NCBI RefSeq assembly: GCF_007874125.1
Contig: NZ_CP040128.1
Span: 1,116,001 to 1,180,000 of the forward strand
Direction: 5' to 3'
DNA from: Noviherbaspirillum sp. UKPF54
Lineage (GTDB): Bacteria > Pseudomonadota > Gammaproteobacteria > Burkholderiales > Burkholderiaceae_D
Length of the DNA stretch: 64,000 nt
Position 1 is the stretch's first letter. Each line of letters starts with the position of its first letter. A program made the position numbers and the translations under genes. Positions 1 through 64,000 of the stretch are shown piece by piece. The notes beneath the pieces are model-generated. The model made no database searches. It had not been told where the DNA came from and was given only the letters and a program-made list of their open reading frames with translations.

Positions 1-341
1 TGCATCCGGATCAGAGCGAGCAAGTGCCCGCAATGATCGAGCGCTACAAGGGCATCGTGACCGCCCGCAACGGCAAGATCCATCGCATCGAAGACTGGGG
101 CCGTCGCCAGATGGCTTACATGATCCAGAAGCTGGCCAAGGCACACTATGTCTGCATGAATATCGAGTGCGACAACGAGACTCTGGCTGAAATCGAAACC
201 GGCTTCAAGTTCAACGATGCCGTGCTGCGCCACCTCACCGTGAAGATGAAGAAGGCCGAGACTGCGCCGTCGCCGATGATGAAGGCGGTCCAGAAGGAAG
301 ACGCTGCCAAGAGCCAGCGCAGCGAGGCAGCTGCATCGTAA
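1..341 (+). CDS. rpsF: 30S ribosomal protein S6, 5' end missing
   Basis: Small-subunit ribosomal protein S6, which pairs with S18 on the 30S platform. The reading frame is already open at base 3 (HPDQSEQ) and the family motifs EDWGRRQ and KAHYV follow; about ten N-terminal residues, including the start codon, lie left of the window. The GTG at 24 is an internal valine of the family alignment, not a start. It is the first visible gene of the rpsF-priB-rpsR-rplI operon, with 17 bases before priB. The C-terminal tail is Ala/Ser/Lys-rich, as is usual for S6. Confidence 0.96.
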
Positions 342-358
342 TTGCGCAAGCCAGGAGC

Positions 359-661
359 GTGAACCAGCTTCAGTTGGTCGCCGTCATTGCCGAGCGCGAT
401 GCATTGCGATACACGCCGGCAGGCATTCCGATTGCGTCGGCGAAGTTATCGCACCAATCGGAGCAGGTCGAGGCAGGCATCCCGCGCCAGATTGAACTGG
501 AAATCGCTGCGGTCGCCGCAGGCGAAATCTCCGGAAAAGTCAATCGGGCGGAGCTGGGAGTGGCCTACCGCTTCACCGGATTCCTGGCACGCAAGAACCG
601 AAACAGCAAAAGCTTCGTCTTCCACGTCACGGACGTCGAGGCATATACATCAGATCACTAG
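359..661 (+). CDS. priB: primosomal replication protein N (PriB)
   Basis: A 100-residue single-domain OB-fold protein of the PriB family, a single-strand DNA binding subunit that helps reload DnaB at stalled forks. It lies between rpsF and rpsR, the usual betaproteobacterial and enterobacterial position. The start is GTG: homologs begin MN.LQLVA, which fits this codon. The AGGAG at 353-357 ends only one base before the GTG, unusually close, so translation may rely on coupling to rpsF. The motifs LRYTPAGIPIA and FHVTDVE are family-typical. Confidence 0.92.
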   Translation: MNQLQLVAVIAERDALRYTPAGIPIASAKLSHQSEQVEAGIPRQIELEIAAVAAGEISGKVNRAELGVAYRFTGFLARKNRNSKSFVFHVTDVEAYTSDH

Positions 662-676
662 ATACAGGAGCCAAAC

Positions 677-961
677 ATGGCATTCGGTAAAAAATTCGAC
701 AAGAGCAAACTCAAGCAAAAGCGCCAGCAGCAAAACCCGCTGTTCAAGCGCAAGAAATTCTGCCGCTTCACCGCCGCCGGCGTTGAGCAAGTGGACTACA
801 AGGACGTCGACACCCTGAAGGACTTCGTCCAGGAAAACGGCAAGATCATGCCGGCACGCCTGACCGGCACCAAGGCACACTACCAGCGTCAGGTCGACAC
901 CGCGATCAAGCGCGCCCGCTACCTCGCGCTGCTGCCGTACACCGATCTGCACAACGCCTGA
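677..961 (+). CDS. rpsR: 30S ribosomal protein S18
   Basis: S18, the partner of S6 on the 30S platform. It has 94 residues; the core ([48 protein letters not shown]) matches the family throughout. An AGGAG lies eight bases before the ATG. The N-terminus is slightly longer and more basic than in E. coli, common in Burkholderiales. The gene sits 15 bases after priB and 27 before rplI, so it is part of one transcript. Confidence 0.97.
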
Positions 962-988
962 TTGACGACTGAGAAATAGGAGAAAAAC

Positions 989-1441
989 ATGCAAGTCATT
1001 CTGTTGGAAAAAGTCGTCAATCTCGGCAACCTCGGCGATGTGGTGAAGGTCAAGGACGGCTACGCACGTAACTTCCTGATCCCGCAACGCGTGGCACGCC
1101 GCGCAACGCAGGCCGCCGTGGCGGAATTCGAAGCCAAGCGCGCCGAACTGGAAAAGGCTGCAGCCGAGAAGCTGGCAGCGGCACAAGCCCAGGGCGAAAA
1201 ACTGACCGGCATGACCGTTCAGATCGCGCAAAAGGCTGGCGTCGACGGCCGTCTGTTCGGTTCCGTGACCAATGCCGACATCGCCGCTGCCGTGACCAAG
1301 CAAGGCTTCCCGGTCGAGAAGGCACAGATCCGCATGCCGCAAGGCCCGCTGAAGACCACCGGCGAGCATCCGATTTCGGTTGCGCTGCACACCGACGTGA
1401 TCTCGGAAATCACCGTTTCCGTGGTGGGCGAGCAAGCGTAA
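989..1441 (+). CDS. rplI: 50S ribosomal protein L9
   Basis: Large-subunit protein L9. It has 150 residues with the canonical N-terminal domain ([26 protein letters not shown]) joined by an Ala/Glu/Lys-rich helix (about 41-75) to the C-terminal domain. An AGGAG precedes the ATG. It is the last gene of the ribosomal operon and is followed within 20 bases by a strong terminator. In many betaproteobacteria dnaB follows directly; here a reversed efflux operon intervenes. Confidence 0.97.
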
Positions 1442-1458
1442 GCGAAATCGCTCCCAAT

Positions 1459-1490
1459 AAAAAAGCCGGCTTTCGAGCCGGCTTTTTTTA
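1459..1490. terminator. bidirectional rho-independent terminator (rplI / emrB)
   Basis: Perfect 11-bp stem, AAAAGCCGGCT (1461-1471) with AGCCGGCTTTT (1476-1486), around a TTCG tetraloop. There is a T run on the plus strand and an A run on the left, so it can stop both the ribosomal operon and the convergent emrB transcript. Confidence 0.93.
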
Positions 1491-1505
1491 TGCTCCGCTT
1501 GGATG

Positions 1506-3074
1506 TCAATGTCCCACGGCTGCGGCCACACCCTTCTTCGGCTTGGTCAGCCAGACCAGGCTGGTCAGCGCGAAAAACGCAACCGAGCAATACAGGAAGA
1601 AGTCATCGGTCGCCAGCATGTAGCTTTGCGCGTTGATGGTGCGCTCCACGACTGCGAACGCCTGATTGAGCGACAGGCCGCCAGCCTGCAGGGTGCCGAG
1701 GTACTCGTTGCTGGCCGGTGAAAAATGCGAGACGTTTTCCACCAGCCGCGAATGGTGATCGGTCGCCAAGTGCTCCCACATCGTCACGCTGATCGCAGTG
1801 CCCATCGCGGCGCCCAGCGTGCGCAGGAAGTTGGACAGGCCGGATGCTCCCGCCATGTGGTCGGGCGTGATATTGGACAGCATCAGCGATTGCACCGGCA
1901 GGAAGAAGCAGGCCATGCCGATGCCTTGCACCAGCCGCGGATTGACGATGTCCCAGAACCCGACTTCGAGCGACATCTGCGTATTCCACAGCGATACCGC
2001 GCCCATCACGATAAAGGCGAAGGTCGCCAGTGCGCGCAGGTTGAGCCTCGCGATGTTCTTGCCGATGATGGGTGACAGTATCAGCGTGAAGATGCCGATC
2101 GGCGCCATCGCCGCGCCGGCCTGCGCGGAGGTGTATCCCATCACCAGTTGCAGCCAGAGCGGAAAGATCACGACCGAGCCGAAGTAGGTCATGAAGCCGA
2201 CCGACAGCAGGATCACGCCGTAGCGGAAGTTCTTGTCGCGGAATAGCTGCAGCTCGACGATCGGATGGTCCGAGGTCAGCACCCAGGCGATGAAGAAGGT
2301 CAGCGCCACGACTGCGATGACGCCGAGCGCCGTAATGAAGGGCGACGCGAACCAGTCGTAGTCCTTGCCGATTTCCAGCATCAGCTGCAGGCTGCCGACG
2401 CCGACCACCAGCAGCAGCAGGCCGACGACGTCGAGCGGCATTTTGACGGTGGCCGATTCGCGCTTGCGCATCAGCGTCCAGATGGTGATGCCGCCGAACA
2501 GGCCGATCGGGATATTGATCAGGAAAATCCACGACCAGTGGTAGTTGTCGCTGATATAGCCGCCCAGCAGCGGGCCGGCGATCGGCGCAAGAATCACCGT
2601 CATCGCCCACAGTCCCATCGCCGCGCCGCGCTTTTCGGGCGGGAAGTTCCGCACCAGCAGTGTCTGCGACAGCGGCACCATCGGCCCCGACACCAGGCCC
2701 TGGAGCAACCGGAACACGACGAGCATCGGCAGGTTGACCGAGAACGCTGCCAGCGCCGACATCAGCGTGAATGCCAGGACCGACATCACGAACAACTTCA
2801 CCTCGCCAACGCGGCGCGCCAGCCAGCCGGTCAGCGGCACAGCGATGGCGGCCGCGACCGAGTAGGCGCTGATGATCCAGGTTCCCTGGTTGGTCGACAC
2901 GCCGAGCGCGCCGGCAATGGTCGGGATCGAGACGTTGGCGATGGTGATGTCGAGGATTTCCATGAACGTCGACAATGCCGCCGCGATGGTCAGCAATAAG
3001 AGCGCCGGCCCCTTCAATGGCTGCAGCGCCGGCGGCGCAGCCGGCGATGCGTTGTTGTTCGATTCCGATTGCAT
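1506..3074 (-). CDS. emrB: DHA2-family MFS multidrug efflux pump (EmrB type)
   Basis: Inner-membrane proton-driven drug exporter of the 14-helix DHA2/EmrB/QacA family; 522 residues, the usual length. It shows the first-helix motif DITIANVS.P.IAG, the TM2-3 signature GWLARRVGEVKLF, and the antiporter motif C in GPLLGGYISD with NIPIG just after. The final helices end in a basic tail. It starts nine bases after emrA, so the adaptor and pump are translated as a pair; with the upstream outer-membrane lipoprotein it should form a tripartite pump. Substrates cannot be read from the sequence. Confidence 0.93.
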   Translation of the reverse strand: MQSESNNNASPAAPPALQPLKGPALLLLTIAAALSTFMEILDITIANVSIPTIAGALGVSTNQGTWIISAYSVAAAIAVPLTGWLARRVGEVKLFVMSVLAFTLMSALAAFSVNLPMLVVFRLLQGLVSGPMVPLSQTLLVRNFPPEKRGAAMGLWAMTVILAPIAGPLLGGYISDNYHWSWIFLINIPIGLFGGITIWTLMRKRESATVKMPLDVVGLLLLVVGVGSLQLMLEIGKDYDWFASPFITALGVIAVVALTFFIAWVLTSDHPIVELQLFRDKNFRYGVILLSVGFMTYFGSVVIFPLWLQLVMGYTSAQAGAAMAPIGIFTLILSPIIGKNIARLNLRALATFAFIVMGAVSLWNTQMSLEVGFWDIVNPRLVQGIGMACFFLPVQSLMLSNITPDHMAGASGLSNFLRTLGAAMGTAISVTMWEHLATDHHSRLVENVSHFSPASNEYLGTLQAGGLSLNQAFAVVERTINAQSYMLATDDFFLYCSVAFFALTSLVWLTKPKKGVAAAVGH

Positions 3075-3083
3075 CCGGTGTCC

Positions 3084-4259
3084 TTATTTCAGGTTGGTTG
3101 CAATGATCGTATCGATGCGCGCCTTGGCGGCGGCGTCGACCGGATTGCCGGGCGTGGTAGCCGTCAGCGCATGCGCGCGGCCGGCACTCTCGCCGACCGG
3201 CGCGCCTTGCCGTTCGTGCAGGTCGACTTCGACGTGCATGGACAATCCGACGCGCAGCGGGTGTTCGGCCAGCTGCTTCGGATCGAGCGCAATCCGTACC
3301 GGCACGCGTTGCACTACCTTGATCCAGTTGCCGGTCGCGTTCTGCGCTGGCAGCAAGGCAAACGCGGAACCGGTGCCGGCGCCGAGACCTTCCACCTTGC
3401 CGGCGTATTTGACCTTGCCGCCGTAGATGTCGGCGGTCAGTGTCACCGGCTGGCCGATGCGCATCTCGCGCAGCTGCGATTCCTTGAAGTTGGCGTCGAC
3501 CCACAACTGGTCGAGCGGCACGATCGCCATCAGCGGCGCGCCCGGCGTCACGCGCTGTCCGACCTGCACGCTGCGCTTGGCGACTTCGCCCCCGACCGGG
3601 GCGTACAGGGTGGAGCGGGACTTCGCCAGCAGCGCTTCCTGCACCCGGGCCGCGGCGCGCTGCACGTTCGGATGATTGGCGACGCTGGTGCCCTCGGTCA
3701 GGGCGCGGCCCGAAGCGAGCTGCTCTTTCGCCGCCGCGAGCGCAGCCTGGGCGGCTGCGACTGCGCTTTCAGCGTGCCGGATTTCTTCCGACGACACGGC
3801 GCCGGAACCGGCCAGCGCCTTGCGGCGCCCCAAGTCATCCTTTGCTCTTGCCAGTTCCGCCTCGCGCACGGCCAGGTTGGCGCTGGCCTGTGCCTGGGCG
3901 GCGTACAGCGTGCGCACTTCGCGCACCGTCTGCGCCAGCTGCGCTTCAGCCTGCGCCAGTGCAACGTCGGTATCGGCCGTGTCGAGCGCCACGAGCGGCT
4001 GTCCTGCCTTGACCATGCTGGTGTCGTCCGCGTAGATTTTGGCGACCGTGGCTGCGATCTGCGGCGTGATCTGCACGACATTGCCCTGAACGTAAGCATT
4101 GTCGGTGTCTTCGATGTAGCGAGATACGAGCGCCCAATACAGTCCCGAGCCGACGGCGGCCGCCGCGAACACGGCGCCGATGGTCAGCAGGATTTTCTTG
4201 CGCTTGGGCGCGCCCGAAGGGGCGGCCTGGTTCGTCGATGCGATCGGTGCTGCACTCAT
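3084..4259 (-). CDS. emrA: HlyD-family membrane-fusion protein (EmrA type)
   Basis: Periplasmic adaptor of the EmrAB-type pump; 391 residues. It has one N-terminal transmembrane anchor (about 24-48), then the biotinyl-lipoyl half motif DTDNAYVQGNVVQITPQIAA, an Ala/Glu-rich alpha-helical hairpin (about 100-190), the second lipoyl half (YAPVGGEV) and a beta-barrel region (VDANFKESQL, characteristic of EmrA). It lies 42 bases after the outer-membrane component and nine before emrB on the same strand. Assignment to the family is firm; the exported compound is unknown. Confidence 0.93.
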   Translation of the reverse strand: MSAAPIASTNQAAPSGAPKRKKILLTIGAVFAAAAVGSGLYWALVSRYIEDTDNAYVQGNVVQITPQIAATVAKIYADDTSMVKAGQPLVALDTADTDVALAQAEAQLAQTVREVRTLYAAQAQASANLAVREAELARAKDDLGRRKALAGSGAVSSEEIRHAESAVAAAQAALAAAKEQLASGRALTEGTSVANHPNVQRAAARVQEALLAKSRSTLYAPVGGEVAKRSVQVGQRVTPGAPLMAIVPLDQLWVDANFKESQLREMRIGQPVTLTADIYGGKVKYAGKVEGLGAGTGSAFALLPAQNATGNWIKVVQRVPVRIALDPKQLAEHPLRVGLSMHVEVDLHERQGAPVGESAGRAHALTATTPGNPVDAAAKARIDTIIATNLK

Positions 4260-4301
4260 GATTTCTCCTGGATTGGTATCTGTTTGAATTGGCTGTGCGC
4301 G

Positions 4302-5786
4302 TCAGTGCTGCGCAAGAGACTGTGCCGTGCCCGGCTCGGCGAATCCGCCACCCAGCGCGCGTATCAGCGCGATCTGCAAGTCGTCGCGTCGCGCCTTAAG
4401 GCTGGCCATCGCGCGCCGTTGCGCCAGCAACTGGGTTTCGACGGTCAGCACGGTCAGGTACGGCGACAGCCCGCCCTTGTAGCGCAGGGTGGCGAGCCGA
4501 TGGGCTTCCTCGGCGGCGGCCAGCGCTTCGCGCGTCGCCGCTTCTTCGCGGGCAAGGTCGGCCGCGCGCGTGAGCTGCTCGGCCACGTCCTGCGCAGCGT
4601 TCAGCACCGACTGGTTATATTGCGCAATGGCGGCATCGATGTCGCTGGCCTTGGCTGCATAGTTCGCCTGCAGGCGGCCGCCGTCGAAAATCGGCAGCCG
4701 GACCGCCGGCCCGACGCTGTTGATCAGGCTGCCGGCATTGAACAATTGGCCGAGTCCGATGGACTGGAAGCCGATCAGCGCATTCAGGTTAATGTTGGGG
4801 TAAAACTGCGCCCTGGCCGCTTCCTTGTCGCCGATCGCAGCGACGACGCGGGCGCGCTGCGCGGCCAGCTCCGGCCGGCGGCCCAGCAGGTCGAGCGGCA
4901 GGTTGGCCGGCACCGTGAAGGAAGCGCCTGACATCGCCGGGCGCTTGATGGATTCGGCAGCGGAAGGCATGTCGCCGGCGAGCGCGGCGAGCTGCAGGCG
5001 CGTGACCTTGATGGCGGTGGCAAGTTGTTCCTGCTCGATGCGCAGGGCGGCTTCGTTGGTTTCCGCCTGCTTGACTTCCACCTTCGTGTCGAGGCCGTTG
5101 GCCACGCGCTGGTCGATCAGTTTGTGGATGTCCCGGCGTTGCTGCTGGGTGGCGTCGAGCACGTCCTGCAACTCATATTGCGTCGCCAGCTGGGCATAGG
5201 CGCGGGCGATCGAGGTGGTGAGCGCCAGCCGGGCGGCGTCGCGGTCGAAGACCGCCGCTTTCAGCTGCGCGTCGGCGGCACGGATCAATGCCGCGTTCTT
5301 GCCCCAGACGTCGAGCTCGAAGCCGAAATTGACCGCGGCCTGCCCCTGGCTGATGTATTTGCCGGCAGGGCCGAGCGGTGGGTGCGGGACCAGGTAATTT
5401 TCCGACTGCCGGCCGTAGCTGGCGTCGATGCCGGCGCCGACCTGTGGTCGGTCCGCCGCGCGCCCGAGTTCGGCCGACGCTTGCGCGCGGGCGATGCGGG
5501 CCTGGGCGGCGGCGAGCGTCGGGCTGTTCGCCAGCGCATGCCGCATCAGTTGATCCAGTTGAGCGTCCTGGTAGGCGAGCCACCATTCATCCTTCGGCCA
5601 CGCGGCGGCGGCTTGTCCGATGGCGGTCGGCTGCGCAAACGAAACGGCATCGATCTGCTTCACGTTTTGTTCGACCGGGTGAAAGCCGGCGCAGGCCGTG
5701 AGCAGGAGCGCTCCGGATGCAGCGGACAGCGTTTGCAGGCGACGGCGGGAAAGTCGCTGCATGAGCGGAAAGTGTGCAGATGTCAT
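4302..5786 (-). CDS. outer-membrane efflux lipoprotein, NodT/OprM type
   Basis: TolC-like outer-membrane factor of the NodT lipoprotein family; 494 residues. A basic N-terminus and hydrophobic stretch end in the lipobox LLTAC (Cys near residue 32), so it should be cleaved by signal peptidase II and acylated. Two OEP repeats follow, with DEWWLAYQD, LGRRPELAAQRARV and TQLLAQRRA typical of the family. The start is uncertain: an ATG eight codons in (5762) is also possible and neither has a good ribosome site. It is second in the operon, 30 bases after marR, and supplies the exit duct for EmrAB. Confidence 0.9.
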   Translation of the reverse strand: MTSAHFPLMQRLSRRRLQTLSAASGALLLTACAGFHPVEQNVKQIDAVSFAQPTAIGQAAAAWPKDEWWLAYQDAQLDQLMRHALANSPTLAAAQARIARAQASAELGRAADRPQVGAGIDASYGRQSENYLVPHPPLGPAGKYISQGQAAVNFGFELDVWGKNAALIRAADAQLKAAVFDRDAARLALTTSIARAYAQLATQYELQDVLDATQQQRRDIHKLIDQRVANGLDTKVEVKQAETNEAALRIEQEQLATAIKVTRLQLAALAGDMPSAAESIKRPAMSGASFTVPANLPLDLLGRRPELAAQRARVVAAIGDKEAARAQFYPNINLNALIGFQSIGLGQLFNAGSLINSVGPAVRLPIFDGGRLQANYAAKASDIDAAIAQYNQSVLNAAQDVAEQLTRAADLAREEAATREALAAAEEAHRLATLRYKGGLSPYLTVLTVETQLLAQRRAMASLKARRDDLQIALIRALGGGFAEPGTAQSLAQH

Positions 5787-5816
5787 GTTGTCGTTGTTTT
5801 GCTGGGAACGGTGAGG

Positions 5817-6260
5817 TCAGGCGTTGGCGATCATGCGGCGCAGGAAATCCTTAAACTGGTCAATTTCCGCCTCAGTGAAGCCGCGTAGATGGTGATTCAG
5901 GGTATCGACCACGACCTGCGTCATCTGGTCGGCTAGCTGCTGTCCTTTATCGGTCAGCGACACTTCGATCACGCGTCGGTCGGCGCAGCTGCGCACACGC
6001 TGGATGAAGCCTTTTTCTTCCAGGCGATCGAGCATGCGCGTCATGGCGCCGGTATCGGCCAGGAGTTCACGCGCGAGGTCGGCCGCGGTCCTGGCTTGTC
6101 CATGCAACAATTTCAGGAAGATACCGAGTTGTGCGTGTGTCATGTCGAAGGGGGCCAGCCGCCGGTCGACTGTTAATGCGAGTTGATTGCCGGCACGTTT
6201 AAGCAGAAAACCGACGCTTTCGCAGGGACTGTAATTTTTCAAGCTGTATGGCTCGGACAT
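5817..6260 (-). CDS. MarR-family transcriptional regulator of the efflux operon
   Basis: A 147-residue winged-helix repressor of the MarR/SlyA type. The DNA-binding region reads DMTHAQLGIFLKLL, then TAADLARELLADTGAMTRMLDRLEEKGFI, with the wing RSCADRRVIEVSLTDKG. It is the first gene of the leftward efflux operon, and its own promoter carries an inverted repeat, so autorepression relieved by a drug-like ligand is the natural model; that is inference from family behaviour. No convincing Shine-Dalgarno precedes the ATG. Confidence 0.93.
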   Translation of the reverse strand: MSEPYSLKNYSPCESVGFLLKRAGNQLALTVDRRLAPFDMTHAQLGIFLKLLHGQARTAADLARELLADTGAMTRMLDRLEEKGFIQRVRSCADRRVIEVSLTDKGQQLADQMTQVVVDTLNHHLRGFTEAEIDQFKDFLRRMIANA

Positions 6261-6291
6261 GATTTGACGAAAAGAAGAAGCAATGAAATGA

Positions 6292-6324
6292 AATATAGCT
6301 GCCTAGTCAGTAAGTGTCAAGGCA
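6292..6324 (-). promoter_or_regulatory. consensus sigma-70 promoter with MarR-type operator
   Basis: On the minus strand: TTGACA (6315-6320), a 17-base spacer, then TATATT (6292-6297), close to ideal. The stretch 6300-6324 carries an imperfect inverted repeat with ends TGCCT/AGGCA spanning the spacer and -35. Transcription would start near 6285, about 25 bases before marR. The overlap suggests direct repression of the whole operon by its MarR protein. Confidence 0.8.
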
Positions 6325-6422
6325 GTTAGTGGCGTGGCAGTGAATTGAAAATGTGAAAAATATTGAAGGTTGGCAAGAGGAATATTCCCGGGCGCCGCGT
6401 GTTACGGCTTTGGACGAGCAGG

Positions 6423-6428
6423 TATAAT
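6423..6428 (+). promoter_or_regulatory. -10 element (TATAAT) just before dnaB
   Basis: A perfect TATAAT ends seven bases before the ATG at 6436, putting the predicted start of transcription at or next to the start codon. No good -35 is visible at 16-18 bases upstream. Confidence 0.5.
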
Positions 6429-6435
6429 GCGCGCC

Positions 6436-7860
6436 ATGAATACACGTACCACGGATCGCAACTTCGATCGCAGGGACGATCGTAAAAGCGATCCCCAGCT
6501 GGACGCGCTTCGCGTTCCTCCCCATTCCATTGAAGCGGAGCAGTCGGTCATCGGCGGCTTGCTTCTGGATAATGGCGCATGGGACCGGATTGCGGACTTC
6601 ATCAATGAAGACGACTTTTATCGTTACGACCATCGCATCATCTTTCAGCACATTGTCAAGCTGATCAACGCCACCAAGCCGGCCGACGTCATCACTGTCT
6701 TTGAGGCGCTCAGCATCAGCGGCAAGGCGGAGGAGGTCGGCGGGCTGGCTTACCTGAATGCGCTGGCGCAGAACACGCCGTCCGCCGCCAACATTCGACG
6801 TTACGCGGAAATCGTGCGCGACCGTGGCGTGCTGCGCAAACTTATTACGGTTTCAGACGAAATCGCGACCAACGCGCTCAATCCCCAGGGCAAGGAAATC
6901 AAGCAGATCCTGGATGAGGCGGAATCGAAAATCTTTGCGATCGCGGAAGAGGGTGCGCGCGGCACATCCGGCTGGATGGGAATCCAGCCGCTGCTGACGC
7001 AGGTGGTCGAGCGCATCGACGAACTGTACAACCGCGACAACCAGAACGACATTACCGGCGTGCCGACCGGCTTCATCGACCTGGACCGGATGACCTCCGG
7101 CCTGCAGCCGGGCGACCTGATCATCGTCGCCGGCCGGCCGTCGATGGGTAAAACCGCGTTCTCGCTCAACATCGGCGAAAACGTCGCGATCGACGCCGGA
7201 TTGCCGGTCGCCGTGTTTTCCATGGAAATGGGCGGCGCGCAGCTGGCGATGCGTATGCTCGGTTCGGTCGGGCGACTGGACCAGAGCCGCTTGCGTGTCG
7301 GCAAGCTCAACGACGAGGACTGGCCGCGCCTGACGCATGCGATCCAGAAGATGAACGACGCGCAGCTGTATATCGACGAAACGCCGGCGCTGAGCCCGGT
7401 CGAATTGCGAGCCCGCGCCCGCCGCCTGTCGCGCCAGTGCGGCAAGCTCGGCCTGATCATCGTCGACTACCTGCAGCTCATGTCCGGCAACGGCAGCGGC
7501 GAGAACCGCGCCACCGAAATCTCGGAAATTTCGCGAAGCCTCAAGGGCCTGGCGAAGGAGCTGCATTGCCCGCTCATCGCGCTGTCGCAGCTGAACCGCT
7601 CGCTGGAGCAGCGTCCCAACAAGCGTCCGGTAATGTCGGACTTGCGCGAATCCGGCGCCATCGAGCAGGACGCCGACGTGATCATGTTCATTTACCGCGA
7701 CCAGGTCTACAACCCGGATTCGCCGGACCGGGGCACTGCGGAAATCATCATCGGCAAGCAGCGTAACGGCCCGATCGGCGCGGTGCGCCTGACTTTCCAC
7801 GGCGAATACACGAAGTTCGATAACTACACCGGCGGCAACGCAATCTTTGACAGCGAATAA
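6436..7860 (+). CDS. dnaB: replicative DNA helicase DnaB
   Basis: Hexameric replicative helicase, RecA-type fold; 474 residues from the ATG at 6436. The N-terminal domain has VPPHSIEAEQSVIGGLLLDN, typical of DnaB-N, followed by a linker and the helicase domain with Walker A GRPSMGKT (about residue 235) and Walker B IIVDYLQLM, plus the arginine-finger region near the end (FIYRDQVYNPDSP). An in-frame ATG also occurs at 6427, inside the -10-like box, so 6436 is preferred. No Shine-Dalgarno is present. The N-terminal 20 residues are charged and variable, as in relatives. Confidence 0.96.
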   Translation: MNTRTTDRNFDRRDDRKSDPQLDALRVPPHSIEAEQSVIGGLLLDNGAWDRIADFINEDDFYRYDHRIIFQHIVKLINATKPADVITVFEALSISGKAEEVGGLAYLNALAQNTPSAANIRRYAEIVRDRGVLRKLITVSDEIATNALNPQGKEIKQILDEAESKIFAIAEEGARGTSGWMGIQPLLTQVVERIDELYNRDNQNDITGVPTGFIDLDRMTSGLQPGDLIIVAGRPSMGKTAFSLNIGENVAIDAGLPVAVFSMEMGGAQLAMRMLGSVGRLDQSRLRVGKLNDEDWPRLTHAIQKMNDAQLYIDETPALSPVELRARARRLSRQCGKLGLIIVDYLQLMSGNGSGENRATEISEISRSLKGLAKELHCPLIALSQLNRSLEQRPNKRPVMSDLRESGAIEQDADVIMFIYRDQVYNPDSPDRGTAEIIIGKQRNGPIGAVRLTFHGEYTKFDNYTGGNAIFDSE

Positions 7861-7976
7861 CAATGGTGCGCGCGGCGCGCCGCGACGCTTGGGACGGTCG
7901 AGCGGGCGCCACGACGCGGCTCGCTAGATGCCTGCGGCGATGACGGATGAATGCTTTAACTTTAAGAGAGTGAACT

Positions 7977-8603
7977 ATGTTTGGACGACTGATGCCCAGC
8001 GAGGGAAAATTTTTTGAACTCTTTGTTCAGCATGCCGACCTGTGCGTGAAGGGGGCGAAGGAAATGGTCTCCGTGATGACCAACTTCGACGACCTGGAAA
8101 ATCGCGTGCATGCGATTGAAAGCATCGAAAAGCAAGCGGACAAGGTCACCCACAGCACGCTCGAACTGTTGCACAAGACATTCATCACGCCACTCGACCG
8201 CGACGACATCCACCAGCTGATCACGCGCATGGACGACATCCTCGACCTGCTGGAAGATGCCGCGCAGACCATCTCGCTGTACGACATCAAGGCGGTCACT
8301 CCGGAAGCCAAGCGACTGGCCGAGTTGTGCCTTGCCGGCGCGGAAAAGGTCAAGGCCGCGGTAGGCCTGCTGCACAACATGGACAATGCCCAGCAGATCC
8401 TGTCCCTGTGCGAAGAGATCGACCGCTTCGAGTCGGACGCTGACCACGTGATGCGCGCCGCCATGTCCAAGCTGTTCCGCGACGAGCCGGATGTGCGCAC
8501 CCTGATCAAGCTGAAGGCGATCTACGAAATCCTGGAGACGGTCACTGACCGTTGCGAGGACGTGGCCAACATCATCGAAGGCATCATTGTCGAAAACGCC
8601 TAG
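7977..8603 (+). CDS. DUF47 (PhoU-like) accessory protein of the Pit transporter
   Basis: A 208-residue all-helical cytoplasmic protein of the DUF47/TIGR00153 family, related to PhoU. It contains FDDLENRVHAIESIEKQADKV and a matching second bundle with ESDADHVMRAAMSKLF, the E/D-rich patches that bind metal in PhoU relatives. It starts 33 bases before the pit gene; in many bacteria DUF47 and Pit are co-transcribed and DUF47 is thought to control transport. Ribosome site AGAGAG precedes the ATG. Confidence 0.92.
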   Translation: MFGRLMPSEGKFFELFVQHADLCVKGAKEMVSVMTNFDDLENRVHAIESIEKQADKVTHSTLELLHKTFITPLDRDDIHQLITRMDDILDLLEDAAQTISLYDIKAVTPEAKRLAELCLAGAEKVKAAVGLLHNMDNAQQILSLCEEIDRFESDADHVMRAAMSKLFRDEPDVRTLIKLKAIYEILETVTDRCEDVANIIEGIIVENA

Positions 8604-8636
8604 CGCATCGCTCCGACGGACTAGAACAACAATCTC

Positions 8637-9647
8637 ATGCACACCCTTCAAATCAGCATTTACGTTCTCGGCTTCCTGATCGCGCTGGCACTGCTGTTCG
8701 ACTTCATGAACGGCTTTCACGACGCCGCCAACGCGATCGCGACTGTGGTGTCGACCGGCGTGCTCAAGCCGCAAACCGCGGTGGCGATGGCGGCAGTATT
8801 CAACGTGATCGCGATTTTCTTCTTCCAGCTGAAGGTGGCATCCACCGTCGGCAAGGGGACGGTGGACCCGGCGATCGTCGATCACTACGTGGTGTTCGGT
8901 GCGCTGGTCGGCGCAATCTTCTGGAATGTCCTGACCTGGTACTACGGCATTCCATCGTCGTCGTCGCACGCATTGATCGGCGGCTTGGTCGGGGCGGCTG
9001 TGGCGAAGGCGGGCACCGGATCGCTGATCTCCTCGGGACTAATCAAGACCATTTCGTTCATCGTGCTGTCGCCGCTGCTCGGCTTCGTGTTCGGCTCGAT
9101 CATGATGGTATTGGTGTCCTGGCTGTTCGTGCGCTCAACGCCGCGCCGCATCGACAAGTGGTTCCGCCGTATGCAGCTGGTCTCGGCATCGATGTACAGT
9201 CTGGGCCACGGCGGCAACGACGCGCAGAAAACCATGGGCATCATCTGGATGCTGCTGATCGCAGCCGGCGCTTCCTCCGCACAGGATCAGATGCCGCCGT
9301 GGTGGGTCATCATCAGCTGCTATACAGCGATCGGTCTGGGCACCCTGTTCGGCGGCTGGCGCATCGTCAAGACCATGGGGCAGAAGATCACCAAGTTGAA
9401 GCCGGTCGGCGGCTTCTGTGCCGAAACCGGCGGCGCGATCACGCTGTTCCTGGCGTCCGCGCTCGGCATCCCGGTGTCCACCACGCATACCATTACCGGC
9501 GCCATCGTCGGTGTGGGCTCGGCGCGCAAGATGTCGGCCGTGCGCTGGGGCGTTGCGGGCAATATCGTGTGGGCCTGGATCCTGACGATACCCGCGTCGG
9601 CCTTCGTCGCCGCGATCGCGTGGTGGATCGGCACCAAGATTCTTTAA
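8637..9647 (+). CDS. pit: low-affinity inorganic phosphate transporter Pit
   Basis: Inner-membrane PiT-family symporter of metal-phosphate complexes; 336 residues and about ten hydrophobic helices. Both inverted PiT signatures are present: FDFMNGFHDAANAIATVVST near the N-terminus and SLGHGGNDAQKTMGII in the second half, with PVSTTHTITGAIVGVG near the end. It is the shorter betaproteobacterial form without a large central loop. It follows its DUF47 partner and is closed by a strong terminator. The known role of the family is constitutive phosphate uptake. Confidence 0.94.
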   Translation: MHTLQISIYVLGFLIALALLFDFMNGFHDAANAIATVVSTGVLKPQTAVAMAAVFNVIAIFFFQLKVASTVGKGTVDPAIVDHYVVFGALVGAIFWNVLTWYYGIPSSSSHALIGGLVGAAVAKAGTGSLISSGLIKTISFIVLSPLLGFVFGSIMMVLVSWLFVRSTPRRIDKWFRRMQLVSASMYSLGHGGNDAQKTMGIIWMLLIAAGASSAQDQMPPWWVIISCYTAIGLGTLFGGWRIVKTMGQKITKLKPVGGFCAETGGAITLFLASALGIPVSTTHTITGAIVGVGSARKMSAVRWGVAGNIVWAWILTIPASAFVAAIAWWIGTKIL

Positions 9648-9661
9648 TCAGGAATCGCATG

Positions 9662-9689
9662 AAAAAAGCCCGCAATTGCGGGCTTTTTT
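9662..9689. terminator. bidirectional terminator between pit and phoH
   Basis: A 28-bp perfect palindrome: A6, GCCCGCAATTGCGGGC, T6. It can terminate pit on the plus strand and the convergent PhoH-type gene on the minus strand. Confidence 0.93.
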
Positions 9690-9709
9690 GTTTGGAGCGG
9701 CGCGGCCGC

Positions 9710-11365
9710 CTACAACACGTCGCTGGCGTGGTCGGCCAGGCGCGAACGCTCGCCGCGCGCCAGCGTCACATGACCGCTGTGCGCCCATCCCTTGAATCGG
9801 TCCACGACGTAGGTAAGGCCGCTCGACCCTTCGGTCAGGTAGGGCGTGTCGATCTGCGCGATGTTGCCCAGGCAGACGATCTTGGTGCCGGGGCCGGCGC
9901 GCGTGACCAGCGTCTTCATCTGCTTGGGCGTCAGGTTCTGCGCTTCGTCGATGATCAGGAACTTGTTGACGAAGGTGCGTCCGCGCATGAAGTTGAGCGA
10001 CTTGATCTTGATGCGCGAACGGATCAGGTCCTGGGTCGCGGCGCGCCCCCATTCGCCGGCGTCGGAATCGGACTTGTTCAGCACTTCCAGGTTGTCGTCG
10101 AATGCGCCCATCCACGGCGACATCTTTTCTTCCTCGGTGCCAGGCAAAAAGCCGATATCTTCGCCGACCGGAACCGTGACGCGCGTGACGATGATTTCGT
10201 TGTAGAGCTTAGTTTCGAGCACCTGCGCCAGGCCTGCCGCCAGTGCCAGCAGGGTCTTGCCGGTGCCGGCCTGGCCGAGCAGGGTGACGAAGTCGCATTC
10301 CGGATTCATCAGCAGGTTGAGGGCGAAGTTCTGCTCGCGGTTGCGCGCGGTGATGCCCCACACGCTGTTCTTGCCGTGCGTGTAGTCGCGCAGGGTCTGG
10401 ATCACGGCGGTCTTGCCGTTGATCTGTTTTACCTGGCCATAGAATGGCGCTTCGCCGGTCTTCGGCTCCAGGTAGACGAACTGGTTGATCAGGAAGGAAG
10501 GCACGTTCGGCCCGCTCAGCCGGTAGTAGGTATAGCCGGTGCCGTGCTTGTTCTCCTGCCACGACTCCATGCCCTTGCCATGCTTGTTCCAGAAGTCGTC
10601 CGGCAGCTGCAGGATGCCGGAATAGAGCAGGTCGGTATCTTCCAGCACATGGTCGTTGAAGTACTCTTCCGCCGGCAGACCCATCGCGCGGGCCTTGATG
10701 CGCATGTTGATGTCCTTCGACACCAGCACGATCGGACGGTCCGGATACTGCGCTTCCAGCGCGCGCACGACGCCGAGAATCTGGTTGTCGGCTTTCCCGA
10801 TCGGCAGGCCTTCCGGCAGTTCCATGGTCTGCAGTTTGGTCTGGAAGAACAGGCGGCCCTTGGCGTCCTTGTTGCCCAGCTTGGAGAGGGGAATGCCTTC
10901 TTCGATCGCATGCTCTTCCACGCCGGCCACCAGCGCATCGAGCGAGCGCGAGACCTGGCGGGCGTTGCGCGCGACTTCGGACATGCCTTTCTTGTGGTTG
11001 TCCAGCTCTTCCAGCGTCATCATCGGCAGGTAGACATCGTGCTCCTCGAAGCGGAACAGCGAGGTCGGGTCGTGCATCAGCACGTTCGTGTCGAGCACGA
11101 AAATCTTGGAAACGCCCAGCTTGTCGGCAGTACGGCTGACATTGGACTTGATCGTGGTCTCCACGTCCTTCGGCTTCGCGGTGCGCTTCGCGGCCGGAGC
11201 CTTCTCGGCGGTCTTGGCGCGGGCCTTCGGTGCTGCTTCGGTCGTGTGCGGCGTTGATTCCACCAATGTCATCAGGGGTTTTACCGATTTGCCTTTCTCT
11301 GCCTTCGGATAGTCTGCGGGGGAGAGCAGTTCTGCGGGTTTGGTCGGTAATTTAGGTAGTGGCAT
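9710..11365 (-). CDS. PIN-PhoH family ATPase
   Basis: A 551-residue protein with an N-terminal PIN nuclease domain (about 85-230; FVLDTNVLMHDP start, acidic DVY..MMTLEELD) and a C-terminal PhoH ATPase domain (Walker A GQAGTGKT near 355, Walker B FLIIDEAQN, then LTPKQMKTLVTR and GNIAQID). This PhoH2-like arrangement is associated with sequence-specific RNA cleavage and unwinding in studied members. The first 80 residues are Ala/Lys/Pro-rich and probably disordered. It is transcribed alone, convergent with pit. Confidence 0.92.
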   Translation of the reverse strand: MPLPKLPTKPAELLSPADYPKAEKGKSVKPLMTLVESTPHTTEAAPKARAKTAEKAPAAKRTAKPKDVETTIKSNVSRTADKLGVSKIFVLDTNVLMHDPTSLFRFEEHDVYLPMMTLEELDNHKKGMSEVARNARQVSRSLDALVAGVEEHAIEEGIPLSKLGNKDAKGRLFFQTKLQTMELPEGLPIGKADNQILGVVRALEAQYPDRPIVLVSKDINMRIKARAMGLPAEEYFNDHVLEDTDLLYSGILQLPDDFWNKHGKGMESWQENKHGTGYTYYRLSGPNVPSFLINQFVYLEPKTGEAPFYGQVKQINGKTAVIQTLRDYTHGKNSVWGITARNREQNFALNLLMNPECDFVTLLGQAGTGKTLLALAAGLAQVLETKLYNEIIVTRVTVPVGEDIGFLPGTEEEKMSPWMGAFDDNLEVLNKSDSDAGEWGRAATQDLIRSRIKIKSLNFMRGRTFVNKFLIIDEAQNLTPKQMKTLVTRAGPGTKIVCLGNIAQIDTPYLTEGSSGLTYVVDRFKGWAHSGHVTLARGERSRLADHASDVL

Positions 11366-11473
11366 CAGGACCTCAATCTAAAGTGTGTTGAACTGACTGC
11401 GAGGAGATTCAAACAGCGCCAGGCGGGGTGCCGGAAGAGGTGTGAACTGGTCGAGCGAGCTGTTTGGAAAGCA

Positions 11474-11523
11474 AAAAAGCCGTTTGGGGGGAGGCTCGAC
11501 GCCTCTTCCGCAAACGGCTTTCT
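11474..11523 (-). terminator. terminator of the arn/bcp unit
   Basis: On the minus strand a long hairpin pairs AAAGCCGTTTG with CAAACGGCTTT, with an inner 5-bp stem (GAGGC/GCCTC at 11491-11505), followed by a T6 run. It lies about 50 bases past the end of bcp and is the only strong terminator seen between the arn promoter and this point. Confidence 0.88.
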
Positions 11524-11568
11524 GCAAGAAAATTCTTTTAAATTCAATGTGTTCTGCGTTTGACGCGA

Positions 11569-12057
11569 TTAAGCGAGCGTTTTGACGAATTCCAGAACTT
11601 CATCAACGTGCCCAGGCACCTTGACTCCACGCCATTCTTTCACCAATTTCCCGCTGGCGTCAATCACAAATGTACTGCGTTCAACGCCACGTACCTTCTT
11701 GCCATACATGCTTTTTATTGCCATTACGTTGAACAGATTGCAAACGGTTTCGTCCGGATCGGAAATCAGGTCGAACGGCATCGCCAGTTTCGCCTTGAAT
11801 CCTTCGTGGGAGCGAATGCTGTCGCGGCTGATGCCGAAGACTTCGGCATTGGCTTCCTGGAATTGTGGATGAAGATCGCGGAATTGCATGCCTTCCGTCG
11901 TGCAACCGGGCGTGTTGTCCTTGGGGTAAAAATACAACACTACGGTCTTTCCCTTGTAGTCGGACAGCGTGAAAGTCTTTTCGCCAGTCATCGCTGCGGA
12001 AAATTCCGGGACAGTCAGATTCAGTGCGGATGGGGTATCGTCCACGCTACTCTCCAT
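11569..12057 (-). CDS. bcp: thiol peroxidase, Bcp/PrxQ family
   Basis: Thioredoxin-dependent peroxiredoxin that reduces peroxides in the cytoplasm; 162 residues from the ATG at 12057 (a longer frame to 12081 is possible but not family-like). Motifs: VVLYFYPKDNTPGCT with the peroxidatic Cys at 52. The resolving Cys often found five residues later is absent (TTEGMQ); the only other Cys is 106 in ETVCNLF. It lies 31 bases after arnD on the same strand with no terminator between, so it is probably the last gene of that unit. Confidence 0.93.
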   Translation of the reverse strand: MESSVDDTPSALNLTVPEFSAAMTGEKTFTLSDYKGKTVVLYFYPKDNTPGCTTEGMQFRDLHPQFQEANAEVFGISRDSIRSHEGFKAKLAMPFDLISDPDETVCNLFNVMAIKSMYGKKVRGVERSTFVIDASGKLVKEWRGVKVPGHVDEVLEFVKTLA

Positions 12058-12088
12058 AGTAGTTATTGTTGCTGGTTGCAACGATTGT

Positions 12089-13039
12089 TTATTGGCTTGA
12101 CGATGGCTGGACGATCAGCTCGCCCGACCGGCCGGGCAATTCGCCCCAGCTGACCGGATAGGTTGGCAAGGGCTCGTTTTTGACCTTCTGGTAGTAATCC
12201 GCCATCGACGCCAGATCGTAACCCTGCGCCTTCCATCCTTCCAGCAATTGTTCAAAGATGGGGGCGAGTTTTTGCCCTTCAAGTTCGGCATGCAGCGTGA
12301 ACACATGGTCGCGCGGCGACGCGGTGAGCTTCAGAATGGTACGCGCGATATTTGACTCGTCGATGACAACACCATTCACGGTGCGTCCCAGCAGTTCATC
12401 CAGCGTCGGCAGCGTGGTCGGCAACTGTATGCAGGACAGCGTCTTGCCGAAGGCCTGGAGGCGGTGCGGGCCGGCATTGCTATCGGCCAGTTCGCCGCTT
12501 TCGGTCAGCTGGCAACGACCATCCGATGCATACGCGAAGCCGAAGGCGTCGAGCTGGGCGAAGGCATGCTCGTTCATCTGCCAGCCGGCGGCGCCGTGGG
12601 TCTGGGGGGGCTGTCCGAAAATTCCGCGGAAGCGATCGAATGACTGCTGCAACTGCTTCTTGGTCCAGGCAGCGTCACGCTGGCGCACGTTGTCTTGCCA
12701 GACGACGTGATCCCAGGTGTGGATGCCGCATTCGAATCCGGCCGCTTGCGCCACCCGCATCTGCTGGGCGCAAGTCTTGCCGATATCGGGCGCGGGCAGC
12801 AGCACGCCGTACATCAACGTCTTGATCCCGTAATGCTCCACCACGGAAGTGCGCGAGACTTTCTGGAAAAAGCCGGGGCGGAAAGCGCGCCGCAAGGCCC
12901 AGCCGGTATGGTCGGGTCCGAGCGAGTACAGGAAGGTGGCGTTGGCCTGGTGTTTTTGCAGAAGGCGCACCAGATTGAGCGCGCCTTCCCGGGTGCCGCG
13001 ATAGGTGTCGACGTCGATTTTGAGGGCGAGGACAGGCAT
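12089..13039 (-). CDS. arnD: 4-deoxy-4-formamido-L-arabinose-phosphoundecaprenol deformylase ArnD
   Basis: Membrane-associated deacetylase-family enzyme that removes the formyl group from undecaprenyl-phosphate-L-Ara4FN, making the donor ready for transfer; 316 residues. NodB-type motifs are visible: KIDVDTYRGTREG with metal-binding Asp near residue 9-11, CGIHTWDHVVWQ with the His pair near 105-110, and THGAAGWQMN. It starts eight bases after the decarboxylase gene. Length and motifs match ArnD rather than other polysaccharide deacetylases. Confidence 0.94.
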   Translation of the reverse strand: MPVLALKIDVDTYRGTREGALNLVRLLQKHQANATFLYSLGPDHTGWALRRAFRPGFFQKVSRTSVVEHYGIKTLMYGVLLPAPDIGKTCAQQMRVAQAAGFECGIHTWDHVVWQDNVRQRDAAWTKKQLQQSFDRFRGIFGQPPQTHGAAGWQMNEHAFAQLDAFGFAYASDGRCQLTESGELADSNAGPHRLQAFGKTLSCIQLPTTLPTLDELLGRTVNGVVIDESNIARTILKLTASPRDHVFTLHAELEGQKLAPIFEQLLEGWKAQGYDLASMADYYQKVKNEPLPTYPVSWGELPGRSGELIVQPSSSQ

Positions 13040-13047
13040 CAGGGCAT

Positions 13048-14103
13048 TTAGTCCATCAGCGCCTTGGCTTCGCCCACCTGGCCGCGGTAGGCATCGAAGA
13101 TGTTACGCAGCGTGTCTTCCATCGAGGTGGTCGGCTTCCACTTCAGCTCGTCGCAGGTGTTGGTGATCTTCGGCACGCGGTTCTGCACGTCCTGATAGCC
13201 CTTGCCGTAGTAGGCGGCGGACGTGGTTTCGACCAGTTTCACCTTCTTCGCGGATTCCGCGTATTCCGGATACTTGGCGGCGAGTTTCAGCATCATGTCG
13301 GCCAGTTCGCGGATCGAGTAATTGTTGGTCGGGTTGCCGATGTTGTAGATCTTGCCGCTGGCGACGCCGCCTTCGTTGGCGATGATGCGCATGAGTGCGT
13401 CGATGCCGTCATCGATATAGGTGAAGGCGCGCTTCTGCTGGCCGCCGTCGACCAGAGAGATGTTTTCGCCGCGCACGATGTGGCCGAAGAACTGGGTCAC
13501 GACGCGCGAGCTGCCTTCCTTCGGCGTATGGATCGAATCGAGGCCGGCACCGATCCAGTTGAACGGGCGGAACAGGGTGAAATTCAGGTTGTCCTGCATA
13601 CCGTAGCCCCAGATCACGCGGTCCATCAGCTGCTTGGCGCAGGAATAGATCCAGCGCGGCTTGTTGATCGGGCCGCAGATCAATTCGGATTCTTCCGGAT
13701 CGAATTCCTCGTCATGGCACATGCCGTAGACTTCCGAGGTGGACGGAAATACCAGGTGCTTGCCGTACTTGGCGGCGGAACGCACGATCGGCAGGTTCGC
13801 CTCGAAGTCGAGTTCGAACACGCGCAGCGGCTGCTTCACGTAGGTTGAAGGCGTGGCGATCGCGACCAGCGGCAGGATCACGTCGCATTTCTTGACGTGA
13901 TACTCGACCCATTCCTTGTTGATCGTGATGTCGCCTTCGAAGAAGTGCATGCGGCTCTTGTACGCTTCATTTTCCAGGAGGTCGGTGATGCGGTCGGTCA
14001 TCATGTCCATGCCGAACACGTGCCAGTCGGTGGTCTCCAGGATGCGCTTGGACAGATGGTGGCCGATGAAGCCGTTGACGCCGAGGATGAGTACTTTTTT
14101 CAT
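13048..14103 (-). CDS. UDP-glucuronate decarboxylase, ArnA C-terminal domain as a separate protein
   Basis: NAD-dependent SDR enzyme oxidising and decarboxylating UDP-glucuronate to UDP-4-keto-pentose; 351 residues. It aligns with the C-terminal half of E. coli ArnA: GVNGFIGHHLSKRIL (NAD site, 8-22), STSEVYGMC with the catalytic Ser-Glu, and PRWIYSCAKQLMDRVI (Tyr/Lys). In E. coli this domain is fused to the formyltransferase; here it is encoded 30 bases downstream of it. It precedes arnD. An alternative label is UDP-xylose synthase, but the operon context fits ArnA. Confidence 0.93.
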   Translation of the reverse strand: MKKVLILGVNGFIGHHLSKRILETTDWHVFGMDMMTDRITDLLENEAYKSRMHFFEGDITINKEWVEYHVKKCDVILPLVAIATPSTYVKQPLRVFELDFEANLPIVRSAAKYGKHLVFPSTSEVYGMCHDEEFDPEESELICGPINKPRWIYSCAKQLMDRVIWGYGMQDNLNFTLFRPFNWIGAGLDSIHTPKEGSSRVVTQFFGHIVRGENISLVDGGQQKRAFTYIDDGIDALMRIIANEGGVASGKIYNIGNPTNNYSIRELADMMLKLAAKYPEYAESAKKVKLVETTSAAYYGKGYQDVQNRVPKITNTCDELKWKPTTSMEDTLRNIFDAYRGQVGEAKALMD

Positions 14104-14133
14104 AGGAGTGTCTTGTTGAGCCGCCGCTCCGTT

Positions 14134-15039
14134 TTACGAACGGGACGACAGGAATTGTTGTAACTCTTGCGGCGAAACCGGTTTGCCGTCCGCCATGAGC
14201 TCGTGAATTAAAAGCGCGCGACCGTCGCCGCATACGCCAAACATGCAATTATCCACTACTGCCAAGCCTTGCTGCAAATCGGGTTTTGCCCGATCGGCAA
14301 GGCGGGCCTTGATAATAATGAAAGTTTTTCCACCTGTCGTCGTCCACGCGCCCGGGTAGGGCGGGGCGACGGCGCGATGCAGGTTGTAGACCTCCTGGGC
14401 CGGCTTTGACCAGTCGATGCGGCCGTCTTCCGGCTTGCGCCCGCCAAAATAACTGCCTTTTGACAAATCGTTGGTCAATTTCGGCGTTTGGCCGGCCAGC
14501 ATTGCCGGCAACGCGTTCCACAAGGCTTGTTCGGCTGCTACCGTGACCTTGCCGAAAACTTCATACGCAGTATCGTCGGGAAGAATCGGAACCGCCGCCT
14601 GGGCTACGATGGCGCCGGCATCCGGCTTGGCGGCCATTTCGTGCAGCGTGGCACCGGTTTCCGTTTCACCATGCAGCACCGCCCAGTTGACCGGCACGCG
14701 GCCGCGATATTTCGGCAGCAGCGAGCCGTGCATGTTGTAGGCGCCATGCTTTGCCAGCGCCAGCAGGTCGACCGGCAGCATGTGGCGGTAGTAGAAGCTG
14801 AAGATGAAATCCGGCTGCAGCGCCTGCACCTGCTTGAACAGCTCGGGCGACTTCGGGTCATCCGGTGTGACGAACGGAATATCCTTTTCGCGGCACAGTG
14901 CGGCGACCGATTCGAACCAGATGGTTTCGGCCGGATTGTCCTGGTGGGTGACGACCAGCGCGACTTGCACGCCGCGCGCCAGTAGCACCTTCAGGCAGCG
15001 CACGCCGACGTTATGGTAGGCAAAGACAACGGCTCGCAT
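14134..15039 (-). CDS. UDP-L-Ara4N formyltransferase, ArnA N-terminal domain as a separate protein
   Basis: N-10-formyltetrahydrofolate-dependent formyltransferase of the Fmt/ArnA fold, formylating UDP-L-Ara4N; 302 residues from the ATG at 15039, four bases after arnC ends. The frame stays open upstream to 15150 but that part overlaps arnC and is not family-like. Catalytic pattern Asn-X-His-X-Ser appears in AYNMHGSLLPKYRG and the Asp in AKPDAGAIV. It corresponds to residues 1-300 of E. coli ArnA. Split ArnA is known in some Burkholderiales (recalled, not checked). Confidence 0.92.
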   Translation of the reverse strand: MRAVVFAYHNVGVRCLKVLLARGVQVALVVTHQDNPAETIWFESVAALCREKDIPFVTPDDPKSPELFKQVQALQPDFIFSFYYRHMLPVDLLALAKHGAYNMHGSLLPKYRGRVPVNWAVLHGETETGATLHEMAAKPDAGAIVAQAAVPILPDDTAYEVFGKVTVAAEQALWNALPAMLAGQTPKLTNDLSKGSYFGGRKPEDGRIDWSKPAQEVYNLHRAVAPPYPGAWTTTGGKTFIIIKARLADRAKPDLQQGLAVVDNCMFGVCGDGRALLIHELMADGKPVSPQELQQFLSSRS

Positions 15040-15043
15040 TGGC

Positions 15044-16000
15044 TTATTCCTTCCCCGGCTGTTCGCCGGTTTGTTCCAGGATCGCCTGCACCACGAAACG
15101 CGGACGCCCGCGCACCTGCTGGTAGATACGGCCGACATACTCACCGACAATGCCGATGCCGAACAGGATCACGCCCATCAGGAAGAAGGCGATCGCGAAC
15201 AGCGTGAACACGCCTTCGACCTCAGAGCCGAACAGGAAACGGCGCAGCAGCAGCACGACGAACAGGGCGGCCGACACGAACGACAGGCCGATGCCGAGGA
15301 TCGAGAAGAATTGCAGCGGCATCAGCGAGAAGCCGGTGACCAGGTCGAAGTTCAGGCGGATCAGGCTGTAGAGCGAATACTTCGACTCGCCCGCCGCGCG
15401 TTCCTCGTGCTCGACCACGATCTCGGTCGGCTTGCGCGCGAAGGTGTAGGCGAGCGCCGGAATGAAGGTATTGACTTCGTTGCACTGGTTGACCAGGTCA
15501 ATCACGTTGCGGCCGTAGGCACGCAGCATATTGCCCTGGTCGGTCATCTTGATGTGCGTGATGTTTTCGCGCAGCCGGTTCATCGCCTTGGAGGCGTGGG
15601 TGCGCCAGGCCGAATCCTGCCGCTCGCGGCGGATCGAGCCGACATAATCGTAACCTTCGCCCATCTTCGCGATCAGGTTGCCGATCTCTTCCGGCGGGTT
15701 CTGCAGGTCGGCGTCGAGCGTGACGACGATCTCGCCGCGCGTTGCCTTGAAGCCGGCGAGGATCGCCATGTGCTGGCCGTAATTCCCATTGAACAGCACG
15801 ACGCGGGTGACGTCCGGGCGCGCGCGGAATTGGTCGGCCAAGATGGCGGCGGAACTGTCGCGACTGCCGTCGTTGACGAACACGATCTCATAAGGCAATC
15901 CCAGCTTGTCGAGCGCGGGATAAAGGCGCGCGAACAGCTTGGCCAAGCCGGCTTCTTCGTTATAAACGGGAATGACGACGGATAATTCTGGTTTCATCAA
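15044..16000 (-). CDS. arnC: undecaprenyl-phosphate L-Ara4FN transferase ArnC
   Basis: Polyisoprenyl glycosyltransferase (GT2) that moves L-Ara4FN from UDP to undecaprenyl phosphate at the inner membrane; 318 residues. It shows SVVIPVYNEE at the N-terminus, the metal-binding TLDADLQNPPEEI, and two C-terminal membrane helices (about 235-260 and 270-295) ending GEYVGRIYQQVR. It starts nine bases after arnB. Related dolichol-phosphate mannose synthases share the fold, but the neighbours settle the role. Confidence 0.94.
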   Translation of the reverse strand: MMKPELSVVIPVYNEEAGLAKLFARLYPALDKLGLPYEIVFVNDGSRDSSAAILADQFRARPDVTRVVLFNGNYGQHMAILAGFKATRGEIVVTLDADLQNPPEEIGNLIAKMGEGYDYVGSIRRERQDSAWRTHASKAMNRLRENITHIKMTDQGNMLRAYGRNVIDLVNQCNEVNTFIPALAYTFARKPTEIVVEHEERAAGESKYSLYSLIRLNFDLVTGFSLMPLQFFSILGIGLSFVSAALFVVLLLRRFLFGSEVEGVFTLFAIAFFLMGVILFGIGIVGEYVGRIYQQVRGRPRFVVQAILEQTGEQPGKE

Positions 16001-16009
16001 TCGCTGGTC

Positions 16010-17134
16010 TTATTGTTGAAGGACGGATTTTACCGCGCCGACCGTGCGTTCGACATCGTTTTCCGTGAGGGCGAAGAACATCGGCAGCGTGACGATCTGG
16101 CGGCCTACGCGCTCCGCGACCGGGAACATGCCTTCCTTGAAGCCGCGTTCGCGGTACAGCTTGAACAGGTGGATCGGCGCATAGTGGTAACCGACGCCGA
16201 TATTCTTTTCCAGCATTTTCGCCATGAAGTCGGCACGGGTGATGCGTTCCGGTAGCACCAACTGGAATAGGTGCCAGTTGGTGTCTTCGAAGTCGGCAAC
16301 CGGCAGCTGGGCGCCGAATTTTTCCTCGAAATCCGGGCCGAAGCAGGTGAAGTAATGCTTGGCCAGCGTGCGGCGCTTTGCGGTGATTTCGTCGAGACGC
16401 GCGATCTGGCCGAGGCCGATAGCCGCGTTAATGTCGGTCATGTTGAACTTGCCACCCAACACGTCGACTTCGATGCCGTCGAGGCCGCTGCGGGTGACGC
16501 CCTGCAGGCGATATTTTTCCGCCAGCCTGGCTTCGTCGGTATTGTTAAGCACCAGGCAGCCGCCTTCGGCGGTGGTGATGTTCTTGTTGGCCTGGAAGCT
16601 GAACGACACGAAATCGCCGAATGCGCCGATCGGCTTGCCTTTCCATGTCGATCCGAGCGCCTGCGCGGCGTCTTCGACCACGCGCAGATTGTGTTTCCTT
16701 GCAATTTCATACAGGCGGTCCATGTCGACCGGCTTGCCCGCGAGGTAGACCGGAATGACGGCCTTGGTACGCGACGTGATCGAGGCTTCGAGCTTGTCGA
16801 GGTCGATGTTGCGCGTCACTGGATCGATGTCGGCGAACACCGGCGTGGCACCGACTTCGATGATCACATTGGCCGTGGCAACCCAGGAAATCGGCGTGGT
16901 GATCACTTCGTCGCCCGGCCCGATGCCGGCGATGCGCAAGGCGATCTCCATGGTGCAGGTGCCGGAATTGAAGGTGCGCACCGGGCGTCCGCCGAAATAC
17001 TCGGACAGCTTCGCTTCGAATGCTTGCACCTTGGGGCCGCTGGTGATCCAGCCGGAACGCAGCACGTCGGCGACCGAGGCAATCGTTGCCTCGTCTATGG
17101 TGGGGCGGGAAAAAGGCAGGAAGGATTCGCTCAT
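16010..17134 (-). CDS. arnB: UDP-4-amino-4-deoxy-L-arabinose aminotransferase ArnB
   Basis: PLP-dependent DegT/DnrJ/EryC1 aminotransferase converting UDP-4-keto-arabinose to UDP-L-Ara4N; 374 residues from the ATG at 17134 (MSESFLPFSRPTI). The PLP lysine is in FSFQANKNITTAEGG. The frame stays open upstream to 17332, but that part overlaps the SMR gene and does not resemble the family. First soluble enzyme of the operon; it lies 23 bases after the SMR gene and nine before arnC. Confidence 0.95.
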   Translation of the reverse strand: MSESFLPFSRPTIDEATIASVADVLRSGWITSGPKVQAFEAKLSEYFGGRPVRTFNSGTCTMEIALRIAGIGPGDEVITTPISWVATANVIIEVGATPVFADIDPVTRNIDLDKLEASITSRTKAVIPVYLAGKPVDMDRLYEIARKHNLRVVEDAAQALGSTWKGKPIGAFGDFVSFSFQANKNITTAEGGCLVLNNTDEARLAEKYRLQGVTRSGLDGIEVDVLGGKFNMTDINAAIGLGQIARLDEITAKRRTLAKHYFTCFGPDFEEKFGAQLPVADFEDTNWHLFQLVLPERITRADFMAKMLEKNIGVGYHYAPIHLFKLYRERGFKEGMFPVAERVGRQIVTLPMFFALTENDVERTVGAVKSVLQQ

Positions 17135-17157
17135 GATGAATGATGGAAAAGTTGAAT

Positions 17158-17529
17158 TCAGCTGCGCGCCAGCAGGACGACGCCGACGATGATGATGCCG
17201 ATGGCCAGCAGGCGCTGCGCGGAAACGGCTTCGCCGAGAAAATACCATGCGCCGATCGCATTGATGATGTATCCGATCGACAGCATCGGATAGGCGATCG
17301 TGACATCCACGCGCGACAATCCGATGATCCACACCAGCACCGAAATCACGTAACAGCCCAGGCCGCCGATGATCGGCAACTGGGTTGCCAGTTTCAGTCC
17401 GGTGGAGAACCAGTTTTGCGCGGTCAGGTGGATCGCGCCGACCGCATTGGTGCCGGCTTTCAGCAGTAACTGTGCGACGGCATTCAGGCAGATGCCGGTG
17501 AGGATAAAACCGAAGGTCGTCAGATTCAT
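17158..17529 (-). CDS. SMR-type membrane protein, probable L-Ara4N-lipid flippase subunit (ArnE/ArnF type)
   Basis: A 123-residue EamA/SMR-fold protein with four hydrophobic helices (about 5-25, 45-65, 72-92, 99-120). ArnE and ArnF together are thought to flip undecaprenyl-phosphate-L-Ara4N outward. The start at 17529 overlaps the arnT stop by four bases (ATGA), showing translational coupling. Only one such gene is in the operon, so it may act as a homodimer or with a partner elsewhere; which of ArnE or ArnF it represents cannot be decided. Confidence 0.85.
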   Translation of the reverse strand: MNLTTFGFILTGICLNAVAQLLLKAGTNAVGAIHLTAQNWFSTGLKLATQLPIIGGLGCYVISVLVWIIGLSRVDVTIAYPMLSIGYIINAIGAWYFLGEAVSAQRLLAIGIIIVGVVLLARS

Positions 17530-19205
17530 GAATTCTTGATGTCGTTGGTCACGATGATGCGGCGCGGATCTTGCGCGATGATGCGCATCGGCAAGCCTTG
17601 TTTTTTCAGTTCGACGAAGGCGTCGGGATGGATGATCGCGACCGCCTTCTTGCCTTCGGCATGCAGTGCGTTCCATTTCGCCACGAATTCCGCGCGGGTC
17701 GGAATCCACAGTTGCGGCTCCTGCTTGACGCCGAACTCCATTTCATCGGCGTGCTCGACCAGGGTCATGGTGCGCCGCAGGTAGAAGGGCAGCGACTGCT
17801 CGTACAGGCGCACCAGGAAAATCGGCGTCTGCGGCGTCAGTTCCGCGGCAATCGCGGGTACGTGGTCGAGGCCGGCCTTGTAGCGGCCGAGCGGCTCGTG
17901 ACCGATCATCAAGACCTGCCCGCTGACGAACGTGGCGGCCGCCAATGCGATCAGCGACCATTCCCGCCGGCGGCGCGCCAGGAAGGCTGCAAGCAGGCCG
18001 CCCGCCAATGCTATCACCGCACCGGCCACAACCCACGGCAGGTAGGCCTGGTAGATCGGCTTTTCGTAGGCATTGCTGGCCAGCTCGGGAATCTTTCCGA
18101 CGAAACCGAGACCGACTGCGGCGAACAGCGCGACCAAGGCCGCCGTCAGCATGATTGCCTTGTCCGATGCCTTTTCCAGGTGGCAGGCGATCAGCAGGGC
18201 CAGCGACGGGAAAATCGGCAGGATGTACGAAGGCAGCTTGGAGCCGGAAATGCTGAAGAAAAAGAAAATGAATACCGACCAGACCAGCAGCATTTTCTTC
18301 GGCCGGAAGCCTTGCATCGGCTCGCGGCGCGCATTCCACAGGCTTTGCGCGAGCACGCCCAGCCATGGCACGATGCCGAGTATCAGTATCGGGATGAAGT
18401 AATACCACGGGCCGGCGCGATGGTGCACCTTGCTGGTAAAGCGTTGGAAATGCTCGTGGATGAAGAAGAAATTCGGGAATTCCGGATTCTTCAGCGACAC
18501 CAGCACGAACCAGGGCGTCGCAATCGCAAAGAACAGCAGCAGGCCGGCGCCGAAATGCAGGCGTTTCCAGATCGCCCAGTCGCGCGACAGCAGGGTGTAC
18601 AGCACCAGCACGGCGCCGGGCAGCACGATGCCGATCAAGCCCTTGGACAGCACCGCGAGTGCCATGCCGGCCCAGCATGCCAGCATCCAGTTGCGCTGCT
18701 CGCGCCCGCTGGCGTCATTGTGTTGCGCAAGCAGCAGGGCGGCGAGCGTGAGCGTCATCATGCCTGCCAGTCCCATGTCCAGCGTATTGACGTGGCCGAG
18801 CGCCGCCCAGAACAGGCTGGATGCAAGCACCAGTCCGGCATGGAAGCCGATGCGCCGGCCGAAGACCCGCGTTCCCGCATAGGCTGTGATCAGGATGCCG
18901 AACAGGCCGCACAGGCCGGTCCATAGCCGGGCCTGCCACTCGCCCAGCCCGAATGCCTCGAAGGTAATTGCATTCATCCAGGTTTGCAGCGGCGGCTTTT
19001 CGAAGTACTTGAGGCCGTTCAGGCGCAGCGTGATCCAATCGCCGGTGGCGACCATTTCCCGCGCCATTTCAGCGTAGCGGCCTTCGTCGGTCGGCACCAG
19101 CGTGCGGGCGCCGAGCGCGTAAAACCAGACTGCGCAGAAGATCAGGAGTAAGGCCCAGAGGGCGGGTTTGGAGATCGGAAGTTGCGATTTATAGTGATCT
19201 GTCAT
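17526..19205 (-). CDS. arnT: lipid A L-Ara4N transferase, ArnT family (GT83)
   Basis: Polytopic inner-membrane glycosyltransferase using undecaprenyl-phosphate-L-Ara4N to modify lipid A phosphates on the periplasmic face; 559 residues. The first periplasmic loop has PTDEGRYAEMAREM with the essential Asp at 40, then FEKPPLQTWM. About a dozen hydrophobic helices follow, then a C-terminal periplasmic domain. Both ends overlap neighbours by four bases. Such GT83 enzymes include other glycosyl donors, but the complete pathway downstream supports L-Ara4N and hence polymyxin resistance. Confidence 0.9.
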   Translation of the reverse strand: MTDHYKSQLPISKPALWALLLIFCAVWFYALGARTLVPTDEGRYAEMAREMVATGDWITLRLNGLKYFEKPPLQTWMNAITFEAFGLGEWQARLWTGLCGLFGILITAYAGTRVFGRRIGFHAGLVLASSLFWAALGHVNTLDMGLAGMMTLTLAALLLAQHNDASGREQRNWMLACWAGMALAVLSKGLIGIVLPGAVLVLYTLLSRDWAIWKRLHFGAGLLLFFAIATPWFVLVSLKNPEFPNFFFIHEHFQRFTSKVHHRAGPWYYFIPILILGIVPWLGVLAQSLWNARREPMQGFRPKKMLLVWSVFIFFFFSISGSKLPSYILPIFPSLALLIACHLEKASDKAIMLTAALVALFAAVGLGFVGKIPELASNAYEKPIYQAYLPWVVAGAVIALAGGLLAAFLARRRREWSLIALAAATFVSGQVLMIGHEPLGRYKAGLDHVPAIAAELTPQTPIFLVRLYEQSLPFYLRRTMTLVEHADEMEFGVKQEPQLWIPTRAEFVAKWNALHAEGKKAVAIIHPDAFVELKKQGLPMRIIAQDPRRIIVTNDIKNS

Positions 19206-19582
19206 GCCGTTTGGTCGAAAATGAGGGCCAGGGCGACCTTGCGGCCTTCGCCCATCAGGATGTTGTAGGTGCGGCAGGCAGCCTGGTTATCCATGCATTC
19301 GACGCCGATGTGCCGCGCGGAAAGAGCCGCGATCAGCTTCGGATGGATGAAACGCTGGCGACGGCCGGTACCCAGAATGACGACATCCGGCACCATGGCT
19401 TCGATCTGGGCGAAATGCTCGGGCAACAAGGCATCGAACGAAGTGGGCGGCCACGGCGCAGGAGGTGTCTCGGGCAATACCACGAGGCTGTGGGCGAAGC
19501 GCACGGCATTGATTTCGACGCCCGTATCGTCGTAGGCCGTGGCGGTTTGATAATGTTGGGTCGGGGTGGCATGCAGCTTCAT
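19202..19582 (-). CDS. Mth938-like domain protein (DUF498/NDUFAF3 family)
   Basis: A 126-residue single-domain protein of the Mth938/NDUFAF3 family, function not established in bacteria. The core PDVVILGTGRRQRF and a following Cys-Met-Asp-Asn turn are typical. The start at 19582 (MKLHATPTQ) is preferred over an upstream codon at 19621 because homologs begin there. Its stop overlaps the arnT start by four bases, so it is the first gene of the arn unit. It is often next to alaA/hom in Burkholderiales, so it may simply host the operon promoter. Confidence 0.85.
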   Translation of the reverse strand: MKLHATPTQHYQTATAYDDTGVEINAVRFAHSLVVLPETPPAPWPPTSFDALLPEHFAQIEAMVPDVVILGTGRRQRFIHPKLIAALSARHIGVECMDNQAACRTYNILMGEGRKVALALIFDQTA

Positions 19583-19641
19583 GGCGCTATAGACAGGCTG
19601 CCGGGCGTGAATTTCCGACAATTGGAATAAAAAGATGCGGC

Positions 19642-19670
19642 ATTGTAGCGTTTTCCAAAATAAACGCTAC
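19642..19670 (-). promoter_or_regulatory. arn-unit promoter with 26-bp inverted repeat
   Basis: A perfect 9-bp inverted repeat, GTAGCGTTT (19645-19653) and AAACGCTAC (19662-19670), with an 8-bp A/T-rich spacer. On the minus strand a TACAAT -10 (19642-19647) sits at one edge, so the repeat fills the -35 to -10 zone, and no consensus -35 is seen. Transcription would start near 19635, about 53 bases before the first gene. It does not look like the direct-repeat PmrA box. Confidence 0.6.
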
Positions 19671-19769
19671 GGCATCCGTTGATAAAACAGATTGCTTTCG
19701 GCAAAATGGGTATTTTGGCGGTGCACCATTGCATCCCATTTCTTGTATTTTCTGTAAGGGATTGCACGC

Positions 19770-20999
19770 GTGCGACCGATTCAAAAATCGAAAAAACTGG
19801 CAGACGTCTGTTATGACATTCGCGGCCCTGTCCTGGAAAAGGCCAAGCAAATGGAGGACGAGGGTCACAAGATCATTAAGTTGAATATCGGCAACTTGGC
19901 CGTGTTCGGCTTCGACGCACCGGACGAGATCGTGCGTGACATGATCCTGAACCTGCCGAATTCTGCCGGATATACCGATTCGAAGGGGTTGTTCGCGCCA
20001 CGCAAGGCCATCATGCATTACACCCAGGAAAAAAAGATCCCGGGGGTGACGATCGATGACATTTATATCGGCAACGGTGCGTCCGAGCTGATCGTGATGG
20101 GCATGAACGCGCTGCTCAACAGTGGCGACGAAGTGCTGGTGCCGGCGCCCGATTATCCGCTGTGGACGGCGGCGGTCAGCCTGTCCGGCGGCACTCCGGT
20201 GCACTATGTCTGTGACGAACAGGCCGACTGGTATCCGGACATCGAGGACATCAAGCGCAAGATCACGACCAATACCAAGGCGATCGTGGTCATCAACCCG
20301 AACAACCCGACCGGCGCGCTGTACCCGACGGAATTGCTGGAGCAGATCGTCGAGCTGGCGCGCCAGCATCAGTTGATCGTGTTTGCCGACGAGATCTACG
20401 ACAAGACCCTCTACGACGGCGCGACCCACACCTCGATCGCATCGCTGGCGGACGACGTGCTGTTCGTGACCCTGAACGGCTTGTCGAAGAACTACCGTTC
20501 CTGCGGCTATCGCGCCGGCTGGATGGTGGTGTCGGGCCAGAAGAAGCATGCGAAGGATTACATCGAAGGCCTGAACATGCTGGCGTCGATGCGCCTGTGC
20601 GCCAACGTGCCCGGGCAGTTCGCGATCCAGACCGCGCTGGGCGGTTACCAGAGCATCAACGACCTGGTCGGGCCCGGCGGACGTCTGGCGCGGCAGCGCG
20701 ACCTGGCGCACCGGCTGCTGACCGAGATTCCGGGCGTATCCTGCGTCAAGCCGCGCGCGGCGCTCTACATGTTCCCGAAGCTCGATCCCAAGATGTACCC
20801 GATCGAGAACGATCAGCAGTTCGCCTATGAACTGCTGGCCGAGGAGAAGGTGCTGATCGTGCAGGGTACCGGCTTCAACTGGATCGCACCCGACCATTTC
20901 CGCGTCGTGTTCCTGCCGAATTCGGACGATCTGGGCGAGGCGGTCGGGCGCATCGCGCGCTTCCTCGACGGCTACCGCCGCCGGCACGGCGCGGCCTAG
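19770..20999 (+). CDS. alaA: alanine/pyruvate aminotransferase, AlaA type
   Basis: Class I PLP aminotransferase, probably glutamate-pyruvate transaminase; 409 residues. The GTG start has AAGGG nine bases upstream and gives MRPIQKS, the conserved N-terminus. Motifs: NLAVFGFDAPDEI, NPNNPTGALY, VFADEIYDKTLY, and the PLP lysine in LNGLSKNYRSCGYRAGW. It lies 75 bases before hom; the pair is common in betaproteobacteria, where alanine and threonine-family synthesis genes cluster. AlaC is the alternative paralogue name. Confidence 0.9.
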   Translation: MRPIQKSKKLADVCYDIRGPVLEKAKQMEDEGHKIIKLNIGNLAVFGFDAPDEIVRDMILNLPNSAGYTDSKGLFAPRKAIMHYTQEKKIPGVTIDDIYIGNGASELIVMGMNALLNSGDEVLVPAPDYPLWTAAVSLSGGTPVHYVCDEQADWYPDIEDIKRKITTNTKAIVVINPNNPTGALYPTELLEQIVELARQHQLIVFADEIYDKTLYDGATHTSIASLADDVLFVTLNGLSKNYRSCGYRAGWMVVSGQKKHAKDYIEGLNMLASMRLCANVPGQFAIQTALGGYQSINDLVGPGGRLARQRDLAHRLLTEIPGVSCVKPRAALYMFPKLDPKMYPIENDQQFAYELLAEEKVLIVQGTGFNWIAPDHFRVVFLPNSDDLGEAVGRIARFLDGYRRRHGAA

Positions 21000-21014
21000 T
21001 TTTGCTCCAATACG

Positions 21015-21055
21015 CCCGCGTCCTTCCGGCATGAAGGGCGCGGGAAACTCATTTT
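21015..21055 (+). terminator. hairpin between alaA and hom
   Basis: A 12-bp stem (21015-21026 with 21033-21044, one G:U) around a CGGCAT loop. A T5 run begins seven bases later, so it is a weak terminator or attenuator reducing read-through into hom. Confidence 0.5.
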
Positions 21056-21074
21056 TAAATAGACTTCACTCGCT

Positions 21075-22397
21075 ATGAAACCCATCAAAGTAGGCTTGTT
21101 AGGCATCGGTACCGTCGGTTCCGGCACGTTCAACGTATTGAAGCGCAACCAGGAAGAGATTACGCGCCGCGCCGGACGTTCGATCCAGATCACGATGGTG
21201 GCCGATCTGAACACGGCCCGTGCGAAGGAGCTGACCAACGGCGAGTGTGAAGTAGTCAATGACGCCAACCTGGTTGTGAGCAATCCGGAAATCGACATCG
21301 TCATCGAGCTGATCGGCGGCTACGGCATCGCCAAGGACTTGGTGATGAAGGCGATCGCCAACGGCAAGCACGTGGTCACCGCCAACAAGGCGCTGCTGGC
21401 GACGCACGGCACCGAGATCTTCAAGGCGGCGCAGGAAAAGGGCGTGATGGTGGCGTTCGAGGCGGCGGTTGCCGGCGGCATCCCGATCATCAAGGCGCTG
21501 CGCGAAGGCTTGACCGCCAACCGCATCGAGTGGATCGCCGGCATCATCAACGGCACCACCAACTTCATCCTGTCTGAAATGCGCGACAAGGGCCTGGACT
21601 TCGACGTCGTGCTGAAAGAGGCGCAGCGCCTGGGCTATGCCGAAGCCGATCCGACCTTCGATATCGAAGGCGTCGACGCGGCACACAAGGCGACCATCAT
21701 GTCGGCCATCGCCTTCGGCATCCCGGTGCAGTTCGACAAGGCCTATGTGGAAGGCATCACCAAGCTGCAGGCGACCGACATTCGCTACGCGGAACAGCTC
21801 GGCTATCGCATCAAGCTGCTTGGCATCGCCAAGCGCACCCAGGTCAATGGCAGCGAAGGGATTGAACTGCGCGTGCACCCGACCCTGATTCCGGCCAAGC
21901 GCCTGATCGCCAACGTGGAAGGCGCGATGAACGCGGTGCTGGTGCAGGGCGACGCGGTCGGCGCGACGCTTTATTACGGCAAGGGTGCCGGCTCCGAGCC
22001 GACCGCATCCGCGGTGATCGCCGACCTGGTCGACATCACCCGTCTGGCGACGGCCGATCCGGAGCATCGCGTGCCGCACCTCGCGTTCCAGCCGGATGCG
22101 ATGACCGATACGCCGATCCTGCCGATGTCGGAAGTGACGACTAGCTACTACCTGCGCATGCAAGTGGCGGACCAGCCGGGCGTGCTGGCCGATATCACGC
22201 GCATCCTGGCGGATTCGACGATTTCGATCGACGCCATGCTGCAGAAGGAGCCGGCCGAGGGTGAGACCCGCGCCGACATCATCATCCTGACGCACCAGAC
22301 GAAGGAAAAGAACATCGTGGCGGCGATCGGAAAGATCGAGGCGCTCTCTACCGTCGTCGGTGCAGTGACCAAGATCCGCCTGGAACAGCTAAGCTGA
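21075..22397 (+). CDS. hom: homoserine dehydrogenase
   Basis: NAD(P)-dependent reduction of aspartate semialdehyde to homoserine, the branch-point step for threonine and methionine; 440 residues. N-terminal NAD fold GLLGIGTVGSGTF, central catalytic domain (VTANKALLATHG, GIINGTTNFIL, EADPTFDIEGVDAAHK), and a C-terminal ACT domain (about 355-430; DQPGVLADITRIL) for threonine feedback. In relatives thrC usually follows directly; here 3 kb of threonine-catabolic genes intervene. Confidence 0.96.
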   Translation: MKPIKVGLLGIGTVGSGTFNVLKRNQEEITRRAGRSIQITMVADLNTARAKELTNGECEVVNDANLVVSNPEIDIVIELIGGYGIAKDLVMKAIANGKHVVTANKALLATHGTEIFKAAQEKGVMVAFEAAVAGGIPIIKALREGLTANRIEWIAGIINGTTNFILSEMRDKGLDFDVVLKEAQRLGYAEADPTFDIEGVDAAHKATIMSAIAFGIPVQFDKAYVEGITKLQATDIRYAEQLGYRIKLLGIAKRTQVNGSEGIELRVHPTLIPAKRLIANVEGAMNAVLVQGDAVGATLYYGKGAGSEPTASAVIADLVDITRLATADPEHRVPHLAFQPDAMTDTPILPMSEVTTSYYLRMQVADQPGVLADITRILADSTISIDAMLQKEPAEGETRADIIILTHQTKEKNIVAAIGKIEALSTVVGAVTKIRLEQLS

Positions 22398-22419
22398 TTC
22401 CATTTCAACGCAAGTCGCG

Positions 22420-22455
22420 CGGCCCGGGACATGGCGTTCCGGGCCGTTTTATTTT
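22420..22455. terminator. terminator between hom and the cupin regulator
   Basis: An 8-bp stem CGGCCCGG (22420-22427) with CCGGGCCG (22439-22446), 11-base loop, followed by TTTTATTTT on the plus strand. It closes hom; the convergent regulator gene ends at its far side. Confidence 0.8.
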
Positions 22456-22457
22456 GC

Positions 22458-23033
22458 CTATCGGTGGATGACGACCAACAAGGCTTTCGCCTCGGTCTTG
22501 CCGACATTGCGGATCGCGTGGCTCTTGTCAGCCAGGTAACGCGCGGTCCCGCCCGCCTTCAGCTTTTTCTTCGTGCCGTCCACTTCGACTTCCAGCGCGC
22601 CGTGCAGCAGCGTCAGGTATTCCGACGTGCCCGGGTCGTGCGGATTGGACACCAGCGCGCCATCCGGCACCAGCGTCAGTTCATACCATTCGTATTTCCC
22701 CGCCAATTCCATCGGCCCCAGGATGCGCAATACATAGCCGGCATGGCTGCCCGGCAGGGTCGGCGTCTCATGCGGCTCCAGGATATGGATCGCTTCGACT
22801 TCCTGCGCTTCGCTCGACAGCAGTTCTTCTATGCCAACTCCCAACGCGTTCGCCAGGCGCCAGGCGACCGCGATGGTCGGATTCGCCTTTTCCCGCTCGA
22901 TCTGCGACAGCATGGATTTCGACACGCCGGCCGCGCGCGACAGGTCGTCCAGCGTGAGGCCGCGCTTGAGGCGCAGCTTCTGGAGCATGACCCCGACTTC
23001 GGGCGGGGAACTTGGCGTGCTGGTTTTTTTCAT
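22458..23033 (-). CDS. XRE-family regulator with C-terminal cupin domain
   Basis: A 191-residue regulator: N-terminal helix-turn-helix (about 15-70; LTLDDLSRAAGVSKSMLSQIEREKANPT) and a C-terminal cupin (about 110-185; LTLVPDGAL, GTSEYLTLLHGALEVEVDG) that likely binds a small ligand. It is of the PuuR/SutR type. The ATG at 23033 is chosen; an in-frame TTG at 23048 is possible and neither has a clear ribosome site. It is divergent from kbl-tdh with shared palindromes between, so control of threonine breakdown is the likely job (inference). Confidence 0.9.
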   Translation of the reverse strand: MKKTSTPSSPPEVGVMLQKLRLKRGLTLDDLSRAAGVSKSMLSQIEREKANPTIAVAWRLANALGVGIEELLSSEAQEVEAIHILEPHETPTLPGSHAGYVLRILGPMELAGKYEWYELTLVPDGALVSNPHDPGTSEYLTLLHGALEVEVDGTKKKLKAGGTARYLADKSHAIRNVGKTEAKALLVVIHR

Positions 23034-23070
23034 AACAGATGCTTGCAATGTTCAATGGGGATGGATAATA

Positions 23071-23093
23071 TTCAATATATTGAACTTGAGTTC
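23071..23093. promoter_or_regulatory. overlapping palindromes between regulator and kbl
   Basis: A perfect 14-bp palindrome TTCAATATATTGAA (23071-23084) overlaps a second inverted repeat GAACT-TG-AGTTC (23082-23093). A further TTCAAT half lies at 23051. They cover likely promoter elements of both divergent genes, including a plus-strand TTGAGT/TTTTAT pair (23086-23114). Good operator candidates for the adjacent XRE-cupin protein. Confidence 0.6.
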
Positions 23094-23181
23094 TAAATAG
23101 TGAATTTGTTTTATGAATTGCATCGTAGCAGATTGGATGCAAAAACAGTGAATCGAACTGCGAGAGGATGGTGGAATTGTA

Positions 23182-24390
23182 ATGAGTGCAACAACTGCAC
23201 GAGAAGACTTTTATTCGGGTTTGGACCGTAATCTCGCCATCCTGCGCGAGCAGGGACTGTACAAGCCCGAGCGCGTGATCGCATCGCGCCAGGGCCCGGA
23301 AGTGACGAGCGACGACGGACGTACCCTGATCAACCTGTGTGCGAACAATTACCTCGGCCTGTCGGGCGACGAAGCGATGGTGCGCGCGGCGATCGACGCG
23401 ACCGAGAAATACGGCTACGGCCTGTCCTCGGTACGCTTCATCTGCGGCACCCAGACGGTGCACAAGCAGCTGGAGCGTGCGCTGTCCGAATTCCTCGGCA
23501 TGCAGGACACCATCCTGTACGCGGCGGCTTTCGACGCCAACGGCGGCCTGTTCGAGCCTCTGTTCGACGAGAACGACGCGATCATTTCGGATGCGCTGAA
23601 CCATGCGTCCATCATCGACGGCATTCGTCTGTGCAAGGCGGCGCGCTTCCGTTACGAGCACAACGACATGGCCGACCTGGAAAAGCAGTTGCAGGCTGCC
23701 GCGGACAAGCGTCACAAGGTGATCGTCACCGACGGCGTGTTCTCGATGGACGGCACGATCGCGCAGCTCGACAGGATCTGCGACCTGGCCGACCGTTACG
23801 GCGCGCTGGTGATGATCGACGAAAGCCACGCGACCGGCTTCATGGGCAAGACCGGCCGCGGCACGCACGAGCATCATGGCGTAATGGGCCGGATCGACAT
23901 CATCACCGGCACGCTCGGCAAGGCGCTGGGCGGCGCAATGGGCGGATTCACCGCGGCGCGGCGCGAAGTGATCGATACCCTGCGCCAGAAGTCGCGCCCC
24001 TACCTGTTTTCCAATTCGCTGGCGCCGGCGATCGCCGGGGCATCGCTGGCCGTGCTGCAGCGCCTGTCGTCGTCGACCGAGCTGCGCGACCGCCTGCACG
24101 AGAACACCGCCTACTTCCGCAAGGCGATTGCCGAACTGGGATTCACGATCAAGCCCGGCACGCATCCGGTGGTGCCGGTGATGCTGTTCGACGCGCCGCT
24201 GGCGCAGAAATTCGCGGCGCGCCTGTATGAACTGGGCGTGCTGGCGACCGGCTTCTTCTATCCGGTGGTGCCGATGGGGCAGGCGCGCGTGCGCGTGCAG
24301 CTATCGGCCGCGCACAGCAGGGAGCAACTGGACAAGGCGCTCGCCGCGTTCACGCAGGCAGGCCGGGAACTCGGTATTTTGAAGAATTGA
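23182..24390 (+). CDS. kbl: glycine C-acetyltransferase (2-amino-3-ketobutyrate CoA ligase)
   Basis: PLP enzyme of the alpha-oxoamine synthase family, splitting 2-amino-3-ketobutyrate with CoA into glycine and acetyl-CoA; 402 residues. Motifs: [40 protein letters not shown], and the PLP lysine in [15 protein letters not shown]. It is followed ten bases later by the threonine dehydrogenase, giving the complete two-step pathway. KBL is distinguished from the biotin and heme relatives by its partner gene and the RFICGTQ segment. Confidence 0.95.
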
Positions 24391-24400
24391 GGAATTCAGC

Positions 24401-25366
24401 ATGGAACGGATTTTGGTCATCGGCGCCAATGGGCAGATCGGCAGCGAACTGGTGGAGGCGCTGGCCGCGAAACATGGCGCGGAGAACGTGATTGCGGCGG
24501 ATATCGCGCCGCGCAGCCTGTTCGGCGCACTCAGCTACGAAACGGTCGATGTGCTCGACAAGGAGCGCGTGGTACAGATCGTCGAGCGCTATGGCGTGAC
24601 GCAGGTCTACCAGCTCGCGGCGCTATTGTCCGTGACCGGCGAACAGGCGCCGCTGAAGGCGTGGACGCTGAACATGAACGGGCTGCTGAACATCCTGGAA
24701 CTGGCGCGCGAACGCGGGCAGGCCGGCAAGCCGCTGAAGGTGTTCTGGCCGTCGTCGATCGCGGCCTTCGGCCCGCATACGCCGGCGGTCGACACGCCGC
24801 AACTGGCGGTGATGGATCCGACCACCATCTATGGGATCAGCAAGCAGGCCGGCGAGCGGCTGTGCGAATACTACTTCAGCAAGTTCGGCGTCGACGTGCG
24901 CAGCATCCGCTATCCAGGCATCATCAGCTACAAGTCGCCGCCGGGCGGCGGCACCACCGATTATGCGATCGCGATCTTCCATGCGGCCAAACGCCATGAG
25001 CGCTACGCCTGCTTCCTCGGCCCGGAAACCACGCTGCCGATGATTTACATGCCGGACGCGATTCGTGCCACGATCGAGCTGATGGATGCGCCGGCCGAGC
25101 AGATCCGCGTGCGCTCCGCCTATAACGTGGCGGGCCTGAGCTTCAATCCACGCGAACTGGCGCAGGCGATCAAAAAGCGCGTGCCGGGCTTCGAGATCGC
25201 TTACCAGCCCGACCATCGGCAGGCGATCGCCGATACTTGGCCGCACAGCCTGGATGACACCTATGCGCGGGCGGACTGGGGCTGGCAGGCGGCGATCGGG
25301 CTGGACCGGCTGGTGGAGGACATGCTTGCGCATATCGAGGCGCCCGCGCTGCATCACGCCGCGTAA
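24401..25366 (+). CDS. L-threonine 3-dehydrogenase, SDR (epimerase-like) type
   Basis: NAD-dependent oxidation of L-threonine to 2-amino-3-ketobutyrate; 321 residues. It is of the short-chain, epimerase-like kind (VIGANGQIGSELVEAL at the N-terminus, catalytic Tyr-Lys in TIYGISKQAGERL, and SIRYPGIISYKSPPGGGT), not the zinc-dependent Tdh of E. coli. It is coupled to kbl. The similarity to nucleotide-sugar epimerases is expected for this TDH class, so the assignment relies on motif and operon together. Confidence 0.92.
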   Translation: MERILVIGANGQIGSELVEALAAKHGAENVIAADIAPRSLFGALSYETVDVLDKERVVQIVERYGVTQVYQLAALLSVTGEQAPLKAWTLNMNGLLNILELARERGQAGKPLKVFWPSSIAAFGPHTPAVDTPQLAVMDPTTIYGISKQAGERLCEYYFSKFGVDVRSIRYPGIISYKSPPGGGTTDYAIAIFHAAKRHERYACFLGPETTLPMIYMPDAIRATIELMDAPAEQIRVRSAYNVAGLSFNPRELAQAIKKRVPGFEIAYQPDHRQAIADTWPHSLDDTYARADWGWQAAIGLDRLVEDMLAHIEAPALHHAA

Positions 25367-25440
25367 GCCAGACGCGGGTGGAATGGCCTGCCCCAGGGCG
25401 CGCCGGCACGGAAACCGCGGTGGGGCGCAGGCGCTCCAGT

Positions 25441-25446
25441 TATAAT
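25441..25446 (+). promoter_or_regulatory. -10 element for thrC
   Basis: A perfect TATAAT; transcription would begin near 25453, giving a leader of about 30 bases before the ATG at 25484. It shows that thrC can be expressed separately from kbl-tdh. No clear -35. Confidence 0.5.
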
Positions 25447-25483
25447 GTTGGATACCCCGTTGCCATCCAATCCATTCCATTTT

Positions 25484-26956
25484 ATGCAATACGTTTCCAC
25501 CCGCGGCCAAGTATCGGCACAATTTCCGGCGCAATCCTTTTCCCAGATCCTCTTGGGTGGCCTCGCTCCCGACGGCGGTCTTTATCTGCCGGTCGAATAT
25601 CCGAAGGTCAGCGGCGACGAGCTCGATGCGTGGCGCAAGCTGTCCTACGCCGACCTCGCTTTCGAGGTGCTGAAGAAGTTCGCGACCGACATCCCGCAGG
25701 AAGACCTGAAGGCGCTGGCGCACAAGACGTATACCGCCGACGTGTACCGCAATGCGCGCGCCGGCGAGGATGCGTCGCAGATCACGCCGCTGCGCGTGCT
25801 GGAAGAGAGGGACGGAGCGAAACTGGTATTGCAGGCCCTGTCGAACGGGCCGACGCTGGCGTTCAAGGACATGGCGATGCAACTGCTCGGCAACCTGTTC
25901 GAGTACGAGCTGGCCAAGGAGCATTCGGAGCTGAACATTTTCGGCGCGACTTCCGGCGACACCGGCAGCGCGGCCGAATACGCGATGCGCGGCAAGAAGG
26001 GTATCCGCGTGTTCATGCTGTCGCCGCACAGGAAGATGAGCGCGTTCCAGACCGCACAGATGTTCAGCCTGCAGGATCCGAATATCTTCAATATCGCAGT
26101 CGAAGGCGTGTTCGACGATTGCCAGGACATGGTGAAGGCGGTGTCGAATGACCTCGAATTCAAGACGCGCCAGAAGATCGGCACCGTCAATTCGATCAAT
26201 TGGGCGCGCGTGGTCGCGCAGGTCGTGTACTACTTCCGCGGCTATCTGTCGGCGACTACTGCCAATGAACAGAAGGTGTCGTTCACCGTCCCGTCGGGGA
26301 ACTTCGGCAATATCTGCGCCGGCCATATCGCTCGCATGATGGGCCTGCCGATCAACAAGCTGGTGGTGGCGACCAACGAGAACGACGTGCTCGACGAATT
26401 TTTCCGCACCGGCGTCTACCGCGTGCGCAAGTCGGCCGAAACCTATCACACCACCAGCCCCAGCATGGACATCAGCAAGGCGTCCAATTTCGAACGTTTC
26501 ATCTATGACCTGCTGGACCGCGACGCCGAGCGCGTGCGCGCGCTGTTCAAGAAGGTGGAAACGCACGGCGGCTTCGACCTCTCCGGCAAGCCGGGCAGCG
26601 ACGGCGACGAATTCAAGAAAGTCGCGCAGTACGGCTTCGTATCCGGCAAATCGGTGCACGCGGACCGCATCGCGACCATCCGCGACGTGCAGGCGAAATA
26701 CGGCGTGACGATCGACACCCACACCGCCGACGGCGTGAAGGTGGCGCGTGAAAACCTGGTTGCGGGCGAGACCATGATCGTGCTGGAAACCGCCTTGCCG
26801 GCGAAGTTCAACGAGACGATCCGCGAAGCGCTCGGGCGCGACGCCGAACGTCCGGCCGGCTTCGAGAATATCGAGGCGCTGCCACAGCGTTTCGAGGTGA
26901 TGGCGCCGGACGTCGAGAAGATGAAGGCCTACATCGCCAGCCGCACCGGCTTGTGA
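25484..26956 (+). CDS. thrC: threonine synthase
   Basis: PLP-dependent conversion of O-phosphohomoserine to threonine; 490 residues, the long bacterial/fungal form. The ATG at 25484 (MQYVSTRG) is preferred: the upstream in-frame ATG at 25445 falls inside the promoter-like TATAAT. PLP lysine in GPTLAFKDMAMQLLG; phosphate site GATSGDTGSAAEYAM; SVNWAR-like segment NSINWARVV. It starts the thrC-moeA-moaD-moaE-fluC block, 27 bases before moeA. Confidence 0.95.
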   Translation: MQYVSTRGQVSAQFPAQSFSQILLGGLAPDGGLYLPVEYPKVSGDELDAWRKLSYADLAFEVLKKFATDIPQEDLKALAHKTYTADVYRNARAGEDASQITPLRVLEERDGAKLVLQALSNGPTLAFKDMAMQLLGNLFEYELAKEHSELNIFGATSGDTGSAAEYAMRGKKGIRVFMLSPHRKMSAFQTAQMFSLQDPNIFNIAVEGVFDDCQDMVKAVSNDLEFKTRQKIGTVNSINWARVVAQVVYYFRGYLSATTANEQKVSFTVPSGNFGNICAGHIARMMGLPINKLVVATNENDVLDEFFRTGVYRVRKSAETYHTTSPSMDISKASNFERFIYDLLDRDAERVRALFKKVETHGGFDLSGKPGSDGDEFKKVAQYGFVSGKSVHADRIATIRDVQAKYGVTIDTHTADGVKVARENLVAGETMIVLETALPAKFNETIREALGRDAERPAGFENIEALPQRFEVMAPDVEKMKAYIASRTGL

Positions 26957-26983
26957 TCCGGCCATTTCAATGCGGGGCCGAGC

Positions 26984-28225
26984 ATGACTGAAAAGAAGCC
27001 CATGCTGAGCGCAGCCGAGGCGCTCGATTTGCTGCTTGCCGCGGTCGAGCCGATCGCGCAAACGCAGACGCTGCCGACACTGGAGGCGAACGGCCGTGTG
27101 CTCGCCGAGGGGCAGGTTTCGCAGCTCAATGTCCCGCCGATGGACAATACCCAGATGGACGGCTACGCGGTGCGCGCGATCGACTGCGCCGGCGGCGCTG
27201 CCCGGCTGAAGGTGGCCCAGCGCATTCCGGCCGGCCAGGTGGGACAGCCGCTGCAGGCCGGCACCGCGGCGCGAATTTTCACCGGTGCGATGATCCCGCC
27301 GGGCGCGGACGCGGTCGTGATGCAGGAGCAGTGCGAGCCGGAAAAGACCGTCGAGGGCGACTTCGTGACGATCCGGCACGCGCCGCAAGCCGGAGAGTGG
27401 ATTCGCCGCAGCGGCGAGGACATCCGGGCCGGCAGCGTCATCCTACAGGCCGGAACCCGGCTGCGCGCGCAGGAACTGGGTCTGGCCGCCTCGGTCGGAC
27501 TGGCCAGCCTGCCGGTGGTGCGCAAGCCGCGCGTGGCGGTATTTTTCACCGGCGACGAACTCGCGATGCCGGGCGAGCCCCTGAAACCCGGCGCGATCTA
27601 CAACTCCAACCGCTTCACGCTGCGCGGCCTGCTGGAAAACCTCGGCTGCGAGATCACCGATTACGGCATCGTGCCCGATTCGCTGGATGCCACGCGCGAT
27701 ACCTTGCGCCGCGCCGCCGCCGGCCACGACCTGATTATCACGTCGGGCGGGGTGTCGGTCGGCGAGGAAGACCACATCAAGCCAGCGGTCGAGGCCGAAG
27801 GGCGGCTGAACATGTGGCAGATCGCGATCAAGCCGGGCAAGCCGCTCGCGTTCGGCGAGATCAACCGCGCGGATCAAGACAGCCGTGCCTATTTCATCGG
27901 TCTGCCCGGCAACCCGGTATCGAGCTTCGTGACCTTCCTGCTGTTCGTGCGGCCGTTCATCCTGCGGCTGCAGGGTGTGGCCGACGTGGCGCCGAAAGCG
28001 TTCCGCATGCGCGCCGACTTCGTCTTGCCAAAGGGCGACCGCCGCAACGAATTCCTGCGCGCGAAGATCAATGGCAGCGGCGGGCTCGACCTGTTCGCCA
28101 ACCAGGGCTCGGCCGTATTGACCTCGACGGCGTGGGGCGACGGCCTGATCGACAATCCGCCGGGGCAGGCAATCGGGCAGGGCGACATGGTGCGCTTCAT
28201 TCCGTTCAACGAACTATTGTATTAG
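26984..28225 (+). CDS. moeA: molybdopterin molybdenumtransferase MoeA
   Basis: Inserts molybdate into adenylated molybdopterin; 413 residues. Domain order is typical: MoeA N-terminal region with PPMDNTQMDGYAVRA, the TGAMIPPGADAVVMQE loop, the MoaB/MogA-like domain with TSGGVSVGEEDHIKPA (about 250-265) and GLPGNPVSSFV, and the C-terminal beta domain. It is clustered with moaD five bases downstream and moaE, a standard Burkholderiales cofactor block. Confidence 0.95.
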   Translation: MTEKKPMLSAAEALDLLLAAVEPIAQTQTLPTLEANGRVLAEGQVSQLNVPPMDNTQMDGYAVRAIDCAGGAARLKVAQRIPAGQVGQPLQAGTAARIFTGAMIPPGADAVVMQEQCEPEKTVEGDFVTIRHAPQAGEWIRRSGEDIRAGSVILQAGTRLRAQELGLAASVGLASLPVVRKPRVAVFFTGDELAMPGEPLKPGAIYNSNRFTLRGLLENLGCEITDYGIVPDSLDATRDTLRRAAAGHDLIITSGGVSVGEEDHIKPAVEAEGRLNMWQIAIKPGKPLAFGEINRADQDSRAYFIGLPGNPVSSFVTFLLFVRPFILRLQGVADVAPKAFRMRADFVLPKGDRRNEFLRAKINGSGGLDLFANQGSAVLTSTAWGDGLIDNPPGQAIGQGDMVRFIPFNELLY

Positions 28226-28230
28226 GACAG

Positions 28231-28488
28231 ATGAATATTCAGCTTCGATTTTTCGCCAGCATCCGCGAAGCGTTAGGCACGGCCCAGGAATCCGTCGCAC
28301 TGCCGGCGCATGTGCAGACCGTCGGTGAGGTGCGCGCCTTCCTGCGCGAGCGCGGCGGTGCGTGGGCCGAGGCACTGGCGGAAGGGCGCGCGCTGCGCAT
28401 GGCGTACAACCATCAGATGACGGATGCAGCAACGCGCATCGCGGAAGGCTGCGAGGTGGCGTTCTTCCCGCCGGTGACGGGGGGCTGA
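28231..28488 (+). CDS. moaD: molybdopterin synthase sulfur carrier subunit MoaD
   Basis: Small subunit of molybdopterin synthase; ubiquitin-like fold, 85 residues, ending in the essential Gly-Gly (FFPPVTGG) that carries the thiocarboxylate. The ATG lies five bases after moeA. It is encoded in a frame that stays open far upstream inside moeA, so its true start is easy to miss; MNIQLRFFASIREAL is the conserved N-terminus. moaE begins seven bases later. Confidence 0.95.
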   Translation: MNIQLRFFASIREALGTAQESVALPAHVQTVGEVRAFLRERGGAWAEALAEGRALRMAYNHQMTDAATRIAEGCEVAFFPPVTGG

Positions 28489-28495
28489 GGCGGGT

Positions 28496-28975
28496 ATGGC
28501 AATTCGCGTCCAGACCCAGGATTTCGACCTCGGCGCCGAGGTAGAGCGGTTGCGTGCCGGGGACGCGCGCGTGGGCGCCGTGGTCAGCTTCGTCGGCACC
28601 GTTCGCGACATGAACGAGGGCGCGGGCGTCTCCGAGATGGAGCTGGAACACTATCCGGGCATGACCGAGAAAGCGCTGGAAGAGATCGTGGCGCAGGCCA
28701 AGGCGCGCTGGAATATCTACGACGCTCTGGTGATCCACCGTGTCGGTCCCTTGCGGCCGATGGACCAGATCGTGCTGGTGGCGGTGACCTCGGCGCATCG
28801 CGGCGAGGCGTTCGCCGCCTGCGAATTCATCATGGACTATCTCAAGACGCAGGCGCCGTTCTGGAAGAAGGAACAGACGGCGCAGGGCGCGCGCTGGGTC
28901 GACGCCCGCGTCGCCGACGACCGGGCGATGGCCAAGTGGGGCGTTCGCTCCGCCAATTCGGAGCAGCAGTCGTGA
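28496..28975 (+). CDS. moaE: molybdopterin synthase catalytic subunit MoaE
   Basis: Large subunit of molybdopterin synthase, converting cyclic pyranopterin monophosphate to molybdopterin; 159 residues. Motifs: GAVVSFVGTVRDMNEG, LELEHYPGMTEKAL, SAHRGEAFAACEFIMDYLK and the catalytic lysines in APFWKKEQ. The tail overlaps the GTG start of the fluoride channel gene by four bases (GTGA). Confidence 0.95.
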   Translation: MAIRVQTQDFDLGAEVERLRAGDARVGAVVSFVGTVRDMNEGAGVSEMELEHYPGMTEKALEEIVAQAKARWNIYDALVIHRVGPLRPMDQIVLVAVTSAHRGEAFAACEFIMDYLKTQAPFWKKEQTAQGARWVDARVADDRAMAKWGVRSANSEQQS

Positions 28976-29349
28976 GCTGGCTGGCGGTGGGCTTGGGAGC
29001 GGCGATCGGCGCCTGGCTGCGCTGGGGACTGGGCTCGCTGCTCAATAACCTGCACGCGCATGTCCTGCTGGGCACGCTGACCGCCAATCTCGGCGGCGGC
29101 TATCTGATCGGCATTGCGGTCGGCTTCTTTACCGCTCACCCAACGGTGCCGCTGGAATGGCGGCTGTTCGCCGTGACCGGCTTTCTCGGCGGCCTGACCA
29201 CCTTCTCCAGCTTTTCGGCCGAATCCATGGTGCTGCTGCAGCGCGGCAACTATGGCTGGGCGCTGGCGCACAGCGCCTTGCACCTGCTTGGCTCCATCAC
29301 CTGTTGCATCGCCGGATTCGCGAGCTACCGCGCCATCTCCGGTTCCTGA
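28972..29349 (+). CDS. fluC: fluoride ion channel FluC (CrcB)
   Basis: Small dual-topology membrane protein that exports fluoride; 125 residues, four helices. The GTG start at 28972 overlaps the moaE stop and gives the family N-terminus (SWLAVGLGAAIGAWLRWGLG). Conserved GFLGGLTTFSSFSAE, with the Phe box, and TANLGGGYLIG. No fluoride riboswitch is possible at this junction because the genes overlap, so it is expressed with the molybdenum block. An in-frame ATG at 28936 lies inside moaE and is not preferred. Confidence 0.92.
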   Translation: MSWLAVGLGAAIGAWLRWGLGSLLNNLHAHVLLGTLTANLGGGYLIGIAVGFFTAHPTVPLEWRLFAVTGFLGGLTTFSSFSAESMVLLQRGNYGWALAHSALHLLGSITCCIAGFASYRAISGS

Positions 29350-29361
29350 TTGCGCATTCCC

Positions 29362-29378
29362 GCCGCCAGTTTGGCGGC
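29362..29378 (+). terminator. hairpin after fluC (weak terminator)
   Basis: A 7-bp stem GCCGCCA/TGGCGGC with a GTT loop, followed by a pyrimidine stretch rather than a full T run. A second hairpin, TTCCGTT-ATAA-AACGGAA (29420-29437), follows. Probably partial termination. Confidence 0.45.
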
Positions 29379-29459
29379 TCCTTCCGCTTTATAAATTTGC
29401 CGAATTTGATTCAGGTCCATTCCGTTATAAAACGGAAATGGCGAGAATCAAATTCCTTG

Positions 29460-29488
29460 CTTGAAATGCGGTCTCTCCATCCCCACGT
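29460..29488 (+). promoter_or_regulatory. sigma-32 (heat-shock) promoter of clpB
   Basis: CTTGAAA (29460-29466), 14-base spacer, CCCCACGT (29481-29488). This matches the E. coli RpoH consensus CTTGAAA-N11-16-CCCCATNT at nearly every position and lies 34 bases before the clpB start codon. Confidence 0.82.
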
Positions 29489-29521
29489 TGTTATCAAATC
29501 GAATTTTTGGAGATCAAATCC

Positions 29522-32098
<2,577 letters not shown>

Positions 32099-32119
32099 CA
32101 GGCGCTTGCCGCAAGAAGG

Positions 32120-32150
32120 AAAAGGCCACGCGAGTGGCCTTTTCTGTTTT
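32120..32150 (+). terminator. clpB terminator
   Basis: A 10-bp perfect stem AAAAGGCCAC (32120-32129) / GTGGCCTTTT (32134-32143) with a GCGA tetraloop, then CTGTTTTT. Also faces the convergent AraC gene. Confidence 0.9.
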
Positions 32151-32167
32151 TGGGGCACGCTGGCGCG

Positions 32168-32959
32168 CTAATTCTCTCCGCGTGCAAAGAATGCCGTCGG
32201 CGACTGCCCGAAGGTCTTCTTGAACATCGCCGAGAATGCCGACTGGCTGGCGTAACCGAGTTCTGCTGCAACGCGCGACAGCGGCAATCCGCGTGCGATC
32301 AGCGGCGCCGCATGCGCCAGCCGCACCTGCTGGCGCCACTGGCTGAAGCTCATGCCCAGTTCGCGTTCGAACAGGCGCGCCAGCGTTCGCCCGGACGCGC
32401 CCACGCGAGTAGCCCAGTCTTCCAGCGTCAGCGCGGAAGCCGGCTCGGCGATCAGCATTTCGCACAAGGTGCGCAGGCGCTTTTCCTCGGGCAGGGCGAC
32501 GCAGATCGGCAGCGTGGCCGAACGCGCCAGCTCATCGAGGATCAGCGTCGACAGCATCGCTTCGCGCGGCCCGCCCGCTTCCGCCTGCGACAACGCCACC
32601 ACCAGTTCGCGCAGCAGCGGCGTCACCTCCAGCACTTCGCATCGTTTCCCCTGAAACGGAGCGGCGTCGGCCTGCACGTACAGGGCGCGCAGGCGCGCCT
32701 TTTCAAGGGTGACGACTTCGTGCCGGGCATGCGCGGGTATCCAGATCGCGCGCTGCGGCGGCACGATCCACGTGGTGCTGCCCACCGTGACGCGCACCAC
32801 GCCGTCCAGCGCATAGGTCACCTGGCCCCAAGCATGGTGGTGAGCGGCCAGCAGCTCGGAGGCATCGAGGTCGCGTGCAACCAGCCGCACGGGCCGCTCG
32901 GCAGTCGGCGCGGTGCCGGGCAGGTGCAGGCGGGTATGGGTGACGGGTTGGATTGCCAT
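32168..32959 (-). CDS. AraC-family regulator with N-terminal cupin
   Basis: A 263-residue regulator: cupin-like ligand domain (about 35-95, with AAHHHAWGQVTYALDG) and a C-terminal AraC double helix-turn-helix (about 165-260; LTLEDWATRVGASGRTLARLFERELG, then LPLSRVAAELGYASQSAFSAMFKKTFGQSP). It is divergent from an MFS exporter, a frequent arrangement in which the regulator controls the transporter in response to its substrate. The inducer is not deducible. Confidence 0.92.
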   Translation of the reverse strand: MAIQPVTHTRLHLPGTAPTAERPVRLVARDLDASELLAAHHHAWGQVTYALDGVVRVTVGSTTWIVPPQRAIWIPAHARHEVVTLEKARLRALYVQADAAPFQGKRCEVLEVTPLLRELVVALSQAEAGGPREAMLSTLILDELARSATLPICVALPEEKRLRTLCEMLIAEPASALTLEDWATRVGASGRTLARLFERELGMSFSQWRQQVRLAHAAPLIARGLPLSRVAAELGYASQSAFSAMFKKTFGQSPTAFFARGEN

Positions 32960-32996
32960 GGAATATGCCGAAAGGCTGGGCTGTCATTTATTCGAT

Positions 32997-33034
32997 AAAG
33001 ATTGTCTTTTTATCTTAAAACAGACGAAATCTTT
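32997..33034. promoter_or_regulatory. imperfect inverted repeat between araC-type gene and MFS gene
   Basis: AAAGATTGTCT (32997-33007) faces AGACGAAATCTTT (33022-33034), matching except for one extra base, in the 115-bp divergent intergenic region. Candidate operator for the AraC-type protein, although many AraC proteins use direct repeats. Confidence 0.4.
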
Positions 33035-33074
33035 TTGCTTACACTCCTTGTACCAATAATTCAAAGAGGCGGAG

Positions 33075-34310
33075 ATGAGCGCAGCAACAATTCCTTCCCT
33101 GCGGCGCGACGCGCAGGTGATCGGCCTGGTGGGCGTCGCCCACGGCGTATCGCATTTCTTTCACTTGATCCTGGCGCCGCTGTTCCCGTGGCTGAAGGAG
33201 GCGTTCAGTCTGTCGTATGCGGAGCTGGGCTTGCTGATGACGGTATTTTTCATCGTGTCCGGCGCCGGGCAGGCGCTGGCCGGCTTCGTCGTCGACCGGG
33301 TTGGCGCGCGTGCGGTCCTGTTCTCGGGCATTGCGCTGCTGGGCCTGTCGGCGCTGCTGTTGTCGCAGGCACACAGCTACGCGATGCTGCTGGCGGGTTC
33401 GATGCTGGCCGGACTGGGCAACAGCGTGTTTCATCCGGCGGACTTCACCTTGCTCAACAAGCGCGTGCCCACGCAACGCCTCGGCCATGCCTTTTCGGTG
33501 CACGGCATTGCCGGCAATCTCGGCTGGGCGGCGGCACCGGTCTTCCTGACCACGATCGCGGCGCTGTCGAGTTGGCGCACTGCGCTGGCCGCCGCCGCAT
33601 GCATTCCGTTCGCGACCCTGGTGGTGCTGTTCGCATATCGTGACCTGCTGCGCACGGATGAGGCGAAAACGGCCGTGGCGGCCCCGGGCAGGAGCGCCGC
33701 CGGCGGTCACGTGCTCGACTTTATGCGCTTGCCGGCGGTGTGGATGTGCTTTGCCTTCTTCTTCATCACCGCCATGGCGCTGGGGGGCATCCAGAGCTTT
33801 TCTTCGTCCGGCCTGCGCGCACTGTACGGCATGTCGCTGGCGTCGGCTACCGCCGGATACACCGCTTACATGCTGGCGTCGGCCGCCGGAATGGTGGCGG
33901 GCGGCTTCATGGCGTCGCGCACATCGCGTCATGAACGCACCATCGCAATGGCATTCACCGGCTCGGGCATCGTCTCCCTCATCGTCGCCGCCGGCCTCGT
34001 GCCGTCGTTCCTGGCGATCGCGCTCATGGGCGTCATCGGCTTTGGCGCCGGCATCGCCGGGCCGTCGCGCGACCTGCTGATCCGCGCCGCCGCCCCGAAG
34101 AATGCGACCGGCCGCGTGTACGGCGTCGTGTATTCCGGGCTCGACATCGGCCTGGCGGGCGCGCCCGTCCTGTTCGGCGCATTGATGGATGCGAACCACC
34201 CGTCGTGGGTGTTCATCTGCATCGGTTTGTTCCAGTCGCTGGCGATCTTCACCGCAGTCAGCGTCGGCGTGAACACGGCAAGGACCGCAGAGGCGAGGGC
34301 GGCCGCATAG
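33075..34310 (+). CDS. MFS transporter, fosmidomycin-resistance (Fsr) like
   Basis: A 411-residue 12-helix major facilitator. Near the start it has GVAHGVSHFFHLILAPLFPWLKEAF, a signature of the Fsr/FsmR-like group, then the loop motif DRVGARAVL between helices 2 and 3, and FHPADFTLLNKRVP, also Fsr-like. It is divergent from an AraC regulator and ends at a strong terminator. Export of a drug or metabolite is likely; the substrate is unknown. GGCGGAG lies just upstream of the ATG. Confidence 0.85.
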   Translation: MSAATIPSLRRDAQVIGLVGVAHGVSHFFHLILAPLFPWLKEAFSLSYAELGLLMTVFFIVSGAGQALAGFVVDRVGARAVLFSGIALLGLSALLLSQAHSYAMLLAGSMLAGLGNSVFHPADFTLLNKRVPTQRLGHAFSVHGIAGNLGWAAAPVFLTTIAALSSWRTALAAAACIPFATLVVLFAYRDLLRTDEAKTAVAAPGRSAAGGHVLDFMRLPAVWMCFAFFFITAMALGGIQSFSSSGLRALYGMSLASATAGYTAYMLASAAGMVAGGFMASRTSRHERTIAMAFTGSGIVSLIVAAGLVPSFLAIALMGVIGFGAGIAGPSRDLLIRAAAPKNATGRVYGVVYSGLDIGLAGAPVLFGALMDANHPSWVFICIGLFQSLAIFTAVSVGVNTARTAEARAAA

Positions 34311-34329
34311 CCGCGCGGGCAATTTTCGC

Positions 34330-34360
34330 AAAGCCGCCGCTCGCCGCCGGCGGCTTTTTT
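34330..34360 (+). terminator. terminator after MFS gene
   Basis: A 10-bp stem AAAGCCGCCG (34330-34339) / CGGCGGCTTT (34348-34357), followed by T6 in total to 34360. Confidence 0.9.
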
Positions 34361-34375
34361 GCCGGCGAGCTCGCT

Positions 34376-34381
34376 TACAAT
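34376..34381 (+). promoter_or_regulatory. -10 element for rraA
   Basis: TACAAT directly after the preceding terminator; it would give a leader of about 20 bases with GGAGAAG before the ATG at 34409. Confidence 0.45.
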
Positions 34382-34408
34382 GCTTCTTTTTGACCGAAGG
34401 AGAAGCGG

Positions 34409-34903
34409 ATGAGTTTTGCGACCTGCGATATTTGCGATGCGAATGAAGACAAACTGGCGACCGGCGCGCTGGCCGTATTGCCTCCCGTATTCCAGAAATT
34501 CGGCAAGCTGGTGAAGTTTTCTGGCCGGGCCGCCACGCTCAAGGTCTTCGAAGACAACGTGCTGGTGCGGCAGGCGCTGGAAACCCCGGGCGAGGGCCGA
34601 GTGCTGGTGGTCGACGGCGGCGGTAGCCTGCGCTGCGCGCTGGTCGGCGGCAACCTCGGTGTGCTGGCCGAGAAAAACGGCTGGGCCGGCATCCTCGTCA
34701 ACGGCTGCATCCGCGACTCCGAAGAAATCAACGCCTGCAGCATCGGCGTTCGCGCGCTCGCCGTGCATCCGCAGCGCAGCGTGCGAAAGGGCGTGGGCGA
34801 GCGCGACTTGCGCGTGTCGATCGCAGGCGTCGCGATCAATCCGGGCGACTGGATCTATGCCGATGCCGACGGCGTGCTGGTGGCTTCCCAGCCGCTGGCC
34901 TGA
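34409..34903 (+). CDS. rraA: RraA family protein (RNase E regulator / HMG aldolase fold)
   Basis: A 164-residue RraA-family protein, starting [10 protein letters not shown]. In E. coli RraA binds RNase E and lowers its activity; related proteins are 4-hydroxy-4-methyl-2-oxoglutarate aldolases. The metal/pyruvate site [25 protein letters not shown] with Gly-Gly-X-Leu, Arg and Asp is intact, so an aldolase function is also possible. [15 protein letters not shown] is typical. The length matches bacterial RraA. It is 18 bases before a Crp/Fnr gene. Confidence 0.87.
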
Positions 34904-34921
34904 CGCGCGCCGATTGTCGCC

Positions 34922-35614
34922 ATGACGAGCGCCTTGTCTTCGCTGATCGCGGCGCAGCCGCTCCTGCAGGGCCTCGCGCCGTCGGCGCTGGAACTGCTGG
35001 CCGCGCAACCCGTGCTTGAGCTGCCGGCCGGCACCCGGGTGTTCGACACCGGCAGCGACTGCGGCGGCTTTCCGATCATCCTTTCCGGCGGCGTGCGCGT
35101 GTTCAAGCATCTTGCCAACGGCCGCCGCATCGAACTGTACCGGGTGACGCCGGACGAGCCGTGCATCCTCTCGCTGGGCTGCCTGCTTGGCGGCGGCCGC
35201 TATCCCGCCAGCGGCATCGCGGGCGACGCCACGCGCCTGATCGTCATGCCGTCCGGCTTGTTCAACGAATGCGTCGCGAACAACGCGGTCTTCAGGAACG
35301 CGATGTTTCGCGCGCTTGGCAACCGGCTGGTCAACACGATGGAGCTGGTCGAGGAAGTCGTCACGCTCAGGCTGGACGTGCGCCTGGCGAGCGCGCTGCT
35401 TGAGCATGCCGCTCTAGGCCACGCGGCGGACGATGGAGGCTCCGGCACGATCGGCCTGACCCACCAGCAGCTGGCTGACGAACTGGGGACGGTGCGCGAA
35501 ATGATCAGCCGTCTGCTGGACGATTTCGCCCAGCGCGGCATGCTGGCGCTGGGCCGGGGGCGGATTGACATCCTCGATGCCGCTGGACTGCACGCATTGG
35601 CCGCCACCCGCTGA
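34922..35614 (+). CDS. Crp/Fnr-family transcriptional regulator
   Basis: A 230-residue regulator: N-terminal cyclic-nucleotide-binding fold (about 15-130), long dimer helix, and C-terminal winged helix with THQQLADELGTVREMISRLLDDF (about 182-204). The recognition helix R-E-M-I-S-R combines the CRP Arg-Glu and the FNR Glu-X-X-Ser-Arg. There is no N-terminal Cys cluster, so it is not an Fe-S oxygen sensor like FNR; Cys 47, 80 and 86 (approximate) are in the sensor domain. A matching binding site precedes the next gene. Confidence 0.9.
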   Translation: MTSALSSLIAAQPLLQGLAPSALELLAAQPVLELPAGTRVFDTGSDCGGFPIILSGGVRVFKHLANGRRIELYRVTPDEPCILSLGCLLGGGRYPASGIAGDATRLIVMPSGLFNECVANNAVFRNAMFRALGNRLVNTMELVEEVVTLRLDVRLASALLEHAALGHAADDGGSGTIGLTHQQLADELGTVREMISRLLDDFAQRGMLALGRGRIDILDAAGLHALAATR

Positions 35615-35632
35615 CGTGCTCGCGCCGGGTTG

Positions 35633-35675
35633 TGTGACTCCGGTTACATACGCCGGCGGGCGGTTTGTCTATGCT
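35633..35675 (+). promoter_or_regulatory. Crp/Fnr-type activation site and promoter of the DUF2892 gene
   Basis: TGTGA-CTCCGG-TTACA (35633-35648) is an imperfect CRP-type dyad. A TATGCT -10 lies at 35670-35675, so transcription would begin about 35682 and the dyad centre falls at about -41.5, the class II activation position. No -35 is needed. Confidence 0.68.
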
Positions 35676-35709
35676 GGAGCCTTTCCATCACCCGCGCAAG
35701 GAGAATGTC

Positions 35710-35904
35710 ATGAACGCAAACGTCGGTTCCCTCGACAAGATCATCAGGCTGATTCTGGCCGCCGTCTTTTTCAGCCTGTTTTTCGTCCTGCAAGGCGACT
35801 TGAAATGGATCGCCCTGATCGGCATCGTCCCGCTGGTAACCGCCTTGGCAGGCTGGTGTCCGCTGTATTCGATATTCGGCATCAAGACTTGCAAGATGCG
35901 CTGA
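35710..35904 (+). CDS. DUF2892 small inner-membrane protein (YgaP-tail-like)
   Basis: A 64-residue protein beginning MNANVGSLDKIIRLIL with two hydrophobic helices (about 10-27 and 31-48) and a conserved GWCPLYSIFGIKTC ending. DUF2892 is also the membrane tail of the sulfurtransferase YgaP. AAGGAG precedes the ATG at 35710. It has its own promoter with a Crp/Fnr-type site and lies 95 bases after the regulator gene, so it is probably that regulator's target. Role unknown; the two Cys may bind thiols or sulfur (inference). Confidence 0.85.
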   Translation: MNANVGSLDKIIRLILAAVFFSLFFVLQGDLKWIALIGIVPLVTALAGWCPLYSIFGIKTCKMR

Positions 35905-36037
35905 GCGCCGCAGAGCCGCAACGCGCAACTCCATACGGGCCGGCAACCGGGGCGGACCTCCGGCTGCCGGTCATCCACTGACTTAAATCAAGTCTTCCGC
36001 GCGCCCCGCCTGATCTTTCTTCGATACGCAAGGCAAA

Positions 36038-36136
36038 TTTCACGATCCAGAAAGTATGTTTTGCATCGTGAAAAACTCTGTCGCGGCACATCACAAAGTT
36101 GTTTCATTGTAAGAAAAATGGTTTTGTATCGCGAAA
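36038..36136 (+). promoter_or_regulatory. repeated motif upstream of aceA
   Basis: TTTCACGAT (36038-36046) and ATCGTGAAA (36065-36073) form a perfect 9-bp inverted repeat with an 18-bp spacer. The second arm is part of TTTTGYATCGYGAAA, which recurs as a direct repeat at 36059-36073 and 36122-36136, 63 bp apart (about six helical turns). Candidate binding sites for a regulator of the glyoxylate shunt. Confidence 0.6.
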
Positions 36137-36149
36137 TCAAATATATAAG

Positions 36150-36197
36150 TCATTGAAAATCAATGATTTAATTTTGGTTATATGTCTTATATAAGAC
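36150..36197 (+). promoter_or_regulatory. aceA promoter with two palindromes
   Basis: TTGAAA (36154-36159), 18-base spacer, TTATAT (36178-36183) is a plausible promoter. A 7-bp inverted repeat TCATTGA/TCAATGA (36150-36166) covers the -35 and a perfect 14-bp palindrome GTCTTATATAAGAC (36184-36197) covers the start site, a position suited to a repressor. The leader to the ATG is about 90 bases and pyrimidine-rich. Confidence 0.6.
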
Positions 36198-36282
36198 CTT
36201 GTTGCCTCGCAAAAAAGCGCCTATCATTCTCCCATCAAGTTTTCTTTTTTCTTTTCACTCGCTTCCCCATAGGAGAATGACC

Positions 36283-37593
36283 ATGGCAACTCGCGAAGAA
36301 CAAATCAAGGCACTCGAAAAAGACTGGGCTGAAAACCCGCGCTGGAAAGGCATCAAGCGTAACTACTCCGCAGCAGACGTTGTCCGCCTGCGTGGTTCCA
36401 AGCAGATCGAGTACACGCTCGCAAAGGAAGGCGCCGAGAAGCTGTGGGCGAAGGTTAACGGCGGCGCCAAGAAGGGCTACGTGAACGCATTCGGCGCCAT
36501 CACCGCTGGCCAGGCAATGCAGCAGGCCAAGGCTGGCCTGGAAGCCGTGTACCTGTCGGGCTGGCAAGTTGCTGCCGACGGCAACACCTCCGAAACCATG
36601 TACCCCGACCAGTCGCTGTACGCATACGACTCCGTGCCGACCATGGTTCGCCGCATCAACAACACCTTCAAGCGTGCCGACGAAATCCAGTGGTCCCGTG
36701 GCGTCAACCCGGGCGATGCAGGCTTTATCGACTACTTCCTGCCGATCGTTGCTGACGCTGAAGCCGGTTTCGGCGGCGTGCTGAACGCCTTCGAACTGAT
36801 GAAGAACATGATCGCTGCCGGCGCAGCAGGCGTGCACTTCGAAGACCAGCTGGCTGCCGTGAAGAAGTGCGGCCACATGGGCGGCAAGGTTCTGGTCCCG
36901 ACCCAGGAAGCGATCGAGAAGCTGGTTTCTGCCCGTTTCGCAGCCGACGTCATGGGCGTGCCGACTATCGTTCTGGCTCGTACCGACGCTGAAGCGGCTA
37001 ACCTGATCACTTCCGACCACGACGCCAACGACAAGCCGTTCCTGACTGGCGAGCGTACCCAGGAAGGTTTCTACCGCGTCAAGAACGGTCTGGAGCAAGC
37101 GATCAGCCGTGGCGTTGCATACGCGCCGTACGCTGACCTGGTATGGTGCGAAACCGGAACGCCGGATCTGGGCTTTGCCCGCGAATTCGCGCAAGCCGTG
37201 CACGAGAAGTGCCCGGGCAAGCTGCTGTCCTACAACTGCTCGCCGTCCTTCAACTGGAAGAAGAACCTCGACGACAAGACGATCGCCGAATTCCAGGACA
37301 AGCTGTCCGAACTGGGCTACAAGTATCAGTTCATCACGCTGGCCGGTATCCACGTCAACTGGTTCAACACCTTCCAGTTCGCGCACGCTTACGCTCGTGG
37401 CGAAGGCATGAAGCACTATGTGAACATGGTGCAGGAGCCGGAATTCGCAGCACGCGAAAAAGGCTACACCTTCGTGTCGCACCAGCAGGAAGTCGGCGCA
37501 GGCTACTTCGACGACGTGACCACCGTGATCCAGGGCGGTTCGTCTTCCGTGAAGGCACTGACCGGTTCGACCGAAGAAGAACAGTTCCACTGA
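36283..37593 (+). CDS. aceA: isocitrate lyase
   Basis: First enzyme of the glyoxylate shunt, cleaving isocitrate to succinate and glyoxylate; 436 residues. The ATG at 36283 is chosen because AGGAG (36271-36275) is seven bases upstream; the ATG at 36277 is only one base from it. The catalytic loop [13 protein letters not shown] and the substrate segments SPSFNWKK and [14 protein letters not shown] are intact. Codon use is cleaner (more C/T-ending preferred codons) than in neighbours, suggesting high expression on acetate or fatty acids. Confidence 0.96.
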
Positions 37594-37612
37594 TCTTCGC
37601 CGGCTCGGCATC

Positions 37613-37641
37613 AAAACCGCACCTTGGGGTGCGGTTTTTTT
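37613..37641 (+). terminator. aceA terminator
   Basis: An 11-bp perfect stem AAAACCGCACC (37613-37623) / GGTGCGGTTTT (37628-37638), TTGG loop, T7 run. Confidence 0.94.
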
Positions 37642-37715
37642 ATTTGTGGCTGCGCCAGCCAGTTAGCTTGTTACAATGGCGCCTCTTCATTTCCCCGCCT
37701 TATCTGTAAATCCCT

Positions 37716-38633
37716 ATGCTGAGCTACCGCCACGCCTTCCACGCAGGCAATCATGCCGACGTGCTCAAACACACCGTTCTGATCCAGCTGCTGCGTTACC
37801 TCGGCCAAAAGGATGCCGCCTACATGTACATCGATACCCATGCCGGCGCGGGTGTGTATGAGCTGGATACCGGTTATGCGGCCAAGAGCGCCGAATATGA
37901 AACCGGCATTGCCAGGCTGTGGGAGCGCAAGGACTTGCCTCCGGCGCTGGGCGAATACCTGCAGCTCGTCAAGGAGATGAATCCGAGCGGAAAAATGCGT
38001 TATTACCCGGGATCGCCCTACTGCGCCGAAAAGGTGCTGCGCGAACAGGATCGCATCCGGCTGTTCGAATTGCACCCGAGCGACGGCAAGATCCTGGAGG
38101 ACAATTTCCGCAAGCTGGAGGCGCATGCCGCCGCACAGGGACAGCGTTCCGGAGCGCGCGGCAAGCGCGTGATGATCCAGAAGGGGGACGGCTTTACCGG
38201 CTTGAAAGCGCTGTTGCCGCCGCCGTCGCGGCGCGGCCTGGTGCTGATCGATCCGCCATACGAAGTCAAGGACGATTATCGCAAGGTGAAGGAAACGCTC
38301 GACGACGCCTTGAAGCGCTTCGCGACCGGCACCTATGCAGTGTGGTATCCGGTGCTGCAGCGCATGGAGTCGCGCCAGCTGCCGGACAAGCTCAAGCGCC
38401 TGCCGGCCAACGGATGGCTGAACGTGACGCTGTCGGTCAGCGGTCCGGCTCCCGACGGGTTCGGATTGCGCAGCAGCGGCATGTTCATCATCAATCCGCC
38501 CTGGACGCTGGAGCCGATGCTGCGCGAGCTGATGCCTTACCTGGTGGCCGCGCTCGGCACCGATGACAAGGCCGGATTTACGCTGGAATCCGGCGCGACC
38601 GTGACACCGCACACCGGCACGCGCCGCACCTGA
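37716..38633 (+). CDS. rlmJ: 23S rRNA (adenine-2030-N6)-methyltransferase RlmJ
   Basis: SAM-dependent methyltransferase acting on A2030 of 23S rRNA; 305 residues, somewhat longer than the E. coli protein (280). The N-terminus MLSYRHAFHAGNHADVLKH is the family hallmark; the SAM site is near DTHAGAGVYEL, and the N6-adenine motif IV is LIDPPYE (about 178-184). A TACAAT lies at 37672-37677 as a possible -10. The C-terminus has a short extra tail after the conserved core. Confidence 0.94.
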   Translation: MLSYRHAFHAGNHADVLKHTVLIQLLRYLGQKDAAYMYIDTHAGAGVYELDTGYAAKSAEYETGIARLWERKDLPPALGEYLQLVKEMNPSGKMRYYPGSPYCAEKVLREQDRIRLFELHPSDGKILEDNFRKLEAHAAAQGQRSGARGKRVMIQKGDGFTGLKALLPPPSRRGLVLIDPPYEVKDDYRKVKETLDDALKRFATGTYAVWYPVLQRMESRQLPDKLKRLPANGWLNVTLSVSGPAPDGFGLRSSGMFIINPPWTLEPMLRELMPYLVAALGTDDKAGFTLESGATVTPHTGTRRT

Positions 38634-38907
38634 ACTGCGCGGCTGACCGCCGGAAATGGCATTTCCGGCTGCGGTACGTTAATTGCATGTTCGTCGGGCA
38701 GATATGCCGGCATGAGGCGGCATTGCGTATTTTCCTGGGGCGGTTGCGTTCTTGTTCGTCGGACTGCATGAAAAATCCGGCTTCCATCGATAGAAAATAC
38801 AAACCGTAAAACGGGTTCATGCCCGGCGGTGTCTATGCAATTCCGCTGTCGGCGCCGGCGCAGGCGTGTTCTGCGCGAATCCAGCCAAGAGGAGCGCCAA
38901 TTCGTTG
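38634..38907. other. intergenic region, hairpin after rlmJ
   Basis: It holds a 9-bp perfect hairpin GCCGGAAAT (38649-38657) / ATTTCCGGC (38661-38669) without a T run, so not a typical terminator. The rest shows no gene I can support. Confidence 0.5.
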
Positions 38908-40197
38908 ATGAATGATCTCGTTCTCCGCTCTTTTTCTCAAACCCCGCTGCCTTTGCATCGCGCCAAGGAATTCTTTCTTGCGCGCCAACCCATTCTGGAT
39001 CGCAATCAGGATCTGGTCGCCTATGAATTGTTGTTCCGCACAGGAGCCGACGGTCCGGCTGATGTCACTGATGACGTTTATGCGACGGCATCGGTGATCG
39101 CGCATGCATCGGAGCTCGGGTTGGAGAATGTGGTCGGTACGCTGCCCGGCTTCGTCAACGTCGATGCGGCCGTGCTGATGAGCGATTTCATCCAGTTCCT
39201 GCCCAGGGATAAGGTCGTGCTGGAGGTGCTGGAGACCGTCGAGGCCACCGATGAAATCGTCGCGCGCATCGATCAGCTGTCGAAGGCGGGATATGTGTTC
39301 GCGCTCGACGACGTGGTGGCGGAGTCAGGCAGCGTCCGAAGGCTGTTGCCCATGGCTCGGATCGTCAAGATCGATATCAGCGGCATGAGCGAGAGCGCGT
39401 TGCGCGCCCTGAGCGCTCGCTTCATCCAATCAGGGAAAAAACTGTTGGCCGAAAAGGTGGAAAACCTGGGGCAGTTCCACCAGTGCCTTGAGCTCGGCTT
39501 CGCCTATTTCCAGGGCTATTATTTTGCGAAGCCGTTTGTTTTGACGGGTAAAAAACTGTCGCCCTCGCAGATGACGATCGTCCGCCTGATGGCGCAAATT
39601 ACCGAAAATGCGGACAGTGCCGATCTGGAGCGCAGTATCAAGCAGGATGCGGCGCTGGCCTTGCCGTTGCTGCGTCTTGCCAACGCGCCGGCGGCAGGCG
39701 CGGCACAGGGCGTCGATTCGATCGGGCACGCGCTCGCCGTGCTCGACAAGCGGCAACTGCACCGCTGGCTGCAGATCCTCCTGTACGCCGAACCTGGCAA
39801 GGCAGTGCATGCGGCGTCGCCCCTGCTGACTCTGGCGAGTACGCGCGGGCGGTTGCTGGAGCTGATCGCAGCTAAAATTCGGCAGGGCGATCGCCATGCT
39901 GCCGACGTCGCATTCACTGTCGGCACCATGTCGCTGATGGATGCCTTGTTCGGCATGCCGATGGAAAAAATCCTGGAACAGGTTTCGGTCTCCAAGGACG
40001 TGCGCGATGCTTTGCTGGTGCGGCAGGGCTTTTATGGCGATTTGTTGAGGCTGGCCGAATCGGTCGAGCAGTTCAGGGAGCCGGAGCCCGCGATTGCGCC
40101 GCTGCTGAGGAAGCTGAGTTTGTCGGGCGAAGATTTCTATGCGCTTCAGCTGGCTGCGTACAAATGGAGCAATCGTGTCACCGATGGTGCGAATTAG
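38908..40197 (+). CDS. EAL-HDOD signalling protein, catalytically degenerate EAL
   Basis: A 429-residue protein with an N-terminal EAL fold (about 15-210) and C-terminal HDOD domain (about 215-410), the YuxH/CdgJ architecture. The phosphodiesterase residues are missing: the EAL motif reads ELLFR and the DDFGTGYS segment reads DDVVAESG. It probably does not cleave c-di-GMP; relatives act in motility or surface behaviour. The ATG at 38908 is the likely start, with GGAG about 14 bases upstream; a GTG at 38866 is possible. Confidence 0.85.
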   Translation: MNDLVLRSFSQTPLPLHRAKEFFLARQPILDRNQDLVAYELLFRTGADGPADVTDDVYATASVIAHASELGLENVVGTLPGFVNVDAAVLMSDFIQFLPRDKVVLEVLETVEATDEIVARIDQLSKAGYVFALDDVVAESGSVRRLLPMARIVKIDISGMSESALRALSARFIQSGKKLLAEKVENLGQFHQCLELGFAYFQGYYFAKPFVLTGKKLSPSQMTIVRLMAQITENADSADLERSIKQDAALALPLLRLANAPAAGAAQGVDSIGHALAVLDKRQLHRWLQILLYAEPGKAVHAASPLLTLASTRGRLLELIAAKIRQGDRHAADVAFTVGTMSLMDALFGMPMEKILEQVSVSKDVRDALLVRQGFYGDLLRLAESVEQFREPEPAIAPLLRKLSLSGEDFYALQLAAYKWSNRVTDGAN

Positions 40198-40241
40198 GAC
40201 GGTCCCGTCCTGGCGCAGAATCGATATGCGCCGCATGGCGC

Positions 40242-40247
40242 TACAAT
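40242..40247 (+). promoter_or_regulatory. -10 element just before greB
   Basis: TACAAT ends eight bases before the ATG at 40256, so transcription would begin one or two bases before the start codon; no ribosome site is present. Confidence 0.45.
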
Positions 40248-40255
40248 GACGCATT

Positions 40256-40807
40256 ATGAGCAAAGCATTTGTCAAAGAAAGCGAAGACGACGACGATCTG
40301 GAAGGCGCGCTGCCTGCCATCCCCGCCGGGACCAAGAACTACATGACGCCGCAGGGACATGCGCGCATGAAGCAGGAGCTGCTGCATCTGATCGATGTCG
40401 AGCGTCCGGAAGTGGTGAAGATCGTATCGTGGGCTGCGTCCAACGGCGACCGTTCCGAGAACGGCGACTACATATACGGCAAGCGCCGCCTGCGCGAGAT
40501 CGATCGCCGCATCCGTTTCCTGACCAAGCGCCTCGACATCGCCGAGGTGGTCGATCCGAGCGTGCATCACGGCAGCGACCAGATCTTTTTCGGCGCGACA
40601 GTCACCTATGAAAACCAGGCCGGTGAAGAGCATACGGTCACCATCGTCGGCATCGACGAGCTGGACCCGCTCAATGGCAAGATCAGCTGGATTTCGCCGG
40701 TGGCGCGGGCCCTGACCAAGGCGCGCGAGGGCGATGCCGTGGTGCTGCGCACTCCGTCCGGCATGGATGAGCTGACGATACTCGAAGTGCGCTATCCGGC
40801 GCCGTAG
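40256..40807 (+). CDS. greB: transcription elongation factor GreB
   Basis: Secondary-channel factor that stimulates transcript cleavage by backtracked RNA polymerase; 183 residues, about 25 longer than E. coli GreB because of an acidic N-terminal extension (DDDD near residue 12). The coiled-coil tip with catalytic acids is in ASNGDRSENGDYIYGKRRLREID and the C-terminal FKBP-like domain has KISWISPVARAL. GreB rather than GreA by the basic coiled coil and ISWISPVA. Confidence 0.94.
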   Translation: MSKAFVKESEDDDDLEGALPAIPAGTKNYMTPQGHARMKQELLHLIDVERPEVVKIVSWAASNGDRSENGDYIYGKRRLREIDRRIRFLTKRLDIAEVVDPSVHHGSDQIFFGATVTYENQAGEEHTVTIVGIDELDPLNGKISWISPVARALTKAREGDAVVLRTPSGMDELTILEVRYPAP

Positions 40808-40833
40808 GCAATCCCGTATGGACGAAAGCGATG

Positions 40834-40864
40834 CCCTTGCAGTCTCGCGGCTGCAAGGGTTTTT
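40834..40864 (+). terminator. greB terminator
   Basis: A 9-bp stem CCCTTGCAG (40834-40842) / CTGCAAGGG (40851-40859), 8-base loop, T5 run. Confidence 0.9.
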
Positions 40865-40957
40865 CTTTTGTGGGCGGTTGTCGGGGGCGTCAACATGCCG
40901 TCATGTATTCGGCATAGAATTTGCTGAATTGAAAGTTTTTAAATAGCTGGCTTATTC

Positions 40958-42307
40958 ATGGCGATCATCTATCCAAATCTGAACCATGCCTTGCGCGTAC
41001 CCCTGGCCGCAGAAGTCCATTCGCGTCCTTACCTGCGGCTGGAAGCGCCGGAAAGCCTGACCCATCTTGCAGTGTATGCGCGCGATGGAGCGCGTTCCGC
41101 CAGCAACAATGCCGCCGCCCAGCACATGCTGCTTTCGGCGCTGTGCGCGCATTTCGGCGTCACCGCGCCGGTGTCCGACGCCAAGTACTTTTTTCATGAC
41201 TTCGGCCGCTTCCGGCTGAAATGGGAATGCCATACCGAGTTTGCGACCTATACTTTTGCACAGCGCCATGAAGCCGATCTGCCTCTGGCGGAAGCGTTCG
41301 AACGCGTTCCGTTGTTCCACCTGCCGCAGGAATGGCTGGCCGGCTTGCAGGGCAAGGTCATGGTCGCAGCGCATGTCGTGCTCGACCGCACGCGTGGCGC
41401 CAGCGATGCCTTTGCCGCCGGCTTGCGGCGCGTTTTTGAGGGGAACAACCTGGTCGGCAGCCGCGTACTGCAGGGCGGCGAGCTGTGGACGGATTTCCTG
41501 ATCCAGTCCGACGGCTTCAGCCGCTTCGTGGTGCGCGACGTCGGCCTGCACGAACAACAGTCCGGGCGCCTTGTGCAGCGCGTGCTGGAGATCGAAACCT
41601 ACCGCATGATGGCCTTGCTCGGCCTGCCTCACGCGCAGCAAGCCACGCCGGTGCTCAATGCGATCGAGGGAGAACTGGCCGCGCTGACCGTGGAGATGGT
41701 CGACGGCGTCATCGCCGACGCGCATGCGCTATCCGCAGCCGACACCGATCGCGAGCAGGCCCTGCTCAATACGATCACCGGCCTGGCGGCACGCATCGAA
41801 AAGCTCGCCCTCGACAACAGCTACCGCTTTTCGGCTTCGCAAGCCTACTTCCGGTTGGTCGACGCGCGCATCGACGAACTGCGCGAGACGCGCATCGAAG
41901 GCTTTCCGACGGTGGGTGAATTCATGGACCGGCGCCTGACGCCGGCGATGAACACCTGCGCCTCGATTGCGCGGCGCCAGGAAGCGCTGGCCGAGCGCAT
42001 CGCGCACACCAATGACTTGTTGCGCACGCGCGTGGGCATCGTGCAGGAACACCAGAACCGGCAGATCCTGCAATCGATGAACGCGCGCGCGGCGCAGCAG
42101 CTGCGCCTGCAGCAGGCGGTCGAGGGGCTGTCTGTGGCGGCGATTTCGTATTACATGGTCGGCCTGTTCGGCTACGCGGGGAAGGCGGCCAAGGCCATCG
42201 GCTGGCCGGTCAATCCGGACTTGCTCACCGGCGCACTGGTGCCGGTGGTCGCCGCCGGAGTGTGGCTCGGCCTGCGCAGGATGCACAGGCAGATACACGG
42301 CGCGTAG
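40958..42307 (+). CDS. DUF3422 family membrane-anchored protein
   Basis: A 449-residue protein of the DUF3422 family, common in proteobacteria and of unknown function. The N-terminal part is globular (HSRPYLRLEAPESLTHLAVY), the middle is helical and charged (about 215-390), and two hydrophobic helices lie at the C-terminus (about 385-405 and 420-440), so it is probably inner-membrane anchored with the bulk in the cytoplasm. Single gene, convergent with spoT. I can say no more on function. Confidence 0.88.
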   Translation: MAIIYPNLNHALRVPLAAEVHSRPYLRLEAPESLTHLAVYARDGARSASNNAAAQHMLLSALCAHFGVTAPVSDAKYFFHDFGRFRLKWECHTEFATYTFAQRHEADLPLAEAFERVPLFHLPQEWLAGLQGKVMVAAHVVLDRTRGASDAFAAGLRRVFEGNNLVGSRVLQGGELWTDFLIQSDGFSRFVVRDVGLHEQQSGRLVQRVLEIETYRMMALLGLPHAQQATPVLNAIEGELAALTVEMVDGVIADAHALSAADTDREQALLNTITGLAARIEKLALDNSYRFSASQAYFRLVDARIDELRETRIEGFPTVGEFMDRRLTPAMNTCASIARRQEALAERIAHTNDLLRTRVGIVQEHQNRQILQSMNARAAQQLRLQQAVEGLSVAAISYYMVGLFGYAGKAAKAIGWPVNPDLLTGALVPVVAAGVWLGLRRMHRQIHGA

Positions 42308-42331
42308 AAGAGGAGAAGAAGGGGCGGAGAC

Positions 42332-44599
42332 CTAGCCGCGCTCGCGCAGGATGCGGGTCACGCCCGGTATCTTGCGCACATTGCGCATCAGGCGGGCCAG
42401 ATGCACGCGGTCCTCCACCTGAACGGTAAAGCGCAGCAGCTTCATCAGGGTGTCCTTGTCGTCGTCCATGCCGACATAGGTGATGTTGGCGTCCGATTCG
42501 CCGATTTCCGCGGCCACGCGCGCCAGCACGCCTTTCTCGTTGCGCACCAGGACCCGCAGGCGGCAGTCGAAGCGCCGGTTGAGGTCCGCGCCCCAAATCA
42601 GCTCGATCCAGCGGTCGGGCTCCTTGAGGCGCTGGCGCTTCGCGTAATCGCAATCGTTCGCGTGCACGCTGATGCCCTGGTCGCGCTTGAGCTGGCCGAT
42701 GATCGCGTCGCCCGGAATCGGCTGGCAACACGGGGCGAGTTGCACAGACACGCCTTCATTGCCAGAGATGGTGACCGGGTCGAGCTTGCCGGGGATGTCG
42801 GCGTCGACGTCCGGCAGCGGCATGCCCGACTCGCTTTCGATCAGGCCGCGGATATGCCGCGCCACCAGTGTCGCCATGCGCTTGCCGACGCCGATGTCGG
42901 CGTACAGTTCGTCGAGCGACTTCGCGCTGGACTCGTTGAGTAGTTTTTCCGTCAGCGGTTCGGGGAGTGCCGGGCTGATGTGCACTGCGTTGAGCGCCTG
43001 CGCTAGCAGCCGTTTGCCGAGTTCGGTCGATTCCGACAGGTTGACGGTGCGCAGATGATGGCGGATTGCCGAGCGCGCCTTGCCGGTACGGACGAACGTG
43101 AGCCAGTTGGGGCTTGGGCGCGAGGAGGGCGCGGTGGTGATCTCGACGATGTCGCCGTTGCGCAGTTCGCTGCGCAATGCGGCCGGCTCGTGGTTGATCT
43201 TCGCTGCGATCGCCTGGTCGCCGATGTCGGTGTGAATCGTGTATGCAAAGTCGAGCACGGTGGCGCCGCGCGGCAGCGCGATAATCTGCGACTTCGGCGT
43301 GAATACGTAGACCGAATCGGGGAACAGGTCGACCTTCACGTGTTCAAGGAATTCGGCCGAGTCGCCGGTCTGCTTCTGGATGTCGAGCAGCGACTGCAGC
43401 CACGCGTGGGTGCGCTGCTGCAGGTCGGTCAGGCTTGCTTCCTCGTCCTTGTACAGCCAGTGCGCCGCCACGCCGGCTTCGGCCACGCGGTGCATTTCCT
43501 GGGTGCGGATCTGGAATTCGACCGGCGTGCCGTACGGGCCGATCAGCGTGGTGTGCAGCGACTGGTAGCCATTCATCTTGGGAATGGCGATGTAATCCTT
43601 GAACTTGCCGGGCATCGGCTTGTACAGCGCGTGCAGTGTGCCCAACGCGACATAGCAGTTCGCGAAGCTGTCGACCACGATGCGGAAACCGTACACGTCC
43701 AGCACCTGTGAGAACGACAGGTGCTTGTTGCGCATCTTGCGGTAAATACCGTATAGCGTCTTCTCGCGGCCGTAGACCTGGGCCTGGATGCCGGTGGCGG
43801 CCAGCGTCGTCTTGACCGAGTCGAGAATCTTGCTGACCACCTCGCGCCGGTTGCCGCGCGCGGCCTTCACCGCCTTGGAAAGGGTGCGGTAGCGCACCGG
43901 ATAGAGGTGCGAAAACGACAGGTCCTGCAGTTCGCGGTAGATGTTGTTCAGGCCGAGGCGGTGCGCGATCGGCACATAGACTTCCATCGTCTCGCGCGCG
44001 ATGCGGCGCTTCTTTTCCGGCGACATGAAATCCAGCGTGCGCATGTTGTGCAGCCGGTCGGCCAGCTTGACCAGGATGACGCGCACGTCGCGCGCCATCG
44101 CCAGGAGCATCTTGCGGAAGTTCTCTGCCTGCGCCTCGATCTGGCTCTGGAATTCGATCTTGTCCAGTTTCGACAAGCCGTCGACTAGGGCCGCGACCGG
44201 TGCGCCGAAGCGTTCGATCAATTCTTCCTTGGTGACGTCCTGGTCTTCCATCACGTCATGCAGCAGCGCCGCCATGATCGCCTGCGCGTCGAGCTTCCAG
44301 TCGGCGCAGATCTCGGCGACGGCAATCGGATGGGATATATACGGTTCGCCGGATTTGCGAATCTGGCCCAAGTGCATCTCGTCCGAGAAGCGATACGCCT
44401 CCTTCACCTTCTTCATGTCGGAAGGCGTCAGGTATTCGGACAGCTTATTGATCAGGAGTGTGACCGACGCGACCCCGGTGCTTTGGCCATTCGGATCGGA
44501 TTTTGGAGGGGAATCGGTATTTCGTGATGCCGGGCGATCGGATGCCGCCCGGTTATTGGGCGCAACTGATAGCGTTGAATCCGCAGGTGTCAAGTTCAT
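42332..44599 (-). CDS. spoT: bifunctional (p)ppGpp synthetase/hydrolase SpoT
   Basis: Makes and degrades the alarmone (p)ppGpp; 755 residues. The hydrolase HD domain is intact (LLHDVMEDQDVT, LADRLHNMRTLDF, both with His-Asp), followed by the synthetase domain (YGREKTLYGIYRKM, VYGFRIVVDS, IAIPKMNGYQSLHTTLIGP), a TGS domain (VFTPKSQIIALPRGATVLDFAY), a conserved-Cys region (APCCQPIPGDAIIG) and a C-terminal ACT domain. Both activities are predicted. Downstream of gmk-rpoZ in one unit, the standard order. Confidence 0.96.
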   Translation of the reverse strand: MNLTPADSTLSVAPNNRAASDRPASRNTDSPPKSDPNGQSTGVASVTLLINKLSEYLTPSDMKKVKEAYRFSDEMHLGQIRKSGEPYISHPIAVAEICADWKLDAQAIMAALLHDVMEDQDVTKEELIERFGAPVAALVDGLSKLDKIEFQSQIEAQAENFRKMLLAMARDVRVILVKLADRLHNMRTLDFMSPEKKRRIARETMEVYVPIAHRLGLNNIYRELQDLSFSHLYPVRYRTLSKAVKAARGNRREVVSKILDSVKTTLAATGIQAQVYGREKTLYGIYRKMRNKHLSFSQVLDVYGFRIVVDSFANCYVALGTLHALYKPMPGKFKDYIAIPKMNGYQSLHTTLIGPYGTPVEFQIRTQEMHRVAEAGVAAHWLYKDEEASLTDLQQRTHAWLQSLLDIQKQTGDSAEFLEHVKVDLFPDSVYVFTPKSQIIALPRGATVLDFAYTIHTDIGDQAIAAKINHEPAALRSELRNGDIVEITTAPSSRPSPNWLTFVRTGKARSAIRHHLRTVNLSESTELGKRLLAQALNAVHISPALPEPLTEKLLNESSAKSLDELYADIGVGKRMATLVARHIRGLIESESGMPLPDVDADIPGKLDPVTISGNEGVSVQLAPCCQPIPGDAIIGQLKRDQGISVHANDCDYAKRQRLKEPDRWIELIWGADLNRRFDCRLRVLVRNEKGVLARVAAEIGESDANITYVGMDDDKDTLMKLLRFTVQVEDRVHLARLMRNVRKIPGVTRILRERG

Positions 44600-44635
44600 A
44601 CGGTAAGCATATCAGCTGCATGGTAATGGTGAAAC

Positions 44636-44839
44636 CTAGCTCGGGACTTTTTTCAGCATTTCCATGCCAACCTTGCCACTGGCGATCTCGCGCAGCGCGA
44701 TCACGGTCGGTTTGTCCTTGGCTTCCACCTTTGGGGTGTGGCCTTGCAGCAGCTGGCGTGCGCGGTAGGTGGCTGCCAGAGTCAGCTGGAAGCGGTTCGG
44801 GATTTGTTTGAGGCAATCTTCAATGGTGATACGGGCCAT
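44636..44839 (-). CDS. rpoZ: RNA polymerase omega subunit
   Basis: Smallest RNA polymerase subunit, aids beta-prime folding and forms one ppGpp site; 67 residues from the ATG at 44839. [30 protein letters not shown] is the conserved N-terminus; the upstream open frame to 44929 is not family-like. It lies 22 bases after gmk and 36 before spoT, linking polymerase, GMP kinase and alarmone genes. Confidence 0.96.
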
Positions 44840-44861
44840 TCTTACTCCTAAAAAATCGGTG

Positions 44862-45506
44862 TCAGCTGAGGGCGGCATGAATGCCAAGCTGGGCGAACAG
44901 GGAGGCGTTGCGCGCCGCTTGTTGCGCAAACCGGCAACGAGTCGCTTTGACTATCGCGGTCAGTTCGGACAAAGCAGTCGCAAACTCTTGATTAATAATA
45001 ACATATTCGAACTCCGGGGCGTGCGCGATTTCGCCGCCGGCGGCCAGGATGCGGCGCGTAATCACGTGATCGTCATCCTGCCCGCGCTTTTTCAGACGCT
45101 CTTCCAGCGCGGTGATCGACGGCGGCAGAATGAAGACGCCGACCGCGTGCGGGAAGCGCTTTTTCACCTGCTGAGCGCCTTGCCAGTCGATTTCCAGCAA
45201 GACGTCGGTGCCTGCTTTCATTTGTTCCTCGATCAGCAGGCGCGAGGTGCCGTAGTAATTACCGTGGACTTCGGCCGATTCCAAAAATTCCCCGGCTTCG
45301 CGTCGTTTCAGGAAATCGTCGACCGAGGTGAAATAGTATTCGCGGCCGTGCTGCTCCAGCGGACGCGGCTGGCGCGTCGTAAACGAGATGGACAGCTTGA
45401 TGGCCGGTTCCTGTGCCAGGAGCGCGTTGACTAGCGTGGATTTGCCCGCGCCGGAAGGCGCGACTACCATGAACAGGCTGCCGGAGGAAGAGCGGGCGTC
45501 GGACAT
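44862..45506 (-). CDS. gmk: guanylate kinase
   Basis: Phosphorylates GMP to GDP; 214 residues from the ATG at 45506, which has GGGAG upstream. P-loop [11 protein letters not shown] (about 15-25), GMP-binding [19 protein letters not shown], and [13 protein letters not shown] are all present. A longer frame to 45530 is not needed. It lies 53 bases after yicC, in the conserved yicC-gmk-rpoZ-spoT block. Confidence 0.96.
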
Positions 45507-45559
45507 AGGGCTCCCTGTAGAGTGCTGCAAACGGTTAAAAACGGTTAAAAAGGTTGGAT

Positions 45560-46474
45560 TTATTCGAGATTCTGAACTTGTTCCCGCATCTGCTCAATCA
45601 GCAGCTTCATGGCCATCGACGCGTCGGACAATTCCTTGACGGCGGCCTTGGAGCCAACCGTGTTGGCTTCGCGGTTAAGTTCCTGCATCATGAAGTCGAG
45701 GCGCTTGCCGACCTGGCCGCCTTTCTTCAGCACCTGGCGCGTTTCAGACAGGTGGGCCGACAGGCGCGTTAACTCTTCGGCAATGTCGACCCGGATGCCG
45801 TACATGGTCACTTCCTGGCGAATGCGCTCCAGCGCATCTTCATGCGACAGGGTTTGGGTGGCGCCGGCGGCGCTTTGAGCCGCCAGGCCCAGCGCTTCCT
45901 TCATGCGCTCGGTCGCTTTTTGCTGGAATTGCGCGACGGCTTGCGGCACCAGCGGCGTGATGCGCTGCACGATAGCTTCCATTTCGTCAATGCGCGTCAG
46001 CAGCATCGCTTGCAGGGCGGCGCCTTCGCGCGCACGCGCGGCGACGAAGGCGTCGAGTGCCCCGGCCATGGTCGCCTGCACATCGGCCTGCAGCGCATCC
46101 TGCGTAATTTCGCCTTCTTCGATTACGCCAGGCCAGCGCAATAACTCATTGACGGTCAACACCGGCGCATCGGGAAAGCGTTGGCGGATTTCGTTTTGCA
46201 TTTTTGACAATCCATCCAACGCCGAGGCATTGAGATTCTGTGTCGATCCCGCAACGGATTTGCGGCCAAAGCTCAGGCGGCATTCCACCTTGCCGCGCTG
46301 GACCCGGCCCATGATCGCTTCGCGCAAGGCGGGTTCGAGCGCGCGCAAATCGTCGTTGATACGGAACTGTAGATCGAGAAAGCGGGAGTTGACGCTCTTG
46401 AGCTCCACCGTCAGCGTGCCGGCGGAAGTTTCACGTGTTGTGACCGCGTACCCGGTCATGCTACAGATAGTCAA
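45560..46474 (-). CDS. yicC: YicC family endoribonuclease
   Basis: A 304-residue YicC-family protein; E. coli YicC acts as an endoribonuclease affecting sRNA turnover. N-terminal SMTGYA and [15 protein letters not shown]-terminal DUF1732 with [22 protein letters not shown]. The start is probably TTG at 46474, which preserves the residues before SMTGYA seen in homologs; ATG at 46459 is the alternative. It is divergent from a protein kinase gene 66 bases away. Confidence 0.93.
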
Positions 46475-46540
46475 GGTAGTTCTTCTTTACAAAACAGGGA
46501 TTTATCAACAAAATCGCAAGTAATAATTACTTGAGACAAC

Positions 46541-47554
46541 ATGGCTGCGCAAAACAACGCTCCGTTGCCGGATGGACTAGAAATTGCCGGATACCGCATT
46601 GTAAAGAAGATTGCGTCCGGTGGGTTCAGTATTGTCTATCTGGCATACGATGAAGACGGCAATGCCGTCGCGATCAAGGAATACCTGCCCAGTTCGCTGG
46701 CCTTGCGCCAACCGGGCGAACTGGTGCCGGCCATTGCTTCCGAAAACCTGCCCGTGTTCCGCATCGGACTGAAGTGCTTCTTCGAGGAAGGTCGGGCGCT
46801 GGCACGCATCTCCCATCCGAACGTGGTCAGCGTGCTGAACTTCTTCCGCGCCAACGATACCGTCTACATGGTGATGGCTTATGAATCTGGCCGCTCACTG
46901 CAAGATCATATCCTGCGCCGGCGCGACAAGGGCGAGCGGCCACTGGTGTCGGAACGCTTCATACGGAAAATGTTCAATCAGGTGATGAACGGCTTGCGCG
47001 AAGTGCATGCCAACAAGCTCCTGCATCTCGACCTGAAACCGGCGAACATCTATTTGCGCATGGATGGCACGCCGATCCTGCTCGATTTCGGCGCCGCGCG
47101 GCAGACTTTGAAGACCGACATGCCGAAACTGTATCCGATGTACACGCCGGGCTTCGCGCCGCCGGAACTGTACGTCAAGAACGGTAATCTCGGCCCATGG
47201 ACCGACATCTACAGCATCGGCGCGTCGATGTTCGCCTGCATGGTGGGCGCGCCGCCGCAGCCGGCCGACCAGCGCAAGACCAACGACAAGATGGAAGATC
47301 ACTTCCGCAAGCTGGAAAGCACGTATTCGCGCGAGCTGATCCAGGTGATCCGCTGGTCCTTGCGCATCGACCCGCTCGAGCGCCCGCAAAGCGTGTTCGC
47401 GTTGCAGAAGGCCTTGCGCGAACCGGTGGCTGAAAAGAGGGAAGAAGATACCGCCCTGCTGGAAAAGATCTCCGCCAGATTGCGCAGCCTGTTCAGCGGC
47501 TTTGGAAAAGCGGCGCAGAGCAATGCCGCCAACTTGCATAACAACACCCGATAA
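46541..47554 (+). CDS. Hanks-type serine/threonine protein kinase
   Basis: A 337-residue soluble kinase: Gly-rich loop IASGGFSIVYLA (24-35), ATP lysine K47 in VAIKEYLP, catalytic loop HLDLKPANIYL (about 162-172, His-Leu-Asp in place of His-Arg-Asp), DFGAA (about 182) and the APPE-type motif GFAPPELY. All catalytic residues are present. No transmembrane sensor domain is predicted. It is nine bases before a PP2C phosphatase gene, so a kinase-phosphatase pair acts on common targets (inference). Confidence 0.93.
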   Translation: MAAQNNAPLPDGLEIAGYRIVKKIASGGFSIVYLAYDEDGNAVAIKEYLPSSLALRQPGELVPAIASENLPVFRIGLKCFFEEGRALARISHPNVVSVLNFFRANDTVYMVMAYESGRSLQDHILRRRDKGERPLVSERFIRKMFNQVMNGLREVHANKLLHLDLKPANIYLRMDGTPILLDFGAARQTLKTDMPKLYPMYTPGFAPPELYVKNGNLGPWTDIYSIGASMFACMVGAPPQPADQRKTNDKMEDHFRKLESTYSRELIQVIRWSLRIDPLERPQSVFALQKALREPVAEKREEDTALLEKISARLRSLFSGFGKAAQSNAANLHNNTR

Positions 47555-47563
47555 ATCACGTTC

Positions 47564-48496
47564 ATGCGATTTTCTGTCTATCAAGAGAGCCACATCGGCG
47601 GCCGCAGGAATAACCAGGACCGCATGGGGTACAGTTTTACCCGCGATGCGCTGCTGCTCGTGGTCGCCGACGGCATGGGCGGGCACATTCAGGGCGAAAC
47701 GGCTGCGACCATTGCACTGCAGACGATCGGCTCGCTGTTCCAGCAGAACGCGACTCCCTACGTGAAAAAGCCGGAGAAGTTCCTCGAGGAGAGCTTCCTG
47801 GCGGCGCACCGCGAGATCCATCGTTACCGCGCCATCAATAATTTGCCGGAAACGCCGCGCACGACTATCGTGGCCTGCATCGTGCAGCACAACAGCGCGT
47901 ACTGGGCGCACTGCGGCGACTCGCGCCTGTACTGGATGCGCCAGGGGCAGATCCTGGCGCGCACGCGCGATCACTCGCGCATCGAAACTTTGATTGCGCA
48001 GGGCAAGGTCGATCCTTCCGAGCGCGATACCCACCCCGATCGCAACAAGCTGTTCAATTGCCTTGGCGCGCCGAACATGCCGATCGTCGAATTGTCGCGC
48101 CGCGCCAGCCTTCAGCCGGGCGACGTCTTGCTGCTGTGTTCCGATGGCTTGTGGTCGGTGTTGCCGGACCATGTATTGGCACAGACCTTGCAGAACAATA
48201 CCGTGGTGCGCGCCGTGCCTGACTTGCTGTCGACTGCGGTCAGCATCGCGGGCAAGACCAGCGATAATGTCACCGCGCTCGCGATGACATGGGAAAGCGG
48301 CAATGCATTGCAGGATTCCCCGAGCACCATTACCACGCATACTTTACCGGTCGGCAGCGTCACTACTACAATCCAGGCAGCGCGCCATGTCGACCCGGAA
48401 CCGAGCGACGTATTCGACGAGAGCGAAATCGAAAAGGCGATCGCCGAGATTCGCGGCGCGATCGAAAAGACTTCCCGTATCACTTCAAAGAATTAA
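47564..48496 (+). CDS. PP2C-type serine/threonine phosphatase
   Basis: Metal-dependent PPM phosphatase, the likely counterpart of the preceding kinase; 310 residues. Metal-binding Asp residues appear in VVADGMGGHIQGE (about 34-46), HCGDSRLYWMR, CSDGLWSVLPD, and SDNVTALAM. The last 70 residues are a low-complexity, Thr/Glu-rich extension beyond the PP2C fold. It is followed three bases later by rph, an order common in Burkholderiales. Confidence 0.94.
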   Translation: MRFSVYQESHIGGRRNNQDRMGYSFTRDALLLVVADGMGGHIQGETAATIALQTIGSLFQQNATPYVKKPEKFLEESFLAAHREIHRYRAINNLPETPRTTIVACIVQHNSAYWAHCGDSRLYWMRQGQILARTRDHSRIETLIAQGKVDPSERDTHPDRNKLFNCLGAPNMPIVELSRRASLQPGDVLLLCSDGLWSVLPDHVLAQTLQNNTVVRAVPDLLSTAVSIAGKTSDNVTALAMTWESGNALQDSPSTITTHTLPVGSVTTTIQAARHVDPEPSDVFDESEIEKAIAEIRGAIEKTSRITSKN

Positions 48497-48499
48497 TCC

Positions 48500-49234
48500 A
48501 TGACGTTTGAAAACCGCCCCAGTGGCCGTGCCGCCGACGCGTTGCGCGCCGTGCGCCTGACGCGCCAGTACACCAAGCATGCCGAAGGATCGGTATTGGT
48601 GGAATTCGGCGATACGCGCGTGATCTGCACCGCCAGCATCGAAGAAAAGGTTCCCGGCTTCCTGAAAGGAAAAGGCCAGGGCTGGATGACCGCCGAATAC
48701 GGCATGCTGCCACGTTCGACCCATAGCCGCATGGACCGCGAGGCGGCCAAAGGCAAGCAATCCGGGCGCACGCAGGAAATCCAGCGCCTGATCGGGCGTT
48801 CCCTGCGCGCCGCGTTCGATCTGAACGGTTTCGGCGAGCGTACCCTGCACCTCGATTGCGACGTGATCCAGGCCGATGGCGGCACCCGCACCGCGTCGAT
48901 CACCGGCGCGATGGTTGCTGCATACGACGCCTTCGCACGGCTGGCAGAAGCGAAACTGATCGCCGCCATGCCGGTCAAGCATTTCGTGGCCGCCGTGTCG
49001 GTCGGCGTCTATCGCGGCCAGCCGGTGCTCGATCTCGACTATCTTGAAGATTCCGGCTGCGACACCGATATGAATGTCGTGATGACCGAGGCCGGCCATT
49101 TTGTCGAAGTGCAAGGAACCGCCGAAGGCGAGGCGTTCGACCGCGCAACGATGAACCGTCTGCTGGATCTGGCGCAATCCGGCATTGGTGAACTGATCGC
49201 ACTGCAAAAGAAAACGCTCGGCCTGTCGTCCTGA
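48500..49234 (+). CDS. rph: ribonuclease PH
   Basis: Phosphate-dependent 3' exonuclease that trims tRNA precursors; 244 residues. Conserved [19 protein letters not shown] at the N-terminus, [17 protein letters not shown], and the phosphate-binding [16 protein letters not shown]. Full length, unlike the frameshifted gene in E. coli K-12. It closely follows the phosphatase and precedes rdgB with an unusual hairpin between. Confidence 0.96.
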
Positions 49235-49272
49235 TCAAATCAACCCAATAACCTGTCTAAGCCGCACGGCAT

Positions 49273-49313
49273 GCCGGGAGCGCGAAGAACTCACTCTTCT
49301 TCGCGCTCCCGGC
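49273..49313 (+). repeat. 17-bp perfect hairpin between rph and rdgB
   Basis: Left arm 49273-49289 and right arm 49297-49313 (ends GCCGGG/CCCGGC) are perfectly complementary around a 7-base loop CTCACTC. There is no T run afterwards. It would form a very stable RNA stem 22 bases before rdgB; possibly an RNase III site, expression modulator or dispersed repeat. Confidence 0.8.
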
Positions 49314-49335
49314 GCGCTTGGCGGCAACCGATATC

Positions 49336-49920
49336 ATGTCCCGTACCCTCGTTCTTGCATCAAATAACGCCGGCAAACTGAAAGAATTCGGCGAAATGCT
49401 TGCGCCGATCGGCTTTACCGTTCGCCCCCAGCGCGAATTCAACGTGCCGGAAGCGGAAGAACCGCATCCGACCTTTCTCGAGAATGCGCTTGCCAAGGCG
49501 CGCCATGCGGCTCGCCTGACCGGCATGCCGGCCTTGGCCGACGATTCGGGCGTGTGCGTCACCGCTCTGGGCGGCGCGCCGGGCGTGCTGTCGGCGCGCT
49601 TTGCCGGAGAGCCGAAGTCCGATCAGCGCAATAATGAAAAGCTGATTGCCGACCTGACGCCGCATGCCGACAGATCGGCCTATTATTACTGTGTTCTGGT
49701 ATTCGTGCGCCATGCCGACGACCCGCAGCCGATCATCGCCGACGGGCGCTGGAATGGCGAAATCATTGCGGTGGCTCGCGGGCAGGGCGGGTTCGGCTAC
49801 GATCCGTATTTCTGGCTGCCCGCGCAGGGCAAGACCGTGGCGGAATTGAGCGCGGATGAAAAGAACCGCCTGTCGCATCGCGGCCAGGCGTTACGCTTGC
49901 TGGTTGAAAAACTACGATGA
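49336..49920 (+). CDS. rdgB: RdgB/HAM1 XTP/dITP pyrophosphatase
   Basis: House-cleaning enzyme hydrolysing non-canonical purine triphosphates (XTP, dITP, ITP); 194 residues from the ATG at 49336, giving MSRTLVLASNNAGKLKEF, the family start. ADDSGVCVTALGGAPGVLSARFAG and FGYDPYFWLP are intact. Its stop overlaps the hemW start by four bases (ATGA), so the two are coupled. Confidence 0.95.
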   Translation: MSRTLVLASNNAGKLKEFGEMLAPIGFTVRPQREFNVPEAEEPHPTFLENALAKARHAARLTGMPALADDSGVCVTALGGAPGVLSARFAGEPKSDQRNNEKLIADLTPHADRSAYYYCVLVFVRHADDPQPIIADGRWNGEIIAVARGQGGFGYDPYFWLPAQGKTVAELSADEKNRLSHRGQALRLLVEKLR

Positions 49921-51149
49921 TTCCGATTAAGCCCGTCGGCGCGGGCGCCGGCGCGACGACTCCGGCGCAGGCCGCGGCGGCGTTCCTGCGGCCCGGCGCA
50001 TTGCATTTGTCCGCCTTGCCGCCTTTGTCCCTGTACGTTCATTTTCCGTGGTGCGTCAGGAAGTGTCCGTACTGCGACTTCAATTCGCACGAGGCCAAAG
50101 GCGGTTTCCCGGAGGAGGAATATCTCGCCGCACTGCGGGCCGATCTAGAAGGCGCGCTGCCGCTGATCTGGGGCCGCAAGATCTACACGGTCTTCATCGG
50201 CGGCGGCACGCCCAGCCTGATGTCGGCCGCCGGACTCGACCGGCTGATGTCGGACATTCGCACGCTGCTGCCGCTCGACGGTGCAGCCGAGATCACGATG
50301 GAAGCCAATCCCGGCACCTTTGAGGCGGAGAAGTTCAAGTCGTATCGCGCCAGCGGCATCAATCGCCTGTCGATCGGCATCCAGAGCTTCAACGCGCGTC
50401 ATCTGGAAGCGCTGGGGCGCATTCATGACGATAACGAGGCGCGCAAGGCGGTCGAGATTGCGCACGCGAATTTCGACAATTTCAATCTCGACCTGATGTA
50501 CGCCCTGCCGTCGCAGACGATGGAAGAGGCCCGGCACGATGTCGAAACCGCGATTGGCTGCGCGCCGCCGCATTTGTCGCTGTATCACCTGACACTGGAG
50601 CCGAACACGTATTTCGCGAAATATCCGCCGCATGTGCCGGATGACGATGCCAGCGCCGAGATGCAGGACATGATTGCGGAACTGACCGCCGCCGCCGGCT
50701 ACCGGCATTATGAAGTGTCGGCTTATGCGCGACCGGGGCGGCAGGCGCGCCACAACCTGAATTACTGGCAGTTCGGCGACTATCTCGGCATCGGTGCCGG
50801 CGCACACTCCAAGATTTCGTTCCCGCACCGGATCATCCGCCAGATGCGCTACAAGCAGCCGAAGGCATACCTTGAGCATGCACGGCTGGGCACGCCTCTG
50901 CAGGAAGAGTTCGAGATCGGTCGTGGCGACCTAGGCTTCGAATTCATGCTCAATGCATTGCGCCTGGATGAAGGTTTCGAGGTGAACCTGTTCGCCGAAC
51001 GTACCGGGCTGACGCTCAACGCCATCGAAAAATCTCTGAACGAGGCCGAGGCGAAGGGGGTGCTGTATCGCGATCACCGGATCATCAAACCGACGGAGCT
51101 GGGCAAGCGTTTCCTCAACGACTTGCAGCAGGTTTTTCTCGGCGATTAA
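49917..51149 (+). CDS. hemW: radical SAM heme chaperone HemW
   Basis: HemN-like radical SAM protein that binds and delivers heme; 410 residues. The cluster motif is PWCVRKCPYCDF (Cys-X3-Cys-X2-Cys near 43-50); the extra Cys of true coproporphyrinogen dehydrogenase HemN is absent, supporting HemW. FIGGGTPSLMS, MEANPGTFE and FNLDLMYALP follow. The N-terminal 30 residues are Ala/Pro-rich. Translationally coupled to rdgB. Confidence 0.93.
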   Translation: MIPIKPVGAGAGATTPAQAAAAFLRPGALHLSALPPLSLYVHFPWCVRKCPYCDFNSHEAKGGFPEEEYLAALRADLEGALPLIWGRKIYTVFIGGGTPSLMSAAGLDRLMSDIRTLLPLDGAAEITMEANPGTFEAEKFKSYRASGINRLSIGIQSFNARHLEALGRIHDDNEARKAVEIAHANFDNFNLDLMYALPSQTMEEARHDVETAIGCAPPHLSLYHLTLEPNTYFAKYPPHVPDDDASAEMQDMIAELTAAAGYRHYEVSAYARPGRQARHNLNYWQFGDYLGIGAGAHSKISFPHRIIRQMRYKQPKAYLEHARLGTPLQEEFEIGRGDLGFEFMLNALRLDEGFEVNLFAERTGLTLNAIEKSLNEAEAKGVLYRDHRIIKPTELGKRFLNDLQQVFLGD

Positions 51150-51185
51150 TTTGTCATTTGCACAGCGGGGCGGGGATGAGTTGGG

Positions 51186-51269
51186 TATAATGCCGGCTGC
51201 GCAAAATTGCAGGAAATCCGCTTGCCGACTGTCCAGGGCATGGGCAGGGGGGGCGATCTGTGTGATAAT
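51186..51269 (+). promoter_or_regulatory. -10 elements upstream of the tRNA-Ser pair
   Basis: TATAAT at 51186-51191 and an extended-type TGTGATAAT ending at 51269. The second would start transcription about 51276, four bases before the tRNA-like sequence, and is the natural promoter of the tandem. Confidence 0.5.
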
Positions 51270-51279
51270 CTGCGCCATT

Positions 51280-51328
<49 letters not shown>

Positions 51329-51419
51329 CTCCCCGACCCCTTGATTCCATGCGGGTTCCAAGGGAGAATTCTCCGCAACAGAGGATCATCTCCGCAACGC
51401 AGCATGGAAACAGGTTTAT

Positions 51420-51507
51420 GGAGACTTGGGTGAGTGGTTTAAACCAGCAGTCTTGAAAACTGCCGAAGGGCAACCTTCCGTGAGTTCGAATCTCACAGTC
51501 TCCGCCA
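51420..51507 (+). tRNA. tRNA-Ser (anticodon UGA)
   Basis: An 88-base class II tRNA with CCA encoded. Acceptor GGAGACT/AGTCTCC, D stem GGT/ACC, anticodon stem GCAGT/ACTGC with loop CTTGAAA (anticodon TGA), a long variable arm GAAGGGCAACCTTC, and T arm GTGAG-TTCGAAT-CTCAC. All stems pair. The D stem GGT/ACC replaces the usual GCC/GGC by a compensated change. It reads UCA and other UCN codons. Confidence 0.92.
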
Positions 51508-52097
51508 AATTCTTTTCAAATCAATCCCTTGCGTCATCCGTTCTGCGTATTCGCGACAGCCGATTGTCCTGCACACCGGTTTTAAAAAGGACGCGTGAAT
51601 GACAAGGATGCGCGTCAGTTCCACGCGCGCTTTTCCTCTCGGCCTACCTGCCACATCACACCGTCGTTCGACTCGCCAGAACAATGCCAGTTTCTCGCAA
51701 CGATTCCTGGGCGAGTTCCCGGTTTTATGCTCTTACTTGGCGATGATCGCTTCCAGTGGCACGTGCTCGGCATGTTCGCCCCATCATTTTTTACCGGCAG
51801 CCTGATTGGCATCGTTTTCCGCAGGTAGATTGTTCAATGCCATCGGCTGGCGATCGTTGAATGTGGCGGCATTGCCCTTGCTGGCTTTGGCATTGCTCGC
51901 AGTGGCGTTGCACGGCTGGAGTGCCAGTAAATTATTCTGCAGCGTCGAGGCGAAGGCATAGTGCACCGATAGCGGTACGGCGGCTCTAATTTTCCGTAGA
52001 TTTTTGCGGTATGAGGTACGTCAAGGACTTTGCGTCCTGACATGCGTACAAGCGAAGGGGAGCGGTGCAGTGTAGATTTTCCGTTGAGGAGGCAGCG
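51508..52097. other. 590-bp region without a supportable gene
   Basis: It lies directly downstream of tRNA-Ser, with lower GC than the core regions. Only short open frames occur, none with family-like sequence or ribosome site. A minus-strand frame ending at 51784 is Ala/Asn-rich and could be the remnant of an extracytoplasmic protein, but I cannot support it. No direct repeat of the tRNA 3' end was noticed downstream. Confidence 0.5.
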
Positions 52098-52337
52098 ATG
52101 ATGTGGAATGGCGCGTGGGGATGGCATTGGATGGGCGGCATCGGAATGCTTCTCTTTTGGGTCTTGATCATTTTGCTGGTGCTTGGTGCGCTCAAGTATC
52201 TACGTTCCGGTCCAGCGGATCGGCCGGGCGTTGAAAGCGGCAAGACGGCAATGGACTTTCTGGAGGAAGCGTATGCCAAAGGAGAAATCACGCGTGAAGA
52301 GTTTTTGCAGAAGCGCGCGGATATCCGGGATAAATGA
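52098..52337 (+). CDS. small membrane protein with SHOCT domain
   Basis: A 79-residue protein. GAGGAGG precedes the ATG at 52098. The N-terminus is Trp/Gly/Met-rich (WNGAWGWHWMGGIGM), then one hydrophobic helix (about 18-36) and a C-terminal SHOCT segment (about 52-77; AMDFLEEAYAKGEITREEFLQKRADI). SHOCT proteins are poorly understood; many are near metal-stress genes, but none is adjacent here. Looks intact. Confidence 0.8.
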   Translation: MMWNGAWGWHWMGGIGMLLFWVLIILLVLGALKYLRSGPADRPGVESGKTAMDFLEEAYAKGEITREEFLQKRADIRDK

Positions 52338-52485
52338 TTCACGTATCTGTCCGCAGACTTCCTGTCGGACAGCATAGGCATAGTGCCAATTTGGAGATGC
52401 CAGGGACAGACGTGCCTACGAAACCCAAGGCATTCGCAAATTGACGCTCTCTGGCTGGCCCGATGCAGTCAATTTAGATTGCTAT

Positions 52486-53205
52486 TCAGGCTAATGTTTC
52501 GTAAAAGCTGTCCCACTCGCCTTTCGAGTTGTACTTGCCTAGATTGTGCCGCGAGCTATTCCTGTATCCCTTCAATGCCCAGCAAAGAGCTGCTCCGGCA
52601 AGGAATGCCAGAACTGAAAGTGCGATTATTTCTTGCCGACCGTATGTTTTAGTACGCGCCATTTCCGAGGACTCTTCGTTTACCTGGGTCCTTTGGAGCT
52701 GCAGCAAGTCGGACACGGCCTTTTGGTAATGTTGCGAAAGCGGCAGATATTGCTCATTAAGCAGCTTTACCGCTTCCTGAGCATGCCCCGTGGACTTCAG
52801 TTTGAGCACGGCATCCCTGGCTGCGTGATATGCATTGCGGATTTCAACAATTTTGGCGAACAGGACTCTTTCTTGGTCAGTGTCCAGCCGGTCGCCGACG
52901 CGCCTGATAAGTTCATCATTCTGCCCCGCCGTGACGGTGGCAGGGAAAACGGCCGATAGCCCTGAATCTCTGCTGTGAACCAGGACCGTTGTGCGCATTA
53001 CCGTGCTCGTAATATTGCTGTTCCAATCGCTTACGAGACGCTCGGTACTCAAAGGAATGGCCAAGGCCGTCCCGACGCTTTTGTCATTTTGAATGCCTTT
53101 CCACATCCCGTTGGCTGCGATTAGCATCGCCATGGACAGCGATGCAAACAAAGCCAACGTTAATCGGTTGCCAATTCTTGTTTTGTAACTAACGGTCATG
53201 CTCAA
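52486..53205 (-). CDS. chemoreceptor-like sensor fragment (4HB domain, no signalling domain)
   Basis: A 239-residue protein with a first membrane helix (about 13-33), a periplasmic four-helix-bundle domain (about 35-185; typical 4HB_MCP pattern with ERLVSDWNSNI) and a second helix (about 193-212). It then ends after about 27 residues (KGYRNSSRHN), where a chemoreceptor would continue into HAMP and the methyl-accepting domain. No HAMP-like frame follows. It may be a truncated gene or a stand-alone sensor; truncation is more likely in this decaying neighbourhood. The start could also be two codons in. Confidence 0.7.
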   Translation of the reverse strand: MSMTVSYKTRIGNRLTLALFASLSMAMLIAANGMWKGIQNDKSVGTALAIPLSTERLVSDWNSNITSTVMRTTVLVHSRDSGLSAVFPATVTAGQNDELIRRVGDRLDTDQERVLFAKIVEIRNAYHAARDAVLKLKSTGHAQEAVKLLNEQYLPLSQHYQKAVSDLLQLQRTQVNEESSEMARTKTYGRQEIIALSVLAFLAGAALCWALKGYRNSSRHNLGKYNSKGEWDSFYETLA

Positions 53206-53664
53206 GTCCCCAGCGAGATTGATTTACTAAAGCAGCGTGACGATACCAAATCTGAAAAGCGATTTGGTGTATTTTTCGATGAACTCAGAAGCTGTTCAAG
53301 ACCTTTTACTCGAACGCTGGCAAGACACTGGAAATTGGCGCAGTCACTGGAAGCGGTGTACGGCCCGCTTCACCTTGCTTTTGAGAGCGGGCAAGAATGT
53401 CTGAAAGATCGAGCGTGGAATTTCAAACCGGCATGAACGGCGTAGAGTATAAATAATCGCACATTAAGAATATCATCCCCATGGCTTGGTTAAATTCTTT
53501 CAATGAAGAAAAACACCAATGATGACTTTGCGTTTCTCGTTCACGAAAGCGAAGTCCGTCGCTGATTCGCTCCTTCGTTTGGACTAATTGTCCGCTTGGA
53601 GCTCCACAGCGGTGGTCGCCGACATTGATAGCCCTCGTGAACAGTATCTTGGCATCCAAGATAC
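53206..53664. other. intergenic region without a supportable gene
   Basis: About 460 bp of mixed composition between the sensor fragment and the PAS/EAL pseudogene. Only short, non-family-like frames are present on both strands. Confidence 0.5.
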
Positions 53665-54421
53665 CGATGTTGGTTTTTTGGGGGGGCGCGCCTTATCTCC
53701 ATCTATAACGATGCTTACCATCAGAAATTTCTTGGCAGTAAACACCCCACAGCGTTTTTTCAGTCCTATCGAGATATTTGGTCAGAAATTTCGCCCGAAC
53801 TGAGGACCGTTGTCGAACGGGGATGGGCAGGCCATGCAACATTCCTCAAAAAACGCGCCATTCGCCGTGCAACGGCGAGATTACAAGGAACAGCTCTGGG
53901 CCACGGTTTTCTCATTCACCCATTTTCGATACCGGTAGTATCGCGGGGCGCTGGTGATTGGTATGGATGCGACCGCACAGGTCCGGGCAGAGAGACGGCA
54001 GGGCTTTCAGCTCGCGTTCATCGACGAGTTGCGTGGCGTGACCAACGCTAACGACATTACTGCGCGAGCGACAAAGCAAAATCGCGCTGGATGATTTCGG
54101 CACTGGCTACTCCAGTCTTAGCCACCTCAGTAATCTTCCGATCGACAAGCTGAAGGTCGACCAGTCTTTCATACGCCGTCTGGGACACGACAATTCAAGT
54201 AAGGCCATTACGATAGCTGTCATTGCACTGAGAAGGACGCTGAATCTGGAAATCGAGGGGGAAGGCATTGAGAGGGGGAAGGCATTGAGTCAGAACAAGC
54301 GCTGGCCTATCTGGAAGAGCAGGGGTGCAACCTCGCGCAAGGGTATTTCATCAGCCGGCCGTTGCTGGCGGCAGCCTTTGCCGGCTGGTACCGTGAGAGA
54401 GCAAGGACTATCTGTAGTTGA
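53665..54421 (+). pseudogene. degenerate PAS/EAL signalling protein
   Basis: Remnant of a PAS-containing signalling protein joined to the end of an EAL domain. Bases 53668-53820 encode a PAS-like segment (IYNDAYHQKFLG, HPTAFFQSYRDIW); the frame shifts by one near 53825 (PFAVQRRDYKEQ), then a segment like TAQVRAERRQGFQLAF occurs near 53960, and from 54075 an EAL C-terminal part (KIALDDFGTGYSSLSHL, KLKVDQSFI) follows in another frame. A 17-bp tandem duplication (54255-54288) breaks the last part, which resumes SEQALAYLEEQGC, QGYFISRP. The GGDEF region and EAL motif are absent. Confidence 0.8.
54255..54288 (+). repeat. 17-bp perfect tandem duplication
   Basis: GAGGGGGAAGGCATTGA occurs at 54255-54271 and immediately again at 54272-54288. 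Removing one copy restores the EAL reading frame (IEGEGIESEQAL), so the duplication is a direct cause of frame loss. Confidence 0.92.
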
Positions 54422-54633
54422 ACAGTCGCTTCGAACGGCTGAAAGCGAATTCAGCGTCCATACGGCTAGTGATTAAATAACTTGCCCAATACCTGTTGAG
54501 CCGATTATCGACACGGTATTTTCGCTCGTCGTCTGGATAGCCCGTGAATTCGTGGCCGGTGACAAGCAACCTGACCTTGATGTGCGCCACGCACCCATTT
54601 CGCTTCTTGCCGGCGCATACCTGATAACGATTG

Positions 54634-54696
54634 AAAAAAGCCCACGCAGCGTGCGCTGCGCGGGCAAGGATCCTGGCTGGTCATGACGCCAGGATC
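54634..54696 (-). ncRNA. candidate small RNA unit C (hairpin + oligo-U)
   Basis: On the minus strand: hairpin GATCCTGGC/GCCAGGATC (54669-54696), then an 11-bp stem GCCCGCGCAGC/GCTGCGTGGGC (54640-54665, one G:U) with a GCAC loop, then T6 (54634-54639). It resembles units A and B but no promoter is seen, so it may be a decayed copy or be read from unit B. Confidence 0.5.
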
Positions 54697-54715
54697 AGGG
54701 AAAGCAGGCGAATAC

Positions 54716-54795
54716 AAAAATGCCCACACGGCTTGCGCTGTGCGGGCAAAAATACCTCGACGGATCGGTGGAACCGACGATTGGAGCCTACTTGC
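54716..54795 (-). ncRNA. candidate small RNA unit B (own promoter and terminator)
   Basis: On the minus strand: TAGACT (54823-54828), 16-base spacer, TATGCT (54801-54806), predicted start about 54795. The RNA would carry a small hairpin TCGGT-TCC-ACCGA (54765-54777), then CCGCACAGC-GCAA-GCCGTGTGG (within 54722-54747) ending in T5 plus one interrupted base: about 80 nt in all. The GNRA-type loop and stem are shared with unit A at 20 of 22 positions. Confidence 0.6.
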
Positions 54796-54876
54796 TTTAA
54801 AGCATAATTTATTCAGAGAAACAGTCTAGGGCATTGGCTCACAGGGTCTTGAAGTGGCTTCCGAAGACTAGCGATC

Positions 54877-54947
54877 AAAAAAAAACCGCACGGCTTTCGC
54901 TGTGCGGAGAAGAAACACGCCTTTGCCGGGATTGTTACTACCGGAGA
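54877..54947 (-). ncRNA. candidate small RNA unit A (own promoter and terminator)
   Basis: On the minus strand: TTAACA (54977-54982), 17-base spacer, CTTAAT (54954-54959), predicted start about 54947. A short CCGG..CCGG stem (54926-54944) is followed by CCGCACAGC-GAAA-GCCGTGCGG (54886-54907) and T9 (54877-54885): about 70 nt, ending in a classical terminator. Confidence 0.6.
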
Positions 54948-55281
54948 CCAAAGATTAAGGCTATTGATGACAATTTTGTTAAGACATGGCCTGGAAAGTT
55001 ACGATCTGGCTTGTCACGTCTGGAAAAGACAAACCCTCCGTGAAGCGGAGGGCTGGAAATCTGGTGCTGGAATCTTTGCATACCGCCAGCTCCGGTACAA
55101 ACATACGATTCCTCTGAGTGTGGCTCACTTGGAAAAGTGTGAATGCGGCGATGTTAACGAAGCGGCGTTACAAGGCTATGACAAATCGCAAACTTGATGC
55201 ATAGCAATTAATATTCGTGCGCGATGTCCAGTGTTCCCGGCGGTGAAGGAACACTCCCGGCTGGCGCTGTTCCGAAGAACC

Positions 55282-56442
55282 TTATGCCGCCGCTGCCAGG
55301 GGACTACGTGCCGGACTGCCGGTCTCTTCGAGGCGCGCCCGGTAGAGCGCGGCGACGAGGTCGGATTGCGTGACCATGCCGATGACGCGCCGTTGCGGGT
55401 CGACGACCGGTAAATGGTGATAGCCGGCATCCGAAAACAGCGGCACCAGGTCGGTGAGAAGCTGATCGGGGGTCGCTGTTCGCACTTCGCGGGTCATCAG
55501 GTGTTCTATATGTTCGACGAGTGGCAACTGCGGCGGCCAGAAACCGGTCGGTGCGTCATGTTCGTGGCCGATCATCATATCGTGCAGCGATACGATACCG
55601 ACCAGAACGCCGCTGTCATCGACGACCGGCAGCGTCTTGATCTTGTGCTTCGCCAGCAGACGCCAGGCGGCTTGCGGCGAGGTGGATTGCCGGACCGTGA
55701 CCACATCCTTCGACATCAGGTCGGCGCAATGAATCTGGCCGAAACGGCGGTGGTAGGCTTTCAGTTCGGCATGCCGCAGAATTTCCTCCAGGTCGTCGGG
55801 ATCGACGTCGAGAAATTGTTGGTGCGATTTCAGTACCGCGTCCAGATCCGCGCGCGTGAAGCCGAGGCGCTCGGTCGGCAGCGGGTCAGCTGTATGGTGC
55901 GGATTGGTGTGATGCAGATGGGCATGCGGATAGCGCCGGCGCATCAGGTTATTGAAGACCAGGGCCGCGACCAGCAGGAAAACGGAGTTCAGTCCGACCG
56001 GCCACAAGGCGAAACGGTACCCGCTGGCGAACACGGCGGGTCCGCCCAGGACGGCGGTCAGCGCCACCGCGCCGCTGGGCGGATGCAGGCAGCGCAGCGC
56101 GAACATGGCGGCAATGGCGACGGCGGCGGCGGCGCTTGCGGCAAGCACGGGATCGCCGATGGTATGCGCGCAGGCGACGCCGACCAGGGCCGAAACGATA
56201 TTGCCGCCTACCAGAGACCAGGGTTGCGCCAGCGGGCTGGACGGTACGCCGAACAGCAGCACGGCCGATGCGCCCATCGGGGCAATAAACCAGGGATTGA
56301 GATCGCCCAGCGTGGCCTTGCTGACGAGGCCGGCAAACATCAACCCGATCCACGCGCCCAGGCAGGCACACAGCTTTTCGCGCCGCCCGATATTGATGGA
56401 AACGGGAATGAACCCGTGTAACCACGCCCTTACATCATTCAT
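55282..56442 (-). CDS. HPP-family membrane protein with two CBS domains
   Basis: A 386-residue protein: HPP membrane domain (about 15-185; several hydrophobic helices with the signature FALRCLHPPSGAVALTAVLGG) and two C-terminal CBS domains (about 240-300 and 315-375; LMSKDVVTVRQSTSPQAAWRLL, LMTREVRTATPDQLLTDLVPLF). HPP proteins have been linked to nitrite transport in plants and cyanobacteria; the CBS pair would sense adenine nucleotides. The ATG at 56442 matches homolog starts (MNDVRAWLHGFIP); the frame is open further upstream. Divergent from ClC. Confidence 0.88.
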   Translation of the reverse strand: MNDVRAWLHGFIPVSINIGRREKLCACLGAWIGLMFAGLVSKATLGDLNPWFIAPMGASAVLLFGVPSSPLAQPWSLVGGNIVSALVGVACAHTIGDPVLAASAAAAVAIAAMFALRCLHPPSGAVALTAVLGGPAVFASGYRFALWPVGLNSVFLLVAALVFNNLMRRRYPHAHLHHTNPHHTADPLPTERLGFTRADLDAVLKSHQQFLDVDPDDLEEILRHAELKAYHRRFGQIHCADLMSKDVVTVRQSTSPQAAWRLLAKHKIKTLPVVDDSGVLVGIVSLHDMMIGHEHDAPTGFWPPQLPLVEHIEHLMTREVRTATPDQLLTDLVPLFSDAGYHHLPVVDPQRRVIGMVTQSDLVAALYRARLEETGSPARSPLAAAA

Positions 56443-56650
56443 GTTGGTTTGTTTGGCCAGCCTGGCGGCAAGCACTACTGTTTTTGGGAAAGCCGCGAAA
56501 TATAACACGATGTGATACATTTTGTTGCCACTGTCGCAGCTCATTTTTGCCACAGCCAGAAACGTTGTTGGTGTCTTGCAACGTGCCGGTGCAGGAAGGC
56601 GCCCGGCTTGGGCGACAAGCCCCCAATTTATTCAATTCAGGATTTAAAAG

Positions 56651-58414
56651 ATGGCTCAAACGAAGACCATGCCGATGGATCGGCATGCCCATGCACTTGC
56701 CAAGCGCGATTACGCAGCCGACCGCCGCCTGGTCATGATTTCGGCGATGGCCGCGGCTATCGGGGGCTGTAGCGCGATCGCGGCCGATGTCCTGCTGAAG
56801 CTGATCCGCTTCTTTACCAACCTGTTCTTTTTCCAGCGCCTGTCGCTGGCCGAAGCCATGCCGGCCCATCACGCGCTCGGGGCCTGGGTGATCGCATTGC
56901 CCGTCGTCGGCGGCCTGTTGGTCGGGCTGATGGCGCGCTACGGCAGCGAAAAGATACGCGGCCATGGCATTCCGGAAGCGATCGAGGCAATCTTGTTCGG
57001 CAAGAGCAGGATGTCGCCCAAGGTGGCGCTGCTCAAGCCGGTGTCGTCGGGAATCGTGATCGGCAGCGGCGGGCCGTTCGGGGCGGAGGGGCCGATCATC
57101 ATGACCGGCGGGTCGCTCGGATCTCTGATCGCGCAGTTTTTCCACCTGACGGCTGCCGAACGCAAGACGCTGCTGGTGGCGGGGGCCTGCGCCGGCATGA
57201 CCGCCATCTTCGGCACGCCGGTGGCGGCACTGTTGCTGGCGGTCGAGCTGATGCTGTTCGAATTCCGCCCGCGCAGCCTGTTGCCGGTTGCAGTGGCCTG
57301 CGCCGTGGCCGGCTTCCTGCGGCCACTGTTGTTCGAGGCAGGCCCGCTGTTTCCGATCAGTACGGCTCCCGCGACGCTCCCCGCGCTGGCGTCCTGCGTA
57401 GCCGCCGGACTGGCGTGCGGGCTGCTGTCGTCATTGCTCACGCACGCGCTTTACCGGATGGAGGACCTGTTCGCCAAGCTGCCGGTGCACTGGATGTGGT
57501 GGCCGGCCATCGGCGGACTGGCCGTCGGCATCGGCGGCTATTTCGAGCCGCGCGCGCTCGGCGTTGGCTATGACGTGATCGGGGATTTGCTGAGCAATCA
57601 CATGGCGCTGACGGTGGCGCTGTCGCTGCTTGGCGCCAAGGCGCTGATGTGGGTGGTCGCGCTCGGTTCCGGAACCTCGGGCGGCGTTCTTGCCCCGCTC
57701 CTGATGATGGGCGCCGGGCTGGGCGTGGCGCTGGCGCCGGTTCTGCCGGGAGCGACACCCAGCCTGTGGGCGCTGGTGTGCATGGCCGGGGTGCTGGGCG
57801 GCGTGCTGGGCGCGCCGCTGACCGCAATCGTGTTTGCCTTCGGCCTGACCCATGACAGCGATGCGCTGCTGCCTTTGCTGCTTACGACGGCGGTGTCATA
57901 CGGCTTCAACGTGCTGACCATGCGGCGCTCGATCATGACGGAGAAAATCGCGCGGCGCGGGCTGCATATCTATCGTGAATACGGGGTCGACCCGCTGGAA
58001 CGGCAGCATGTGTCCGACCTGATGACACGCGCGGTGATGACGATCGAAGCCGATTGTCCGATTCGCGAGGCGATGCAGCGCTATTTCGGCCCGGACCAGC
58101 CGCATCGCTGCTATCCGATGCTCAGTAACGGTTGCCTGGTCGGTATGATCGAGCGCGGCACGCTCGTGAATGCGCCGGAGTCCGCTACGTCATGCCGCGA
58201 TCTGGCGCAACAAGGCGAGGAGCCGGTCGTGGCGCTGGCCGGGGAGAGCGTGCGCAGCGTGGCCGCGCGCATGGCGGCGTATCGGCTGGAGCGCCTGCCG
58301 GTGGTCGAGACGCGGGAGGGGATGCGTCTGATCGGCATCATCAGCCGCAGCGACATCCTGAAGTCGAGCGAGGATGTGTTTGCCGAGGAAATGGTGCGCG
58401 AAAGGATGCGTTGA
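56651..58414 (+). CDS. ClC-family chloride channel/antiporter with two CBS domains
   Basis: A 587-residue membrane protein: ClC domain (about 30-430) with filter segments GSGGPFGAEGPIIMTGG (about 140-156), GMTAIFGTPVAALLLAVEL and GSGTSGGVLAPLLMMGA, then two CBS domains (about 455-510 and 525-580). The GSGGPFGAEGP pattern departs from GREGP by Arg to Ala. Whether it is a channel or a proton exchanger cannot be said. AGGA precedes the ATG. About 210 bases separate it from the divergent HPP-CBS gene. Confidence 0.9.
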   Translation: MAQTKTMPMDRHAHALAKRDYAADRRLVMISAMAAAIGGCSAIAADVLLKLIRFFTNLFFFQRLSLAEAMPAHHALGAWVIALPVVGGLLVGLMARYGSEKIRGHGIPEAIEAILFGKSRMSPKVALLKPVSSGIVIGSGGPFGAEGPIIMTGGSLGSLIAQFFHLTAAERKTLLVAGACAGMTAIFGTPVAALLLAVELMLFEFRPRSLLPVAVACAVAGFLRPLLFEAGPLFPISTAPATLPALASCVAAGLACGLLSSLLTHALYRMEDLFAKLPVHWMWWPAIGGLAVGIGGYFEPRALGVGYDVIGDLLSNHMALTVALSLLGAKALMWVVALGSGTSGGVLAPLLMMGAGLGVALAPVLPGATPSLWALVCMAGVLGGVLGAPLTAIVFAFGLTHDSDALLPLLLTTAVSYGFNVLTMRRSIMTEKIARRGLHIYREYGVDPLERQHVSDLMTRAVMTIEADCPIREAMQRYFGPDQPHRCYPMLSNGCLVGMIERGTLVNAPESATSCRDLAQQGEEPVVALAGESVRSVAARMAAYRLERLPVVETREGMRLIGIISRSDILKSSEDVFAEEMVRERMR

Positions 58415-58441
58415 CGATTGCTCGAAACCGCTGCACTGCCG

Positions 58442-58675
58442 CTACAGGTTTCCCTTTTCAAGCAGCGTGTTGCCGACACGTCGCGCCATGTCGATCGCTT
58501 CCTCGTAGCTGGGCAGCGGCTCGTCGCCGGCATGGTGCTTGTCCAGCACGCATTTGAAATCCTGCGCGGCATCATCGAACTTGTGAATGGAGACGTAGGC
58601 GTCCCAGCCGCGCGTGCCCGAAAGCTCGTGAGCGATCAGGTGAAGCTGGTATTTTCCGACCGTTTCGATTTGCAT
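58442..58675 (-). CDS. hypothetical protein, 77 aa
   Basis: Starts at the ATG at 58675 (MQIETVGKYQLHLIAHEL), with GGAGAG seven bases before it; the nearer ATG at 58681 is too close to it. A small acidic/neutral protein with aromatic and His residues (HKFDDAAQDFKCVLDKHH) and a helical C-terminus. No family is recognised, though such 80-residue proteins are seen across Burkholderiales. Monocistronic and convergent with the ClC gene. Confidence 0.65.
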   Translation of the reverse strand: MQIETVGKYQLHLIAHELSGTRGWDAYVSIHKFDDAAQDFKCVLDKHHAGDEPLPSYEEAIDMARRVGNTLLEKGNL

Positions 58676-58776
58676 CGCCATCTCTCCGCATCGATAAAGT
58701 ACCCGCAAATCCTAGCAGCGATGCCCATGCCACTATTGAGGACCATCATGGCATTGTCCGCGCAAGGCGGGAGCGT

Positions 58777-59055
58777 TCAGCCTTTCAGGTAGCGCTTGAC
58801 GCCGCGCTTCTTGAGCACTTCTCCCCAGGATTCGATGCGGTAAATCTCGCCGCTCTTGTGCAGCACGACGCCGAACTGCTCGCGCAGTTTGGCCATGTCG
58901 GCATCGATCGTTTCCTTGTCGTGGCTGGTGAGGTCGGCGATGGCGGATGCGGTCGGTCGTTCGAGCAGATCGACCGCCGACAACAGCACGAACAATCGGC
59001 GCGCATCGTTCTCCGGATAAAGCGGTACACCGAATTGATTTCTAGCAAAGGGCAT
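58777..59055 (-). CDS. small helix-turn-helix protein
   Basis: A 92-residue protein with a winged-helix look: RLFVLLSAVDLLERPTASAIADLTSHDKETIDADMAKLREQFG (about 20-62), then a wing-like VVLHKSGEIYRIESWG. It resembles the N-terminal HTH of DeoR-type regulators but lacks a sensor domain. AGGAGG lies before the ATG. Possibly a regulator or DNA-binding accessory; the targets are unknown. Similar small proteins are common in Oxalobacteraceae (recalled). Confidence 0.72.
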   Translation of the reverse strand: MPFARNQFGVPLYPENDARRLFVLLSAVDLLERPTASAIADLTSHDKETIDADMAKLREQFGVVLHKSGEIYRIESWGEVLKKRGVKRYLKG

Positions 59056-59356
59056 GCACTGCCTCCTTTCCTTCGGTACGCGAAACTGTCTGCGATAGGG
59101 ATGCGCCGTTTTTTGCCATCAAGCGCACCACAGACTGCGAATGCGCCTCGCATGCGAACGATTTTAGAACGTAACACGGCGCTTTGCATGCCATTGCCCG
59201 CATACGGGAGCACTCCCGTGCAGCGTGAAAAAACGCGCACGGCAACGGTAAAAATTTCAGCACGCGACGAAAGCGCGTGTACTTTGCATGGAATGCAACC
59301 GAATTTTCAACCAGGCACGCTTTTCGCTGAACGTAACGTTGGAAAGGAGTGTCCGG
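59056..59356. promoter_or_regulatory. divergent intergenic region with a 16-bp palindrome
   Basis: It holds ACGGGAG-CA-CTCCCGT (59204-59219) and probably the promoters of the small HTH gene and the SDR gene. No coding sequence is supported. GGAAAGGAG (59341-59349) is the ribosome site of the SDR. Confidence 0.5.
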
Positions 59357-60381
59357 ATGAAATTTCGACTAAAAAAATTGCAGGAACAAGTCATCGTCAT
59401 TACCGGCGCCACCAGCGGCATCGGGCTGACGACCGCGCGGCGTGCCGTCGGGCGCGGAGCCAGAGTGGTGCTGGTGGCGCGCAATGAGGATGCGTTGAAG
59501 CAACTTACCTTTGAATTGGTGAAACAGGGAGGCGAAGTCATCCACGTGGTGGCCGACGTCGGCATCGAGGAGGACGTGCGCAAGGTGGCGCAGGCGGCGA
59601 TCCAGCGTTTCGGTGGTTTCGATACCTGGGTCAACAACGCCGGCATTTCGATTTTCGGACGGGTCGAGGATGTGTCGCTGGAGGACCAGCGCAAGCTGTT
59701 CCAGACCAACTTCTGGGGGTGGTGCACGGTTCGCTGGTCGCCGTCGAGCACCTGAAGCAGCGCGGCGGCGGCGCGATCATCAACCTGGGCAGCGAAGTGT
59801 CGGACCGCGCCATGCCGCTGCAGGGCGCCTATTCCGCTTCCAAGCACGCGGTCAAGGGCTTCACCGATTCGCTGCGCTCGGAGCTGGAGGCGGAAGAGGT
59901 GCCCATTGCCGTCACGCTGATCAAGCCGGCGGCGATCGACACGATGTTTGTAGAGCATGCGAAGAATTACCTGGAAGTCGAGCCGAAGCTGCCGTCGCCG
60001 ATTTACGCACCGGAAATCGCGGCCGACGCCATTCTGTACGCCGCCGAGAATTTCAAGCGCGATATCTTCGTTGGCGGGGCGGCCAAGCTGGTCTCGTCCT
60101 CGGCCCACTATGCGCCGCGCGTGGTGGACGGGTACATCAGGCGCTTCTTGCTGGGGCAGCAAAAGTCCGACATGCCGGCGCGCGACCGCAGCCAGAACAG
60201 CCTCTATTCGCCCGGCAGCGATTTGCAGGAGCGCCAGGGGCAGCGCGGCCACGTCTTCGAATCGAGCTTGTATACCCAGGCGGTGCTGCATCCCAGGACC
60301 TCCTGGGCCTTGATGTTTGGCCTCGGTCTTGCTCTTGCCGCATGGTTGCGCATGCGCGACCAGCCGGAGTCGCTGGCCTGA
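59357..60381 (+). pseudogene. short-chain dehydrogenase with one-base frameshift
   Basis: The first part (59357 to about 59715) has the SDR NAD site TGATSGIGLTTARR and NNAGISIFGRVEDVS; the second continues in another frame with the catalytic YSASKHAVKGFTDSLRSEL, then a membrane helix near the end (WALMFGLGLALAAWL). The break is at TGGGGGTGG (59714-59722): adding one G restores the expected NFWGVVHGS. It is either a sequencing or assembly error in a G run, or a true inactivation. In the corrected form it would have about 342 residues. Confidence 0.85.
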
Positions 60382-60430
60382 CATTCCTGGCCCGGGCCGG
60401 CGTGGCACTTTATTTTTTGGGAGGCATGTC

Positions 60431-60823
60431 ATGGCATATCTGAGTGACGAACAACTTGCTCATCTGAAGCAGTTGCTGGACGAGCGCGAACAGGTGTTGC
60501 GCGCCGACCTGCTGCGCGAAGTCAACGAGAAGGACGAGTACATGGAGGTGGCGACCGAGATACCGGACCCGGGGGACTCGTCTTTCGCCAATCTCGCGGT
60601 TGACCTTGGCAATGCGGCGGTCACCCGCGACCTGACCGAGCTGCGGGCGGTCGAGGCGGCGCGGCGGCGCATGGAAAACGGGGTTTACGGCGTGTGCGTG
60701 AGCTGTGAATCGGAAATTCCCTATGAGCGGCTGAAGGTGCAGCCGACCGCCGAACGTTGCGCGCCATGCCAGGAACACTACGAAAAAACCCATGGCGATG
60801 CATTGCGCGGCAACACGATGTGA
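60431..60823 (+). CDS. DksA/TraR-type zinc-finger protein
   Basis: A 130-residue protein from the ATG at 60431 (MAYLSDEQLAHLK). It has a helical N-terminus (about 1-40), an acidic middle (MEVATEIPDPGDSS) and a Cys4 zinc finger, Cys-Val-Ser-Cys and Cys-Ala-Pro-Cys about 21 residues apart, followed by a short basic helix. These small DksA relatives bind the RNA polymerase secondary channel. DksA itself is longer (about 150) with a DXXDXA motif, absent here, so this is likely a paralogue. Confidence 0.85.
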   Translation: MAYLSDEQLAHLKQLLDEREQVLRADLLREVNEKDEYMEVATEIPDPGDSSFANLAVDLGNAAVTRDLTELRAVEAARRRMENGVYGVCVSCESEIPYERLKVQPTAERCAPCQEHYEKTHGDALRGNTM

Positions 60824-60828
60824 AGACC

Positions 60829-60860
60829 GGGCCGGCGCCCGCGTGCGGCCTGTTTTTCTT
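60829..60860 (+). terminator. terminator after the DksA-like gene
   Basis: GGCCG (60830-60834) pairs with CGGCC (60846-60850) around an 11-base GC-rich loop, followed by TGTTTTTC. Moderate strength. Confidence 0.6.
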
Positions 60861-60927
60861 TGGGTGCAGTGATGCCGCTGCCGTGCTGTTGATCGTACAA
60901 TTCCAGCATTTGTCGCGTCACATATAG

Positions 60928-61953
<1,026 letters not shown>

Positions 61954-62058
61954 CGCATTCCTTTAGGGCGTGCCCTGCGGCGCGAGGCATTGACGGGAGA
62001 ACCATGATGATGGAAGCCGCATTTCCCGTGGCGCGGATCGTGCCGGACCCGGACATCC

Positions 62059-62643
62059 ATGGCTGATCCGCTGTCCGCCGCGGCGCTGGCCGGCGGCCTG
62101 TCCTGGGCCAGCGGCATCCGGCTCTACATGACGCTGTTTGCCGCCGGCTGGCTGGGCCGAGCCGGCTGGCTCGATCTGCCCCCGGCCCTGCAGCCGCTCG
62201 AATCGCCCTGGGTCATCGCGGTCACCGGCGTTCTTCTGGTCGTCGAGTTCCTGGCAGATAAGGTGCCCGGCGTGGATTCGGTCTGGGACGCGGTCCATAC
62301 ATTCATCCGCATTCCCGCCGGCGCGATTCTCGGCGCCGCCACGCTCGGCCACATGGCGCCGGAATGGACCGCCGCGGCCGCGCTCCTGGGCGGAACGCTT
62401 GCCGCCGGCGCGCATGCCACCAAGGCCGGCAGCCGCGCGCTGATCAATACCTCGCCCGAGCCGTTTTCCAACTGGACCGCGTCGGTCGTGGAAGACGTGA
62501 GCGTGGCCGGCGGGCTGTGGGCGGCGTTTTTCCACCCCTGGATCCTGATCGCGTTTCTTGCGGTATTCTTCCTTGTCGCATTGTGGCTGCTACCCAAGCT
62601 GTGGCGCGGGCTGCGCTGGCTGTTGCGCAGGCTGAGCGCATAG
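62059..62643 (+). CDS. DUF4126 family membrane protein
   Basis: A 194-residue protein with several hydrophobic helices (about 10-30, 50-65, 95-125, 150-180) and conserved ASGIRLYMTLFAAG and ADKVPGVDSVWDAVHTFIRIPAGA. The Asp-Lys-X-Pro segment and the C-terminal basic tail (LRWLLRRLSA) fit DUF4126, of unknown function. The ATG at 62059 lacks a strong ribosome site. About 105 bases follow the adenine deaminase gene. Confidence 0.85.
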   Translation: MADPLSAAALAGGLSWASGIRLYMTLFAAGWLGRAGWLDLPPALQPLESPWVIAVTGVLLVVEFLADKVPGVDSVWDAVHTFIRIPAGAILGAATLGHMAPEWTAAAALLGGTLAAGAHATKAGSRALINTSPEPFSNWTASVVEDVSVAGGLWAAFFHPWILIAFLAVFFLVALWLLPKLWRGLRWLLRRLSA

Positions 62644-62679
62644 CGTATCGCTGCCTCAACAAGAAAGAAAACACATTCC

Positions 62680-64000
62680 ATGCTGTTGCAATCGTTGCGA
62701 ATGACCCGGCGCGACTGGCGCGCGGGCGAATTGCGATTCCTGCTGGCCGCGCTGGTCGTCGCGGTGGCGTCGCTTTCCTCGGTCGGCTTTTTCGTCGACC
62801 GCATGCGCGCCGGGCTCAATCGGGATGCCCATCAACTGCTTGGCGCCGACCTGGTAATCAATGCGGACCAGCCGGTCGCTGCGGCATGGCGCGCGCAGGC
62901 GCTGCGGCGCGGCCTGCAGCTGGCCGAGACCGTCGCCTTTCCCAGCATGGCCATGGCGGGACAGGGGGAGCAGGCCGTGTCGCAGCTGGCGTCGGTCAAG
63001 GCGGTCTCGCCCGGATATCCGCTGCGCGGGCAGCTGACGCTGGCAACCGGCACGGAGGGCGCCGACGTCGCGGCGCGCGGTATCCCGCTGCCGGGCACCG
63101 TATGGGTGGATGAAAACATTCTGGCGGCCCTCGGCGTGAAAATGGGAGCTGCGCTGCAGCTGGGCGATGCCGTGTTCCGCATCGACGGCGTGATTGCGCT
63201 CGAACCCGACCGCGGCGCGTCGTTCATGAATTTCGCGCCGCGCGTGATGCTGCGCCTGTCCGATTTGCCGGCAACCAACCTGATCCAGAACGGATCGCGC
63301 GTGACCTATCGGCTGCTCGTGGCCGGCGATGCGGCGCAGGTGGCGTACTTGCGGCGCTGGCTGGGGCAGGAGATCGAGCGTGCCAACGTGAAGGGCGTGC
63401 GCCTCGAAACGCTCGAGTCCGGCCGTCCCGAGATGCAGGCGACGCTGGATCGCGCCGAACAGTTCCTGTCGCTGGTCGGCCTGCTGTCGGCCATGCTGGC
63501 CGCGGTTGCGGTGGCGATGGCGGCGCGCCGCTTCATGTTGCGCCACCTGGATGCGTGCGCCATGCTGCGCTGCCTCGGCATGACGCAAAACCAGGTGACA
63601 TCGCTGTACCTGATCGAATTCGGCGCGGTCGGCCTGGCCGGCGGGGCGCTCGGTGTCGCGCTCGGTTTCGGCGCGCACTTCGCGCTGCTGGAATGGCTCG
63701 GCCCGTTGGTGAGCCGCCAGCTTCCGCCTGCCACCTTCATGCCCGCCCTGCAGGGGCTGGCGGCCGGCATGCTGCTGCTGATCGGCTTTGCGATACCGCC
63801 GATCCTGCAGCTGCGCGGCGTGCCGCACAACCGCGTCATCCGGCGCGAGCAGGATGCACCGCAAGCGATGACGCTGGCGACCTATGTGCTGGGCCTGAGT
63901 GCTTTCGTCGGCTTGCTGCTCTGGCAGTCCGGCGCGCCACGGCTTGGTCTGCTGACGGCCGGCGGCTTCCTCGGCGGGTTCGCCGTGTTTGCGGCGGTCG
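62680..64000 (+). CDS. FtsX-type ABC transporter permease (YbbP-like), cut by right edge
   Basis: At least 440 residues, continuing past 64000. The N-terminus MLLQSLRMTRRDWRAGELRFLL leads into a first helix (about 20-40), a large extracytoplasmic MacB-type domain (about 45-250), then FtsX core helices (about 265-285, 310-335, 360-385) and a further helix near the edge. This two-core layout is that of YbbP. The ATP-binding partner (YbbA-like) is not in the window; it may lie to the right. Confidence 0.88.
   Translation, partial: MLLQSLRMTRRDWRAGELRFLLAALVVAVASLSSVGFFVDRMRAGLNRDAHQLLGADLVINADQPVAAAWRAQALRRGLQLAETVAFPSMAMAGQGEQAVSQLASVKAVSPGYPLRGQLTLATGTEGADVAARGIPLPGTVWVDENILAALGVKMGAALQLGDAVFRIDGVIALEPDRGASFMNFAPRVMLRLSDLPATNLIQNGSRVTYRLLVAGDAAQVAYLRRWLGQEIERANVKGVRLETLESGRPEMQATLDRAEQFLSLVGLLSAMLAAVAVAMAARRFMLRHLDACAMLRCLGMTQNQVTSLYLIEFGAVGLAGGALGVALGFGAHFALLEWLGPLVSRQLPPATFMPALQGLAAGMLLLIGFAIPPILQLRGVPHNRVIRREQDAPQAMTLATYVLGLSAFVGLLLWQSGAPRLGLLTAGGFLGGFAVFAAV

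Follow-up and report, generated by a model that had tools for sequence, protein, structure and literature searches.

In a 64,000-nt stretch of the Noviherbaspirillum sp. UKPF54 genome (the window), three related stem-loops with T runs lie on the minus strand between a gene for an HPP-CBS protein (55282–56553) and a broken plus-strand gene (~53200–54440). The data support a conserved and apparently noncoding locus whose three hairpins resemble intrinsic terminators. Our leading reading, held tentatively and with a little less than even confidence, is that this array forms the 3' part of a noncoding RNA locus under the control of PhoB. Directly upstream of the array and on the same strand is an element absent from the first-pass annotation, in which a Pho-box promoter precedes an RNA whose covarying H-type pseudoknot is followed by ACCA; this Pho RNA puts the array in a different light. 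We infer the control by PhoB, the ends of the transcripts and any function. With the units lettered from the lowest coordinate (A, then B and C), the features in order of transcription are as follows.

55282–56553, minus strand: gene for an HPP transmembrane protein with two CBS domains (Pfam TM_HPP and CBS), the 5' neighbour, given as context.
55168–55183, minus strand: Pho box TGTCATAGCCTTGTAA, two half-sites 11 nt apart, score 10/10.
55151–55156, minus strand: -10-like hexamer TAACAT, found by eye 27 nt from the box start, with a predicted start near 55144.
55115–55127, minus strand: 5' hairpin of the Pho RNA, TGAG/CTCA, with 88.5% of cells paired and three of four pairs changed on both sides (13 copies).
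55062–55096, minus strand: 35-nt H-type pseudoknot core of the Pho RNA, ACCGGAGCTGGCGGT...CCAGCACCA, supported by covariation in 42 distinct copies.
55032–55054, minus strand: hairpin after the pseudoknot with an interrupted U-tract, TTTGTCTTTT, which passes both terminator scans in the window.
54919–54948, minus strand: 5' hairpin of unit C, GUCU-CCGG/CCGG-AGGC with a 3-nt bulge, a fold predicted for the window.
54877–54907, minus strand: terminator stem and T9 of unit C, the proposed 3' end of the PhoB-driven transcript, 96.7% identical to N. autotrophicum.
54801–54828, minus strand: candidate promoter of unit B, TAGACT-16-TATGCT (8/12 by our own count), with a predicted start near 54794.
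54716–54747, minus strand: terminator stem and T5 of unit B, in a segment 100% identical to N. autotrophicum.
54669–54696, minus strand: 9-bp hairpin of unit A, GATCCTGGC/GCCAGGATC, in a segment 93.2% identical to N. autotrophicum.
54634–54665, minus strand: terminator stem and T6 of unit A, with five substitutions in N. autotrophicum, all of which keep pairing.

The core of the Pho RNA consists of two helices, ACCS/SGGU (P1) and GCYGG/CCRGC (P2), whose interlocking makes an H-type pseudoknot. The first 13 copies form both helices in full, and compensatory changes occur in 2 and 4 of them. We assembled 42 distinct copies, these 13 included, from 49 matches in 47 chosen sources, and aligned them by fitting to a model that holds P1 but not P2. 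Pairing was found in 99.4% of cells for P1, 100% for P2 and 99.7% overall. Compensatory changes occupied 16 cells, compared with 5.0 ± 1.5 in shuffles and none in slid controls, with the double changes confined to two of the nine pairs. P1 and P2 were the only helices of at least 4 bp kept in at least 95% of the 41 ungapped cores. The ACCA after the second helix is invariant (42/42), and the first pair of the acceptor-like stem is G-C in 41 of the 42 copies and G-U in one.

To survey the distribution of the element, we searched 294 sampled genomes of the family, taken to be Oxalobacteraceae. At E ≤ 0.001, a covariance model found the element in 123 of them, representing 27 of 44 genera; within the window's own genus it was present in 11 of 15 genomes, several of which had more than one copy. 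An exact-pattern search over the order recovered the core in 4 of 399 genomes (4/13 from the family, 0/386 others); this pattern is strict and misses copies found by the covariance model, so 0/386 does not settle absence outside the family. By blastn, eight of the nine matching genomes besides the window's own and N. autotrophicum matched 55020–55161, not the array. Rfam 15 gave only sub-threshold, opposite-strand matches in the window's copy (engA, 13.8 bits; c-di-GMP-I-GGC, 13.4 bits) and no match up to E 1 at the element in eight further loci. The open-access literature, outside which most subscription papers lie, yielded no earlier description of a PhoB-controlled pseudoknot RNA of Oxalobacteraceae. 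The Pho RNA thus appears to be an undescribed RNA family.

Small H-type pseudoknot RNAs include the preQ1 and SAM-II riboswitches and the tRNA-like 3' ends of plant viruses. The Pho RNA resembles all of these in its two short interlocking stems and A-rich second loop, and resembles the viral ends further in having a stem followed by ACCA. Unlike the known small pseudoknot RNAs, it has no relevant Rfam match and no common downstream gene in the loci inspected; unlike the viral 3' ends, its ACCA is internal to the predicted transcript. We think it very improbable, if conceivable, that the Pho RNA is an undescribed Oxalobacteraceae class mimicking the acceptor end of tRNA (a G-C-capped stem, ACCA and an A/U-rich trailer), which would undergo trimming as tRNA precursors do and would recruit a tRNA-handling enzyme (RNase P, the CCA-adding enzyme, EF-Tu or a synthetase) in phosphate starvation, with the array terminators setting the length of the 3' trailer. 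The likeliest function would be in the phosphate response, as a stable RNA that acts in trans or binds protein. Among the neighbours recognised by eye were a transketolase-like frame opening 65 and 94 nt downstream of the core at two loci (L217 and L224) and an acid-phosphatase or phospholipase-like gene divergently upstream of it at another (L216).

Boxes upstream of the Pho RNA were scored as the best match to TGTMA-N6-TGTMA in the 41 copies whose upstream sequence was long enough (one was dropped). Scores of at least 9 occurred in 15/41 copies compared with 1.9% of random stretches, and scores of at least 8 in 26/41 compared with 9.7%. Of these 26 boxes, 23 lie 59–95 nt before the core and three are too close to it for promoters. 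The same kind of box, scoring 9–10, stands upstream of pstS in all five genomes checked. In the window genome, pstS also has a -10-like hexamer, TAGAGT, 27 nt from the box start (hexamers by eye). The promoter of the Pho RNA therefore resembles that of the PhoB-regulated pstS in the 11-nt spacing of its half-sites and in its distance to the -10-like hexamer, but stands in front of a noncoding pseudoknot RNA and not of a protein gene. PhoB control of the window's copy, and of many others, is accordingly well supported, as far as sequence can indicate it. A terminator-like hairpin within 95 nt of the core was found in 14 of 42 copies, the window's included, compared with 1.9% of random stretches. 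Because 15 of 41 boxes score below 8 and 28 of 42 copies lack a recognisable terminator within that distance, some copies may lie outside PhoB control or not be discrete RNAs.

As the first-pass annotation had described, the array contains three related stems followed by T runs on the minus strand only, at 54640–54665 (A, T6), 54722–54747 (B, T5) and 54886–54907 (C, T9). The agreement at 20 of 22 positions that it reported was reproduced between units B and C as lettered here; A and B agree at 22/26 positions. A repeat search returned a single 37-nt family of three copies with 78–81% identity to the reference copy. Folding z-scores were -6.5, -3.3 and -1.6 for A, B and C, respectively. A terminator scan of 54400–55400 found four terminator-like sites, two of them at unit A and none at units B and C, compared with 1.2 ± 1.2 in shuffles. 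As a control we compared 114 terminator-like hairpins, drawn from the window and from some of the fetched loci: 15 of their 6,441 pairs scored at least as high as the A–B pair. This control is rough because the sample includes homologues and loci fetched for similarity.

A smaller hairpin had also been proposed before each stem. This held strongly for unit A, whose 9-bp hairpin keeps 8 of 9 pairs in N. autotrophicum. Unit C has an 8-bp hairpin with a bulge; all eight pairs are possible in N. autotrophicum (one C-G becomes U-G), yet the predicted fold differs. For unit B, the folds predicted for its 5' part differ between the window and N. autotrophicum.

The array itself is narrowly distributed. 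Its DNA had matches at E ≤ 0.001 in 11 of the 294 sampled family genomes (own included). Among the 293 others, the full-length array (354 nt) was found only in N. autotrophicum TSA66, placed in Oxalobacteraceae by NCBI, with 86% identity; in the nine other matching genomes, scores did not exceed 49.1 bits and match lengths did not exceed 47 nt. No plasmid matched. The array is therefore no dispersed repeat. With no second copy in its own genome, where the next best match (31 nt, 43.7 bits) fell on a terminator stem, and only one full-length copy among 293 other genomes, the array does not bear out the earlier notion of a selfish RNA. A model, R1, was built from the six units themselves, whose own hits (71.6–86.6 bits) are therefore by construction. 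Elsewhere in 15 genus genomes it scored at most 39.5 bits, and we rejected a broad family of A/B/C-like units. Among the weaker R1 hits, the seven places inspected, in six loci, held RF02278 genes, other small-RNA-like units or plain terminators. A general linkage of the array or the Pho RNA to HPP genes was likewise rejected: among 55 HPP loci (42 of 80 named loci and 13 of 15 further loci), the array occurred only in N. autotrophicum, where two of the three units were listed; the Pho RNA was found there and at one other locus.

We compared the window with N. autotrophicum segment by segment. From the Pho promoter to terminator A, 11 of 12 segments are 75–100% identical and the other is 71.7% identical; the HPP gene is 64.3% identical at 199 four-fold sites. 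Terminators C, B and A reach 96.7%, 100% and 82.4%, the 5' part of A 93.2% and the C–B spacer 80.8%. The 71.7% segment is the 5' part of unit B, which by hand count agrees at 44 of 54 columns when two 1-base gaps are allowed and is therefore not clearly neutral. In terminator A, the five substitutions comprise two compensatory pairs and one G-U to A-U change, with no pair broken. Identity falls to 28.1%, with half of the columns gapped, in the stretch that separates the HPP stop codon from the Pho box. The block conserved in blastn runs from ~55212 to 54632, ending right behind unit A although the query extended past both ends. Because this block is better conserved than the HPP four-fold sites and the unit A stem has compensatory changes, the array looks like a conserved RNA locus and is unlikely to be debris.

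The region had been called decaying. That description suits the left side, where the broken gene carries frameshifts and stops, but not the array itself. The remnant (~53200–54440, plus strand) resembles an EAL-type signalling gene, a domain recognised by eye. Further to the left, a degraded tRNA-Ser-like sequence (51280–51394, plus strand; RF00005, 32.8 bits) adjoins the tRNA-Ser(TGA) at 51420, and only the latter is called by ARAGORN.

We also considered that the array is only a row of intrinsic terminators, lacking any function as RNA and serving the HPP-CBS gene or vanished genes as back-up stops, and that its stems are alike through convergence on a favoured terminator sequence. Similar stems elsewhere in the genus (L018, L035/L086), the broken gene to the left, and the fact that the terminators are the best-kept segments of units C and B are all in keeping with this. 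However, the left-hand gene is on the other strand, so the stems are not its terminators, and four stem-loops in a row with conserved spacers (80.8% for C–B and 93.2% for the A hairpin, compared with 64.3%) exceed what termination needs. Since bare terminators would explain the stems and not the conserved stretches between them, we regard this explanation as unlikely.

A conserved small protein was rejected as well. Some short frames stay open in both species, which makes a tiny peptide conceivable, but by-eye comparison of the window with N. autotrophicum revealed no coding pattern in them. A 22-codon TTG frame is identical in the two species because the DNA there is nearly unchanged, and a 32-codon GTG frame, reaching the end of the stretch, has 5 residue differences.

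Two of the units had been credited with their own promoters. We found no sigma-70-like site scoring at least 9/12 in 54400–55400, where shuffles give 0.6. Unit B has the 8/12 pair TAGACT-16-TATGCT, which the promoter scan did not return; its -10 region, AAATTATGCT, is unchanged in N. autotrophicum, and the stretch as a whole is 75.0% identical. By-eye inspection showed no good -10 for unit C. A box-like sequence scoring 8/10 also lies upstream of C, which could therefore have a promoter of its own.

These observations bear on a rival reading, in which the units are independent tandem trans-acting sRNAs that pair with ribosome-binding sites, like the Burkholderia double-hairpin RNAs or Neisseria NmsR. 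PMC5688073 gives the double-hairpin layout as a C/U-rich unpaired stretch followed by a hairpin and then a terminator. Unit A shows this arrangement, with an unpaired UAUUCGCCUGCUUUCCCU, its 9-bp hairpin and a terminator, and its 5' segment is the one that is 93.2% identical in N. autotrophicum. Unit B keeps GGCUCC and AAATTATGCT there, and its 5' part (71.7% ungapped, 44/54 gapped) is not clearly neutral. Such sRNAs are reported for Neisseria, PMC5688073 describing N. meningitidis NmsR as tandem homologous sRNAs. The array is like NmsR in being a tandem set of small RNAs in a betaproteobacterium; it differs from the homologous NmsR sRNAs, as that text presents them, in that its units are clearly alike in their terminators only and their promoters are weak. 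Against independent sRNAs stand the lack of any promoter of at least 9/12 in the scan, the little room for a unit A promoter behind B's terminator, and the different 5' folds predicted for B and C in the two species. In addition, no CU motif was seen that is common to the three units, and the GUCUCC of unit C is lost in N. autotrophicum. Independent sRNAs, above all unit A, are possible on this analysis, and we give them a minority share of our confidence.

We compared the array with known RNA families, including the betaproteobacterial toxic small RNA (RF02278) to which it had been tentatively linked. At the gathering threshold, Rfam had no match in the array and no RF02278 match anywhere in the window. 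The RF02278 model gave 13.5 bits (E 9.8) at 54714–54789 only, against a cut-off of 50. The genome itself contains 12 RF02278 matches at E ≤ 0.001, of which eight exceed the cut-off (55–64 bits), all of them elsewhere than the array. Of these eight copies, all carry GUCUCCUCC and seven carry UGUCUCCUCC; GUCUCCUCC is absent from 54632–54985, where unit C has only its first six bases. The family comprises double-hairpin RNAs, among them Burkholderia ncS03, ncS05, ncS27 and ncS62, and Herbaspirillum Hsnc059 and others. The units share with it a short, noncoding form, a strong intrinsic terminator and occurrence in Betaproteobacteria, and unit A also shares the order of unpaired C/U-rich 5' end, hairpin and terminator. 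In contrast to RF02278, the array is tandem rather than scattered, is found in two species only, and has neither a family score nor GUCUCCUCC. A short hairpin plus terminator in a betaproteobacterial genome that carries the family would suit membership, but with a best score of 13.5 against a cut-off of 50, eight genuine copies in the same genome at 55–64 bits and no GUCUCCUCC box, we rejected it and consider it to have next to no chance of being correct.

The best Rfam scores of units A and B were to anti-hemB (RF02837, Burkholderia RNA 7), at 19.8 and 18.4 bits. Both units resemble it in having two stems and a terminator. Membership was rejected because these scores are far below the cut-off of 49.5; sub-threshold anti-hemB matches (E ≤ 10) also occurred in 13 of 14 control genomes. 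One genuine anti-hemB copy lies elsewhere in the genome (L009, 60.2 bits). Both families are therefore present in this genome, at places other than the array.

Several units at other loci drew our attention. At two loci, a hairpin-terminator unit lies directly 5' of an RF02278 gene. The small unit at L084 (G006:C1) has AGGAGACA at 4459090 and a terminator at 4459103–4459132, and its AGGAGACA is a perfect complement of the RF02278 UGUCUCCU. In the other (L085; G007:C44, minus strand, ~22868–22960), GGAGGCA pairs with UGUCUCC, with one G-U. The two units could possibly act as a sponge of double-hairpin RNAs. The window genome (L018, G000:C1:3913995) and N. autotrophicum (L038/L088) share a short unit that looks like an RNA, has CCUCC and ends in a strong terminator, its stem sequence being close to that of unit C. 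Two further loci in two species (L089, G000:C1:1277640–1277790; L086, G002:C2:1509560–1509800) have in common GGUCGGUCCCU(A/U)AAGGCCUCCCAGGAAGU followed by a terminator, and form a small RNA candidate.

Returning to the reading we favour, the array as the 3' part of a PhoB-controlled locus, we asked where the transcripts would end. When cells starve for phosphate, PhoB in its phosphorylated form would occupy the box at 55183–55168, and the RNA would start near 55144. It would contain the conserved H-type pseudoknot and then the hairpin with an interrupted U-tract, which would stop the polymerase only in part. Another ~155 bases of transcription would lead to unit C, whose strong terminator would set the RNA length at ~265 nt. 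In N. autotrophicum, the corresponding hairpin has lost its U-tract and fails the terminator scan; between the two species it shows two compensatory pairs, one one-sided change and one broken outer pair. As the U-tract is interrupted in the window and missing in N. autotrophicum, unit C may end the PhoB-driven transcript, and our preferred reading is that at least part of this transcript does so. Conversely, since the window's hairpin passes both terminator scans, the Pho RNA may end there, before C. The Pho RNA is found in many places without C, B and A, so its link to the array rests on two genomes.

Unit B may be transcribed from its own weak promoter as a separate short RNA of ~80 nt. Because unit A follows closely behind B's terminator, it would most likely be read from B, serving as a structured second terminator that ends read-through (~160 nt from the B start). 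Of the original proposal of a candidate small RNA family, what remains is a conserved, apparently noncoding locus in which unit B could be a short RNA of its own; the toxic family, the selfish repeat and two good promoters do not. The array is a small, lineage-specific member of the small-RNA kind.

The lead that the array provides to the Pho RNA outweighs the array itself in importance. The Pho RNA is a compact pseudoknot RNA, often behind Pho boxes, whose helices covary and whose tail is invariant; it occurs in 27 of the 44 genera sampled from the family. The locus may show how a PhoB-driven RNA whose own terminator has been lost comes to rely on terminators downstream. If the Pho RNA is expressed in phosphate starvation, it would be a new family-wide component of the phosphate response, and its fixed pseudoknot geometry would make it a small target for structure and binding studies.
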